Assembly (NCBI GenBank): GCA_001772865.1
Contig: MEVD01000013.1
Location: 46,727 to 94,665 of the forward strand
Source: a candidate division WWE3 bacterium RIFCSPHIGHO2_02_FULL_38_14
GTDB lineage: Bacteria; Patescibacteriota; WWE3; UBA101185; UBA10185
Length of the DNA: 47,939 bases
Reading direction: 5' to 3'
Every line of letters begins with the position of its first letter. Within the stretch, counting starts at the first letter, position 1. The translations under genes were made by a program, and so were the position numbers. Below the pieces are notes generated by a model, which saw nothing but the letters and a program-made list of their open reading frames with translations, was not told the DNA's origin and did not search any database. This document shows, in pieces, positions 1 through 47,939 of this stretch.

Positions 1-19
1 ATTTATTGAAATTATAAAA

Positions 20-607
20 ATGAATATAAAGGCTATATCATTTTATACATTTACTGGAGTTTTAATTGGAACTGCTTCGTTTTTTATAATCCCGCAAAAA
101 TTTGTGTCTTCAGGGTCTTTATTTGTCACCAGGCAAATAGAAAATAATACAAATGAATATTTCAGCTATGAAGGGTATTACGCACAGCAGACGGCACAAT
201 TTTATACTAATTCATTATCAGGTCTGGTAGAAAGCATCGATGTAAAAAGCGCGACACTGGAAAAAATGAATGTTCCGGTCACAGAATACACGTTAAGGGA
301 GTTGTCCCGAAATTTGAAAGTAAAAAAGGCAGGTCCTCAGATTATCAACATTTCCGTTAATGATTATACTTTTGAAAATGCCGAAGTAAGGTGGAAATCA
401 TTGGTGGATTCGGCCTTAGAATCTATTAAAAAAATAAATGAAAAGAGCGACCCTATGATTAGTGTAACTAAAGTTGCGGAAACGCCTATAACAAAGGAGG
501 AATACAGAAACGTGTTTCTGAATGCATTCCTGGGGGCATCGGTAGGACTTTTCTTCGGTATCTTTATATATTTGTTTAAAAATTATTATTATGAGCAGCG
601 AAATTAA
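20..607 (+). CDS. Wzz-like polysaccharide chain-length/co-polymerase membrane protein
   Basis: This 195-residue protein has one membrane segment near residues 7-25 and a second near 165-188, with a charged, mostly extracytoplasmic domain between them. That topology and the ending (a hydrophobic FLGASVGLFFGIFIYLF-type helix followed by a short basic/tyrosine tail) match Wzz/chain-length-determinant proteins, which set the length of surface polysaccharides. It lacks a cytoplasmic tyrosine-kinase domain. Its last 17 bases overlap the RNase H gene, so the two are probably cotranscribed. The promoter lies at or before the window edge. The family call rests on topology more than on a diagnostic motif. 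Confidence 0.6.
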   Translation: MNIKAISFYTFTGVLIGTASFFIIPQKFVSSGSLFVTRQIENNTNEYFSYEGYYAQQTAQFYTNSLSGLVESIDVKSATLEKMNVPVTEYTLRELSRNLKVKKAGPQIINISVNDYTFENAEVRWKSLVDSALESIKKINEKSDPMISVTKVAETPITKEEYRNVFLNAFLGASVGLFFGIFIYLFKNYYYEQRN

Positions 608-1013
608 AAAAGCCATACTATTCACAGATGGCGGGGCCAGAGGAAATCCCGGACCGGGAGCTATAGCCGCGGTATTAAAAGACTACAAGAACAAATTAAT
701 AAAAAAAGACGGCAGATATGTAGGAACATCAACTAATAACGAGGCTGAATATCAGGCTCTTATACTTGGAATGGAATTAGCAGCTGCGGAAAATATTAAA
801 AGTCTTATCTGCAAAATGGACAGCGAACTGGTTGTAAACCAATTAAATGGATTATACAAGGTGAAAGCCGCCGGAATCATGGGCTTTGTTAAAAAAGTCA
901 GAGAAATGGAAAAAGATTTTGATGAATTAATTTACAAGCACATCCCGAGAGCAGAAAACCATGAAGCTGATTCACTTGTGAATGAAATACTGGATTCATC
1001 ACTTTCAAAGTGA
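591..1013 (+). CDS. rnhA: Ribonuclease HI family protein
   Basis: RNase H cleaves the RNA strand of RNA-DNA hybrids, for example R-loops and lagging-strand primers. The 140-residue protein has the full acidic active site expected of type 1 RNase H: D13 in TDGGARGNPGPG, E53 in NNEAEY, D77 in CKMDSEL and D127 in ENHEADSL. The length is that of the short, stand-alone bacterial form, and the NNEAEYQAL signature places it with the RNase HI/RnhA-like branch rather than RnhB. It overlaps the upstream Wzz-like gene and is followed 3 nt later by a nucleotidyltransferase gene, so the three are probably translated from one transcript. Confidence 0.9.
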   Translation: MSSEIKKAILFTDGGARGNPGPGAIAAVLKDYKNKLIKKDGRYVGTSTNNEAEYQALILGMELAAAENIKSLICKMDSELVVNQLNGLYKVKAAGIMGFVKKVREMEKDFDELIYKHIPRAENHEADSLVNEILDSSLSK

Positions 1014-1016
1014 CAC

Positions 1017-1937
1017 ATGAAAAAACACTTTATAAACACACCAAAAGACAGACAGACGCAAAGAAAATTCTATTCTGAAGTTGAAAAAGCTATAAAAAGA
1101 ACTTTGGCTTACAGAAGCATTTTCAACTACCCTCTCAATTATTACCAGCTCAGCACATATTTAATCACCGGTAAAAAAATAGGAAATAAAGCTTTAAGAA
1201 AAGGTCTTAAAAAACTTGAAAAAAAAGGCCATATAAAATTTGAAAATAACCTCTATTCACTAAGCGGAGTTAAAAACGTTAATTGGGAAGAAAGAAAAAA
1301 TTCCAGCATCAGTTTAATAAACGTTCACAAATATATATTTGACTCATTAAAAAAAGTCCCGTGGATAAAATTTATCGGAGTAACAGGCGCCACAGCGGCT
1401 TTTAACGCGCATGACAACGACGATATAGATGTTTTCATAATTTCGCAGAAAAACAGGCTTTGGATTACCAGACTGTTTGTAACCATGATACTAAAATCAC
1501 TAAATAAATACAGAACCGACAAAAATCCTATTCAGAAAATCTGCCCTAATATTTTTATTGACGAAAACAAAATGGAATGGGATAAAGACAAAAGGAGTTT
1601 GTATGTCGCCCACGAAATATTGATGATGCACCCTGTTTGTGATAAACAAGAAACCTATTTCAGATTTGTCAAAAACAACAGCTGGATATTTGACCACTTG
1701 TCCAACTGCAGAATGGATATAAGCAATATAAATATTGAGTTGGGAAATTCAAATTCCGGTTTTTTAGTTAATATAATTGAAAAGATACTAATGAATGTTC
1801 AGCTTATGTACATGAGACGAAAAATCACCGAGGAAATAGCCACAAAAAATATAATTCATTTCAATAAAAACGACTGGTCTTACAAAGTTCTTAAAGATTA
1901 TTCTAATATTTTGAAAAAGTTCAACTTTGAAATTTAA
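1017..1937 (+). CDS. Nucleotidyltransferase-fold protein of unknown substrate
   Basis: The N-terminal ~85 residues are basic and look like a winged-helix segment. The central part, GVTGATAAFNAHDNDDIDVF (residues 121-140), resembles the polymerase-beta-type nucleotidyltransferase motif in which a G[ST] turn precedes a D-x-D metal pair; here the acidic pair would be D136 and D138. The canonical GGS is replaced by VTGAT, so activity is uncertain. The remainder is helical. The gene starts 3 nt after the RNase H stop. CPR genomes often carry such two-domain proteins, but I do not know the substrate. Confidence 0.55.
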   Translation: MKKHFINTPKDRQTQRKFYSEVEKAIKRTLAYRSIFNYPLNYYQLSTYLITGKKIGNKALRKGLKKLEKKGHIKFENNLYSLSGVKNVNWEERKNSSISLINVHKYIFDSLKKVPWIKFIGVTGATAAFNAHDNDDIDVFIISQKNRLWITRLFVTMILKSLNKYRTDKNPIQKICPNIFIDENKMEWDKDKRSLYVAHEILMMHPVCDKQETYFRFVKNNSWIFDHLSNCRMDISNINIELGNSNSGFLVNIIEKILMNVQLMYMRRKITEEIATKNIIHFNKNDWSYKVLKDYSNILKKFNFEI

Positions 1938-1944
1938 AAACCTC

Positions 1945-1974
1945 TTGACAAGTTAGCACTCGTAATCGTATAGT
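1945..1974 (+). promoter_or_regulatory. Sigma-70-type promoter of hsp20
   Basis: A perfect -35 TTGACA (1945-1950) is followed after 18 nt by a TATAGT -10 (1969-1974). This predicts a start of transcription near 1981 and a leader of about 90 nt before the hsp20 start codon. It overlaps a CIRCE operator. Confidence 0.75.
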
Positions 1975-1979
1975 GATAA
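1953..1979 (+). promoter_or_regulatory. CIRCE operator (HrcA binding site) of hsp20
   Basis: TTAGCACTC (1953-1961), a 9-nt spacer, then TAGTGATAA (1971-1979). The left arm matches the CIRCE consensus (TTAGCACTC-N9-GAGTGCTAA) perfectly and the right arm at 7 of 9 positions. It covers the spacer and -10 of the hsp20 promoter, so binding of HrcA would block RNA polymerase. No hrcA gene lies in this window. Confidence 0.85.
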
Positions 1980-1980
1980 C

Positions 1981-2015
1981 GTGTCGGTTATAAATATTTT
2001 ATGATAACCGAACAC
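1981..2015 (+). promoter_or_regulatory. 5'-terminal stem-loop in the hsp20 leader
   Basis: GTGTCGGTTAT (1981-1991) pairs with ATAACCGAACAC (2004-2015) over 11 base pairs with one bulged A, closing a 12-nt AT-rich loop. The stem begins at the position predicted for transcription start. It does not include the Shine-Dalgarno site, so it looks more like a 5'-end stabiliser than a simple ROSE or FourU thermometer. Confidence 0.55.
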
Positions 2016-2072
2016 CTAAAATTAACTATTTAACCGAACTATTTAATATAAGTTGAATAGGAGGTGAGAAAA

Positions 2073-2504
2073 GTGGCATTAGTAAGATGGAGCAAAATGT
2101 TACCTGTTTGGCCTTCCTTTTTTGACGAAGACACATGGCCATCCATGACAAATTGGCCTGAACTTTCTTCTTCTTCAGGATTAGATATATATGAAACAGA
2201 TAATGATGTGGTGGTAAAAGCCTCAGTTCCGGGAATTCCCGAAGAAAAAGTTAATGTTACCGTTGAGGGTAACGTATTAACAATTAAAGGAGAACACCAG
2301 GAAACCGAAGAGGAAAAGAAAGAAAAGAAAGTAGTATATAAAAGCACAAGGCAGACTTCATTCAACTTTTCAACCAGCCTGCCGCGAATGGTGGATGGCT
2401 CAAAAGCCAAGGCTGAAGTAGAAAACGGAGTAGTAATGGTTACAATTCCCAAAGTTGAAGAGGAAAAGCCGAAGAAAATAGAAGTCAGGAAGAAAATTCT
2501 GTGA
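2073..2504 (+). CDS. Small heat-shock protein, Hsp20/alpha-crystallin family
   Basis: An ATP-independent holdase that binds unfolding proteins. The 143-residue protein has an alpha-crystallin domain starting near GLDIYETDNDVVVKASVPGI, the GNVLTIKGEH strand, and the family-typical A-E-V-E-N-G-V-V-M-V-T-I-P-K end of the domain. A GTG at 2064 would add three residues, but the sequence AGGAGGTGAG at 2058-2067 is a strong Shine-Dalgarno site that overlaps that codon and sits 5 nt before the GTG at 2073. I therefore place the start at 2073. Expression should be heat-induced through the CIRCE operator upstream. It is a single-gene unit, or shared only with a tiny downstream frame, ended by the terminator at 2597-2622. 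Confidence 0.93.
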   Translation: MALVRWSKMLPVWPSFFDEDTWPSMTNWPELSSSSGLDIYETDNDVVVKASVPGIPEEKVNVTVEGNVLTIKGEHQETEEEKKEKKVVYKSTRQTSFNFSTSLPRMVDGSKAKAEVENGVVMVTIPKVEEEKPKKIEVRKKIL

Positions 2505-2523
2505 TCTGTGAAAGGAGTGTTTT

Positions 2524-2580
2524 ATGGACGAAAATGAGGTAGATTCCGGTGAATTACCGGGACCAATCCTGAATGAATGA
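2524..2580 (+). CDS. Possible 18-residue acidic peptide downstream of hsp20
   Basis: An ATG at 2524 opens an 18-codon frame (MDENEVDSGELPGPILNE). It lies 19 nt after the hsp20 stop and is preceded by a good Shine-Dalgarno site (AAAGGAGTG, ending near 2518). It would be co-induced with hsp20 under CIRCE control and ends before the terminator hairpin. The site is good but the frame is so short that chance is a real alternative. Confidence 0.35.
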   Translation: MDENEVDSGELPGPILNE

Positions 2581-2596
2581 AATATTGTGAGCAAAG

Positions 2597-2622
2597 TGCC
2601 GCTCTAAAAGGGCGGCATTTTT
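2597..2622 (+). terminator. Rho-independent terminator of hsp20
   Basis: TGCCGCTC (2597-2604), loop TAAAA, GGGCGGCA (2610-2617): an 8-bp G+C-rich stem with one G-T pair, followed by TTTTT. It ends the hsp20 transcript. Confidence 0.85.
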
Positions 2623-2689
2623 AATTAAAATTTAAATTCACACCAGTGAAAATATCACAATCCGCGAGTTGTATAAATTTAAATATTTT

Positions 2690-3646
2690 CTAATAAAATA
2701 CCCGATTATAAGCCTTTCGCAGTTCTGACTTTTGGTGCTGATACGCCTGGTCAAACTCTATTCCTTTATTCTTTGAACTGATTCTATCAATAAAACCTTC
2801 TGGATCTTCAGCTATTGATTTTAATCCTCCTAATACTGAATCCAGAAGCGACTCGTAATCAACTTCACCTGATTTAATTTTTATTAGAATATTCGGATCA
2901 TGAGTTAACAACAACAATCTTGATACAAGTGTCACAGCAGGTTTTGGTTGCTTATGAAGTTGATTTTCACGGATACTTTGCACTATTGAATAAAGTCTTT
3001 CAGGTCCGTTTATTTCTTTCTGGGACAAATAAAATACCATAAACATTCCATAAAATTCCGCTAAGTATCCTTCAGCAAACCCGCGATCCAAATTTTTTAA
3101 ATTTTTAAGCACGAAAAGCTCCACTAGAGCCTCTTCGTGGGCGTCACTCAAATCCTGGCATTCTCTAAATTCTGAAGCGGACAGTCTCTCTTCCGGAACT
3201 TCCCTGATATCTATTGGAATTACTTCACCTCCAGTTCTGATATTTAATGCTCTGTGAATCTCTTCATGATTTTTTGTGGCTTTAGTAGATAAATCAAGTC
3301 TGTCAGGATTTTTAATCAAGCTATCAAGATAATCATTAGATTTCTTAATAATTGCCAAAGCAATATCTCTATGTCTGGAACCTTCACCAAACTGCCTTTC
3401 GATTTCACTATTAACTTCAATATTTTGTCGGCACATTTCCGGCGTAGTTGGTCTGACTGCAACAATATGCTTACCCATATGCTCGGCTAATTCTGGAAAA
3501 GAATCTTTAAATTGTTTAATACGCGTTACCTCAGGGGGCTCGTATAATCCTTGACCTTTAAACCTTTCCCCAAATGCATGAGCTCCTAAGTTAATTTCAA
3601 CCGTTTCGGGGATTTTATCTATGTCTTCGGGTTTTATTATATTCAT
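2690..3646 (-). CDS. Unknown protein with an HEXXH motif (possible metalloprotease)
   Basis: I do not recognise a family for this 318-residue, largely helical soluble protein. It contains NHEEIHRAL with H127-E-E-I-H131, a textbook zinc-metallopeptidase HEXXH, followed about 40 residues later by an acidic helix (DAHEEALVELFVL, residues 168-180) that could provide the third ligand. No signal peptide or membrane segment is visible, so it would act in the cytoplasm. A TACAAT -10 hexamer lies 6 nt before the ATG, so the mRNA is probably leaderless. An HEXXH can occur by chance in a helical protein. Confidence 0.6.
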   Translation of the reverse strand: MNIIKPEDIDKIPETVEINLGAHAFGERFKGQGLYEPPEVTRIKQFKDSFPELAEHMGKHIVAVRPTTPEMCRQNIEVNSEIERQFGEGSRHRDIALAIIKKSNDYLDSLIKNPDRLDLSTKATKNHEEIHRALNIRTGGEVIPIDIREVPEERLSASEFRECQDLSDAHEEALVELFVLKNLKNLDRGFAEGYLAEFYGMFMVFYLSQKEINGPERLYSIVQSIRENQLHKQPKPAVTLVSRLLLLTHDPNILIKIKSGEVDYESLLDSVLGGLKSIAEDPEGFIDRISSKNKGIEFDQAYQHQKSELRKAYNRVFY

Positions 3647-3652
3647 TAGGTA

Positions 3653-3658
3653 ATTGTA
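3653..3658 (-). promoter_or_regulatory. -10 element (TACAAT) of a leaderless transcript
   Basis: On the minus strand, TACAAT ends 6 nt before the ATG at 3646, so transcription should begin at or next to the start codon of the HEXXH gene. No Shine-Dalgarno site is present. Confidence 0.5.
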
Positions 3659-3704
3659 GTTACAAAAAATCGGGAATACAAGAAATGAATAAATTTTTTG
3701 TTGC

Positions 3705-3794
3705 AGGAAGCAGCCTACGTATTATGCACCGGAAGTGCAATTGCGCAAGCCGTAGAGCACACATTGCCGGGGAGTAACAATGTGCGAGCTTCCC
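3705..3794 (-). ncRNA. Structured element downstream of TPR-like gene, copy 1
   Basis: Read on the minus strand, this 90-nt segment is closed by GGGAAGC (3788-3794) pairing with GCTTCC and a G-T pair (3705-3711). Inside is a 9-bp stem CGCACATTG/CAATGTGTG (3778-3786 with 3758-3766) and a second arm closed by CTACG/CGTAG (3751-3755 with 3715-3719) that contains a TGCAC/GTGCA hairpin. The plus-strand block CCGTAGAGCACACA is identical in copy 2, as is an AAAGTAG (minus) shortly upstream. Arm 1 differs from copy 2 at three positions but stays paired. No T-tract follows, so it is not a classic terminator. It could be an RNA or a DNA recombination site. Confidence 0.6.
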
Positions 3795-3828
3795 ATAGAA
3801 CCCTACTTTGAATGTTTAGAGAGCGGAG

Positions 3829-4497
3829 TTAGTGGCTAGCAGGTATTGATTTGTGACGCATGAGCCTCGCCCGAGCACGGAGATAATGTACCAAGAGATA
3901 GACTGGAGATAAGACTCCGTACATCTCCTGGTGGGAGTTGACAATCCCACGGCGCCAGGCTCGTTTAGCGAACACATTGGGGTCAAGAACACCTATCTGC
4001 AGGTAATCATTGAGTTCGCGTCTGACCCACTGCACAGGCACGCTTCGGGGTAGTTCACCTATCAGATGCCGACGGATTTGAGCCAATGCCACTAGATGTG
4101 TGAACCACACTAAGTCGCGTCGCTGCATTTCCGCCGCATGACCCATGGCATCAAGCCCGATCCTAAGGGCTTCGTTCATAAAGCCCATATCTAATCTCAT
4201 TCGGGCGATGTGGCGCATCACTTCGATCGTGCGATCTCTATTCCGCGACTCGCGAGCAAGCGAAAGTGAAATCTCAAAAGCCTGTTCGGCACGCCTGGCT
4301 AACTCAGCTACGAGATCTGTTTTTGCTCCAGGTCTCATCTGCCAATACGTGAGACCGATATGCGCCCACGCCATGGCACGATCTGAACGATTAGTTGCCA
4401 TGTCCCTCGCTAACTCAAAAAGGTCCAGCGCCTGCTCCCGCTTGCCCTCTTCTCGGAACTGTTCTCCCCATTGGATACATACATTGAAGGTACTCAA
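3829..4497 (-). CDS. TPR-like helical repeat protein, paralogue 1
   Basis: The 222-residue, arginine-rich, all-helical protein is read from a TTG start at 4497 with a strong Shine-Dalgarno site (GGGAGGTG). Residues ~1-120 look like tetratricopeptide-type helix pairs (REQALDLFELARDMA, AWAHIGLTYW). The C-terminal part carries NSHQEMY followed by a hydrophobic then basic helix. It is clearly homologous to the gene at 4684-5316; both share (N/K)SHQEMY, AWA.IGLTY and a basic end. Sampled stretches are about 55% G+C against about 27% in a neighbouring gene, suggesting acquisition. It has its own promoter and is followed by structured element copy 1. The function is unknown; protein or peptide binding is the usual role of TPRs. 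Confidence 0.8.
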   Translation of the reverse strand: MSTFNVCIQWGEQFREEGKREQALDLFELARDMATNRSDRAMAWAHIGLTYWQMRPGAKTDLVAELARRAEQAFEISLSLARESRNRDRTIEVMRHIARMRLDMGFMNEALRIGLDAMGHAAEMQRRDLVWFTHLVALAQIRRHLIGELPRSVPVQWVRRELNDYLQIGVLDPNVFAKRAWRRGIVNSHQEMYGVLSPVYLLVHYLRARARLMRHKSIPASH

Positions 4498-4530
4498 CTT
4501 ACACCTCCCTCATTCTTTGGTCTTAACCGC

Positions 4531-4538
4531 AGTATACA
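4531..4538 (-). promoter_or_regulatory. Promoter -10 of TPR-like paralogue 1 (shared block)
   Basis: A TATACT hexamer lies at 4531-4536 (minus), preceded by TG. It is part of an 18-bp block (4521-4538) that is identical to 5340-5357 in front of paralogue 2 and lies the same distance (about 33 nt) from the start codon. The -35 region is only T-rich. Confidence 0.6.
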
Positions 4539-4584
4539 CATTTAAAAGATAATAATAAATATTGGATTAAAAATATCTTGGGTC

Positions 4585-4660
4585 GGGAAGCAGCCAATGC
4601 GCGTTGCATGCATGGACCGTAGAGCACACACTGCTATGGGCAACAATATGTGAGCTTCCC
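4585..4660 (-). ncRNA. Structured element downstream of TPR-like gene, copy 2
   Basis: On the minus strand, a perfect 7-bp closing stem GGGAAGC/GCTTCCC (4654-4660 with 4585-4591) encloses the 9-bp stem CACATATTG/CAGTGTGTG (4644-4652 with 4625-4633) and a shorter second arm (CCATGC...GCATTGG). Relative to copy 1, arm 1 changes G-U to A-U, C-G to U-G and U-A to U-G, so pairing is kept. The second arm is shorter (76 nt total against 90). The AAAGTAG motif shared with copy 1 lies at 4669-4675. Confidence 0.6.
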
Positions 4661-4683
4661 AAAATCCTCTACTTTTACTGTTA

Positions 4684-5316
4684 TCAAGGAATTGTCACAT
4701 GACGCTTCACTTGTTTTCGAACTCGATGGAAGTTGACCAGAAAAGCGAATGGCACAAGCAGTCTTCTATACATCTCCTGATGGGATTTATAAATCCCTGT
4801 TCTCCAAGTCCGCAAGGAGACTTCATCCGCTTTCGTTTCCATCAGGAGATATTCCACAATCTCCCGATAAAGCCAATAAAAGGCTTCAAATCTGTCGAGC
4901 TTCCCAGCCTTGTGTAGCCGAATTTGTGCACGCGTCACCACGTGTACAAACGCGGGTATATCCAACCTACCCATTTTCTCGGCTACCCCCAACACAATCA
5001 GACCCTTCCTGCTGGCAGTTTCCGCATCTCCCTTCTCAAGCCACATTAGGGCTTCATTCCTATCAGCCTCCAAGATCCTGTTTTGATCTCCAGAAGCTTT
5101 GGCATTGGAATAGGACAATGCGAATGCATCATCAGCCTTTAAACTCTCTCGCAATCCCAGATAAGTTAGACCTATCCTCGCCCAAGCCAACGACTTTTCT
5201 GCTTGGTTTTGTGCGAGATCTCGAGCACGCTCAAACGATGCCAGAGCATGCTCTAGCAGCCCACTTACCATGAACCTCTCTCCATTTCGAATGGAGATCA
5301 AAAAACTTCCGTTCAT
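4684..5316 (-). CDS. TPR-like helical repeat protein, paralogue 2
   Basis: A homologue of the gene at 3829-4497, with the same layout: TPR-like helices (EHALASFERARDLAQ, LAWARIGLTYLG), then KSHQEMY and a basic tail ending KRHVTIP. The open frame extends upstream to 5394, but the ATG at 5316 has a good Shine-Dalgarno site (GAAAGGAG) and lies the same distance from the conserved TATACT block as in paralogue 1; the upstream extension would run through the groEL terminator. I therefore use 5316 (210 residues). One sampled stretch is ~57% G+C and another 45%, well above the surroundings. Element copy 2 follows its stop. No enzymatic motif is visible. Confidence 0.8.
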   Translation of the reverse strand: MNGSFLISIRNGERFMVSGLLEHALASFERARDLAQNQAEKSLAWARIGLTYLGLRESLKADDAFALSYSNAKASGDQNRILEADRNEALMWLEKGDAETASRKGLIVLGVAEKMGRLDIPAFVHVVTRAQIRLHKAGKLDRFEAFYWLYREIVEYLLMETKADEVSLRTWRTGIYKSHQEMYRRLLVPFAFLVNFHRVRKQVKRHVTIP

Positions 5317-5349
5317 TGTAGTTCTCCTTTCACCAGTTCTCTTAACCGC

Positions 5350-5357
5350 AGTATACA
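5350..5357 (-). promoter_or_regulatory. Promoter -10 of TPR-like paralogue 2 (shared block)
   Basis: TATACT at 5350-5355 (minus) with a preceding TG, inside the 18-bp block 5340-5357 that is identical to 4521-4538. It lies immediately downstream of the groEL terminator T-tract, so this cassette is independently transcribed. Confidence 0.6.
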
Positions 5358-5376
5358 TAATCAAAAGAAAATAAAA

Positions 5377-5401
5377 AACCCCTGTATTTTTCACAGGGGT
5401 T
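5377..5401 (-). terminator. Rho-independent terminator of groES-groEL
   Basis: AACCCCTGT/ACAGGGGTT form a perfect 9-bp stem around a 7-nt loop. On the minus strand it is followed by TTTTTTATTTTC. It lies about 90 nt after the groEL stop and separates the chaperonin operon from the TPR cassettes. Confidence 0.88.
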
Positions 5402-5491
5402 AAAAAATTTCACACTATAACAAATAATTTTTATTTTATTTCGTTAATAATCAGACCTATACAATTAAAATCCAAACCACTCAGTTCGGTA

Positions 5492-7162
5492 TTACATCAT
5501 ATCGTCCATACCGCCCATTCCACCCATGCCTCCCATACCACCCATTCCCGGACCGTTCATGTTTTTATCTTCTTTCTTGGGAGCGTCTGTTACCAAGCAT
5601 TCTGTGGTCAAGATCATTGTGGCAACGCTTACGGCATTTTGCAAAGCGCTTCTGGTAACTTTGGCAGGGTCAATCAATCCTTCTTTAACCATATCTACAT
5701 ATTTCATGGTTAAAACGTTCAACCCTAAATTCGGATTTTTTTCCTCTTTTGATCTTCTTTCGATTTCTCCCAAAGCCTTTCCGGCATCTTCGCCTGCGTT
5801 GGTTATTATCATTCTTGCCGGACCTTCAAGTGATTCGTATAATATCTTTACTCCGGTGGCTTCATCTCCTTCAAGAGTCAAGTTGTTCAATACTTCCCTG
5901 GCTCTCAAAAATGCAACTCCGCCCCCCGCAACAATTCCTTCTTCAACAGCAGCTTTGGTGGCATTTACTGCATCCTCAACCCTCATTTTCTTTTCTTTTA
6001 ATTCTGTTTCAGAAGCGGCCCCTACGCTTATTACCGCAACTCCGCCGCTCAGCTTTGCAAGTCTTTCCTGCAGTTTTTCTTTATCATAATCGGAAGTAGT
6101 TTGCTCGATTTGTTTTTCGATTTGTGAAATTCTCTTTTTAATATCTTCCTGGTCGCCTTTTCCTCCTACGATTGTTGTATTGTCCTTATCTGAAATTACT
6201 CTTTCTGCTCTACCTAAGTCCTCAACTGTGGCTGATTCAAGTTTTCTGCCCATTTCTTCGCTAAGTAAAGTTGCACCGGTTAAAACCGCTATATCTTCCA
6301 GCATCGATTTTCTTCTGTCCCCAAATCCAGGAGCCTTTACTGCGAGCGCGTTAAATGTGCCTCTCAGTTTATTTACAACAAGTGTTGCCAATGCTTCACC
6401 GTCCACATCTTCGGCAATCAGCACCAAGTTCTTTGAAACCTTCACAAAATTTTCAAGCAAGGGAAGCAAGTCCTGCAGACTCGAAATCTTTGAATCGGTA
6501 ACCAGTATATAAGGATCTTCAATTACAGCTTCCATTTTTTCCGGATTCGTTACAAAGTAAGCTGAAGCGTAGCCTTTATCAAACATCATTCCTTCTTTAT
6601 ATTCGAGTTCTAAGTCAAAACCCTTTGATTCATCTACTGTTATTACCCCCGTATTTCCTACTTTTTCCATTGCTTCGGCAATTAAATTGCCAATTTCTTC
6701 ACTTTGGGCAGAGTTAATAGCAACCTGAGCCTTTTCTTCTTTATTAGAAATAGGCTTAGCAAGTTTTTTGACTTCCTCCACAACCAAGTTAGTGGCTTTT
6801 TCCAAACCTTTTCTCAAAATCATCGAATTCGCCCCCGCGGAAACATTTTTCAATCCTTCATCAACCAAAGCCTGCGCTAAAACTGTAGCTGTTGTTGTGC
6901 CGTCTCCTGCAACATCGTTTGTTTTTGAGGCGGCCTCTCTAACTAATTGAGCACCCATATTTTCGTACTTATCTTCCAGTTCGACTTCTTTAGCAACGGT
7001 AACACCGTCATGCACTACCTGAGGGGCTCCGTAAGATTTATCTATTCCTACGTTTCCTCCCTTTGGTCCTAAAGTAACTACAACTGCTCTGGCAAGCTTG
7101 TCAACTCCTGACTTGAGTTTTGCTCTCGCCTGATCTCCATAAATAATCATTTTTGCTGACAT
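5492..7162 (-). CDS. groEL: Chaperonin GroEL (Hsp60)
   Basis: ATP-driven protein-folding cage that works with GroES in the cytoplasm. The 556-residue length is normal. LGPKGGNV (31-38), DGVTVAKE (52-59) and GDGTTT with D87 (86-91) form the nucleotide pocket. [14 protein letters not shown] lies in the C-terminal equatorial domain, and the protein ends in the usual GGM repeat tail ([16 protein letters not shown]). A strong AAGGAGGA Shine-Dalgarno site precedes the ATG. It follows groES by 23 nt and ends at the terminator 5377-5401. Confidence 0.98.
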
Positions 7163-7185
7163 AATTAAATCCTCCTTTGATAAAT

Positions 7186-7479
7186 TTATTCTTCAACTAT
7201 TGCGAGGACGTCCTCCTCTTTAACTAAAAGCATTTCTTTACCTTCAACTTTTACTTCTGTTCCGCCCCATTTTTTATACATAACTCTGTCTCCGACTTTT
7301 ATTTCCATTTCCATTCTTTTTCCGTCTTCATCTCTCTTACCTGGTCCAACTTCTACAACTCTTCCTTCCTGCGGTTTTTCTTTTGCTGTATCGGGGATAA
7401 CAATTCCCGATGGTAATGTGGTTTCTTTTTGCAAAGGTTCAATAAGTAAATAATCGGCTAACGGTTTAATTTTTGACAT
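7186..7479 (-). CDS. groES: Co-chaperonin GroES (Hsp10)
   Basis: The 97-residue lid of the GroEL cage. It begins with [12 protein letters not shown]. The mobile loop is [15 protein letters not shown], which carries the GroEL-binding G-I-V/I-I tripeptide. [20 protein letters not shown] and a final [10 protein letters not shown] are family-typical. The start has a strong GAAGGAGGA ribosome-binding site. It is the first gene of the CIRCE-controlled groES-groEL operon. Confidence 0.97.
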
Positions 7480-7554
7480 AAAATTCCTCCTTCAAAATAA
7501 AATTACTTTTTAAGGTTTAACCTTCTACAACTTCAAAAAATATAAGCGTAAAAA

Positions 7555-7584
7555 TATATAGCACTCTAAGGGCATGAGTGTCAA
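7555..7584 (-). promoter_or_regulatory. Sigma-70-type promoter of groES-groEL
   Basis: On the minus strand, TTGACA (7579-7584) and TATATA (7555-7560) are 18 nt apart, the same architecture as the hsp20 promoter. Transcription should start near 7548, giving a leader of about 69 nt. Confidence 0.75.
7558..7584 (-). promoter_or_regulatory. CIRCE operator (HrcA binding site) of groES-groEL
   Basis: On the minus strand, TTGACACTC, a 9-nt spacer, then GAGTGCTAT: 7 of 9 and 8 of 9 matches to the CIRCE arms. It overlaps both the -35 and the -10. Together with the hsp20 site it defines a two-operon HrcA regulon in this window. Confidence 0.9.
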
Positions 7585-7629
7585 GAGGTTGCTTACCCGC
7601 GAATGCGAGTGCCGATACAATTTAAATGA

Positions 7630-7635
7630 TATATT
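7630..7635 (+). promoter_or_regulatory. Extended -10 (TGATATATT) of a leaderless transcript
   Basis: TATATT with an upstream TG (TGA at 7627-7629) ends 6 nt before the ATG at 7642. The methyltransferase mRNA is therefore probably leaderless and divergent from groES. Confidence 0.55.
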
Positions 7636-7641
7636 TAATTT

Positions 7642-8610
7642 ATGAGCAGCACATTCGAAAATAATCCAACAGAACAGGCTGCCGGTAAAACTACTTCCTC
7701 GCATCTAATATTAGTGTATGCTCACAAAATAACAAGAACATATAAAATCGCCCTCAATGAAGTTACAAAAAGAATTGAAGATAAAATGAGCAGGAATTCA
7801 GAATTGAAGAAAACTATGAACGCAGCTGATCTCCGGAAAATCGAAAAGAACACAGCATTTAAAAACATGCTGAAAGAAGTTAAAAAAGAAATTTATTACG
7901 ATTTAAGAAAGTACAGAAAAAATAGTTCGGGCGACAGTACAACAGAAATAATTAGTAGGCTTGACGAAGCTTTGGAAAAAAACGATTTAGAAAAAGTTAC
8001 AGGACTTTTTGATGAAGCCGTAAGAGAACACGTTTCCACTAACGAACGATTAGAGCATATTCAGCATTTTCACACACAATTTGAGGATCTAATAAAAGAA
8101 ATCAAAATTATTTTGGATATCGGGGGAGGGCTTTACCCCTTAACCTTTCCTTTTGAAAATGCTTTTAAATTAGAAAAATATATCTGGATAGACACGGATA
8201 CTAAGTCTTACGAAATTCTGGAAAGATTTCAGAAGGTATATAAAAAAAACTTGCATCTGCCTAAAAATTCAAATCAAATAATAAATCAATCGGGTATACC
8301 GGAAATAAAACTTTACAACGAATCATTTGAACAAAGAGAATGGAAAGAATATAGCAATAAAGAACCGGATTTGGTTTTAATGTTAAAAATCATTCCGGTA
8401 ATCTGGCGGCAGCAACGAAATTTAATTGGTAAGCTTGCAAATGTTCCGGGAAAAACAATTTTAGTCACGGCGAATAAGGAATCCATGACTAAAAAAGAAA
8501 ATGTTGCCAAAAAAGAAAACACAATTCTAATGAAATTTATAGAATTGACCGGCAGAAATATTACAAGGAAAATTGATACTCAAAATGAGTTCGGCTATTT
8601 ATTGTCTTAA
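7642..8610 (+). CDS. 16S rRNA methyltransferase of the ArmA/RmtB/FmrO (G1405) family
   Basis: Members methylate N7 of G1405 in helix 44 of 16S rRNA with S-adenosylmethionine and confer high-level resistance to 4,6-disubstituted aminoglycosides. This 322-residue protein has the family's order of motifs: a helical N-terminal domain; REHVSTNERL (128-137), matching H-[AS]-S-T-[RN]-E-R; ILDIGGGLYPL (157-167), equivalent to ILDFGCGFNPL of ArmA; WIDTDTKS (182-189), the acidic SAM-ribose site; DLVLMLKIIPV (243-253), equivalent to DVVFLLKMLPV; and a C-terminal NEFGYL. It is longer at the N-terminus than the ~250-residue resistance enzymes, and the family Cys of the G-C-G motif is Gly. The gene is divergent from groES and overlaps the 3' end of its convergent neighbour by 12 nt. 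The substrate is inferred from similarity recalled by eye, not from a search. Confidence 0.8.
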   Translation: MSSTFENNPTEQAAGKTTSSHLILVYAHKITRTYKIALNEVTKRIEDKMSRNSELKKTMNAADLRKIEKNTAFKNMLKEVKKEIYYDLRKYRKNSSGDSTTEIISRLDEALEKNDLEKVTGLFDEAVREHVSTNERLEHIQHFHTQFEDLIKEIKIILDIGGGLYPLTFPFENAFKLEKYIWIDTDTKSYEILERFQKVYKKNLHLPKNSNQIINQSGIPEIKLYNESFEQREWKEYSNKEPDLVLMLKIIPVIWRQQRNLIGKLANVPGKTILVTANKESMTKKENVAKKENTILMKFIELTGRNITRKIDTQNEFGYLLS

Positions 8611-9183
8611 CAATCGTAACTTTCTCTGGGTTATATACAAATCAGCCCTTATAATTACTGTTATTAAATAGACATCGTTTTCTAAATCCCCCATAACTTC
8701 ATCTCCTAATCCAGCATCTTCGTGTGCTATTTCCTTCTCACCATTCCCAAACAATTCGTACATTTGCAGCAGATCATCTTCAGTTAAAAGTTCTTCAATT
8801 AGTAAAAGACAACTTAAATATTTTCTCGCATCGTCTTCATATCTCAAAGTTGAATCATTACCGGTTCCTAGCTGTGCTGCTTGAAGATAATCTACCAATA
8901 CGGACTTTTTTTCAACAAGAAATCTAAATGCACTCTTAACATCATCTCCAAACCTATCATCTACTTCAAAATTTATTTCATTTAGCTTGTCAACAAGTTC
9001 TGCCGCTGAATCAGCAATTATCATAAAATACTGTTCATTCGCCTCAATTTTGTCTAAATCTTTCAGCTCTTCATTGGGAACATCCCAACCTATACTCTCA
9101 TAAATATCTCTTATTTCCTTTTCATGATCCCTTATAATTAATGGTAAACTTTCGTAAACAGCTTGAGTTGATTCATCTCTCAT
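8599..9183 (-). CDS. Unknown acidic helical protein downstream of mutL
   Basis: I do not recognise this 194-residue protein. It is acidic, almost wholly helical and has no membrane segment. The ATG lies 4 nt after the mutL stop, so it is probably translated from the mutL transcript. Its 3' end overlaps the convergent methyltransferase gene by 12 nt. A role in repair is suggested only by position. Confidence 0.7.
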   Translation of the reverse strand: MRDESTQAVYESLPLIIRDHEKEIRDIYESIGWDVPNEELKDLDKIEANEQYFMIIADSAAELVDKLNEINFEVDDRFGDDVKSAFRFLVEKKSVLVDYLQAAQLGTGNDSTLRYEDDARKYLSCLLLIEELLTEDDLLQMYELFGNGEKEIAHEDAGLGDEVMGDLENDVYLITVIIRADLYITQRKLRLLRQ

Positions 9184-9187
9184 AACT

Positions 9188-10870
9188 TTATTTAATCCTT
9201 TTAAATATTTTATTCAAGCTTTTTAAGCTTACTTCCACTTTCACAGGCCTGCCGTGAGGACAGGTATATTCTGTTTTTGTTAGTGCTAATTTATCCAATA
9301 AATTCTTTCTTTGTTCAATTGTTAGATATTCTCCTGCCTTTATAGCACATCTACAAGCAAGATATGACAAGGTTTTTTTAACTTTTTTCGTTTCCACCGC
9401 CTTTTTGTTTTCCTGCAGATTTGAGATTATCTCTTTGATTACCTCAGAAATACTCTGGCCAATAAATAATTCCGGAATGGTATTCACTTTATACTGGTTC
9501 CTGCCGAACTCTTCCAGATTAAATCCCAGTTTTTCGATTGTTGAATAATGTTCCTTCAGCGCTTCCAATTCTAGTATAGAAAAATCTATATACTTAGGCT
9601 TATCCAATACATACTGTACTCTTTTCGACTCGCTATTATTAAAACTTTCCAGAAACTGTTCGTAAATAATCCGTTCATGTGCGGCGTGCTGATCCACTAT
9701 CAACAATCCATTATTTGACTCCGTAATTAAAAATGTGTTTGCAATTTGAATTATTTCTTCATTTTCATTTCCGACATTTCTAACATCCCAATACTGCACC
9801 GATTCCTTTAGATGTTGGAATAAAAATAGAGAAGGCTTTTTATCTAAACTCAATCTGTTGATATCGGTTTTATAGGTTAAATCTTCGGAATTCAATAAAT
9901 TTTTAACAGAATTAAAAACATAATCGTAAATGTATTTATCATTCCAAAAATTTACTTCTTCCTTACGCGGGTGAACATTAACATCTACCATGTCAAAAGG
10001 AATTGTTATATTTAATATAAAACCCGGGAAAGATCGCGGTTCCAAAAAAGAACCGTATGCCTCTTTTATTGCATTAGAAACCAGATTATGTGAAACGCTT
10101 CTTTTATTCACAAATAAATATTGATTGGATTTTGTTTCAGCTGAAATCTGCGGTTTGAGAATAAAACCTTCCAGCTTTATCATTTCCTGCTCGTCATTTA
10201 ATCTAATTAGACTTTCGTATATTTCCCCGCCCAATAATACTTTTATTCTCTCTTCCGCTGACTGACCGGGTATTAAATTAAAAAACTCTTCTCCGTCTTT
10301 AAATAAAACAAATCCGATATCCAAATAGGACAATGCATATTTTATTACAATGCTAAAAATATGTTTTGTTTCGGTACGGTTGCTTTTTAAAAACTTTCTG
10401 CGTGCCGGAACATTTTTATACAAATTTTTAACTACTACCTGCGTCCCGATGTCCATTCCCAACGTAGAATTCTTCTCGTTTTTTCCGAATGATACAATTA
10501 TTCGAGTGCCAAAATCCTCGCTAACAAGGCGGCTTTTAATTGTTAGTTCGGACACCGCGGAAATACTGGCAAGTGCTTCCCCTCTGAAACCTAGAGATTT
10601 AACAAAAGCTAAGTCTTCTTCTGAAAAGATTTTGCTGGTAGTGTGAGGTAAAAAACTTAACAATACATCTTCCGTATCCATACCTTCTCCGTTATCGGAA
10701 ACTGCTATTTTTTTTAAACCCGAATCTTCTATCTCTATTTTTATAATAGTTGCTCCGGCATCAATGGAATTCTCTATAAGTTCTTTAACAACCGAGGCAG
10801 GTCTTTCAACTACTTCGCCTGCAGATGTTTTTTGAACTACTTTTACCGGTAATTCTTTTATTTTTGGCAT
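9188..10870 (-). CDS. mutL: DNA mismatch repair protein MutL
   Basis: MutL couples mismatch recognition by MutS to strand removal. The GHKL ATPase is complete: E30 in VVKELIENSIDAGA, DNGEGM (59-64), TTSKI (77-81) and GFRGEAL (94-100). The C-terminal domain has DQHAAHERIIYE (393-404), matching the DQHA(x)2E(x)4E endonuclease motif, plus ACRCAIKAG and CPHGRP zinc-binding motifs. This is therefore the nicking MutL of bacteria without MutH. At 560 residues the linker between domains is short. A TATAAT -10 ends 6 nt before the ATG, indicating a leaderless transcript. Confidence 0.96.
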   Translation of the reverse strand: MPKIKELPVKVVQKTSAGEVVERPASVVKELIENSIDAGATIIKIEIEDSGLKKIAVSDNGEGMDTEDVLLSFLPHTTSKIFSEEDLAFVKSLGFRGEALASISAVSELTIKSRLVSEDFGTRIIVSFGKNEKNSTLGMDIGTQVVVKNLYKNVPARRKFLKSNRTETKHIFSIVIKYALSYLDIGFVLFKDGEEFFNLIPGQSAEERIKVLLGGEIYESLIRLNDEQEMIKLEGFILKPQISAETKSNQYLFVNKRSVSHNLVSNAIKEAYGSFLEPRSFPGFILNITIPFDMVDVNVHPRKEEVNFWNDKYIYDYVFNSVKNLLNSEDLTYKTDINRLSLDKKPSLFLFQHLKESVQYWDVRNVGNENEEIIQIANTFLITESNNGLLIVDQHAAHERIIYEQFLESFNNSESKRVQYVLDKPKYIDFSILELEALKEHYSTIEKLGFNLEEFGRNQYKVNTIPELFIGQSISEVIKEIISNLQENKKAVETKKVKKTLSYLACRCAIKAGEYLTIEQRKNLLDKLALTKTEYTCPHGRPVKVEVSLKSLNKIFKRIK

Positions 10871-10876
10871 AATTGA

Positions 10877-10882
10877 ATTATA
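10877..10882 (-). promoter_or_regulatory. -10 element (TATAAT) of leaderless mutL
   Basis: A perfect TATAAT on the minus strand, preceded by TG, with 6 nt between it and the mutL ATG. No Shine-Dalgarno site is present. Confidence 0.6.
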
Positions 10883-10956
10883 CAGCTATGAGCTTTTCAG
10901 TAGTTATTCCAATACTAAGTAGTTACCCAAGCTAAAATATACACCTTATAGTATAG

Positions 10957-10965
10957 TGCTATAAT
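10957..10965 (+). promoter_or_regulatory. Extended -10 promoter (TGCTATAAT) of a small membrane protein gene
   Basis: A perfect extended -10 (TG-N-TATAAT) with no convincing -35. It predicts transcription from about 10972 and a ~24-nt leader containing AGGAGG at 10985-10990. Confidence 0.6.
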
Positions 10966-10995
10966 ATTGACACCCAACGTTTATAGGAGGTTATT

Positions 10996-11127
10996 ATGCT
11001 TTCCGGACTAAGGGAGGTTTTGGCAGTCTTCCCTATCGCGCTCGCTGTTGCAATATCCATAGCTGTTTTTTTTGGAAGACGGCACTTCAAAAAGAATATG
11101 GAGCGCGAACGCAATAGATCGAAATAA
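10996..11127 (+). CDS. Small single-span membrane protein, possibly frameshifted
   Basis: A 43-residue frame with an ideal AGGAGG site 5 nt before its ATG and an extended -10 promoter. It has one hydrophobic helix (VLAVFPIALAVAISIAVFF, about residues 8-26) followed by a strongly basic tail (FGRRHFKKNMERERNRSK), so the C-terminus should face the cytoplasm. In the +1 frame the sequence stays open through this tail and past the stop, giving a natural-looking Pro-rich stretch (NILPPSPTPEPQKPG) to a TAG at 11228-11230. A run of eight T at 11066-11073 is a possible slip site. The gene may therefore really encode about 78 residues, or be broken. Local G+C is unusually high. Function unknown. Confidence 0.65.
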   Translation: MLSGLREVLAVFPIALAVAISIAVFFGRRHFKKNMERERNRSK

Positions 11128-11222
11128 CAGTGACACCAACATCCTCCCGCCTTCACCCACGCCCGAGCCACAGAAACCCGGATCAAAGAAAACCGATCCA
11201 AGGAACTGCGGCGCGGGCAACA

Positions 11223-13856
11223 CTATTTAGCTTTTTTAATCAGATTAGAAAGAAAATTCAGCGCTTCTAAAGGAGACAATTTATCCGGATTAATATTCTT
11301 TAAATCTTTTATTAATGAAATGTTTTTTTCTTCACTCATTTTATTAATTTGAAGTTTCTTTTTTGATTCCGTAACATTTCCACCCTCCAGCCAATCCTCA
11401 AAATCAAAATCCCGCGTTTCCAAAGATGACAACACTTTCATGGCTTTCTCTGTAACTTCCTTCGGAACCCCCGCCAAATTTGCAACCGCGATACCATAAC
11501 TGTGAGAAGCCCCTCCAGGCACAACTTTATGCAAAAAAGTCAATTCTCCGTTCTGTTCAATTGCGCTTACCTGAAAATTTTTCACCTTTTCAGGATATTC
11601 GTCTTCAAGCTTTTGCAGTTCATGATAATGAGTAGCAAACATTGTCTTCGGCGAAATCTTTGTATTGCTAACCAAATATTCCGCAACTGCCCAGGCAATG
11701 CTGACCCCGTCATAAGTGCTTGTGCCACGTCCTATCTCATCCATAATAATTAAACTTTTACTTGTGGCGTTGTTTAAAATGTGCGCAGTTTCCACCATTT
11801 CAACCATAAAAGTCGAAAGTCCGGCTGTTATTACGTCGGCAGCTCCGCTCCTCACAAAAATCCTGTCAACAATACTTATCAAAGCCGATCCTGCAGGCAC
11901 ATAACTTCCCATCTGAGCCATTAATGTAATAAGCGCGGTCTGCCTTATATATACAGACTTTCCGGCCATATTCGGCCCGGTAATAATTAATAACTGCTTG
12001 TCGGTTTCATTAAGCTCCGAGTCATTCGGAACAAATTCTTTTTCTTCCAAAAGCTTTTCCACAACAGGGTGGCGTCCGTTAATTATTTTCAATTCGCCGC
12101 TCTCGGCAATTTCAGGGCGGCAGTAAATATTCTGCTCGGCCAGTAGAGCAAACGAAATCAGACAGTCAATACCTGCGATAGATTTTGAAGCTTGCTGTAT
12201 TTCAATGGTAAATTCCAAAACCTTATGAACTGTTTCCAAAAAAAGCTTGTACTCCAAATCCTTAATTTTTTCTTCGGCAGTCAGTATTATTTCTTCGTGG
12301 TGTTTTAATTCCGGGGTAATAAACCTTTCGGCGTTTACAAGAGTTTGTTTTCTATAATAATCATCCGGCACCGATTCCAAGTTGGACTTTGTAATTTCAA
12401 TATAATATCCGAATACTTGATTGAATTTTACCTTTAACGAGTTGATGCCGGTCCTGTCTCTTTCCTTAGATTCCAGCTCCTGTATCCACCTTTTGCTGTC
12501 CTTAATACTTTCTTTTATTTCATCCAAACTGCTGTCTACCCCTTGTTTAATCATTCCTCCGTTTTTAACATCAATCGGAGGCTCTTCCACAATACTTTCA
12601 TTTACGATTTTAATTACGTTTTCCAATTCTGAGCTGATGTTATTAGCTAAACTATTTAGCAAACCGGATTCAAAATTATCACGCAAGAGGTTTTTAACTT
12701 TTTTTACTTCCTCCAGCGAAAATTTTAAATTCACCAAGTCGCGGGCGTTTCCTATTCCCACCGAAAGCCTCGAAATCAACCGTTCTATATCCACAACTCG
12801 CAAAAGCACTTCCTCCATTTCATATCTTTTTGTCCTTTTAGTTAAAAACTCCGAAACCGAATCCAGGCGCCCTTCTATATGCTCTTTATTAATTAAAGGT
12901 TTCAGGAGCCACTGACGCAGCATCCTGCCGCCCATGGAAGTTTTTGTTTTATCCAGTAAATGGATTAAAGATCCCTTTTTATTTCCCTCTCTGATAGTAG
13001 AAAAAAGCTCCAGATTCACGATTGTTGACCTATCCAGCTCCAGATATTCACTTGAAGAAAAATTACTTAATTCTCTAATATGATCAACCTTATCTTTTTG
13101 CGTGTGCTTTAAATAACCTAGCAGCGCCGCGGCGGCTTTTTGCGCTAAAGGTTTATCTCCGACTCCAAATCCCTCCAAAGTCACAACTCCGAAATGCTTC
13201 TTCAGGTTTTCTTCCGCATTCTGGGCGTGCTCTACCCAATCCTGAAACAGAAAAACATTTAGATTTTTAAGGGTTTTTAATATTTTCAGAATTTTCGGCT
13301 GGTTATATAAATGCAAAGACAGAATACACTCCGACGGATTCAGTCTTGCCAGCTCGTTTACCAAAAGCTGTTCCAAATCTCCCCTTTCAATCTGGTATGT
13401 CTGAAAAAATCCTGTAGATACATCAGCGGCCGCCAGCGCAAAGTTATAGTCGTCAAAAGTTAAAGTAATTAAATAATTATTTTCTTTTTTTTCAAGGGAG
13501 CCTTCCTCCAGCACTGTGCCGGGAGTAACAATTCGAACCACCTCCCTCTCCACCAGCCCGGATCCATCAGGCTCAGTCACCTGCTCGCAGATTGCCACTT
13601 TATATCCGGCTTTTACTAGTTTAGATAAATAAGAATCCACCGCGTGAAACGGAACTCCCGCCATGGGAATCTTCCCGTCGCGCCCTCTGTCGCGGGCAGT
13701 TAGAGTAATATCTAAAACTTCAGCGCCTATTTTGGCATCATCCATAAATAGCTCATAAAAATCGCCGAGCCTGAAAAACAATAAGCAGTCAGGATATTGT
13801 GCCTTAATATCCATATACTGCTTCATCATTGGTGTAGTAAATTCCTGAGGCGGCAT
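11223..13856 (-). CDS. mutS: DNA mismatch repair protein MutS
   Basis: MutS recognises mispairs and recruits MutL. The frame is open from a GTG at 13901, but the ATG at 13856 gives the family N-terminus ([20 protein letters not shown]) and lies 9 nt after a TGCTACAAT extended -10, which the GTG would precede. The protein then has 877 residues. F33-Y34-E35 in GDFYELF is the mismatch-binding F-x-E. The ATPase has Walker A GPNMAGKS, Walker [18 protein letters not shown] and a downstream ATHYHEL. It is separated from mutL by the small membrane-protein gene; both mut genes lie on the minus strand. Confidence 0.96.
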
Positions 13857-13862
13857 ACTAGC

Positions 13863-13871
13863 TAAATTGTA
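13863..13871 (-). promoter_or_regulatory. Promoter -10 (TACAAT) of mutS
   Basis: On the minus strand, TACAAT (13866-13871), preceded by TG-C just outside these coordinates, ends 9 nt before the ATG at 13856. It lies downstream of the alternative GTG at 13901, which supports the shorter MutS. Confidence 0.5.
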
Positions 13872-13913
13872 GCACCAACATGTTCTTGATACTTTTTGCA
13901 CTAAAGACCAATC

Positions 13914-13919
13914 TATAAT
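13914..13919 (+). promoter_or_regulatory. -10 element (TATAAT) upstream of the 161-residue gene
   Basis: A perfect TATAAT, 19 nt before the TTG proposed as start of the next gene. No better start codon lies nearer, so a leader of about 12 nt is predicted. Confidence 0.45.
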
Positions 13920-13938
13920 TCTCTTAGCAGAAAGCCAA

Positions 13939-14424
13939 TTGCTATTAGATATACTGCAGACTAAAATAGAACAAGTGATATCTATTACCTCTTCTCTTAA
14001 ACTAAAACCCGGAATTTTTAATAAATTAAAGAGTTTACTAATTGCGGATAAAAACCTGTGGGATTTTCTTAATCACGACCCTAAAGTGTTAGCCTATTAT
14101 CTATCAGCGTTTTTAATGATAAAAAAACCTGAAGATTACAACATAAGTACAAATTTAATAAATACAATTAGTATGATTTCAGGAGAAGCCTTCGATGACA
14201 GTGAAAACACCAAACGCATGGAATACACTGAACCGGAGAAGCTACTGGATGTCTTTCAGGAACTTAAAAACCTTAGCGACGAAATTATTCAAAAAATAAT
14301 TAATGATAATTTAAACCCGGAAAAAATAAGCATAAAAGAAGTAAGAGATGTAGTTTTAGGATTAATGAACTACTTGAAATTTCAAAATACACGAGGCATG
14401 CTAATTATGCTGGAATGGTTTTAA
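13939..14424 (+). CDS. Unknown helical protein
   Basis: I do not recognise this 161-residue helical protein, which has no membrane segment or motif. The start is uncertain: TTG at 13939 is the only reasonable codon, because the first in-frame ATG is near residue 59. A TATAAT lies 19 nt upstream. The gene runs divergently from mutS and is followed after 11 nt by another small unknown gene. Confidence 0.6.
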
Positions 14425-14435
14425 AGTATAAGTAA

Positions 14436-14765
14436 ATGAATAACCCATATCAACTTACCAAAAACACAATACAAGTCATAGACGAAATTCTGGTATTGAC
14501 TAAAGATACATCTGAAAAAAATGAAAATATAAAAACCATATTTCTTTCTCTGGTTTTAGCAGAAAGAGTATTAGACATTGAACGCGTGATATTACCTCCG
14601 GGCTCGGGTATAAACTTTCCAAATGACAAAAAATTCACAGAGGAAAACTTGGACAGAATAAGAAATGAAATATGGAAAATCAGAAAAATGTTGAATGAGA
14701 ATGAAGTTAAAGATATTTTGGAATCCGCAGGTAATAACCTAAAAACCAGATTTTTGATCTATTAA
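14436..14765 (+). CDS. Unknown small soluble protein
   Basis: A 109-residue protein (MNNPYQLTKNTIQVIDEILV...) with amphipathic helices and no recognisable family. It begins 11 nt after the preceding gene, so the pair is probably one operon. No membrane segment or metal site is visible. Confidence 0.6.
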   Translation: MNNPYQLTKNTIQVIDEILVLTKDTSEKNENIKTIFLSLVLAERVLDIERVILPPGSGINFPNDKKFTEENLDRIRNEIWKIRKMLNENEVKDILESAGNNLKTRFLIY

Positions 14766-14879
14766 TTAGATAATCCTTTTATGACCAGCGTATCCAACGA
14801 AAGATCAACTGTAGAATATTCCGGATGGTAAAATCGGATCTGCTCCTACATCTAATTTGTAATCATTTACACACAATAG

Positions 14880-14885
14880 TAATAT
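14880..14885 (+). promoter_or_regulatory. -10 element (TAATAT) of a leaderless transcript
   Basis: TAATAT ends 7 nt before the ATG at 14893. There is no Shine-Dalgarno site. Confidence 0.4.
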
Positions 14886-14892
14886 CAATTAA

Positions 14893-15480
14893 ATGGATAA
14901 TAATAAAAGCAAAGATATAAGGATAACTTTAACCACAATTCTTTTGATTGTATTAATCGGCACCGCTGTTCACTTTTGGCAGAATTACGAAAAGTCAAAA
15001 ACCTCAAATACTGAATTGTTGGTACAAAATACAATAGAAGAAGATAAATTTATAGAAAATAATGTCGCGGGCATAACATCAACTTCTTTGGACCCAGCCG
15101 CTGCTCCCGAATCATCACAAGCAGAATCTCTCGACATGGCTTCATCATCAGATGTGGAAACTGAAGTGGTTTTTGTTCCGAGCGGTCTGTTTACTGAAGA
15201 AGAAAAGTCAGATTTAAACAATAAATTAATAGAGCCGTTTCTCGATTTTCAAAAAGATTCAAATATTCTGACTCTTACTTTGGAAATTGAGAAAAGCAGT
15301 CTTGAGGACGCCGGTTATAAATATAAAATAAGTTATATAAACAAAGGAGGTTCTAACGGCGGCATGCTCTTTGGACTGAATTCACCTTTGGAATGGTGGC
15401 TGCCAGATTGCCTGAACGGCTGCATTTTTTCGGATTCTTTTAAAGAGAAATATCCTGAAATCGTGGAACAATCCGAATAA
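14893..15480 (+). CDS. Membrane-anchored extracytoplasmic protein of unknown function
   Basis: The 195-residue protein has a short cytoplasmic N-terminus (MDNNKSKDIR), one membrane helix (ITLTTILLIVLIGTAVHF, ~11-28), a low-complexity Ser/Ala/Glu linker (about 60-90) and a C-terminal globular domain of ~100 residues with a C-x3-C pair (DCLNGC). The domain would sit outside the cell. I recognise no family. It is probably transcribed alone as a leaderless mRNA. Confidence 0.65.
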   Translation: MDNNKSKDIRITLTTILLIVLIGTAVHFWQNYEKSKTSNTELLVQNTIEEDKFIENNVAGITSTSLDPAAAPESSQAESLDMASSSDVETEVVFVPSGLFTEEEKSDLNNKLIEPFLDFQKDSNILTLTLEIEKSSLEDAGYKYKISYINKGGSNGGMLFGLNSPLEWWLPDCLNGCIFSDSFKEKYPEIVEQSE

Positions 15481-15520
15481 TCTTGCGCCGAAACTACTAC
15501 CCACGTATTATAAAAACACT

Positions 15521-16756
15521 ATGGAATTCAATTTTCTCTCTACCTGCCGGTTTGAAAGCAGTGAAGTAATTAAAACTGCAGAATCACTGAAACCATATAT
15601 AAAATACTTGGCGGAAACAGCCGAAAATAACACTTACGAAACTCCCGAAAGTTTTATCAACCTTCCTTTTGACGAACAAATGATTAAATCAGTTTTGGAA
15701 CTCAAGAATACTTATGTATCGCCAAAGCTTAAGTATATCTTAGTGATAGGCATAGGAGGCGACAGCCTGGGAACTAAAGGTATATATGACGCTCTCCTTG
15801 GAAATTATGACGTTTTTGAAAAAGACAGATATCCGAAATTAATTTTCATGGACACAATTAATTCTACCTTTCGAGAAAAACTTATGCAGCTATTCAACCA
15901 AATAAAAGACCCCAATGAATTGTTGATTAACGCTGTTAGCAAATCCGGAAGCACCATGGAAACCAGAGATAATTTAGATTTCATAATAGAAAACCTTAGT
16001 TATGCTAAAGACAGACTTATATGTATAACTACAGAATCAAAAAATAATGAAATGTGGAACTATTTCTGCGAAAAAAGCAATGTCTGTTTAAGAATAGAAA
16101 ATAAAGTTGGTGGTAGATACTCTCTTCTATCTCCGGTTGGACTACTTCCATTGGCAGGAGCGGGAATCAACATAGTAGAGCTTTTGGAAGGCGCAATGGA
16201 AGTTAGAAAAGCATGCATAGACCTTAACGCTGAAAACAATTTTGCCGCGCTTTCAGGTGCTTGTGTGTATTTAAATTACAAAACAGGCTTGGATATATAC
16301 AATTTATTCTTTTTTCTTCCGGAACTGGAATCAATAGGTAAATACTGCAGCCAGCTGGTCGCCGAAAGTCTCGGAAAAGAAAAAGATTTGAATGGAAAAA
16401 CCGTAAATACAGGTATAACACCTATAACTTCTGTAGGAACAACGGACTTGCATTCTATGGAGCAATTGTATTTGGGGGGGCCTAAAGATAAATACACTTC
16501 CTTTGTATTCACTAAAGAACTTGAGAAAGAAAAAAAGGTTTACGCGCTGTTAAAAGGAGTGGAAAAATCCTATGATAATCACAATATGCCATATACCGAA
16601 GTTATATTAAATAAAATAGACGCCAGATCTTTGGGTGAGTTTATTATGTTCAAACAAATCGAAACCATATTCCTTGGTAAGCTACTTAACATTAATGCAT
16701 TCGACCAGCCTGCTGTTGAAGAATATAAAAAAGAAGCTTTAAAACTCTTAAAATAA
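15521..16756 (+). CDS. pgi: Glucose-6-phosphate isomerase
   Basis: Interconverts glucose-6-phosphate and fructose-6-phosphate in glycolysis. Landmarks in order: VIGIGGDSLGTKGIYDALLG, VSKSGSTMETRDNLDFI (the phosphate-binding SGST loop), VGGRYSLLSPVGLLPLA (the PGI signature), LVAESLGKEKD with the catalytic Glu, DLHSMEQLYLGGPKDK with the catalytic His, and QPAVEEYKKEAL with the final Lys. At 411 residues it is at the short end of the family. A TATTAT hexamer ends 9 nt before the ATG. It is the only glycolytic enzyme in the window. Confidence 0.95.
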   Translation: MEFNFLSTCRFESSEVIKTAESLKPYIKYLAETAENNTYETPESFINLPFDEQMIKSVLELKNTYVSPKLKYILVIGIGGDSLGTKGIYDALLGNYDVFEKDRYPKLIFMDTINSTFREKLMQLFNQIKDPNELLINAVSKSGSTMETRDNLDFIIENLSYAKDRLICITTESKNNEMWNYFCEKSNVCLRIENKVGGRYSLLSPVGLLPLAGAGINIVELLEGAMEVRKACIDLNAENNFAALSGACVYLNYKTGLDIYNLFFFLPELESIGKYCSQLVAESLGKEKDLNGKTVNTGITPITSVGTTDLHSMEQLYLGGPKDKYTSFVFTKELEKEKKVYALLKGVEKSYDNHNMPYTEVILNKIDARSLGEFIMFKQIETIFLGKLLNINAFDQPAVEEYKKEALKLLK

Positions 16757-16781
16757 GCACATAGCACAACAACAAAAATGC

Positions 16782-16787
16782 TAAAAT
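16782..16787 (+). promoter_or_regulatory. Extended -10 (TGCTAAAAT) upstream of GT-C gene
   Basis: TAAAAT with TG-C before it ends 10 nt before the ATG at 16798, implying a leaderless or nearly leaderless transcript. Confidence 0.45.
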
Positions 16788-16797
16788 TTGATAGCCC

Positions 16798-18369
16798 ATG
16801 AAATCCGTTTTAAATATTAATAAACAGTTAGTTCTACTATTCTTAATTATCGGATCAATCGGTTTGTTTTTCAGGCTTTATCATATCGAATTTGGTCTTC
16901 CCCACAGTTTTCACGCGGATGAACCGGAAATAACCGAACCCGCAATCAAATACACTTACGAATTCTTTAACATAATAAGAAACAACGACTGGTACAAACT
17001 GATACCGGTTTCATTTGTTTACGGTACTTTCCCGGTTTATTTTTTTACAGTTTTCACAATGGCTTTCAGCAAATCATTAAATATTTTAAATGTGCCTTTT
17101 GATAAAACAAGTATTTTCATTTTCCTGAGAATTGTTAATTCAACGGTATCATTTTTAATTGTTCCTATAGGCACTTTGCTTTATTATAAACTCTTTAAGG
17201 ATAAACTTGGTGCTCTAATTTCCGCATTGTTTCTGGCATTTAATTGGAAGTTGATAGTTCTTTCTCACTACGTAAACAACGACACTATCCTTACATTATT
17301 AACTTTATTGTGCGTATTGATGTTATTTAAATATTATGAAAAGGGCAGAGACACCAAATTTACCGTTTTATCAGGTATTTTTTTCGGGCTTGCTTTAGGT
17401 ACTAAAATTACCGCTTTGATGTCGCTTCCGGCATTTGCCTTGCCATTTGTTTTAAAAAAAGATTACAAATCTCTCCTGGGTTTCCTTTTGATATCTTTCG
17501 GTGCATTCGCGGCATCCAATCCTTTTTCTGTAATTCTGGTAGGAGATTTTAAAAACAGAATAATTGAAATGCTATTTAGAGAGGGTGGTCTGGTTTTTGA
17601 TTCTGCCGATTATTCGGTAACTAAATATATTTCGGCTCTCGCTGGATTGACGACAACAGGAGTTTTTCTGGCTTCGATGTTTGGTGGGGTACTGGCAATT
17701 AAAAAGTATAACAATAAAACCACCTTGATATTAATACTAAATATAATAATTTATTTGATATTTTTTACAATACAATCAAGAAAGATTGACAGATGGATCA
17801 TTCCTGTTTTGCCTTTTATCATTATATTTTCTTCGTACTTTTTTTCATGGATTATTCACTCACTAAAGCCCTATCATAAGTTAAAAATAGCAACAGTGAC
17901 ACTTTTTTTCGGGATTATTCTCTCTCACTATTTTTATTTTACACTGCTACTCTTATCTCAATACCAAAAAGATACACCAAAAAGTGCCGCTTACTTGTGG
18001 ATGAAAGATAAGGTAGAAATAACCGATACAGTCCTAGCAATAACTGAGGAGGGGTTGGACCCGATGAATAAAATCCCCGGTTCAACTGTTATTCAGTTCA
18101 ATGTATACGAAGCCGACAGCGCGCAATATTCTTATCCTCCAGACGCGAATTTATTTAAATATATTGTAATAGCATCAAAGCCGATGTCTTATTATAAAAA
18201 TGAGGTGGTAAAACAAAAATATCCGATTTATTTCAAAAGATGGAATGAATTCGAAATCTCACTGTTTAACTCAAAGGACTTTGAAATGATAAAAGAGTTT
18301 ACTCTGACAAAGCCAAATTTAACCAATCTTTCAGATGTTTATATATTTAAAAATCTTAATGCATTGTAA
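16798..18369 (+). CDS. GT-C glycosyltransferase, GT39/ArnT-like membrane protein
   Basis: The 523-residue protein has about ten hydrophobic helices and a C-terminal soluble domain of ~130 residues. The first extracytoplasmic loop carries LPHSFHADEPEI with D41-E42, the acidic pair that GT-C enzymes use with a polyprenyl-phosphate sugar donor. Such enzymes transfer sugars to proteins or lipids on the outer membrane face. The acceptor is unknown. It is followed after 46 nt by a gene for a large membrane-anchored surface protein. Confidence 0.8.
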   Translation: MKSVLNINKQLVLLFLIIGSIGLFFRLYHIEFGLPHSFHADEPEITEPAIKYTYEFFNIIRNNDWYKLIPVSFVYGTFPVYFFTVFTMAFSKSLNILNVPFDKTSIFIFLRIVNSTVSFLIVPIGTLLYYKLFKDKLGALISALFLAFNWKLIVLSHYVNNDTILTLLTLLCVLMLFKYYEKGRDTKFTVLSGIFFGLALGTKITALMSLPAFALPFVLKKDYKSLLGFLLISFGAFAASNPFSVILVGDFKNRIIEMLFREGGLVFDSADYSVTKYISALAGLTTTGVFLASMFGGVLAIKKYNNKTTLILILNIIIYLIFFTIQSRKIDRWIIPVLPFIIIFSSYFFSWIIHSLKPYHKLKIATVTLFFGIILSHYFYFTLLLLSQYQKDTPKSAAYLWMKDKVEITDTVLAITEEGLDPMNKIPGSTVIQFNVYEADSAQYSYPPDANLFKYIVIASKPMSYYKNEVVKQKYPIYFKRWNEFEISLFNSKDFEMIKEFTLTKPNLTNLSDVYIFKNLNAL

Positions 18370-18415
18370 CCATTTGTAAATACAATTATTTTAATCTATA
18401 TTATTTTCAGAACAT

Positions 18416-20377
18416 ATGGAACAAAGCCCGGAACTTAATTCTACAAAGGATCATAAAAGTGCTGTATTAGTAAGTATTATTGTTATATTGGCAATTCTCC
18501 TTCTGCTTCTAATAGTAATTTCATTAGTAAAAAGAAATGGCTCCGGATACTGTCAAATATCCGAATCGAATGACTGCGATAATGAAGTTACGGAAATAAT
18601 TGGAACTATAAACGACACATATGCTTATGCAGAAGCGGGTTATAGGCTCACTCCTAATTCAAATTATATAAAAACTAAAAATGCAATTTATGTGAAAAAT
18701 CTAAATTTTATTGGAAATAATTTAAAATTTAGCGGTGAAAAAGAATACTTAAATCACAGTATTCCATTTGGAAGCCAAATAATTGTTATAGGTAAGGTAA
18801 TGAATACAGACAAGCACAGATGCACCGATAAAGATTTTGCGAATAAAAATCCAAATATATGTAACAAAGATGGATTTAGACTAGTTGTCTCTCCAGATAT
18901 TATCTATTCTTCAACAGATAAGCAATCAAAATACAGCATTATAGGTAAATTCTCGGATATAAATAAAATTAAAACAGACTGTCCGGAAAAAGCACGACTA
19001 TGTGGTTTGGAAACCGAAAACAGTTGTTTCGAAATAACTCTTGAAGACCGCGTTTGCAAAAATATTCAAAATACTTCGAACATGTTCTTGGTAAACGGCT
19101 CAACAAACAACCTTAATTCAGCACTTTCGCCTTCTCAATTTTTCCAAGTAACGAGTATAAGCTATTCTGGTACCCCAGTAGATCGGGAAACCAGTAATCT
19201 GCTGGACAAATATTATTCTAATGTAAATAAAACGTTTTCTGTTTATGATGAAAATGGAATGAAAATTTCCGTTGTAGATCTAGAAGACAAAACAACCTTC
19301 AATGATTTATCTGACTATTTCGTGTCTAATAATGGCGCGTATTATTTTGAGAGTAGTAAATTATATTTTTATGATTTTATTACAAAATCAAAATATTTAG
19401 TATCCGATCTTAAAGATTACATTCAAAATAAAACAATCATTACAAGTACATTACCTTCCGGAGACAGAAAAGAGCTGATTTTATTAACAAGCGAAATGCT
19501 CAGCTCCAAACCTTTTGATATTTATTTATTAAGAAATTACAAATATACCTTCTTACACTTGAATTTAAAGGATTTCGAAGAAGACAAAAAGACTATTGAA
19601 CCAAAACAACTGTATAGCTCGGAATATGAGGGGTTTTTAAATCTAATATCATTTGATTTCAAAAACAATAAGGCCTTCGTTTATTTTACGCCGGACATTG
19701 ACCAAAAAAGCGCTTGTAGAGGAAGTTATTATAAACAAATTAATCTTGATACTAAAAAAGTATTAGAAATATCACAAATCTTTACCGATTATAATAAATA
19801 TTGTTACGATCCGATTTACAAGCGGCTATTTAATTCTGAAAATGGTAACACTTTAATTTTTGCACAGGACTTTAACCCTAACATCACCGGACAAAAAGTC
19901 AAAAAACTGGAAGTATATGTTATAGAAAACGATTTGGTTACTAAAAAAGTTTACCTATCTGATGACAAAACTTTAAACGAGCCTGCAATCAGAATTATCG
20001 ATGCAAAAAAGGATTCTCTCACTATTACAAATACCTTAGGAAAGGACGTTCTATATACATTTGATTTAAATAAAAATGACTTTATTTTAGAAAACTTCTT
20101 GCCGCTGTTTAAACGCAGCATCTCAAAAGATTGTCCGGAAAATTCTGATTGCGGGACTGAAGACAGTAAAAAAGAAGCACCAAGTTTCCTTTACAACTCA
20201 TACCCTGTTTTTTATAAAGATAATTATGTTTATTTTATGCAGTCTAGTGGAGCAAGTATGATTCCCCACAAACTGAATATTGAAAACAACACATCAATTC
20301 AGTTAGCAACATTTTCAAAGAGTGTGAGAGAACAAATAGTCGGTGACAAGCTGTATTTTATAGACTGGGATTATTAG
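18416..20377 (+). CDS. Large membrane-anchored surface protein, repeat/beta-rich
   Basis: The 653-residue protein has a short cytoplasmic N-terminus, one membrane helix (SAVLVSIIVILAILLLLLIV, about 14-34) and a very long exported part rich in beta-type, Asn/Lys/Asp-rich sequence. Several Cys pairs (YCQISESNDCD, CPEKARLCG, CPENSDCG) suggest disulfides. The middle and C-terminal parts alternate short strands and loops, as in a beta-propeller sensor or adhesin, but I cannot name the fold. Its stop lies 14 nt from the convergent rpoD stop. Confidence 0.65.
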   Translation: MEQSPELNSTKDHKSAVLVSIIVILAILLLLLIVISLVKRNGSGYCQISESNDCDNEVTEIIGTINDTYAYAEAGYRLTPNSNYIKTKNAIYVKNLNFIGNNLKFSGEKEYLNHSIPFGSQIIVIGKVMNTDKHRCTDKDFANKNPNICNKDGFRLVVSPDIIYSSTDKQSKYSIIGKFSDINKIKTDCPEKARLCGLETENSCFEITLEDRVCKNIQNTSNMFLVNGSTNNLNSALSPSQFFQVTSISYSGTPVDRETSNLLDKYYSNVNKTFSVYDENGMKISVVDLEDKTTFNDLSDYFVSNNGAYYFESSKLYFYDFITKSKYLVSDLKDYIQNKTIITSTLPSGDRKELILLTSEMLSSKPFDIYLLRNYKYTFLHLNLKDFEEDKKTIEPKQLYSSEYEGFLNLISFDFKNNKAFVYFTPDIDQKSACRGSYYKQINLDTKKVLEISQIFTDYNKYCYDPIYKRLFNSENGNTLIFAQDFNPNITGQKVKKLEVYVIENDLVTKKVYLSDDKTLNEPAIRIIDAKKDSLTITNTLGKDVLYTFDLNKNDFILENFLPLFKRSISKDCPENSDCGTEDSKKEAPSFLYNSYPVFYKDNYVYFMQSSGASMIPHKLNIENNTSIQLATFSKSVREQIVGDKLYFIDWDY

Positions 20378-20391
20378 AAATTAAAGTTATT

Positions 20392-21672
20392 TTATAAATA
20401 GTCTCTTAACCTTTTGCTTCTCGAAGGGTGGCGTAGTTTCCTTAATGCTTTGGCCTCTATTTGCCTGATTCTTTCTCTCGTTACACCAAATTCTCTTCCA
20501 ACTTCTTCCAATGTTCTGGATCTACCGTCTCTTAAACCAAACCTCAACTCCAGGACTTTTCTTTCTCTGGGATTAAGTGTATCCAAAACTTCTACAATAT
20601 GGCCTTTTAATAGTTCCTGGCTGGCTGATTCAAATGGCGATAATCCTACTTCGTCCGGTATAAATTCTTTCAATCTGGTATCTTCCTCTTTTCCTACAGG
20701 AGTTTCTAACGAAGTGGTTTCCTGGGAAATTTTCATAATTTCCAAAGCTTTTTCCATTTCTATTCCCATCTCCGTTGCTATTTCTAAAGGTGTAGCAGGT
20801 CTCTCAAGTCTCTGCTCCAATTCTCTTTCAATCCTTTTAAACTTATTAATTGTTTCAATCATGTGAACTGGAATTCTGATAGTTCTTGCCTGGTCGGCTA
20901 TTGCTCTGGTAATTGCCTGCCTAATCCACCATGTAGCATATGTGGAAAACTTAAATCCTCTCCTCCAGTCGAACTTCTCAACTGCCCTCATCAGCCCGAT
21001 ATTTCCTTCCTGAATTAAATCCAGAAATGAAAGCCCTCTTCCCATATATTTTTTAGCGATGGAAACAACCAACCTTAAATTTGCTTTAGTTAGCATATCA
21101 GAAGACCTTTTATCTCCCTTTTCAGCTTTTTTTGCTAGCTCAACTTCCTGAGGGGCTGTCAATAGATCAACCTTTCCTATTTCCCTCAAATACATCCTTA
21201 CCGGATCAGAAGAAACCGTTTTATCCATTTTTATTTTAGACAAATCTATTTCGTCCGCACCCATCAGCTTTTCGGCTTCTTTGGCCGAGTCTACGTCAAA
21301 AACATCAACACCAGCGTCCAAAAGCTTTTCATATAACTGGTCCAACAGTTCAATATTTTCTTCAGCGTCGGGAAAAAACTCCAATAACTCGTTTACAGTA
21401 AGATATCCCTGCTTTTTCCCTTTTGTAACCAGTTTATTAAGAGCAACATCCTGGGGAACATTCGGAACTTTAACTGCTTTTGCTGCTCTTGTAACTCTTG
21501 CAGGTTTAACGGTTCTGTCGATTTTTGGAGCGTGATTATTTATTTTAGGCATCGGCATTTTTATTTTTATTTCTTTTGATTCTTTTTTTGAATTTATTTT
21601 TTCGCTCATAGGATCGGATTTCCTTTCTCGCTTCATTTGTTTAGTATGTTTTTGCATGTAATTAATTTTCAC
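20392..21672 (-). CDS. rpoD: RNA polymerase primary sigma factor RpoD (sigma-70)
   Basis: Directs RNA polymerase to housekeeping promoters. Region 1.1-like sequence is [19 protein letters not shown]. Region 1.2 is [17 protein letters not shown]. Region 2 contains [35 protein letters not shown] and a core-binding segment. Region 4 has the helix-turn-helix [20 protein letters not shown]. The N-terminus is basic and Lys/Pro-rich. The GTG at 21672 overlaps the dnaG stop (GTGA), implying coupling. An ATG at 21609 with AAAGGA upstream is an alternative start. The 4-nt overlap and order dnaG-rpoD are those of the macromolecular-synthesis operon, here without rpsU. Confidence 0.95.
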
Positions 21673-23435
21673 GAAAGCTCGTTGAACACTTTAATTAGCT
21701 CATGAATCAATTTTTCATTTTTTTCCAGCTCGGCCTGCTTTATTTTCTGGCTGATTTCCAACCTTTTTTTCTTAATATATAAATCTTTGAGCCTTTGAAA
21801 CGAGATTTCCAACTCCCTTTTTAAGAGTTTGTCATCGTTTGCCACATAATCCAAGTCCCAAAGGTACAATTCTTCAGCCGATTTCTGTAATTCAATCGGC
21901 AGGCTGCTACTGAAGTATTTTATATCAAAATCACCCTTTTCACCAGATAAAACGTCGGAAAACCTTCTGTAAAGTTCTTTATAAGTGTCGTTGCTGAAAT
22001 ATTTCTCATTAAGGGTATTTTGCCCATCAACATACATAAAAGTTTCAATATTGTCAAGTGGTGCCTTAAACAAAAGCGCCAGCGTATAAGCCTCTGGAGT
22101 CTTTCTATAAGTGTTTAATAACCTGTCCTCTCCGAACACGGATCCCTCACCGGAAGCGGAAACCGCTGTTTTTCCGAAAATTATATCGCTTATTACCTCC
22201 TGGTCTATTCCAAGTTCTTCTGAAAGAAGTTTAATATAATGATTTAAAGTTACTTTATTTTTAATTCTTGATAATAGCGGTGTCAGCTCTTCAACTATCT
22301 TCTTTTTTCCTATGGCGCCGTTTTTATCATGCTTTTTTAGCGTAGTCGACAAATAATAATCATAAACAGGAACGCTGTTTTTCAGCACTTCTTCCGCACT
22401 TTTTCTATCATTCATTATCAATTCATCAATATCTTTATATTTAGTCGGAAGAGTGGCTATTTTAACGTTCATGTCTTCTTTTTCCGCAAGTTCTACCGCA
22501 CGATATGTGGCAGTAACTCCTGCCGCATCAGTATCAAAACAAAAAATAAGGTCCTTGGTATATCTGGACACTATTTTAAGCTGCCCTTGAGTTATTGAAG
22601 TTCCTGAAGACGCGATAAAGTTTTTAAAACCGGCCTGATGGGCGCTTATTACATCCATATACCCTTCAACAAAAACCGCTGAACCGTTTTTTAAAGATAA
22701 TTTTGCCTTGTCCAGTCCGTAAATAAACTGGCTTTTATGAAAAACCAAAGTTTCGTTGGTATTCAAATATTTAGGTTGATCATCCCCTAACGTTCTGGCT
22801 GCAAAACCGACTATTTTATTATCAGTTTCTACCAAAGGAAAAATTACTCTATTTCTAAATTTATCTATATACCCTTCCCCCGAACTCTTTTTAACTACGG
22901 CTCCGGAGTCCAGCATATCTTCTAAAGAATACTTTTTCTTTGACAAATATTGAAATAATAAATCCCAGCTGTTCGGTGCAAATCCAAGCTTAAATTCCTG
23001 AATATTGCTTATAGCTAAGTGTCTTTTGTCCACAAAATACGAATACCCTGCTTTACCTGCATTATGTTTAAGCAAAAAATAATGGTAAAACTCCGCCGAC
23101 AGATGGTTTATTTCATATAAAATTTTTTTCTTTTTTGCAAACTTATCTTCAAACTCGCTTTCTAATTGAACACCGGCTTTATCCGCCAGAATTTTTAGTG
23201 CCTGCGGAAATTCCAGCCCTTCAATTTCCTGAATAAATTTAAAAATATCCCCGGCCTTGTTGCAGCCGAAACACTTAAAAATCCCAAGTTCTTCGGAAAC
23301 CATAAAAGATGGGGTTTTCTCGCCGTGGAAAGGGCACAAGCCTTTGTAGTTCCTGCCGGATTTTTTTAAGGTTACATATTGTCCTACAACATCAACAATG
23401 CTAAGTCTTTGTTTTATTTCTTCTATCGGTGTCAT
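21669..23435 (-). CDS. dnaG: DNA primase DnaG
   Basis: Makes RNA primers at the replication fork. The N-terminal zinc-binding domain is intact (C34, H37, C55, C58 in [11 protein letters not shown] and [11 protein letters not shown]). The Toprim core has [16 protein letters not shown] and FCFDTDAAG, with the expected Glu and D-x-D. The 588-residue length is normal and includes a C-terminal helicase-interaction-like region. It is the first gene of dnaG-rpoD. No strong Shine-Dalgarno site is visible; a weak TAATAC lies 9 nt before the ATG. Confidence 0.96.
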
Positions 23436-23568
23436 ATTTAATTTGTATTACCATGAAATTAAACTAAACACAACAAAACTTATATTAATTGTGGTGTTAT
23501 TATATAAAATATATTATAAAACAGACTATGAGGAAATAAAGAATAAATAATGTATCTGTACAATCCAT

Positions 23569-25314
23569 ATGCCAAAAATAACTAAAAATCAAAAAAAGTT
23601 TATAAAAAGCAATTACAAATTAATCCCTTTAACCGAATTAGCTGCAAAAACCGGAATATCTGAAACTGAAATCATCGCTTATATTGAAAAATCAGGAAGA
23701 GATGTAGATAAAATTATAGACAAGGAAATTGATGAAAATAACAGAGCTAAATTTGAATCAGTTAAAGATATTTTTGGATTTATTTATTCCAATCGAATAA
23801 TTATATCTATTCTTGCATTACTAGTATTCACCCTTTATTTTAATTCGCTTAAGGGGGAGTTTGTTGCAGATGATATTTTCGCTTTTAGAGATAATCCCGA
23901 AGTCAGAGATATAAAAGCATCTTTTCAGTCATTGAACATTCAGAAAATTACTTATTATTTATCGTTTAAATATTTCGGATTAAACCCGACTCCTCTGCAC
24001 TTCGGATACGTTGTGCTTCATTATTTTGTTGTGGTTTTAATATTTATATTTTGCTCTGCCTTGTTTAATAAAAAAACAGCCTTTCTAACCTCTTTAATTT
24101 TTGCGGCATCGCCGGTTAATACCGAGGCAGTGGCATGGATTTCCGCATCGAATTATATTATTAATACTACGGGATTTTTGCTCTTATCAATTACATATTT
24201 TCTATACAAAAATTCAAAGAAAAAGATCTATTTATTTTCAACAGTGTTTGTTTATATTCTCTGGGCTATCATTCTGATAAACCATTTTTCTTTAGCATTC
24301 TTACCGCTTTTAATCTTAATCGATCTGGCATTTTTTGAAAAAAAGATTACATTTAAGACTTTGGTCAGTAAATTGCCGCTGCTTTCAATAACATTTTTAC
24401 ATTTTTTATTTGTATTGAATCAGATTTCAAAGAGACTGGGAGAGCTGTCTGTTTCCACTGAAGCTAACACTAAAAACACGATGCCTTATTTAGATAGAGT
24501 GCCTTATACGATTTACAGCAACCTAAAACTTTTATTATTTCCTAAAACTCTGTCGATTTTTCACGAAGGAGATGTGATTACGGACGCTCTTCTTTTGATT
24601 ATGTGGGTGGTCACAATCATATTTATTGCCCTTATAATCTATTTTTGGAAAAAGAATCGCAATATTTCCGGATTGATGTTATTTATTCCGATTTCCTTAG
24701 CCCCCACTTTCAGCCCGGTGATAGTTTCATCTTATTTTTCGGAAAGATACCTTTATATGGGAAATATTGCCTTTTGCATTCTCCTTGCATTGGTATTTTT
24801 AAAATTTGAAAAACTGGCGGGTATTAAAAAACTATCGCTATTTATTACAATACCATTAATCTTATTATATTCAGTCAGAGTAGTGACAAGAAACACAGAA
24901 TGGGAAACTCCCAAAAAACTGTGGCAATCAACTGTTTCAAGCGTACCAAACAGCCCAAGAGCGCACAGAGTATTAGGTGATTTGTATCTTGAAGAAAAAG
25001 ATTACACAAACGCCGCGATTGAATTTGAAAAAGCTGTTGAATTGAGACAAGGAGACTATTCAGGCGCGCTGAACAATTTGGGCATGAGTTATTTAAGACT
25101 TGGCAACTTTGACCTGGCAGAGAAGTATCTATTAATGAACGCCCAGCAGTACCCAGACATGCCTCAGACCTATTTAAATTTAAGCGAAATTGAAGTTAAC
25201 AGGAGCAATATTTTAAAAGCGCGAGAATATCTTCTTAAAGTATTAGAACTTGAGCCGGACAACAACACAGCACTAACTGTTTTAAGTAAAATAAATTCCG
25301 GGGAAATCAAATAG
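23569..25314 (+). CDS. GT-C glycosyltransferase with C-terminal TPR repeats (TMTC-like)
   Basis: The 581-residue protein starts with ~60 soluble residues that look like a small helix-turn-helix (IPLTELAAKTGISETEIIAY), then about ten membrane helices from residue 75. The first outer loop has GEFVADDIFAFRDNPEVRD with D101-D102. From about residue 460 there are three TPR units (AHRVLGDLYLEEKDYTNAAI, ALNNLGMSYLRLGNFDLAEK, TYLNLSEIEVNRSNILKA). This matches the layout of TMTC-type O-mannosyltransferases and bacterial relatives. It probably glycosylates exported proteins. TACAAT ends 4 nt before the ATG. Confidence 0.8.
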   Translation: MPKITKNQKKFIKSNYKLIPLTELAAKTGISETEIIAYIEKSGRDVDKIIDKEIDENNRAKFESVKDIFGFIYSNRIIISILALLVFTLYFNSLKGEFVADDIFAFRDNPEVRDIKASFQSLNIQKITYYLSFKYFGLNPTPLHFGYVVLHYFVVVLIFIFCSALFNKKTAFLTSLIFAASPVNTEAVAWISASNYIINTTGFLLLSITYFLYKNSKKKIYLFSTVFVYILWAIILINHFSLAFLPLLILIDLAFFEKKITFKTLVSKLPLLSITFLHFLFVLNQISKRLGELSVSTEANTKNTMPYLDRVPYTIYSNLKLLLFPKTLSIFHEGDVITDALLLIMWVVTIIFIALIIYFWKKNRNISGLMLFIPISLAPTFSPVIVSSYFSERYLYMGNIAFCILLALVFLKFEKLAGIKKLSLFITIPLILLYSVRVVTRNTEWETPKKLWQSTVSSVPNSPRAHRVLGDLYLEEKDYTNAAIEFEKAVELRQGDYSGALNNLGMSYLRLGNFDLAEKYLLMNAQQYPDMPQTYLNLSEIEVNRSNILKAREYLLKVLELEPDNNTALTVLSKINSGEIK

Positions 25315-25340
25315 GCTCAATAACTTAAATGATTTTCCTT

Positions 25341-25346
25341 TATAAT
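25341..25346 (+). promoter_or_regulatory. -10 element (TATAAT) that decides the start at 25353
   Basis: A perfect TATAAT ends 6 nt before the ATG at 25353 and lies downstream of the alternative ATG at 25329. The longer frame therefore could not be translated from this transcript. Confidence 0.6.
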
Positions 25347-25352
25347 TTAATC

Positions 25353-26225
25353 ATGACCATAGATACTATTGTCAGCCCTGCCGAAAGAGATTTATTAGAC
25401 TCTGGTTTATTAATCGGAATAGGATTAGAAGGTTTTGAAAAAGATCTTAGAGTTCTGTCCGACGCTGAAAAAATTAAATCTACTGAATTGACAGATAGAA
25501 TTTCAAGACATTTAGAAGAAAGAGGTAGCCCGGGAGCGGCGGAATATATTAGAGTATTATCTAAGTCCGCAATTTTAGACGAGCAGTTAAAAATGGCAAC
25601 TTTGGGTACTTTTGATCCAGAGCTAATAAAAGAATCAGGATTACCTATTATGATAGACATTAATCGTACAACTCCTGAAATGATAGCCGAAGGAAAAGCA
25701 GTCATGCTACAAGAAGCCAGAGATGATTTATTAGGTGATATATTAAGTTTAAAAAACAAATTAGATATATATTTTACTAATACAATACAATTAGAAGCAG
25801 AACACTACACCTCTAAATATACCGGTAAAAGAACAATAGGTCAGAAATTAAGAGCGCTTGTTGCTACAGATCCGGAACCTAATTTTGTTATACAAAGAAA
25901 ACTAGATGAATTATCAACACTAAGATACCTGAGCAGAGAACAAATGAAGGAATATGTTATGAGAGAATTAAAACAATTTATACGTCAAAATCCTAGCAGT
26001 ATCGGACTCCTGACCACAGCTTCAGCATCAAGACATTTAAGATTTATTTCCAACGAAATAGGAGGTTTAGCAACCGATCCTATTAGGATAGATCATTTAA
26101 GAGATTTACATTCTTATATGAGAGGAGAAGAAGGTATGAAGGAACTTGGTATATATCCTGGATATGCCCGCGCAGTAGAAAAAAGTGTCGAGCGGGACCT
26201 TGTTCATGCCCGCGCGGAAGTATAA
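25353..26225 (+). CDS. Unknown helical soluble protein
   Basis: The 290-residue protein (from ATG 25353, MTIDTIVSPAERDLLD) is helical, Arg/Glu-rich and lacks membrane segments or recognisable motifs. The frame is open from 25329, but the TATAAT at 25341-25346 makes the downstream ATG the likely start of a leaderless mRNA. It ends just before the opposing tRNA-Ser gene. Confidence 0.65.
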   Translation: MTIDTIVSPAERDLLDSGLLIGIGLEGFEKDLRVLSDAEKIKSTELTDRISRHLEERGSPGAAEYIRVLSKSAILDEQLKMATLGTFDPELIKESGLPIMIDINRTTPEMIAEGKAVMLQEARDDLLGDILSLKNKLDIYFTNTIQLEAEHYTSKYTGKRTIGQKLRALVATDPEPNFVIQRKLDELSTLRYLSREQMKEYVMRELKQFIRQNPSSIGLLTTASASRHLRFISNEIGGLATDPIRIDHLRDLHSYMRGEEGMKELGIYPGYARAVEKSVERDLVHARAEV

Positions 26226-26239
26226 ACGGTTACTTCACT

Positions 26240-26329
26240 TGGCGGAGGGAGTGGGATTCGAACCCACGAGGGGATTACTCCCCAACGGCCTTTCCAGAGC
26301 CGCGCACTAGGCCTCTATGCGATCCCTCC
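26240..26329 (-). tRNA. tRNA-Ser (anticodon GGA)
   Basis: Read on the minus strand, GGAGGGA pairs with TCCCTCC as the acceptor stem. The D-arm has a GCA/TGC stem. The anticodon stem CGGCT/GGCCG closes the loop CTGGAAA, whose anticodon GGA lies at plus 26293-26295. A long variable arm (GGGGA-GTAA-TCCCC) marks a serine tRNA, and the T-arm is GTGGG-TTCGAAT-CCCAC. The discriminator is G and the CCA end is encoded (26240-26242). Confidence 0.97.
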
Positions 26330-26473
26330 AAGGCTTTTCAAGTTATAAATGCAACAAGATTTTAACATAAAGCTGGTTCTTGGTATTGTTTACCAGATCA
26401 CATAAAAATACCGGTACAAACGTTTAAACTAACCAAAAACAACCATGCCACTTGCATAAATTTTAACCAAAGG

Positions 26474-26479
26474 TATCAT
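26474..26479 (+). promoter_or_regulatory. -10 element (TATCAT) of a leaderless transcript
   Basis: TATCAT ends 6 nt before the ATG at 26486; no Shine-Dalgarno site is present. Confidence 0.4.
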
Positions 26480-26485
26480 TAATTT

Positions 26486-27076
26486 ATGTCGAATCACAAA
26501 GTTAGTGCCCTTTTAGTTGTCATGACAGTATTGTATATATTCTCATCCTTACCGGTATATGCGGTTGAAAGTTCTCCATCTAATCCCAAAAGGCTAAACA
26601 TAGGCCCATACACAAATAAATTTAGTAATCTCCAGGATAATCTGAAAAATAATTTTCAGGATAGAATTGCCAGAAGATGCGAAATAATTACCAACAATAT
26701 AGATAACAGAATAAATGCCTACAACAACAAAAAGAACGCCCATTTAAAAAGATATGAAAATCTCAAAAACCTCGTTTCAAAAATTATTGCAAACCTTGAG
26801 GAAAAGGGTTATGAAGTAACAGAATTAAAAACCGCTCTAAATGAACTTGACACAAAAATAAAGAAATACGCTTCAGACTATGATGCATTTATTGACGCTT
26901 TAAAGAACACTCAAAATTACGCCTGCGGAGAATCGGAAGGCGCGTTCTTAAATGCCCTGGAAGCATCTAAAACCGCACTTCAGACTGTTCTTCAGGACAC
27001 CAGAGACATACATAGTTATTATATAGATGTAATTAAAAAAGCGGTTTCCGATCTTAGAGACCAAAAAACTCTTTGA
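26486..27076 (+). CDS. Secreted coiled-coil protein
   Basis: The 196-residue protein has a signal peptide (hydrophobic VSALLVVMTVLYIFSSLPV followed by a YAVES cleavage-like site near residue 27) and no other membrane segment. The mature part is a long, Lys/Asn/Glu-rich coiled coil with two Cys residues (RRCEII and YACGE). It is exported; a structural or cell-surface role is plausible but I recognise no family. A gene for a small membrane protein follows after 59 nt. Confidence 0.7.
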   Translation: MSNHKVSALLVVMTVLYIFSSLPVYAVESSPSNPKRLNIGPYTNKFSNLQDNLKNNFQDRIARRCEIITNNIDNRINAYNNKKNAHLKRYENLKNLVSKIIANLEEKGYEVTELKTALNELDTKIKKYASDYDAFIDALKNTQNYACGESEGAFLNALEASKTALQTVLQDTRDIHSYYIDVIKKAVSDLRDQKTL

Positions 27077-27135
27077 TCACCCGATAATTTATTAATTTTT
27101 TCGCATGCCCCTAGCGAAATAAAAAGGAGATAAAA

Positions 27136-27483
27136 ATGGATAATATGGATCTTCAAAAACCCGAAAAGCACACTGATTTAAAGCATTTGCTTGCTATCGT
27201 CCTTCTTTTAGTGCTTGTGGGAGTCCTTGTAGTCTGGGTTTACATTTCTGCGGGACCTAGTATATTTTCCACAAAACTTAGGAATATGGGAAACAGACCG
27301 TCTAATGTAACCGGCAGCTTAACCGAAGCAGACGATTCGGATGACGTTCCGACAAACACCAATAAACAAATGGTGGAAGAATTAAATATAATGGATGAGA
27401 ATTCCGACCTAAAGGACCTGGACAATGCTTTGAATGAACTAGAACAAGTTGATTTGTCCGATATAGAACAAACATATCAGTAA
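27136..27483 (+). CDS. Small single-pass membrane protein with acidic tail
   Basis: The 115-residue protein has one membrane helix (HLLAIVLLLVLVGVLVVWVY, about 17-36) and an acidic, probably extracytoplasmic, C-terminal ~60 residues (DDSDDVPTNT, DENSDLKDLDNALNELEQ). It starts with a good Shine-Dalgarno site (AAAAGGAG), unlike most neighbours. It lies just after the secreted coiled-coil gene and may be co-expressed with it. Function unknown. Confidence 0.7.
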   Translation: MDNMDLQKPEKHTDLKHLLAIVLLLVLVGVLVVWVYISAGPSIFSTKLRNMGNRPSNVTGSLTEADDSDDVPTNTNKQMVEELNIMDENSDLKDLDNALNELEQVDLSDIEQTYQ

Positions 27484-27507
27484 TAATTGGAAAATGGCTT
27501 GTTTCAT

Positions 27508-27528
27508 TGCCCGGCAGAATTCCGGGTA
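27508..27528 (+). terminator. Weak terminator-like hairpin
   Basis: CCCGG (27510-27514) pairs with CCGGG (27522-27526) across a 7-nt loop, extended by a G-T and a T-A pair. Only a mixed T-rich stretch follows, so termination is uncertain. Confidence 0.3.
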
Positions 27529-27559
27529 TTCTTGAATTTGAATTAATAGATTCATATAT

Positions 27560-27565
27560 TATAAT
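27560..27565 (+). promoter_or_regulatory. -10 element (TATAAT) of uppS
   Basis: A perfect TATAAT ends 9 nt before the uppS ATG at 27575, giving at most a 2-3 nt leader. Confidence 0.5.
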
Positions 27566-27574
27566 AAACGACTG

Positions 27575-28303
27575 ATGTCTTTAAAATTAGATGAAAATAT
27601 TAAAAACACTGCTTTGCACGTTGCAATAATCCCGGATGGCAACAGAAGATGGGCTACTAACAAAGGACTTCCCCCAATCCTGGGACATAAAAAAGGCGCT
27701 GAAAATTTTGAGATTTTGTGCGATGCTGCAAAGGACTTGGGAGTGAAATGTATTACCTTGTGGGGTTTTTCTACCGAAAATTGGAAAAGAACCGAAGACG
27801 AGGTTGAAAATGTTTTTAACTTAGCCCGCGAACTTATTAAGAAGTTCAGTAAAAAGTGCATCGACGAAAAAATTCGATTAATACACTTAGGTAGAAAAGA
27901 CAGATTTCCTCCAGATTTAACTAAACTGATGAACGAAATGGTCGAAGAAACCAAAAGTTTTGTCAATTTTATTATTGGAATTGCAGCAGATTACGGAGGA
28001 CACGACGAATTAATTCGAGCCTTAACTAAAATCCGGGAAAAAGGTTTGGAACTAAACGACGAAAATATAGAAAACTATCTGGATACCAGTGAGATGCCCC
28101 AAATAGATTTAATAATAAGAACCGGCGGCGAAGTAAGACTTAGCGGATTTATGTCGTGGCAGTCCGCATATGCCGAATTATATTTCACCGACACACTATT
28201 CCCCGATTTTGGACCGGAGGAGCTGAAAAAGGCATTGGAAAGCTTTTCTAAACGGGACAGAAGGTACGGTGGAAATTCAACCGAACAGGTAAACAGCCAA
28301 TAA
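27575..28303 (+). CDS. uppS: Undecaprenyl diphosphate synthase (cis-prenyltransferase)
   Basis: Makes the C55 polyprenyl carrier used for peptidoglycan and surface glycans, from farnesyl-PP and isopentenyl-PP. It has PDGNRRWA with catalytic D21, GHKKGAENF, TLWGFSTENWKR, the RTGGEVRLSGFMSWQ region that binds diphosphate, and YAELYFTDTLFPDF with the metal-binding Glu. The 242-residue length is typical. It links to the four GT-C enzymes in this window, which use polyprenyl-linked sugars. Confidence 0.95.
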   Translation: MSLKLDENIKNTALHVAIIPDGNRRWATNKGLPPILGHKKGAENFEILCDAAKDLGVKCITLWGFSTENWKRTEDEVENVFNLARELIKKFSKKCIDEKIRLIHLGRKDRFPPDLTKLMNEMVEETKSFVNFIIGIAADYGGHDELIRALTKIREKGLELNDENIENYLDTSEMPQIDLIIRTGGEVRLSGFMSWQSAYAELYFTDTLFPDFGPEELKKALESFSKRDRRYGGNSTEQVNSQ

Positions 28304-28331
28304 CCCAACACTTGCAAGTAAATAACTATAA

Positions 28332-28412
28332 TTAACAGACCCTGCTTCGTTTTTTTGACAATCTTCTTTTTTCTTTATTTTTTTGTGCATCCCGTTTCTT
28401 TTTATTTGGCAT
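28332..28412 (-). CDS. Possible 26-residue basic peptide
   Basis: A minus-strand ATG at 28412 opens a 26-codon frame, MPNKKKRDAQKNKEKRRLSK followed by KRSRVC. TGATAAAAT (an extended -10) ends 9 nt upstream. Strongly basic peptides of this size resemble small ribosome-associated proteins, but the frame is short and in A/T-rich DNA Lys-rich frames arise by chance. Confidence 0.35.
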   Translation of the reverse strand: MPNKKKRDAQKNKEKRRLSKKRSRVC

Positions 28413-28451
28413 AACCCAAACATTTTATCAGATTTTAACGCATTAAGCAGG

Positions 28452-28457
28452 TATAAT
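28452..28457 (+). promoter_or_regulatory. -10 element (TATAAT) of a leaderless GT-C gene
   Basis: A perfect TATAAT ends 7 nt before the ATG at 28465. Confidence 0.6.
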
Positions 28458-28464
28458 TAGTGGA

Positions 28465-29910
28465 ATGACAAAATTCGTAAATATGATTAAATTCCATTCT
28501 GACCTTATTCTGGTCTTTATTTTAGGATTTATATTAAGAATAAAAGACTTTCTAAGGGATGATTTTTGGTATGATGAAGCGTTCACAGGCTTGCTGATAA
28601 AAGCTCCCCCACAGGAGTTCCAACAGATACTTATCGGTGACGTCCATCCACCGTTTTATATGTATGTTGCCAAGGCATGGTCTTCTCTTTTCGGAGTTAC
28701 GGATTTCTCCTTAAGGTTTCTTTCCCTTATTTTTGGAATGGTTACTATTTATGTTGTTTACAAGCTTGTGCTGGTTTTATTCTCCAAAAAAGAAATAGCT
28801 TTAATCGCGGCGTTTTTGACATCCATAAATCCATTTAACGTAGGTTATTCATATGAGGGCCGATCCTATACTCTATATGGGCTTATAGCTCTCTTAACTT
28901 TTTATGCTTTGTACACCAAAAAATATAATTTTTTCATATTTGGTCTTTGTGTCATGATATACACCCATTACATGAGTTTGGTGTTTATCCTGTTGTATGT
29001 GATTTATTATTTAAAGGAAACGGGTCTGGATGCATTTCACAACAAAACGTTTGAAGTAAAAATCATCGGTAAAAATATAATAAGATTAATACCTTTTATA
29101 GTTTTTTATATCTATATTTACAACAACGGAATATTAACCAGCATCCGGAACCAAAATATAGAGTGGGCGGACATAAGTGCTTTTTACAATATACCTGACA
29201 CATTTACATCTTATTCTTACGGAGTAAAGGTAAAGCAGCCGGGGAAAAGCCAGGCCAACCACATAGATTTTATTTTGGACGAAAATAAGCTGGGAAGAAT
29301 TATTCTGGTTTTATATTTTTCCACCACTACGTTGATTCTTTTTTTAAATATAAGAAACAAAAAACGTATTGAGCCGTTTTTGGCAAGTTCATTGCTATTT
29401 CTACTTCCGCAGCTCATTTTAATTATTTACGGAATGCATACTAATAAAAATGTGTACGTGGAAAGATATATTTTCCCATCTTCGCTCTTTTTTATTATCA
29501 GTGTTTCTTACATAGTTACTTATAGAATCAAGTTTGAAATAACCGCTTTAATTTTACTTTTCTATTTATTTACGGTTTCAAAAATACAGCCCGTAAATAC
29601 CTATTACAAAGGAATGAAAAGCCTCTATGCAAATTTTAGAGATTATAACGGAGAGCTGATTTTTACATCTCCGGCAGACTACACTATCGCCAGATATTAC
29701 TTTAACGATTATGAAAAAGTTAAACTATCGGATCCTAAAAACCCGAATGAAAGATATTTATGGTGGTGGTTCGTGTACGAAAGCTCTGCACCTAAAGAAA
29801 TCCCGAATGCACTTTTTATAACTCCCGACGAAAGCAGAATGACTGAGGAATATATTAAAGTAGATACGGGCAAGGAAACTGGCACTTATAAAATATACCG
29901 AAAGAATTAA
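28465..29910 (+). CDS. GT-C glycosyltransferase, GT39/ArnT-like
   Basis: The 481-residue protein has about ten membrane helices and the first-loop motif DDFWYDEAF with D37-E38, followed by a conserved DVHPPFYMYV, which is typical of the bacterial PMT/ArnT-like group. It would move a sugar from a polyprenyl phosphate to an exported acceptor. It overlaps the convergent coiled-coil gene by 4 nt. The donor and acceptor are unknown. Confidence 0.82.
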   Translation: MTKFVNMIKFHSDLILVFILGFILRIKDFLRDDFWYDEAFTGLLIKAPPQEFQQILIGDVHPPFYMYVAKAWSSLFGVTDFSLRFLSLIFGMVTIYVVYKLVLVLFSKKEIALIAAFLTSINPFNVGYSYEGRSYTLYGLIALLTFYALYTKKYNFFIFGLCVMIYTHYMSLVFILLYVIYYLKETGLDAFHNKTFEVKIIGKNIIRLIPFIVFYIYIYNNGILTSIRNQNIEWADISAFYNIPDTFTSYSYGVKVKQPGKSQANHIDFILDENKLGRIILVLYFSTTTLILFLNIRNKKRIEPFLASSLLFLLPQLILIIYGMHTNKNVYVERYIFPSSLFFIISVSYIVTYRIKFEITALILLFYLFTVSKIQPVNTYYKGMKSLYANFRDYNGELIFTSPADYTIARYYFNDYEKVKLSDPKNPNERYLWWWFVYESSAPKEIPNALFITPDESRMTEEYIKVDTGKETGTYKIYRKN

Positions 29911-30266
29911 TTTACCAGCCTCACCGAAAACTTCAACCTTCTTGTTTTTCCGTTCTCATCTTCAATTTCCATTCTTCCGCTCTCTCTGTAATAATCCATT
30001 AACTCTTGAGATAGAGCGTCCTTATTATCCGTAATTTCGAGCCTTTTTTCTTTCATCTGCTCTTTAATATTTCTGAACATTTTATTTTCGGATATTTTTG
30101 CCTTTCTCTCCTGAGACTCTTCTTTTACTTTTGCGACTTCCTCTAAAACAGTTTGATAATCCGAATCATTCTCCAGAATTTCGTCAAGATGAACCTTTAA
30201 GCCGTTTAACTCCATCTGCAAGTCTGAAATAATTTTTAACCTTTTATCAATTGCATCTTTGTTCAT
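29907..30266 (-). CDS. Small coiled-coil protein of unknown function
   Basis: The frame is open from 30329, but ATG 30266 gives a natural charged start (MNKDAIDKRLKIISDLQ). The 119-residue protein is nearly all coiled coil, with a short C-terminal beta-like end (DENGKTRRLKFSVRLVN). No family is recognised. It lies between, and opposite to, the GT-C gene and the A1408-type methyltransferase gene. Confidence 0.6.
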   Translation of the reverse strand: MNKDAIDKRLKIISDLQMELNGLKVHLDEILENDSDYQTVLEEVAKVKEESQERKAKISENKMFRNIKEQMKEKRLEITDNKDALSQELMDYYRESGRMEIEDENGKTRRLKFSVRLVN

Positions 30267-30342
30267 AGCACCAAAATAGTGTATCACAAACATAAACCTG
30301 TTTGTATAGAAAATAAACTTAGGTGGCATAATGAAGGTTTGG

Positions 30343-30348
30343 TATTAT
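30343..30348 (+). promoter_or_regulatory. -10 element (TATTAT) that decides the start at 30356
   Basis: TATTAT ends 7 nt before the ATG at 30356 and only 1 nt before the upstream GTG at 30350, so the ATG is the likely leaderless start. Confidence 0.55.
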
Positions 30349-30355
30349 TGTGAAA

Positions 30356-31000
30356 ATGAAAGTCATTAGCGGTAAAACTTTAAAAGATTTAAACGATAGT
30401 GAGATTAAAAGAATTTTGGGGGCATACCGTAAAGTAGAAATAGACCTTGGCACCGGCGACGGGCGGTATGTATACAAAAACGCCAATGAAAATATAGAAA
30501 CTTTATTTATAGGGGTTGAACCCATTCAAAAACAGGTGGAAAATTACTCGCGCAAATCTCAAAAGGAAAAGTTATCAAATGCTATGTTTGTGCTGGGATC
30601 CATAGAATATTTTCCTGAAGAATTAATTGGAACGGCGGATAAGCTGACAGTTATTCTTCCTTGGGGGAGCCTGTTGCAAAGTATAACTAACCCAAACTAT
30701 GAAAAGACACCCCTAATATCAACCATTTTAAAAAGTGGTGGAATTTGTGAAATAGTTTTGGGTTATTCTCAAGAACACGAACCGACCGAAACCGAAAGAC
30801 TCGATCTCCAAAATCTTTCGGAGGAATATTTAAAAAGCGCAGTAATACCGATTTTCGAGAAGAACAAATTGCATCTTACGGAAATTAAATCATTAAATAA
30901 GAACGATTTAAAACTTATTGAAACAACTTGGAGCAAAAAATTAAGCTATGGTAAAGACCGTCCTTTGTATCTATTAAAGTTTAAAAAGATGTTAAACTAA
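30356..31000 (+). CDS. 16S rRNA methyltransferase of the NpmA/KamB (A1408) family
   Basis: NpmA and KamB methylate N1 of A1408 in the decoding site and give resistance to both 4,5- and 4,6-linked aminoglycosides and to apramycin. This 214-residue protein follows NpmA almost position for position: VEIDLGTGDGRYVYK with D30 (NpmA VHIDLGTGDGRNIYK), FIGVEPI with E55 in the SAM pocket, LTVILPWGSLL with W103 (NpmA W107), and TTWSKKLSYGKDR with W192, K195, K200 and R202 (NpmA W197, R200, R205, R207). The two Trp that stack on the flipped A1408 are both kept. Two catalytic-region Arg are Lys. The start at 30356 is set by the -10 and by alignment. Activity on the ribosome is inferred. Confidence 0.85.
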   Translation: MKVISGKTLKDLNDSEIKRILGAYRKVEIDLGTGDGRYVYKNANENIETLFIGVEPIQKQVENYSRKSQKEKLSNAMFVLGSIEYFPEELIGTADKLTVILPWGSLLQSITNPNYEKTPLISTILKSGGICEIVLGYSQEHEPTETERLDLQNLSEEYLKSAVIPIFEKNKLHLTEIKSLNKNDLKLIETTWSKKLSYGKDRPLYLLKFKKMLN

Positions 31001-31004
31001 TTTA

Positions 31005-32396
31005 ATGAACCTGAAACCTTTGAATATTAAGGAATTTCCCAAAGCTCTACCATTAAAAAAATTACTCGGACCCAGTTTTATTTTATTAGGTTTGGGTCTG
31101 GGAAGCGGTGAAGTTATTTTGTGGCCGTTCCTTGCCTCTAACTTTGGTTTGGGCATAATCTGGGGCGCAATTGTAGGAATTACATTTCAGTTTTTCATGA
31201 ATATGGAAATCGAAAGATATGCTCTAATAAACGGTGAAAGTATATTTGTAGGATTTGCGCGAAAATTAAAATGGCTACCTTTTTGGTTTATTCTGTCTTC
31301 TTTTGTACCTTGGATATGGCCGGGAATTGCTGCCTCTTCCGCAAAATTATTCGGTGCTATTATCGGGATTGAAAATACCAGCGGACTTACAATTATCCTG
31401 CTGGTTTTAATAGGACTCATTTTGTCCCTCGGTCCTATTTTGTATAAAACTGTCGAAAGTCTCCAAAAAATTCTTATAGCGGTTGGTGTTCCCTCAATAT
31501 TTATTCTGGCAATAATACTTGCCAACGAATCAGCCTGGGGTAATTTAGCAAAAGGCGTGGTAGGAATCGGAGAAAATTATCTCTTCCTTCCACTTGGTAT
31601 ACCATTAGCCACATTTTTAGCAGCATTTGCATATTCCGGCGCGGGCGGAAACCTGAATTTAGCACAATCATATTATATAAAAGAAAAAGGCTACGGTATG
31701 GGAAAATATTCCGGAAAAATTACCAGTCTGCTGACCGGAAAAAAAGAAGAAGTATCTTTATCCGGCTCCACTTTTGAAGCTAATCCGGAAAATGTAACTG
31801 AATTTAAAAGATGGTGGAAAAATATAAACATCGAACATTTTTTGGTATTCTGGCTTACCGGAACTGCAACCATTTTGCTTTTGGCGCTGTTGTCTTATTC
31901 CACAACTTATAATACCGGACAAAGCGTTTCAAATATAAACTTTGTAATCAGCGAGGCAAACGTTATTGCAGAAAAACTGGCACCATTTATGGGAACTTTC
32001 TTTCTACTGATCACGGGATTAACTTTATTCGGCACACAGCTTACAGTCTTTGATGCTACAAGCAGAATACTTTCGGAAAATATAATTTTAGCTTCGGGGG
32101 GGAGACTTTGGGAAAAACATATTAGAATGACTTATTACACTGTTCTGTGGCTGCAGATAATTGCCGGCATTTTTGTACTATTGCTCGGATTCACCGAACC
32201 TTTGCAATTGGTAGTTACCGCCGCGGTATTAAATGCTTTTGCTATGTTTGTACACGTCGGTCTTACTTTGTGGCTAAATAAAACAAGTCTGGCACCACAG
32301 TTAAAACCTTCGGCGTGGAGAGTTGCTATAATGACTGCCGCATTTTTGATTTATGGGGGTTTCAGCATTTATACAATTGCAGATAAGCTGTTTTAG
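31005..32396 (+). CDS. Nramp-related (SLC11-like) membrane transporter
   Basis: The 463-residue protein has about eleven membrane helices in the LeuT-like arrangement of Nramp metal transporters. In helix 1, where Nramps have DPGN, it has GLGSGEVILWPF. Helix 6 lacks the M-P-H signature and is followed by AGGNLNLAQSYYIKEKGYGM, a segment characteristic of a divergent Nramp-like group. It also has a ~50-residue cytoplasmic insertion after this segment. The ion is therefore unknown and may not be Mn2+ or Fe2+. It follows the A1408-type methyltransferase by 4 nt, so the two are probably an operon. Its stop overlaps the convergent cytidylyltransferase by 4 nt. Confidence 0.7.
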   Translation: MNLKPLNIKEFPKALPLKKLLGPSFILLGLGLGSGEVILWPFLASNFGLGIIWGAIVGITFQFFMNMEIERYALINGESIFVGFARKLKWLPFWFILSSFVPWIWPGIAASSAKLFGAIIGIENTSGLTIILLVLIGLILSLGPILYKTVESLQKILIAVGVPSIFILAIILANESAWGNLAKGVVGIGENYLFLPLGIPLATFLAAFAYSGAGGNLNLAQSYYIKEKGYGMGKYSGKITSLLTGKKEEVSLSGSTFEANPENVTEFKRWWKNINIEHFLVFWLTGTATILLLALLSYSTTYNTGQSVSNINFVISEANVIAEKLAPFMGTFFLLITGLTLFGTQLTVFDATSRILSENIILASGGRLWEKHIRMTYYTVLWLQIIAGIFVLLLGFTEPLQLVVTAAVLNAFAMFVHVGLTLWLNKTSLAPQLKPSAWRVAIMTAAFLIYGGFSIYTIADKLF

Positions 32397-32902
32397 CGAT
32401 TCTTTGGCAAATTAAGCACTTTATTTATGATCTTAGATGTTGATCCGATATCTAAGGGAAGCTCATCAATCAATACAAAATTAATTCCTTTTAATTTAGC
32501 CTTTCTGGTTTCCAATCTTTTTTTATAACCGAAAGTATTTCCATAAGTAATAAACATGGGATTTATCTTTTTATATAAATCTAAATAATAGCTATCCGCC
32601 CACGGCATCTTTCCTTTTATTAAAAAGACAAAATCAACTGCTCTGTTACCGATTAAAAGCTGAATTCTCTCGTTCTCATTAATAATAGGGCCGTTGGGAT
32701 TTTTGTATTTTCTGATTCTTTCGTCCGATTCAACTCCGACAACGAGCACTTCACCCAATTTTTTGGAAGCTTGGAGTAAATGCAAGTGCCCTGCATGCAT
32801 CAAATCAAAACATCCGTGAGTAAAAACTACATCGCGTCCTTGATTTTTAAGCTGGCGGGAAATCTTGATGATTGTATTTACGTTAAGGTAATAACCTCTC
32901 AT
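32393..32902 (-). CDS. Cytidylyltransferase-like nucleotidyltransferase (RfaE/TagD type)
   Basis: Members activate small phosphates (heptose-1-P, glycerol-3-P) with a nucleotide. The 169-residue protein has FTHGCFDLMHAGHLHLL (27-43) with the H-x-G-H site at 36-39, VVGVESDERIRKYK, and a C-terminal GSTSKIINKVL matching the ISSTxI motif. The frame is open four codons further upstream from a TTG, but the ATG at 32902 is preferred. The substrate is not determined; ADP-heptose-type or glycerol activation would suit the surface-glycan genes nearby. Confidence 0.85.
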   Translation of the reverse strand: MRGYYLNVNTIIKISRQLKNQGRDVVFTHGCFDLMHAGHLHLLQASKKLGEVLVVGVESDERIRKYKNPNGPIINENERIQLLIGNRAVDFVFLIKGKMPWADSYYLDLYKKINPMFITYGNTFGYKKRLETRKAKLKGINFVLIDELPLDIGSTSKIINKVLNLPKNR

Positions 32903-32992
32903 GTGATATTCCAATAGTAATAAACATTTTATTTATTGGCAACTAGACGTAGGCAAAAAATAAAGATTAATGTTATTATCTTTTCACTACGT

Positions 32993-33069
32993 CGGGGTGT
33001 GGCGCAGTTGGCTAGCGCACCAGTATGGGGTACTGGGGGCCGGAGGTTCGAGTCCTCTCACCCCGACCA
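32993..33069 (+). tRNA. tRNA-Pro (anticodon GGG)
   Basis: Acceptor stem CGGGGTG/CACCCCG, D-arm GCGCAGTTGGCTAGCGC, anticodon stem CCAGT/ACTGG around ATGGGGT (anticodon GGG), T-arm GGAGG-TTCGAGT-CCTCT with one G-T pair, discriminator A, and an encoded CCA (33067-33069). The C1-G72 pair fits a bacterial proline tRNA. Confidence 0.97.
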
Positions 33070-33157
33070 TTTAGAATACATTTCATCAGAAGGTCCAATA
33101 TTGGCAGATATGCTTTACAAAGTTTTATTTCAGACTACAAACTCTAAGTTGTAGGTA

Positions 33158-33865
33158 TTAATCGTTGAGAGAAATACTATTTTGAGCTGAGTCAACAAAA
33201 AGGATTTTAATAGTTCCACCACAGAATTTAGAAACTAGCTCTGCAAGCTCCTTTGTTGCATTTTTCAGTATTTCATTTTCAATTGGAGGAAGCGCTTCTG
33301 CCACTAACACAATGTTCTTGGAGTGCTCAGTGAGTTTTGTACGGTCCCCCTCACGCCAATTCCAACGCCTGCAAATAACTCCAAAGTCATCTTTATATAC
33401 AACTTCACCCTTCTGCGGAGAATCATTTTCTGAAGAACCTAACGGAACAAAGTTTTCATCACCTTTAGCATAAGTCAAAACCAAGTCTCCTTTTATTTTA
33501 TCCATGTCTTCACCACCCAAAGTTAATATGTATTTTAAAGAGATATAGTTGTAAAGATCCACAATTTTACTTATATGCCGTATTTCTTTACCATTTAAAA
33601 CCATTCTTAACAATGTCTCGGAAGAACAACGAAAATCATTAGGTTTCGAACCAAACTTTTTGTAAGCTTCTCTCCAGGGTTTTATATGCGGATGCTCGGG
33701 TACATTACTACCAGTATATTTCTCTTTTACTTCTTGTTCTATATTACGTAATAACATTTCAATTTCGGCATTATTTCCGCTATTATTCACTCCAGTCAAC
33801 TCAATAACACCAATAAACAAACCCGGATAATCGATTAGCAAAGTTTCTGCAATCGTAAAATTCAT
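33158..33865 (-). CDS. Free-standing B3/B4-domain protein (COG3382-like)
   Basis: The 235-residue protein resembles the B3/B4 domain of bacterial PheRS beta subunit, whose pocket hydrolyses mischarged Tyr-tRNA(Phe). Diagnostic stretches are PWREAYKKFGSKPNDFRCSS, ILTLGGEDMDKIKGDLVLTY and FGVICRRWNWREGDRT followed by a segment on handling charged compounds (IVLVAEALPPI). Such stand-alone proteins are common; some are proposed trans-editing factors but most are untested. It is convergent with the tRNA-Pro gene. Confidence 0.8.
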   Translation of the reverse strand: MNFTIAETLLIDYPGLFIGVIELTGVNNSGNNAEIEMLLRNIEQEVKEKYTGSNVPEHPHIKPWREAYKKFGSKPNDFRCSSETLLRMVLNGKEIRHISKIVDLYNYISLKYILTLGGEDMDKIKGDLVLTYAKGDENFVPLGSSENDSPQKGEVVYKDDFGVICRRWNWREGDRTKLTEHSKNIVLVAEALPPIENEILKNATKELAELVSKFCGGTIKILFVDSAQNSISLND

Positions 33866-33983
33866 TGTTTAAGTATACCCATATTCCTATTTCAGTCCAT
33901 TTATATCCAATACCATATGTGTACCAAAGATGGAAAATCTTTGTGAGTTAGGTGAAGAAAAGTACAAAAGATAAATTTTATTA

Positions 33984-33989
33984 TATAAT
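33984..33989 (+). promoter_or_regulatory. -10 element (TATAAT) of a leaderless GTG-start gene
   Basis: A perfect TATAAT ends 6 nt before the GTG at 33996. Confidence 0.55.
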
Positions 33990-33995
33990 TTATCA

Positions 33996-34580
33996 GTGAA
34001 TACCAGATTAATTTTTCTTAGTTTTATTTTGCTAATTATCATCTTTGGTGTCATTACACTAAACAAAAATCTACTTCAAGATATAGTGGATAATAGTATC
34101 GAAACCGAAAATCAAGTAGCTGATTCTATAACCCCATCAGAACAAACTACTGCGCCAAATAATCCTCAGGAAGCCTTATTAAATAAATACACAGCATGCT
34201 TGTCCAACAAATATCCTCAAACTTTAGATCCGACCAATGTATTGTTTGAGCTAAAAAAAGAACTTAGTAGCACAGACTTTACTAATCCAACTCCTGCGTC
34301 AATGGAATGGTATGTTGATACCAATTCTAAAGTAGTAAGGCTAAATGGCATTAATATCAATACAATTGTAAAACCAAAAGTAATTGATGATATACACCAA
34401 CACTTCATAGAAAAAGGATTTGAACAAGATGATATATATAATTCAGGCAGCGCAACAGTATCGGGATATTTAGGCTACTATAAAGATTGCGTTGTATGTA
34501 AGGAATCCGGTAAAGCTGTTGATTCCGACGATTTATCCGGTGATTACAATGAAAGTATATCGTGTGCATTCTTAAAATAA
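33996..34580 (+). CDS. Membrane-anchored extracytoplasmic protein, unknown
   Basis: The 194-residue protein has an N-terminal membrane helix (RLIFLSFILLIIIFGVITL, about 4-22), a Thr/Pro/Asn linker and a C-terminal globular domain with several Cys residues (ACLSNK, DCVVCKESGK, SCAFLK), which could form disulfides outside the cell. It starts with GTG and is probably leaderless. No family is recognised. Confidence 0.65.
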   Translation: MNTRLIFLSFILLIIIFGVITLNKNLLQDIVDNSIETENQVADSITPSEQTTAPNNPQEALLNKYTACLSNKYPQTLDPTNVLFELKKELSSTDFTNPTPASMEWYVDTNSKVVRLNGININTIVKPKVIDDIHQHFIEKGFEQDDIYNSGSATVSGYLGYYKDCVVCKESGKAVDSDDLSGDYNESISCAFLK

Positions 34581-34625
34581 CTTAAATCATCGTTTCCACG
34601 CACCGGTCATAAAATACCACTTTGC

Positions 34626-34631
34626 TACAAT
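34626..34631 (+). promoter_or_regulatory. Extended -10 (TGCTACAAT) upstream of the HAD remnant
   Basis: TACAAT with TG-C before it ends 6 nt before the GTG at 34638, so the promoter of the decayed gene looks intact. Confidence 0.45.
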
Positions 34632-34637
34632 TAAAAA

Positions 34638-34797
34638 GTGTTAAAAGTATTATTACTTGACATCGATCGGGTATTAGTAAAAAACGACACATATATAAAC
34701 TTTTCAGAAAAATCCGTTAGTGATGATGAAACTATAGGTAGAATTTTTCAAGGAAATATTTGAAATAGATTTAAAATACGAAAGCTTAACGTATTAA
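34638..34797 (+). pseudogene. Decayed HAD-family hydrolase gene (N-terminal remnant)
   Basis: From GTG 34638 the frame reads VLKVLLLDIDRVLVKNDTYI, the start of a HAD hydrolase in which the D-x-D nucleophile motif is present (DIDRVL; most members have DIDGVL). After 41 codons it meets a TGA at 34761-34763. The other frame continues the protein naturally (FKEIFEIDLKYESLTY) to a TAA at 34795-34797, pointing to a frameshift near the TTTTT run at 34743-34747. The rest of the ~200-residue family is missing. It is a recently broken, truncated gene. Confidence 0.75.
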
Positions 34798-34861
34798 TTT
34801 AACCGTATAAAATACTCACTTCTAAAATTTATCAAACCTTACTTCCCTATTAAACAAATGT

Positions 34862-34867
34862 TAGAAT
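34862..34867 (+). promoter_or_regulatory. Extended -10 (TGTTAGAAT) of a leaderless GTG-start gene
   Basis: TAGAAT with TG-T before it ends 6 nt before the GTG at 34874. Confidence 0.5.
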
Positions 34868-34873
34868 TCAATC

Positions 34874-35761
34874 GTGAAAATAAATGTGGAACTAAGTAGA
34901 AATCTTGCATTATTGTATTCCCTTTTAAACAGATTTAACCAGGCATATGGTAAACCCACCAATCCTCTAAGAATAAAAATAATAGATCATTTTAGAAATT
35001 ATGCGGGAAGTGAACCCAAGGTAGAAGATTATATACATGAGCATAAAGTTGTAATATGGGCATTATCAGTGAGCGAACCGCCTGCTTTTGAAATAAATCA
35101 CGATATTTCAGAAGAATTACAATGGCATTTTAATAAGGGGAGTAGCATTAAACCTTATCTTATAGACTTTTACAACAACACTGACTTTAAAAGTTTCTAT
35201 GATACATTATTACTTCCCGAACTAAACAAAATAAAGTCTGAATATGAAAGTATTATTTCAAAGTTTGATATAGTAAATGTTTTAGAATCTGCATGGAAAA
35301 TAGTGATAAATGAGCAAATGATATTAATTCCAAATCCTTTTACACAAGGAAGTTTTGGCCCAAAGATTGATAGTGTTAATTATCAAGTAGTTGGAGAAAT
35401 AAGCGATAGTTACCTAATCAACAACCTTTTACATGAAGGGTCGCACCCTTTGGCAAAAGAAGTACTTAAACCATTCGAAAAAGTAATTGCCTTAAAAACC
35501 GGACTATTAGAGCAAGCCCGAAAACATCCGAAATATTCTAAAGCATATAACGCCTGGAATACATGCTTCGAAGAACACCTAATCAGAGCCGTGCAAATCG
35601 GACTGTTAAATCCTAAAATAATTAGCAATTACAATATCTTGGAAGCTTTAGAGAAAGAAAAAAACAATAATGGAATGGTATTTATCGACACTTTTTACAA
35701 GTATATTAATGGTAATTCAATTAAGAGAGCTATTCCTAAAATTTTGGATGATTTGAAATAA
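34874..35761 (+). CDS. Putative zinc metallopeptidase (DUF4932-like)
   Basis: The 295-residue soluble protein contains LLHEGSHPLAKEVL with H187-E-G-S-H191 (HEXXH) and, 42 residues later, CFEEHLIRAVQIGL with E233/E234. This HExSH...EEHLIRA pattern resembles that of DUF4932-type proteins, where the downstream Glu would be the third zinc ligand. No signal peptide is visible, although the family often acts outside. It starts with GTG on a probably leaderless transcript, right after the HAD remnant. Confidence 0.65.
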   Translation: MKINVELSRNLALLYSLLNRFNQAYGKPTNPLRIKIIDHFRNYAGSEPKVEDYIHEHKVVIWALSVSEPPAFEINHDISEELQWHFNKGSSIKPYLIDFYNNTDFKSFYDTLLLPELNKIKSEYESIISKFDIVNVLESAWKIVINEQMILIPNPFTQGSFGPKIDSVNYQVVGEISDSYLINNLLHEGSHPLAKEVLKPFEKVIALKTGLLEQARKHPKYSKAYNAWNTCFEEHLIRAVQIGLLNPKIISNYNILEALEKEKNNNGMVFIDTFYKYINGNSIKRAIPKILDDLK

Positions 35762-35812
35762 TCAACAACTTCGTCATCTTTAGCTTGCCAAATCTTCTGA
35801 TAATATTAATAC

Positions 35813-36154
35813 ATGAAAAAGATTAAACCTCTATCAATCTTTCTACTGTTTTTCACATTCTGGCTATTACTGATTTCTAATTTATGGCCTTACCCAATAC
35901 TTTTATTCACTACACTAGCAGCACTTTCATTATCTTATTTTATTCTCACCAAAAGTAAAAACGATGCACTCATCTATATCATCGCGGGCATAACAGATCC
36001 TCTTGGTGAAATCATCGTATCTAAATCAGGACTTTGGACGTATCACGGCACTACTTTACTAGGCATACCTTATTGGCTCCCGTTAGCCTGGGGAATCACT
36101 GCTATTTCTGTGTACAAACTAATTTCCGCATTAGTTAAATCACATTTTATTTAA
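35813..36154 (+). CDS. Small four-helix membrane protein
   Basis: The 113-residue protein has about four membrane helices and the motif SGLWTYHGTTLLGIPYWLPLAWG, of which GIPYWLPLAWG resembles the end of DUF2878-type and carotenoid-cyclase-like membrane proteins. At this length it would be only part of such a fold. A GATAAT lies 8 nt before the ATG. Function unknown. Confidence 0.6.
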   Translation: MKKIKPLSIFLLFFTFWLLLISNLWPYPILLFTTLAALSLSYFILTKSKNDALIYIIAGITDPLGEIIVSKSGLWTYHGTTLLGIPYWLPLAWGITAISVYKLISALVKSHFI

Positions 36155-36269
36155 TGGTTTTAATTAAATCATTTATTGCGGATCAGATATAATTAAAGCA
36201 AATGTTGCAATACCCATGTAAAACCCAAACAGTAGTCAACCATGATAAAATTAAAATACTGTTGGTAAT

Positions 36270-37034
36270 ATGCGAATACTTACTTGGAATGTATTAAAAG
36301 AAAACAGCAGGCTAAAAGAATTAATTGATTACGCATATAATTTAAATCCGGATATTATTTGTTTTCAGGAAGTATCTTTTAATGTTCTAAATGAATTCAT
36401 TAACGACAGAAAATATTTTGTTTATTATACAACTGACTTCATAAATCCAAATGAATATAATAATGGTTATATTTGTACGCTCTCAAAAATAAAACCGGAG
36501 GAAAGCGGTGAATTTGAATACTTTTCAAAAAATGTAAAATCAATTCTTAATAATATTGTATATAAAATATACAACAATAATTCCGAGCAGCACAATGCCG
36601 TAACTATAAAAATAAAAGGAAACGGAAATGACATACAAATTGTAAATGCACGATTATCCTGTGCTATAGGCCCTAATGACAGAATTTTACAATTTCATAA
36701 TATTTTAAAAGAAATGAACAGAAATTGCATAAACATCTTGTGCGGAGACTTCAATATCGTAGACAGCAAGCTGTTCAATATTCTAACAGGCTGGACCCGC
36801 GGATTCAGGCTTAATGAATATAATTTTTCAGAGAGGGACGCGTTCGAAAAACTCTGCGATCAATATAACATGGTTAACCTTTTTAAAGATATTTCTACCT
36901 CTGTAATCCCTAAATTATTACTTCAATTTGACCATATCCTGGTTCCAAAAGATGTTTCAATTTTATATAAAGAGGTTTCTAAAGTCAGATTCGGATCTGA
37001 TCACAATATGTTACTGGCTGATATAAATATTTAG
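36270..37034 (+). CDS. Endonuclease/exonuclease/phosphatase (EEP) family phosphodiesterase
   Basis: The 254-residue protein has the complete EEP active site in order: TWNVLKE (N7), IICFQEV (E34), ILCGDFNIVDS (catalytic Asp and Asn), QFDHILV, and RFGSDHNMLL (Asp-His pair). Members cut DNA, RNA or phospho-lipids; the substrate cannot be told from sequence. There is no signal peptide. A TGATAAAAT block at 36243-36251 lies further from the ATG than usual (18 nt). Confidence 0.85.
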   Translation: MRILTWNVLKENSRLKELIDYAYNLNPDIICFQEVSFNVLNEFINDRKYFVYYTTDFINPNEYNNGYICTLSKIKPEESGEFEYFSKNVKSILNNIVYKIYNNNSEQHNAVTIKIKGNGNDIQIVNARLSCAIGPNDRILQFHNILKEMNRNCINILCGDFNIVDSKLFNILTGWTRGFRLNEYNFSERDAFEKLCDQYNMVNLFKDISTSVIPKLLLQFDHILVPKDVSILYKEVSKVRFGSDHNMLLADINI

Positions 37035-37097
37035 AGTGCTTGCATTAATTTATACCTATGATTCAGAGAAACATAAAAATCTGATAATATATCAAAT

Positions 37098-37970
37098 ATG
37101 TCTAGACCAGTTGAACATGCTTATATACCGGAAGACCTTATTGAAAAGGCTTGGGAACCAAAAGAACAGCCTGATACCTTGGAAATAGTTAAATCAAAAA
37201 CACCACTCTATACGGAGTTTGCCGTTTTGGGAGATACCACTCCTCCGGCTAATTTAAATGAAGCATTTAACATTGAAATGATTCCCGACGGGACGCTGTA
37301 TGTGTCTAAAAGAAATTATGTTGAGGACTTGGAGGGAAATAAAGTTCCAAGAACAATGCTGATAACCGCTAAAGGCAAAGAGATATTCAGGCAGAATCCG
37401 GGTTTATTGAAAGCTATAGACAAAGGCTTAATTGATGAAAGAGATTCACAGGTCGAAACGATGTGGACTAAAAAAAGTCGTTCCGGAAAAGTAGGTATTA
37501 TCGACCTGGATAATGGGGATTCGGTAGCAGTAAAAAGATTTAAACGATATAAAGACGGAAGAAAACTACACGTAGGAGGATTGGAACAAGCAGAAGCTCA
37601 CATGAGAATTAACGAGGCTATTGAATCAGAATCCTCACAAAATATTTCATTTAGAATGGCTGACATATATTTGGCAACACAAGATTTAGTTATCATGGAA
37701 AATATAGAAGGCCTTACTACCATAGACGAATTTATAGAAAAATACCCCGAATTAGAAGAAACAATATCTAAAGCCGGTGAAAGAATTGATGCAGTTATAT
37801 ATAAAACTTTTACCGAAAAAAATATAAAAGGTATTTATGAGAACCTGTCATATACTGATCCCGGTTCAGTAACCGGACATAAACCTGTTTTGAGAAAACA
37901 TTTATTTATTGAAAACTACGATCCAGAAACTGGAAAAATAGACTTTGTGATGATTGATCCGAATATATAG
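37098..37970 (+). CDS. Kinase-like-fold protein, possibly inactive
   Basis: The 290-residue protein has an N-terminal ~120 residues of unknown type. This is followed by what looks like a small kinase lobe: VGIIDLDNGDSVAVKRFKRY with candidate ATP-binding K146, a helix with acidic residues (EQAEAHMRINEA), and a hinge-like DLVIMENIEGLTTIDEFI. The C-terminal TGHKPVLRKHLFIE and IDFVMIDPNI resemble a catalytic loop and metal-binding Asp (D287), but the catalytic loop has Pro where the Asp is expected. It ends immediately after the D287 segment. A GATAAT ends 9 nt before the ATG. The family call is tentative. Confidence 0.5.
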   Translation: MSRPVEHAYIPEDLIEKAWEPKEQPDTLEIVKSKTPLYTEFAVLGDTTPPANLNEAFNIEMIPDGTLYVSKRNYVEDLEGNKVPRTMLITAKGKEIFRQNPGLLKAIDKGLIDERDSQVETMWTKKSRSGKVGIIDLDNGDSVAVKRFKRYKDGRKLHVGGLEQAEAHMRINEAIESESSQNISFRMADIYLATQDLVIMENIEGLTTIDEFIEKYPELEETISKAGERIDAVIYKTFTEKNIKGIYENLSYTDPGSVTGHKPVLRKHLFIENYDPETGKIDFVMIDPNI

Positions 37971-38030
37971 AAACTTATAAATCTAGCGCGAGGATTTTCT
38001 GCATACGTCGTCCGTTATAGTTGACCATGA

Positions 38031-38036
38031 TAAAAT
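38031..38036 (+). promoter_or_regulatory. Extended -10 (TGATAAAAT) upstream of a short broken frame
   Basis: TAAAAT with TG-A before it ends 6 nt before the ATG at 38043. The 13-bp string ACCATGATAAAAT that includes it also occurs at 36239-36251. Confidence 0.4.
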
Positions 38037-38042
38037 CACTTT

Positions 38043-38190
38043 ATGATACTAATTCTCAACCGTAAAATTACTCCAGAAGAGTTTCGAGAAAATAGATCTC
38101 TCACAAAATGAACAAGTATTAAGACAACAGCTTCAGGACCTTTTAAATCAATTGCCTAACATAAAAGATCCTCATTCCAGATTAAAATGA
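38043..38190 (+). pseudogene. Short frameshifted gene remnant
   Basis: The ATG at 38043 starts a leaderless-type frame (MILILNRKITPEEFRENRSL) that ends after 22 codons. The next frame continues with protein-like sequence (KIDLSQNEQVLRQQLQDLLN, then QLPNIKDPHSRLK) to a TGA at 38188-38190. A one-base shift near 38085-38095 would join them into a helical peptide of about 49 residues. The rest of the 306-nt gap (37971-38042 and 38191-38276) shows nothing recognisable. Confidence 0.4.
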
Positions 38191-38276
38191 ACTGAAGATG
38201 TTATGACTATAAGATGCCGACTTTAGCATAGTTATTAACAAAGTCTCAAATTATAGTATCAAACTCAGGTCTTTTT

Positions 38277-39698
38277 TTAATACCTGTAATGATCCGCCTT
38301 ATAAGGACCTTCTACTTTTACTCCAATATAGGTTGCCTGTTTTGCATTTAATTTAGTTAGTTTCACTCCCAGCTTTTTAAGATGCAGCCTTGCAACCTCC
38401 TCGTCCAATTTCTTGGGTAATGTATAGACACCTACTTTATAATCATGCTTCCAAAGGTCTAATTGCGCTAAAACCTGATTTGTAAAAGAATTGGACATTA
38501 CAAAAGACGGATGCCCCTTCGCACAGCCAAGATTAACCAGCCTGCCTTCGGCTAAAACGTAAAGGCTTTTTCCGGTATCAAAGTCATACCTGTCAACTTG
38601 AGGCTTTATATTCACTTTCTTTGCGCCTTTGTATGCATTTAAAGCGTCGACTTGGACTTCGTTGTCAAAGTGTCCGATATTACAGACAATCGCGTTATCC
38701 TTCATTTTTTTCATGTGATCCAAGGTTATTATGTCGCAATTCCCCGTAGCTGTAACAAATATGTCTCCTTCAGCTAAATTGTCTTCTATAGTAGAAACCT
38801 CAAAACCCTCCATAGCTGCCTGAAGTGCACAAATTGGGTCAATTTCAGTAACAACAACTCTTGCTCCAAATCCCCTCATAGACTGGGCGCAGCCTTTTCC
38901 GACATCTCCGTAACCACAGATAACAACAACTTTGCCGGCAACCATTACGTCAGTGGCTCTCTTAATTCCGTCGGCTAATGACTCTCTGCATCCGTACAAA
39001 TTATCAAATTTGCTTTTAGTAACAGAATCATTCACATTCATTGCCGGAAACAACAGCTCTCCTTTTTCATTAAGCTGATATAACCTGTGTACCCCCGTTG
39101 TAGTTTCTTCGGAAACTCCCTTGAAGCTTTTTAAAGTCTTATGCCAGAAATCCGGAATCTCTTTTGAAAGGTCCTTCAAAAACTTATTTACGTGTTTCAG
39201 CTCTTTGTGGTCATTATCCTTTTTTAGAACAGAACTATCTTCTTCGGCTGCATGTCCTCTGTGAAAAAAGAGTGTGGCGTCTCCACCATCATCAACTATT
39301 AAGTTCGGTCCAACACCCCCCGGAAATACAAAAGCCTGTTTAGTGCACCACCAATATTCTTCCAGAGTTTCCCCTTTCCAGGCAAACACCGGAATACCGG
39401 CTTTGGCAATTGCAGCTGCTGCCTGATTTTGAGTTGAAAATATATTACAGGAAACCCATCGTACTTCAGCTCCGAGTGCCACAAGAGTTTCAATTAACAC
39501 TGCTGTTTCTTTAGTCATGTGGAGAGAACCTACAATTCTCGCTCCTTTTAAAGGTTTTTCTTTGCTGTATTTTTCCCGAGTGGCCATTAATCCGGGCATT
39601 TCATTTTCAGCCATTCTGATTTCATGTCTTCCCAAATCGGCAAGAGTAATATCGGCAACTTTAAAGTCACTATGGTTTGTTTGTTTTTTGTTTATCAT
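38277..39698 (-). CDS. ahcY: Adenosylhomocysteinase (S-adenosylhomocysteine hydrolase)
   Basis: Splits S-adenosylhomocysteine, the inhibitory by-product of SAM-dependent methylation, into homocysteine and adenosine. The 473-residue protein has [73 protein letters not shown], the NAD site [16 protein letters not shown] and the C-terminal KADHYRY whose Lys/Tyr complete the NAD site of the partner subunit. It lies 23 nt after a PfkB-type kinase that would remove the adenosine. TAATAT lies 7 nt before the ATG, so it may also have its own leaderless transcript. Confidence 0.97.
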
Positions 39699-39721
39699 GA
39701 AATTTATATTAGCGCGTTTTA

Positions 39722-40660
39722 TTAAATACGTCTAATATAATTTAGATCATTTTCCGAAATAGAATATCCCTGCCCCCCGTGAAATTTAGTGCTAAGGGCT
39801 CCAAGATACGATCCGATTTTAGCTGAATCTTCGATATTTTTTCCTTTAGCCAGACCATGCAGCAATCCTGCTCTGAAGGCGTCTCCGGCTCCGGTTGCTT
39901 CCATAGCATCCACTTTAATTGGAGCAACAACTATTGTCCCATTATCTGTATAAATTTTTGAGCCTTTAGAGCCTAAAGTTTCAATGATAGTTTTACTCAT
40001 ATTAATAACATCTGAAATACTCAGACCCAGCTTATTCAGAAGAATTGGAATTTCAATCTCATTTCCAATAATAATGTCCGCAAAATTAAGAGAATTTTTC
40101 AAGTCCTCCAAATCGAAAAAATTTATTACAGGACCTGGGTCAAATATAATTTTTGTTCCGCTGTTTAACTGCCTAAGTTCGGGAATATGTTTAGCCATAC
40201 TGGCGGAAGTTCCGGGAGAGAATATAGCATATTCAACATTAGAAAAATCCGGAATTGTATCATTCAAAGAAAATTTATGAAATTCGTCGTGCGCATTAGG
40301 CTGCCACACGCCAATAAGATCTTTATTGGAATCAGAAACGGCATAATACGCTGCAGTATATCTATCGTTTAATGCAACTGTATAATCCTTAACACCCAGA
40401 TCGCTTAAATACTTTCCGTAATCAAGTTTATAGTCGGCTCCGACAACGCTGAAAACCGCGCAATCCGTATGCAAATTGCCAAGCCCATATGCTATATTTC
40501 CTGCTATTCCCCCGTACATTTTCCTCAAATCTTTTGCCGTAAACAGCAAATCCAGATTTTTCACCGAACCGGATTCCAATACGATTTTATCTTTTATTGC
40601 ACCGTGAATTTCAAAAACCAGATCGTATCCTATTGATCCTACTATTAGTACTTCTGACAT
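39722..40660 (-). CDS. PfkB-family kinase, probably adenosine kinase
   Basis: The 312-residue ribokinase-fold protein has [16 protein letters not shown] in the substrate lid/pocket and [17 protein letters not shown], with catalytic Asp in GAGDAF. The substrate cannot be read with certainty, but the gene lies 23 nt upstream of ahcY on the same strand. AhcY is driven forward when adenosine is removed, so adenosine kinase is the best guess; other PfkB sugars remain possible. A perfect TATAAT ends 6 nt before the ATG (leaderless). Confidence 0.8.
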
Positions 40661-40666
40661 ATTGGT

Positions 40667-40672
40667 ATTATA
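40667..40672 (-). promoter_or_regulatory. -10 element (TATAAT) of the leaderless kinase-ahcY unit
   Basis: A perfect TATAAT on the minus strand, 6 nt before the ATG at 40660. Confidence 0.6.
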
Positions 40673-40727
40673 CTCATTAAATTGGTTAAAGAAAAAACTA
40701 ATTTAACAATTGTTCAAATAAATATTA

Positions 40728-42188
40728 TTAGTTCACCTTATAAACCGCGCCGATTTCCACACCGTCAACAACCACGCTATAAACCTTCTTTGAATTTTCC
40801 AATATAACACCCGTCCTGAAATTAGTTAAAAAATAGTCTGAATTAGCCAAACTTTGGGACAACTCAAATTTTTGAGGGGACTTTGACATTGCTATATTGG
40901 TTTCTCCGGGGTAAGTGTCAACAAAGACCGTAACTTTCTCCCTTTCATCATTTTCCGACAGGTAATCATAAAGCTGTTTGTACACCAAACCCCAATAGTC
41001 ACGGCTGAATTTCTTTGATATCTCCGATTTTTCTCCGGCAAGAAAATTAAAATATACACTTTGATTTGGGTGCCATTTATAGATAAAATACACAGCTTGC
41101 ATTAAATTAATTAGGACTGCGGATATTACAAAAAATCTAACAAACGCTAATTTAGAATCCAATAAGTATTTTAATCCGCCAATTGAAATCAAAATAAAAC
41201 CGGGATATACGAAAAACATTTGTCTCCAGCCGTCATACAGCACCGATCTCATTAATATTACAGATGCCAGGGGAATTACAAGCCAAAGCATGATATATGA
41301 TTTATATGTATCTTCCATCCTGTATTTAAAAATTGTAATAACACCGCAAATAAAAAGAAGAATCTGAGTAAAAGGAATAGTAATACCCATCCAGATTGGG
41401 ATAAAATACCATGGAATTTCATCTCCTGGAATTGTATTTCCAAAAAATATAGTTGATGCGGCTGTGGGAAATTTTTTCATAGCATAAAATGCCGACACAA
41501 ATTCTTTAAGAGGACTACTCCACAACAGAGGCCATAAAATATAAGTGAATATTATTAAAAACACAATATAAAATATTAATGACTTATTCTTACTCGCCCT
41601 GAATTTAAAAACAAATAATATTACTGAAATAAAAGGTATAAACAATCCAGGAATTCTAATGGTTATTGCTAACGCGCAAAAAAATCCGGCCATAAATGCA
41701 TTTCTAGTACTTGAATTATTTAAAAACCTTAAAGAAAAATAGGACGCGATTATTACTCCACTCATAAAAACCGAATCTTTGGAATTATAAAAAGAGTGGG
41801 CAAATATCAATGGCGAAAAAGCTAAAAAAGATACTGCCAGTAAACTCAAAAATCTGTTTTTAAAAACAAACTGGGAGATTTTATAAAAAAATATGTAACC
41901 GATAAAATTGAAAATAAATGTAATTAAATGTCTTGTATAATAAATCTCTTTTTCCGAAGTGAAGTTTAATACTTTTTCTACAGCCACTAATATAAATTCA
42001 AATACCGAGCCGTAATATCTGTCAGCAGATTTAAACATTTGGTCTGAGCCGTTGAAGATGTAATTATAAACAGCCAGGCCGAGTTTTCTTTGGATCGGTT
42101 CATCCCAGGATATCCCGAAATCTTTGTAAGTTAAGACTCCTGATATAAACACGATTATAAAAAAAGTAATTACAATAAATTTACTCAT
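40728..42188 (-). CDS. GT-C glycosyltransferase, GT39-like
   Basis: The 486-residue protein has about ten membrane helices and the first-loop motif DFGISWDEPIQRKLG with D29-E30, the acidic pair of GT-C enzymes. Further in, the HSFYNSKDSVFMSGV segment is typical of the same group. A soluble C-terminal domain of ~80 residues follows. It is the fourth GT-C enzyme of the window. Its ATG is preceded by TATAGA 8 nt upstream, and it is divergent from the DUF3175 gene. Confidence 0.8.
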   Translation of the reverse strand: MSKFIVITFFIIVFISGVLTYKDFGISWDEPIQRKLGLAVYNYIFNGSDQMFKSADRYYGSVFEFILVAVEKVLNFTSEKEIYYTRHLITFIFNFIGYIFFYKISQFVFKNRFLSLLAVSFLAFSPLIFAHSFYNSKDSVFMSGVIIASYFSLRFLNNSSTRNAFMAGFFCALAITIRIPGLFIPFISVILFVFKFRASKNKSLIFYIVFLIIFTYILWPLLWSSPLKEFVSAFYAMKKFPTAASTIFFGNTIPGDEIPWYFIPIWMGITIPFTQILLFICGVITIFKYRMEDTYKSYIMLWLVIPLASVILMRSVLYDGWRQMFFVYPGFILISIGGLKYLLDSKLAFVRFFVISAVLINLMQAVYFIYKWHPNQSVYFNFLAGEKSEISKKFSRDYWGLVYKQLYDYLSENDEREKVTVFVDTYPGETNIAMSKSPQKFELSQSLANSDYFLTNFRTGVILENSKKVYSVVVDGVEIGAVYKVN

Positions 42189-42294
42189 AGTCTAAATCTA
42201 TACTTTGAATATAGTATCATTAATATAATAGCTGGAAATCATTTTCATAGTGATGTATTTTAATATTACTTATTTTAGGTTTCTAGATGTGTCT

Positions 42295-42579
42295 ATGTCT
42301 TACAATAAAAATAAGCTGTGGTCGGCAAAAGTAACAAAAGAAAGCAACGCTTTGGATTTGGCTAAAGGCGTTTTCACTTGGAGTGACCCCAGAAAAATCG
42401 CACTATCCCTGAAAAGATCAGCCCAAAAAAGCCAGAGGCGCAAAGCCAAAGTGTTTCAGTCTGCAATGTCAATGTTGAATTTTTATATCAACCGTGCAGG
42501 AAAAAACCTTAGTGGGGAGAGAATAAAAACTTTAAATAGAGCCAAAGATGAGCTAAGAAAGCTTTTTGGAAAAGAATAA
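42295..42579 (+). CDS. DUF3175 protein
   Basis: The protein from ATG 42295 (MSYNKNKLWSAKVTKESNAL, 94 residues) contains the full DUF3175 pattern: W-S-x-x-V-T-x-x-S-x-A-L-D-L, GVFTWSDPRKIALSLKRSA, SQRRKAKVFQSAMSMLNFYI and NRAGKNL. The family is widespread in bacteria and basic, with no known function; nucleic-acid binding is a guess. The frame is open from 42250 (GTG-ATG), which would add 15 hydrophobic residues not seen in the family. TATAAT at 42224-42229 is the likely promoter. Confidence 0.85.
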   Translation: MSYNKNKLWSAKVTKESNALDLAKGVFTWSDPRKIALSLKRSAQKSQRRKAKVFQSAMSMLNFYINRAGKNLSGERIKTLNRAKDELRKLFGKE

Positions 42580-42743
42580 TTTTTTTAACCGAGAGCTTTT
42601 TTTGCATAAAAATAGTATACAGCCTTATAAAACCTCACAGTATATATAGATAAATATAAATAAATAAGATAAAATTTGTTTAGTACAAAGTTATTTATGT
42701 TTGCGGAATAAATTCTGCAAGCTTATCAAAATAAGGAGAACTT

Positions 42744-43130
42744 ATGAATTCCATTACACATTTTGAACTGCCTGCAAAAGATAAAGAAAGAGCTAAAAAA
42801 TTTTATACCGAAGTTTTCGGGTGGAAAATGGAAGACTATCCTGAAATGAACTATACAATGGTGTACACGTCAGAAGTTGATGAAAATTATATGCCTAAAA
42901 AACCCGGCGCAGTTAACGGCGGTATGATGTCAGCAAAGGACAATGGCGGATCTTTTCCTGTATTGGTAATTGATGTTCCAAATCTGGACGAATATATTAA
43001 AAAAGTAGAAGACGCTGGCTGCCAAATTGTTATGCCAAAAACAGAAGTGGGCGATATGGGATATTACGCCAGGTTTGTTGACCCCGAAGGTGTAGTAATG
43101 GGAATTTGGGAAAGCAAAAAGAAACAGTAA
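42744..43130 (+). CDS. VOC-superfamily (glyoxalase-like) protein
   Basis: The 128-residue protein has the two paired beta-alpha-beta-beta-beta modules of the vicinal-oxygen-chelate fold: ITHFELPAKDKERAKKFYTE and VFGWKME at the start, then FPVLVIDVPNLDEYIKKVED and YYARFVDPEGVVMGIWE at the end. H6 and E123 are plausible metal ligands. The substrate is unknown. It starts with a good Shine-Dalgarno site (AAGGAGAA), unlike its leaderless neighbours. It heads a tight cluster with SET, AlkA and 2H-phosphoesterase genes. Confidence 0.85.
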   Translation: MNSITHFELPAKDKERAKKFYTEVFGWKMEDYPEMNYTMVYTSEVDENYMPKKPGAVNGGMMSAKDNGGSFPVLVIDVPNLDEYIKKVEDAGCQIVMPKTEVGDMGYYARFVDPEGVVMGIWESKKKQ

Positions 43131-43182
43131 CTTTTTAAGCATATTTGCTTGACGACACTATTCATTTTTTGATTAATAATGC

Positions 43183-43188
43183 TAAAAT
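43183..43188 (+). promoter_or_regulatory. Extended -10 (TGCTAAAAT) that decides the start at 43196
   Basis: TAAAAT with TG-C before it ends 7 nt before the ATG at 43196 and lies downstream of the alternative start at 43145. Confidence 0.55.
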
Positions 43189-43195
43189 TTCTAGT

Positions 43196-43606
43196 ATGCT
43201 TTTGGTGAAAAATCATGTAAGTCCTAGCAAAATACAGGGATTGGGGTTGTTTGCGGACGAGCATATTTCCAAAGGTACAATAATATGGAAATTTGAACCG
43301 GGTTACGACGTAGTAATTACTCCGGAAAAGTTTAAATCACTGCCTAAAACAACTCAGGATTATTTGCTTATTTACACATATATAAATGACGGCGATTACA
43401 TTTTATGCTCCGACAACGGAAGGTATATGAATCATTCGGACACTCCAAATACGATAGGTGTGGAAAGCGAAGACGGAATGGGGGTAACCAAGGCACTCAG
43501 AGACATTAATCCGGGGGAGGAAATAACCGGCGATTACTCGGAATTTGACGACGACATGGAATATAAAAAGGAAAAGCAATCGAAAACTGGAAAATGGATA
43601 AGCTAA
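43196..43606 (+). CDS. SET-domain protein (putative protein lysine methyltransferase)
   Basis: SET enzymes methylate protein lysines using SAM. The 136-residue protein is little more than the domain: IQGLGLFADEHISKGTII (13-30), RYMNHSDTPNT with N79-H80 in the SAM site, and GEEITGDY (108-115) with the catalytic Tyr (Y114). It resembles the small bacterial SET proteins, which lack pre-SET and post-SET regions. The frame is open from 43145, but the promoter at 43183-43188 fixes the ATG at 43196. It overlaps the AlkA-like gene by 13 nt. The target is unknown. Confidence 0.85.
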   Translation: MLLVKNHVSPSKIQGLGLFADEHISKGTIIWKFEPGYDVVITPEKFKSLPKTTQDYLLIYTYINDGDYILCSDNGRYMNHSDTPNTIGVESEDGMGVTKALRDINPGEEITGDYSEFDDDMEYKKEKQSKTGKWIS

Positions 43607-44217
43607 AAAACGAAAAAATATTAAAACATTTTATAAAAATAGATCTTGAAATACATAAAGTAATACTAACGGTAAACTTTGACGAATGGCTGGAATCTGA
43701 TTCTAAAAAACTGACTAATAATGAGTTATTTCTTAACGTATGCAGAACCATAATAGGGCAGCAGCTTTCAGGAAAGGCCGCAAATACAATTTATGGCAGA
43801 TTTCTGAAACTATTTAAAGGTAAAGAGATTACATCTGCAAATCTGTTAAAAATAAAAGACCAGAAAATCAGAGATGCAGGCATTTCGTGGGCTAAAATAA
43901 AATATATTAAGGACCTGGCCCAAAAATACATGAATGGCGAAATAAATCTCGAGTCTTTATACGATATGACCAATGAAGAAGTAATAACAGAATTGATTAA
44001 AGTTAAAGGAATTGGAAACTGGACGGCAGAAATGGTATTGATATTTACTCTTAACCGGGAAGATGTGTTTTCTTTTGGTGACCTGGGCTTAAAAAAGGGA
44101 TTTGAAAAAGTTTATGGCATTAAAAACCCCACTCAAAAACAAATAGAAAAGATGATTTCAAAATGGACCCCGTATAAGAGTTTCGGCTCAATTGCACTAT
44201 GGCACAGTTTGGAATAA
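43594..44217 (+). CDS. DNA-3-methyladenine glycosylase II-like (AlkA/HhH-GPD)
   Basis: Removes alkylated bases from DNA to start base-excision repair. The 207-residue HhH-GPD protein has FLNVCRTIIGQQLSGKAANT, the helix-hairpin-helix LIKVKGIGNWTAEMVLIF (134-151) and the catalytic D163 in VFSFGDLGLKKGF. It lacks the AlkA N-terminal TBP-like domain and the Fe-S cluster of Nth/MutY, as in the compact bacterial enzymes. It is overlapped by the SET gene and followed after 12 nt by the 2H phosphoesterase, so all three may be one operon. Confidence 0.9.
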   Translation: MDKLKNEKILKHFIKIDLEIHKVILTVNFDEWLESDSKKLTNNELFLNVCRTIIGQQLSGKAANTIYGRFLKLFKGKEITSANLLKIKDQKIRDAGISWAKIKYIKDLAQKYMNGEINLESLYDMTNEEVITELIKVKGIGNWTAEMVLIFTLNREDVFSFGDLGLKKGFEKVYGIKNPTQKQIEKMISKWTPYKSFGSIALWHSLE

Positions 44218-44229
44218 AGTAATTAGGTT

Positions 44230-44784
44230 ATGTATAGAAACGCATTTGTTGGTGTGCTCCTGCCGAATAACATAGCAAAGAAATATATCAGCCTGCTCAA
44301 AAAGTTAAAAGGCTCCGGAAATATTTCCGACGTAGAACTTGAATCTTTAGAAAATGATATTCCACACATTACTTTGTACTTCCTCGGCGATCAATCCGAG
44401 GAGGGTATAAACAAAATAAACAAGACTTTGTCAGATTTGGATTTGATATTAAAAAATATTAAAATCGAAATCGACGGATTAGGTATGTTTAAAAAACAGA
44501 ATGATTCCGTTGCTTATTTAAAAGTACGTAAAACAAAGGAACTCTCTGGGCTTTATACTAGTTTGGAAAAAAACTTGAAGAATATATATTTTGAAAGACG
44601 GCCGTTTGTTCCACATTTAACTTTATCCCGGAAATTTAATGTAAACAACTCAGAATTATTACAAAAGTTAAAATCCGAATCCGAAAATATTAAATGGGTA
44701 TTTAATACGACTACTTTAAATTTATTCGGGAGAGAAAGCAAATCCGAAAAAATGAAGATTTTAGCTAAGATTCAATTGATTTAA
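44230..44784 (+). CDS. thpR: 2H phosphoesterase, RNA 2',3'-cyclic phosphodiesterase (ThpR/LigT)
   Basis: The 184-residue protein has the two H-x-T motifs of the family: PHITLYFLG (H46) and PFVPHLTLSR (H129). Members open 2',3'-cyclic phosphates on RNA and can ligate tRNA halves in vitro. The layout is the standard LigT/ThpR two-lobed fold. A TAAAGT ends 9 nt before the ATG. It follows the AlkA-like gene by 12 nt. Confidence 0.88.
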   Translation: MYRNAFVGVLLPNNIAKKYISLLKKLKGSGNISDVELESLENDIPHITLYFLGDQSEEGINKINKTLSDLDLILKNIKIEIDGLGMFKKQNDSVAYLKVRKTKELSGLYTSLEKNLKNIYFERRPFVPHLTLSRKFNVNNSELLQKLKSESENIKWVFNTTTLNLFGRESKSEKMKILAKIQLI

Positions 44785-44828
44785 GCTGAAATTAGAAATA
44801 CAGTTCAAAATAAATTTTCACAAAAGAG

Positions 44829-46217
44829 CTACAATTTCCCTTTCCTTTTGAGCTCTAAATATAGCTTTAAGGCTTCATTGCTTTCTTCTTGTCTCCTCTG
44901 TCGGGCGGCTTCTGCTTCTTTACCTCTTTCTGCTATCAATCCGGCAAGTTCCACTTTAGCTCTTTCAATAGCACCCTCACCGGCGGCTTTCTGTTTAGCA
45001 GCGGGGCTTTCTCCGGTTCCCTGAACAATATCGTGACCATAATGTTCTACTGTTGATTGTTTGCCTCCCGTTACAGGATTCGTAAATTGAGCTTCAGCTC
45101 TCAATGCATCTATTTCTATTTGCCTTTGCCTCAATGGACGCCCGACTGCTTCCTCATCACGCTGTTCAGCCTCGGCTAGATCTAAATTTGCTTGTCTGGT
45201 GCGTATTTCTCTAGCAGTTTTTTCTTCACTTCTGGCACGAGCCCTGGTGATCATTCCAGAGGCATCACTCGGAATGGCTGCCCCTTTTGTTTTTTGAGCA
45301 GTTTTTCTTCCCCTCTCCAACATCTCATTTTCTTCAACATCATCAGACAACCCCTCTTGTCCTTTAACATCTTCTAATAATCTGTAAGAAATCACATCAA
45401 TTCCGCTGGTCATAACCGGCTTCCCTCCGCTTTTAACAGCTTCTAGGTAACTTGCTGGCTCTGGTTCAACCCCCCCAATCATTCCCTGAGCCACTTCCAC
45501 AACACTGTCTATTAAAGGCGCCAGTCGTTTTGCATGATCAAACGCATTAGAGTTTCTGTTCAAGTCAAATAAGTCCACTTCTGGAGGAACAGTATTTAAT
45601 TCTTCCATCAATTTTATCAATGCCGCAAGAGTTTCCGCATCAGCACCTTCTGAAATATTCCGCCTATTTTTTATAGCTAATCGCACATTTATATCTCCTC
45701 TTGAAGTACTTTCATTTAACGCGTCCACTGTGAGTAGAGCAACTAACATTGCATCAACCTTGTCATGATTAAATGCTTCGTCCGGACTGTCTAAAATCAC
45801 TGAGTCATAAGCCCGGTATAATAAGGCAATTGCCTGTGAATGCGGTGAGGTTTCCACCGGAACTTTCTTCAAATGTTCATTAATTATTTCTGAAACTTCA
45901 TCAGGATTAACATAATCCCCTACTTCAACCAGTAAATCTGTAACAGCCGGTGCCAGTGTCCATTCCATATTGGCTCTTGCATTACTAACAATACTCTCCG
46001 GAAGCTGCTGCCTAATTCCTCTATGCAATTCCGCCACGGCAACAAGTAAATTAGCTCTCAAATTATTCGACATTGCTTCATATGATGATTTAACCTCAAG
46101 TCTATGGTTGTTTTCCGCGGTTGATCTTGCACCAATTTCCGAAGATGGAACCACAAACTCAAATCCCTGTCCTTTTTGTAATTCAGCTTCATTAAGATCC
46201 GGCATTCGTTCATTCAT
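44829..46217 (-). CDS. Unknown large helical protein with charged C-terminal coiled coil
   Basis: I do not recognise this 462-residue protein. Residues 1-300 are helical and soluble, with an acidic start. From about residue 330 it becomes a highly charged, Arg/Glu/Ala-rich coiled coil (AREIRTRQANLDLAEAEQRD). There is no signal peptide or membrane segment. The ATG has AGGTGAG 11 nt upstream, a longer spacing than ideal. It is divergent from the MFS gene. Confidence 0.7.
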   Translation of the reverse strand: MNERMPDLNEAELQKGQGFEFVVPSSEIGARSTAENNHRLEVKSSYEAMSNNLRANLLVAVAELHRGIRQQLPESIVSNARANMEWTLAPAVTDLLVEVGDYVNPDEVSEIINEHLKKVPVETSPHSQAIALLYRAYDSVILDSPDEAFNHDKVDAMLVALLTVDALNESTSRGDINVRLAIKNRRNISEGADAETLAALIKLMEELNTVPPEVDLFDLNRNSNAFDHAKRLAPLIDSVVEVAQGMIGGVEPEPASYLEAVKSGGKPVMTSGIDVISYRLLEDVKGQEGLSDDVEENEMLERGRKTAQKTKGAAIPSDASGMITRARARSEEKTAREIRTRQANLDLAEAEQRDEEAVGRPLRQRQIEIDALRAEAQFTNPVTGGKQSTVEHYGHDIVQGTGESPAAKQKAAGEGAIERAKVELAGLIAERGKEAEAARQRRQEESNEALKLYLELKRKGKL

Positions 46218-46283
46218 ATCGATATGATCTCACCTAAATTGGATCTAGGCAAATCGTCAGGCAGCTTAAAATTAAAAATATAG

Positions 46284-46289
46284 TATACT
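46284..46289 (+). promoter_or_regulatory. -10 element (TATACT) of a leaderless GTG-start MFS gene
   Basis: TATACT ends 6 nt before the GTG at 46296; no Shine-Dalgarno site is present. Confidence 0.55.
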
Positions 46290-46295
46290 TTTATT

Positions 46296-47555
46296 GTGGC
46301 AGTTATATCTTTAGATAAAAGCAAAATCCCACTTTTTCCCATGCTGCTTACCGCGTTTATAGACCTTCTGGGGGTCGGGATTGTTATACCGGTGCTTCCG
46401 GCATTGTTCTTGGATCTTTCCAGCGGCATTTTCCCTCAAAATTTCAGCGTTTCAGGAAGGGCAATAATTCTAGGCCTTCTTATGGCATCATACCCCTTTG
46501 CACAATTTATAGGAGCGCCTATTATAGGTGCTCTATCCGACAGAAAAGGCAGAAAACCGGTTCTGGTTTTATCTTTAATCGGAACATTAATCGGATACAT
46601 ACTTTTTGCCTTGGGAATTATATACGGCAATTTGTGGATATTATTTTTCAGCAGACTTCTTGACGGTTTTACAGGAGGAAATATTTCAACTATTTATTCC
46701 GCTATCGCCGATATCAGTAACGAAAAGGAAAAAATCAGAAGGTTCGGATATGTGGGAATGGCTTTTGGCTTAGGATTTATTCTTGGTCCGTTCATAGGAG
46801 GCACACTCGCCGACAAAAACCTATTTTCTTTTTTTCATTACTCTATGCCTTTTTGGTTTGTCGCCGCATTATGCTTTATAAACATTTTATTTGTTGTTTA
46901 TACATTCCCTGAAACGCTCAAAAACAAAATCAACATTAAAATGGATCTCTTGATAGGTTTTAAAAACACCGCCAGGGCTTTTAAAATCCCGAACATGAGA
47001 ACATTATTTACCGTGTCTTTTATCCTGGCTTTCGGATTTAATTTGTTTGTTCAATTCTTTTCAATATATTTAATTAGTAAATTTGAACTGAACCAAAACC
47101 AGGTGGGAAAGTTTTTTGCTTATGTAGGAATATGGATTGCAGTATCGCAGGGGATTTTAGCGGGATACGTTTCCAGGAAATTAGATGCTGTAAAAGTGCT
47201 ACCTCCCGCAATATTTCTGCTGGCAACTTCAATAATTATATTAACCTTGCCCGAAAGATACACATTTATGCTTTTGCTGTTGCCTTTTGTAGCTATTTTC
47301 CAGGGAATAATAACACCTAATATAAACGCTGCAATTTCCAACCAGGCCGGTCAATACTCGCAGGGAGAAGTGTTGGGAATAAATCAGTCGCTGATCTCGC
47401 TTTCTCAAATCTTCCCTCCTATTATTAACGGATTTCTTTTTTCCATCAGTATTGATCTGCCGATCATATTTTCGGGCATCTGCACAATTTTAGGTGGTAT
47501 ATTGCTGGTAGTTTTTTACAGCAAAAATAAATGGAGAAAGTTTTCCGAAATATAA
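46296..47555 (+). CDS. MFS exporter, TetA-like drug:H+ antiporter family
   Basis: The 419-residue protein has twelve membrane helices. Motif A between helices 2 and 3 is GALSDRKGRKPVLVL, and helix 1 has DLLGVGIVIPVLPALF, which is close to the TetA-type signature. The GFILGPFIGGTLAD motif C marks an exporter. The drug or metabolite is unknown; tetracycline efflux is a possibility, not a conclusion. It starts with GTG and probably has a leaderless mRNA. Confidence 0.88.
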   Translation: MAVISLDKSKIPLFPMLLTAFIDLLGVGIVIPVLPALFLDLSSGIFPQNFSVSGRAIILGLLMASYPFAQFIGAPIIGALSDRKGRKPVLVLSLIGTLIGYILFALGIIYGNLWILFFSRLLDGFTGGNISTIYSAIADISNEKEKIRRFGYVGMAFGLGFILGPFIGGTLADKNLFSFFHYSMPFWFVAALCFINILFVVYTFPETLKNKINIKMDLLIGFKNTARAFKIPNMRTLFTVSFILAFGFNLFVQFFSIYLISKFELNQNQVGKFFAYVGIWIAVSQGILAGYVSRKLDAVKVLPPAIFLLATSIIILTLPERYTFMLLLLPFVAIFQGIITPNINAAISNQAGQYSQGEVLGINQSLISLSQIFPPIINGFLFSISIDLPIIFSGICTILGGILLVVFYSKNKWRKFSEI

Positions 47556-47574
47556 AGCGAATAAAACATTAAAA

Positions 47575-47939
47575 CTATAAACCCATCAAATCCGAGTTAT
47601 CCTGCATTGCTTTTAAAGCCACTCCTACAAATTCGCTCAATTCTATACCGAGTTTTTCTTCGCATTGGGCAATTTGTGATCTGTCAACTGCTCTGGCAAA
47701 CTCTTTCTGCTTGAACTTCTTAAGCACGCTCCCGGTGCTAACTAAGCTAAGCTTTTTATCCGGCTGAACCAAAGCAGCCGCAACTATAAATCCTGTTAAT
47801 TCGTCGCAGCATTCCAATGTCCATTCCAATATAGTTTCAAGCTCTCTTAAATGTGTATGTCTTGTGTTGTGAGATCTAAATACATCCAGCATTTCCTCCG
47901 GAGCATTAAATTCATTCAGCCAATTTAAAAGCATAATTG
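47575..47939 (-). CDS. HD-superfamily hydrolase (COG2316-like), cut by the window edge
   Basis: The 119 residues read from the first in-window ATG (47934) end a longer protein. DELTGFIVAAALVQPDKKLS and KKFKQKEFARAVDRSQIAQC, then IELSEFVGVALKAM, are the C-terminal signature of the COG2316 HD hydrolases. The N-terminal part with the HD motif should lie beyond position 47939, so this ATG is probably not the real start. An Asn-rich SHNTR just before may be the last metal-site region. Confidence 0.75.
   Translation of the reverse strand, partial: IMLLNWLNEFNAPEEMLDVFRSHNTRHTHLRELETILEWTLECCDELTGFIVAAALVQPDKKLSLVSTGSVLKKFKQKEFARAVDRSQIAQCEEKLGIELSEFVGVALKAMQDNSDLMGL

Follow-up and report, generated by a model that had tools for sequence, protein, structure and literature searches.

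Two tandem genes for TPR-like proteins lie beside groEL in the genome of a candidate division WWE3 bacterium, and the locus raises the question of why the sequences at both ends of each gene have stayed alike while the genes themselves have not. The window (the whole stretch of DNA analyzed, 47,939 nucleotides) belongs to a single contig in a draft genome of 0.94 Mb that is 96% complete. The two genes belong to two short minus-strand units, each consisting of a promoter block, a gene and a folded 3' element (Table 1), and the pair is flanked by groEL (5492-7162) on one side and by an unnamed gene for a 318-aa protein (2690-3646) on the other. On the minus strand, unit B spans approximately 5378-4571 and unit A approximately 4559-3691. 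The intrinsic terminator of groEL is found directly upstream of unit B, which suggests that a new transcript begins with that unit. The reading favored here, at a probability of roughly 0.45, is that the element forms a pseudoknotted RNA in the 3' UTR, specific to this lineage, which serves to set or protect the 3' end of the mRNA and which spread by tandem duplication.

Table 1. Features of the two tandem units and of the preceding terminator (positions in the window; RNA letters are used for parts of the elements).
Feature	Coordinates	Strand	Details
groEL intrinsic terminator	5377-5401	-	just upstream of unit B
Promoter block, copy B	5340-5378	-	-10-like TATACT 5350-5355; identical 18-mer 5340-5357
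Gene B, TPR-like, 210 aa	4684-5316	-	ATG at 5316; stop TGA 4684-4686
3' element B	4584-4678	-	GUAGAG 4667-4672 (pseudoknot 5' arm, predicted); GGGAAGC 4654-4660; hairpin 1 4625-4652
3' element B, remaining parts		-	CUCUAC 4619-4624 (pseudoknot 3' arm, predicted); hairpin 2 4592-4618; GCUUCCC 4585-4591
Promoter block, copy A	4521-4559	-	-10-like TATACT 4531-4536; identical 18-mer 4521-4538
Gene A, TPR-like, 222 aa	3829-4497	-	TTG start at 4497; Shine-Dalgarno GGGAGGTG; stop TAA 3829-3831
3' element A	3704-3812	-	GUAGGG 3801-3806; GGGAAGC 3788-3794; hairpin 1 3758-3786
3' element A, remaining parts		-	CUCUAC 3752-3757; hairpin 2 plus extra inner hairpin 3712-3751; GCUUCC plus U 3705-3711

The contrast between genes and flanks was first pointed out in a sequence-only reading of this DNA, which described an identical 18-bp promoter block, an equal distance from the -10 hexamer to the start codon and strongly diverged coding sequences, and these observations hold. 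In both units the 18-bp block reads TGTATACTGCGGTTAAGA on the minus strand, identical at 18 of 18 positions. At up to three mismatches, 0.03 matches to it are expected by chance, and any other copy of its 15-base core in the genome has at least two mismatches. The likeness extends over a longer promoter block of 39 nt (34/39 identical, 87%), and the TATACT hexamer stands 33 nt from the start codon in both units. Conversely, the proteins encoded by genes A and B are only 42% identical, and at four-fold degenerate sites the genes agree at 13 of 40 positions, which is near chance; the silent sites are saturated and dS is not calculable. Against these four-fold sites, both the promoter (Fisher p = 8e-7) and the 3' element (68 of 95 aligned letters identical; Fisher p = 4e-5) are conserved well beyond silent sites. 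In a tree of the TPR genes, A and B group together with support of 97/99, a value that accompanies long branches flagged by the tool. This grouping identifies the two genes as in-paralogs that were duplicated within this lineage.

The assignment of both genes as TPR-like, also made from the sequence alone, is borne out. Protein A matches TPR_12 with E = 8.6e-6, which is under Pfam's cut-off, and TPR profile matches are weak for single proteins but clear for the family, whose profile matches TPR structures down to 3e-29. For protein A, structure prediction gives an all-helical array (pLDDT 78), and the nearest PDB folds to this model are TPR proteins, with moderate TM-scores. Sequence repeats and an array of helical hairpins, the features by which TPR-repeat proteins are recognized, thus describe proteins A and B, and no named function fits them. 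Within the phylum sample, relatives close to full length are encoded only within the same bacterial family, by nine genes in 7 of 27 genomes (G000, G007, G010, G012, G021, G022 and G025). One of these genomes, G021, carries two tandem TPR genes of two older subfamilies, flanked by two apparent tRNA genes (L004, 1140-3000); this tandem arrangement has a separate origin within the protein family. The G+C content of genes A and B is 0.52 and 0.47 (0.53 and 0.47 at third positions) compared with 0.36 for the window, and third-position values of sampled neighboring genes range from 0.28 to 0.38. The same excess over the locus is seen for the relatives' TPR genes in G012, G022 and G010 and is absent in others (G021). 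A phage or plasmid origin of the genes was considered and rejected: no phage or plasmid protein matching A or B was found, and neither protein matches a PHROG or defense family, a Csx16-like hit at E = 0.008 being a partial match at chance level.

The 3' element begins 11 nt after the stop codon in unit B and 22 nt after it in unit A. When each copy is folded alone in the gene sense, the same three-way structure of a closing stem and two hairpins is predicted. The closing stem comprises 7 bp formed by GGGAAGC with GCUUCC(C/U). It had been described as identical in the two copies, which is exact for copy B; in copy A the 3' arm reads GCTTCCT, and the outermost pair is therefore G-U. Hairpin 1 has 11-12 pairs. 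Its pairing was said to be kept despite three substitutions; all 11 shared pairs are indeed kept, and the substitutions number four. The base of hairpin 2 is common to both copies, its top is variable, and copy A contains an extra inner hairpin. The AAAGTAG motif noted after each stop codon was recovered at 3803-3809 (A) and 4669-4675 (B), and its pairing potential had been missed: as GUAGRG it can pair with the CUCUAC between the two hairpins, which makes the element a predicted pseudoknot. Six pairs are possible in each copy, which differ in one of them (G-U in A, A-U in B). A 6-bp match of this kind occurs in 2-5% of shuffled flanks, and in the best non-pseudoknotted fold of copy A the 5' arm is taken up by a small local hairpin; on its own evidence, the pseudoknot is suggestive only.

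The fold is tied to one strand. Folding z-scores in the gene sense are -3.2 for A and -1.5 for B, against -0.65 and -0.88 for the other strand, and the consensus energy is -28.4 kcal/mol in the gene sense compared with -15.4 kcal/mol on the other strand, where the two copies give two different best folds and no common one. A common fold in the gene sense only favors a gene-sense RNA over a double-stranded DNA cruciform, although a single strand of DNA would fit as well. The substitutions that separate the copies tell the same story. With the six of the pseudoknot counted, the predicted fold has 32 pairs; both copies retain 31 of these, and one is broken. In all, nine one-sided substitutions in the helices all lead to G-U pairs in the gene sense, and one pair has changed on both sides. 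When the same substitutions are placed randomly on the same letters, as many pairs are kept with P = 0.0013 using the fold of A alone and P = 0.011 using the fold of B alone. In a pair-column shuffle control, which has no power with two rows, the observed value did not exceed the shuffles. The evidence on the element comes from two sequences, and strict covariation amounts to one compensated pair.

Could the likeness of promoters and 3' flanks have arisen with no selection on RNA at all? Once duplicated, the units might have kept both flanks alike through gene conversion or local copying, with the genes diverging for other reasons. Side-by-side copies are an ideal substrate for conversion, and the likeness is found at both ends of the unit and beyond the fold. 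Conversion leaves unexplained, however, that nearly all helix substitutions preserve pairing and do so on the gene-sense strand only, and that hairpin 2 has changed in size with its base kept. This explanation is considered rather unlikely, and the presence of a functional RNA structure of some form is judged probable. Of the proposal made in the sequence-only reading, the duplicated unit is upheld, with regulatory parts that evolved more slowly than the silent sites of the genes and with a fold that was kept through substitutions in the gene sense. If the RNA works as inferred, the element has been kept while the preceding protein changed more than half of its residues, and it would be among the few 3'-end RNA elements recognizable by evolution alone.

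The further suggestion that the units might be part of a larger dispersed family did not survive the searches, and it falls by a refuting condition that the sequence-only reading had itself set, a lack of more copies in related genomes. Covariance models of the element with its flanks (R1) and of the element core (R2) found only two credible copies, those described here, in this genome, 45 genomes of the class and 380 genomes of the phylum; the large-set searches used stricter filters, with which weak matches may be lost. Other hits were at chance level; the best of them, in G359 (E = 0.0115 per genome in the 380-genome search), falls within a coding frame of 598 aa and was dismissed as chance. 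No match was returned by exact-pattern scans of species-level genomes and viral contigs or by close-protein scans, and the element matches no Rfam family, a sensitive scan up to E = 10 also giving no ribozyme family. Two weak blastn matches in Vibrio phages (E = 2 and 6) were also set aside as chance. One of these, in Vibrio phage 1.149.O (L065, 801-850; E = 2), is 78% identical to a portion of the element; it falls in a short intergenic stretch flanked by the gene of a baseplate protein and by a hypothetical gene, and is probably fortuitous. The LOOT RNA of candidate phyla was considered and set aside as an identification; the element has no Rfam match, and no paper was found under that name. 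The search for more pairs of TPR gene and element was equally negative, as the relatives' TPR genes come without the element. The genus is represented by one genome in the sample, and the element is known from that genome alone.

This distribution bears on whether the element acts on its own message or elsewhere. It could be the precursor of a trans-acting 3'-UTR-derived sRNA, or an RNA that joins the TPR protein in a ribonucleoprotein; its position after the gene would then reflect co-transcription only. The compact form and the 7-bp closing stem resemble those of stable processed RNAs, and the element has been retained with each of two paralogs. However, it has no promoter-like block of its own and no second locus, and relatives have the protein without the RNA, so that the TPR family as a whole does not depend on the element. 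A trans-acting or protein-bound RNA is on this balance unlikely, though it ranks first among the rival explanations.

In five relatives' genes (G021a, G012, G022, G025 and G010), an intrinsic terminator is found 5-25 nt past the stop codon. No intrinsic terminator (a G+C-rich hairpin followed by a U-tract) was found after gene A or B. Many other genes in the window likewise have no recognizable intrinsic terminator, so this absence is not striking alone. Since the relatives lack the element and five of their genes have a terminator there, the element can be said to occupy the terminator's place. With no intrinsic terminator between unit A and the gene for the 318-aa protein, read-through from A is possible; that protein has no significant Pfam, PHROG or defense-family match. 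A pseudoknot that stimulates stop-codon readthrough was rejected, because the frame past the gene B stop contains immediate further stops (TGA TAA CAG TAA AAG TAG).

A 3'-UTR RNA that sets the mRNA 3' end could work as follows. Each copy would be a monocistronic unit of one promoter, one TPR-like gene and one pseudoknotted 3'-UTR element, and both descend from a single tandem duplication, of ~850 bp, that took place in this lineage; since then the proteins have diverged, with the promoter and the RNA fold held. As transcription passes through the element, the RNA would fold into a compact pseudoknot closed by the 7-bp stem. The 3' end of the mRNA would be trimmed back to the closing stem and would then be shielded from 3'-to-5' exonucleases. 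The element would most probably serve the message that carries it, in cis, as a compact roadblock at which the 3' end becomes fixed; a stable 3'-end RNA may be a by-product. Computation shows the duplication, the conservation past silent sites, the shared gene-sense fold and the lack of an intrinsic terminator after A and B where five relatives' genes have one; production of the RNA, formation of its pseudoknot and an effect on the 3' end of the mRNA are what we infer. If the inference is right, this bacterium, which has a small genome and belongs to a large phylum, is a case in which a pseudoknotted 3'-UTR element has supplanted the hairpin terminator.

The closest counterparts are the structured 3'-UTR elements and 3'-UTR-derived small RNAs of bacteria, which are a class and not one Rfam family; they are likewise folded RNAs located right after the stop codon, in the gene sense and at the terminator position. 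This element differs in having no U-tract or simple terminator hairpin, in its three-way junction with a predicted pseudoknot, and in matching no Rfam entry. Structured 3'-UTR RNA is a kind already known, and the three-way pseudoknot predicted at the terminator position is new and found in one genome.

The topology of class 1 exoribonuclease-resistant RNAs, a closing stem with two hairpins plus a pseudoknot that links the upstream strand to the junction, is shared by the predicted fold of the element. Those of flaviviruses (PMC7527734) are, however, viral, form a second pseudoknot through a loop, have conserved junction letters and halt a nuclease that arrives from the 5' side, and the element matches none of the Rfam families.

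A second likeness raises the possibility of a self-cleaving ribozyme with an HDV-like nested pseudoknot, which would cut just before GUAG and so make the mRNA 3' end itself. In HDV-like ribozymes, P3 is short (3 bp) and positions loop L3 at the site of cleavage. The corresponding hairpin 1 of the element has 11 pairs, the P1-P2 linker is 6 nt long and the adenosines before P2' are absent. The nested double-pseudoknot order of these ribozymes, including the theta ribozymes of phages (PMC10879173), is P1, P2, P3, P1', P4, P2', and this order is matched by the predicted pairing of both copies. The agreement extends to a GG after P1', a CC in the loop of hairpin 1 and a C-U that may be taken as the end of the strand leading to P2'. 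In HDV-like ribozymes, the catalytic cytosine is the first position of J4/2 (PMC10879173); C100-U101 of the element, before P2', are conserved but paired within the predicted hairpin 2, and a J4/2 catalytic strand is not established. No Rfam ribozyme family matches up to E = 10, and self-cleavage of this type is judged very improbable. A bolder reading, in which the element founds a new class of self-cleaving or nuclease-blocking pseudoknotted RNAs that replaces the intrinsic terminator, with an HDV-type helix order and a long P3 kept through duplication, is a long shot.

The same letters could also fold as single-stranded DNA. The element would then be a recombination site, and the units would be mobile cassettes, integron-like or of another type. 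A gene followed by a folded site, repeated in tandem, does recall cassette arrays with their attC sites; the G+C content of the genes (0.47-0.52 against 0.36 for the window) would fit a mobile origin, and G-T wobble pairs in one DNA strand would be kept in the same way as G-U pairs in RNA. However, most integron cassettes lack a promoter of their own, whereas each of these units has one, and the element is a Y-shaped three-way junction and not a single hairpin. Inspection of its ends by eye revealed no recognizable attC core motif, that is, no GTTRRRY/RYYYAAC pair. In this genome, 96% complete, an integron integrase over the curated cut-off is absent: TIGR02249 scores below its cut-off only, on other contigs, and equally in control genomes; only general tyrosine recombinases were found, likewise on other contigs. 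There is also no further copy of the element in the genome, and a mobile cassette is accordingly judged improbable. Adjoining groES-groEL in this small-genome bacterium, the segment 7642-8610 matches the FmrO family of rRNA methyltransferases at 30.3 bits, just over the cut-off.
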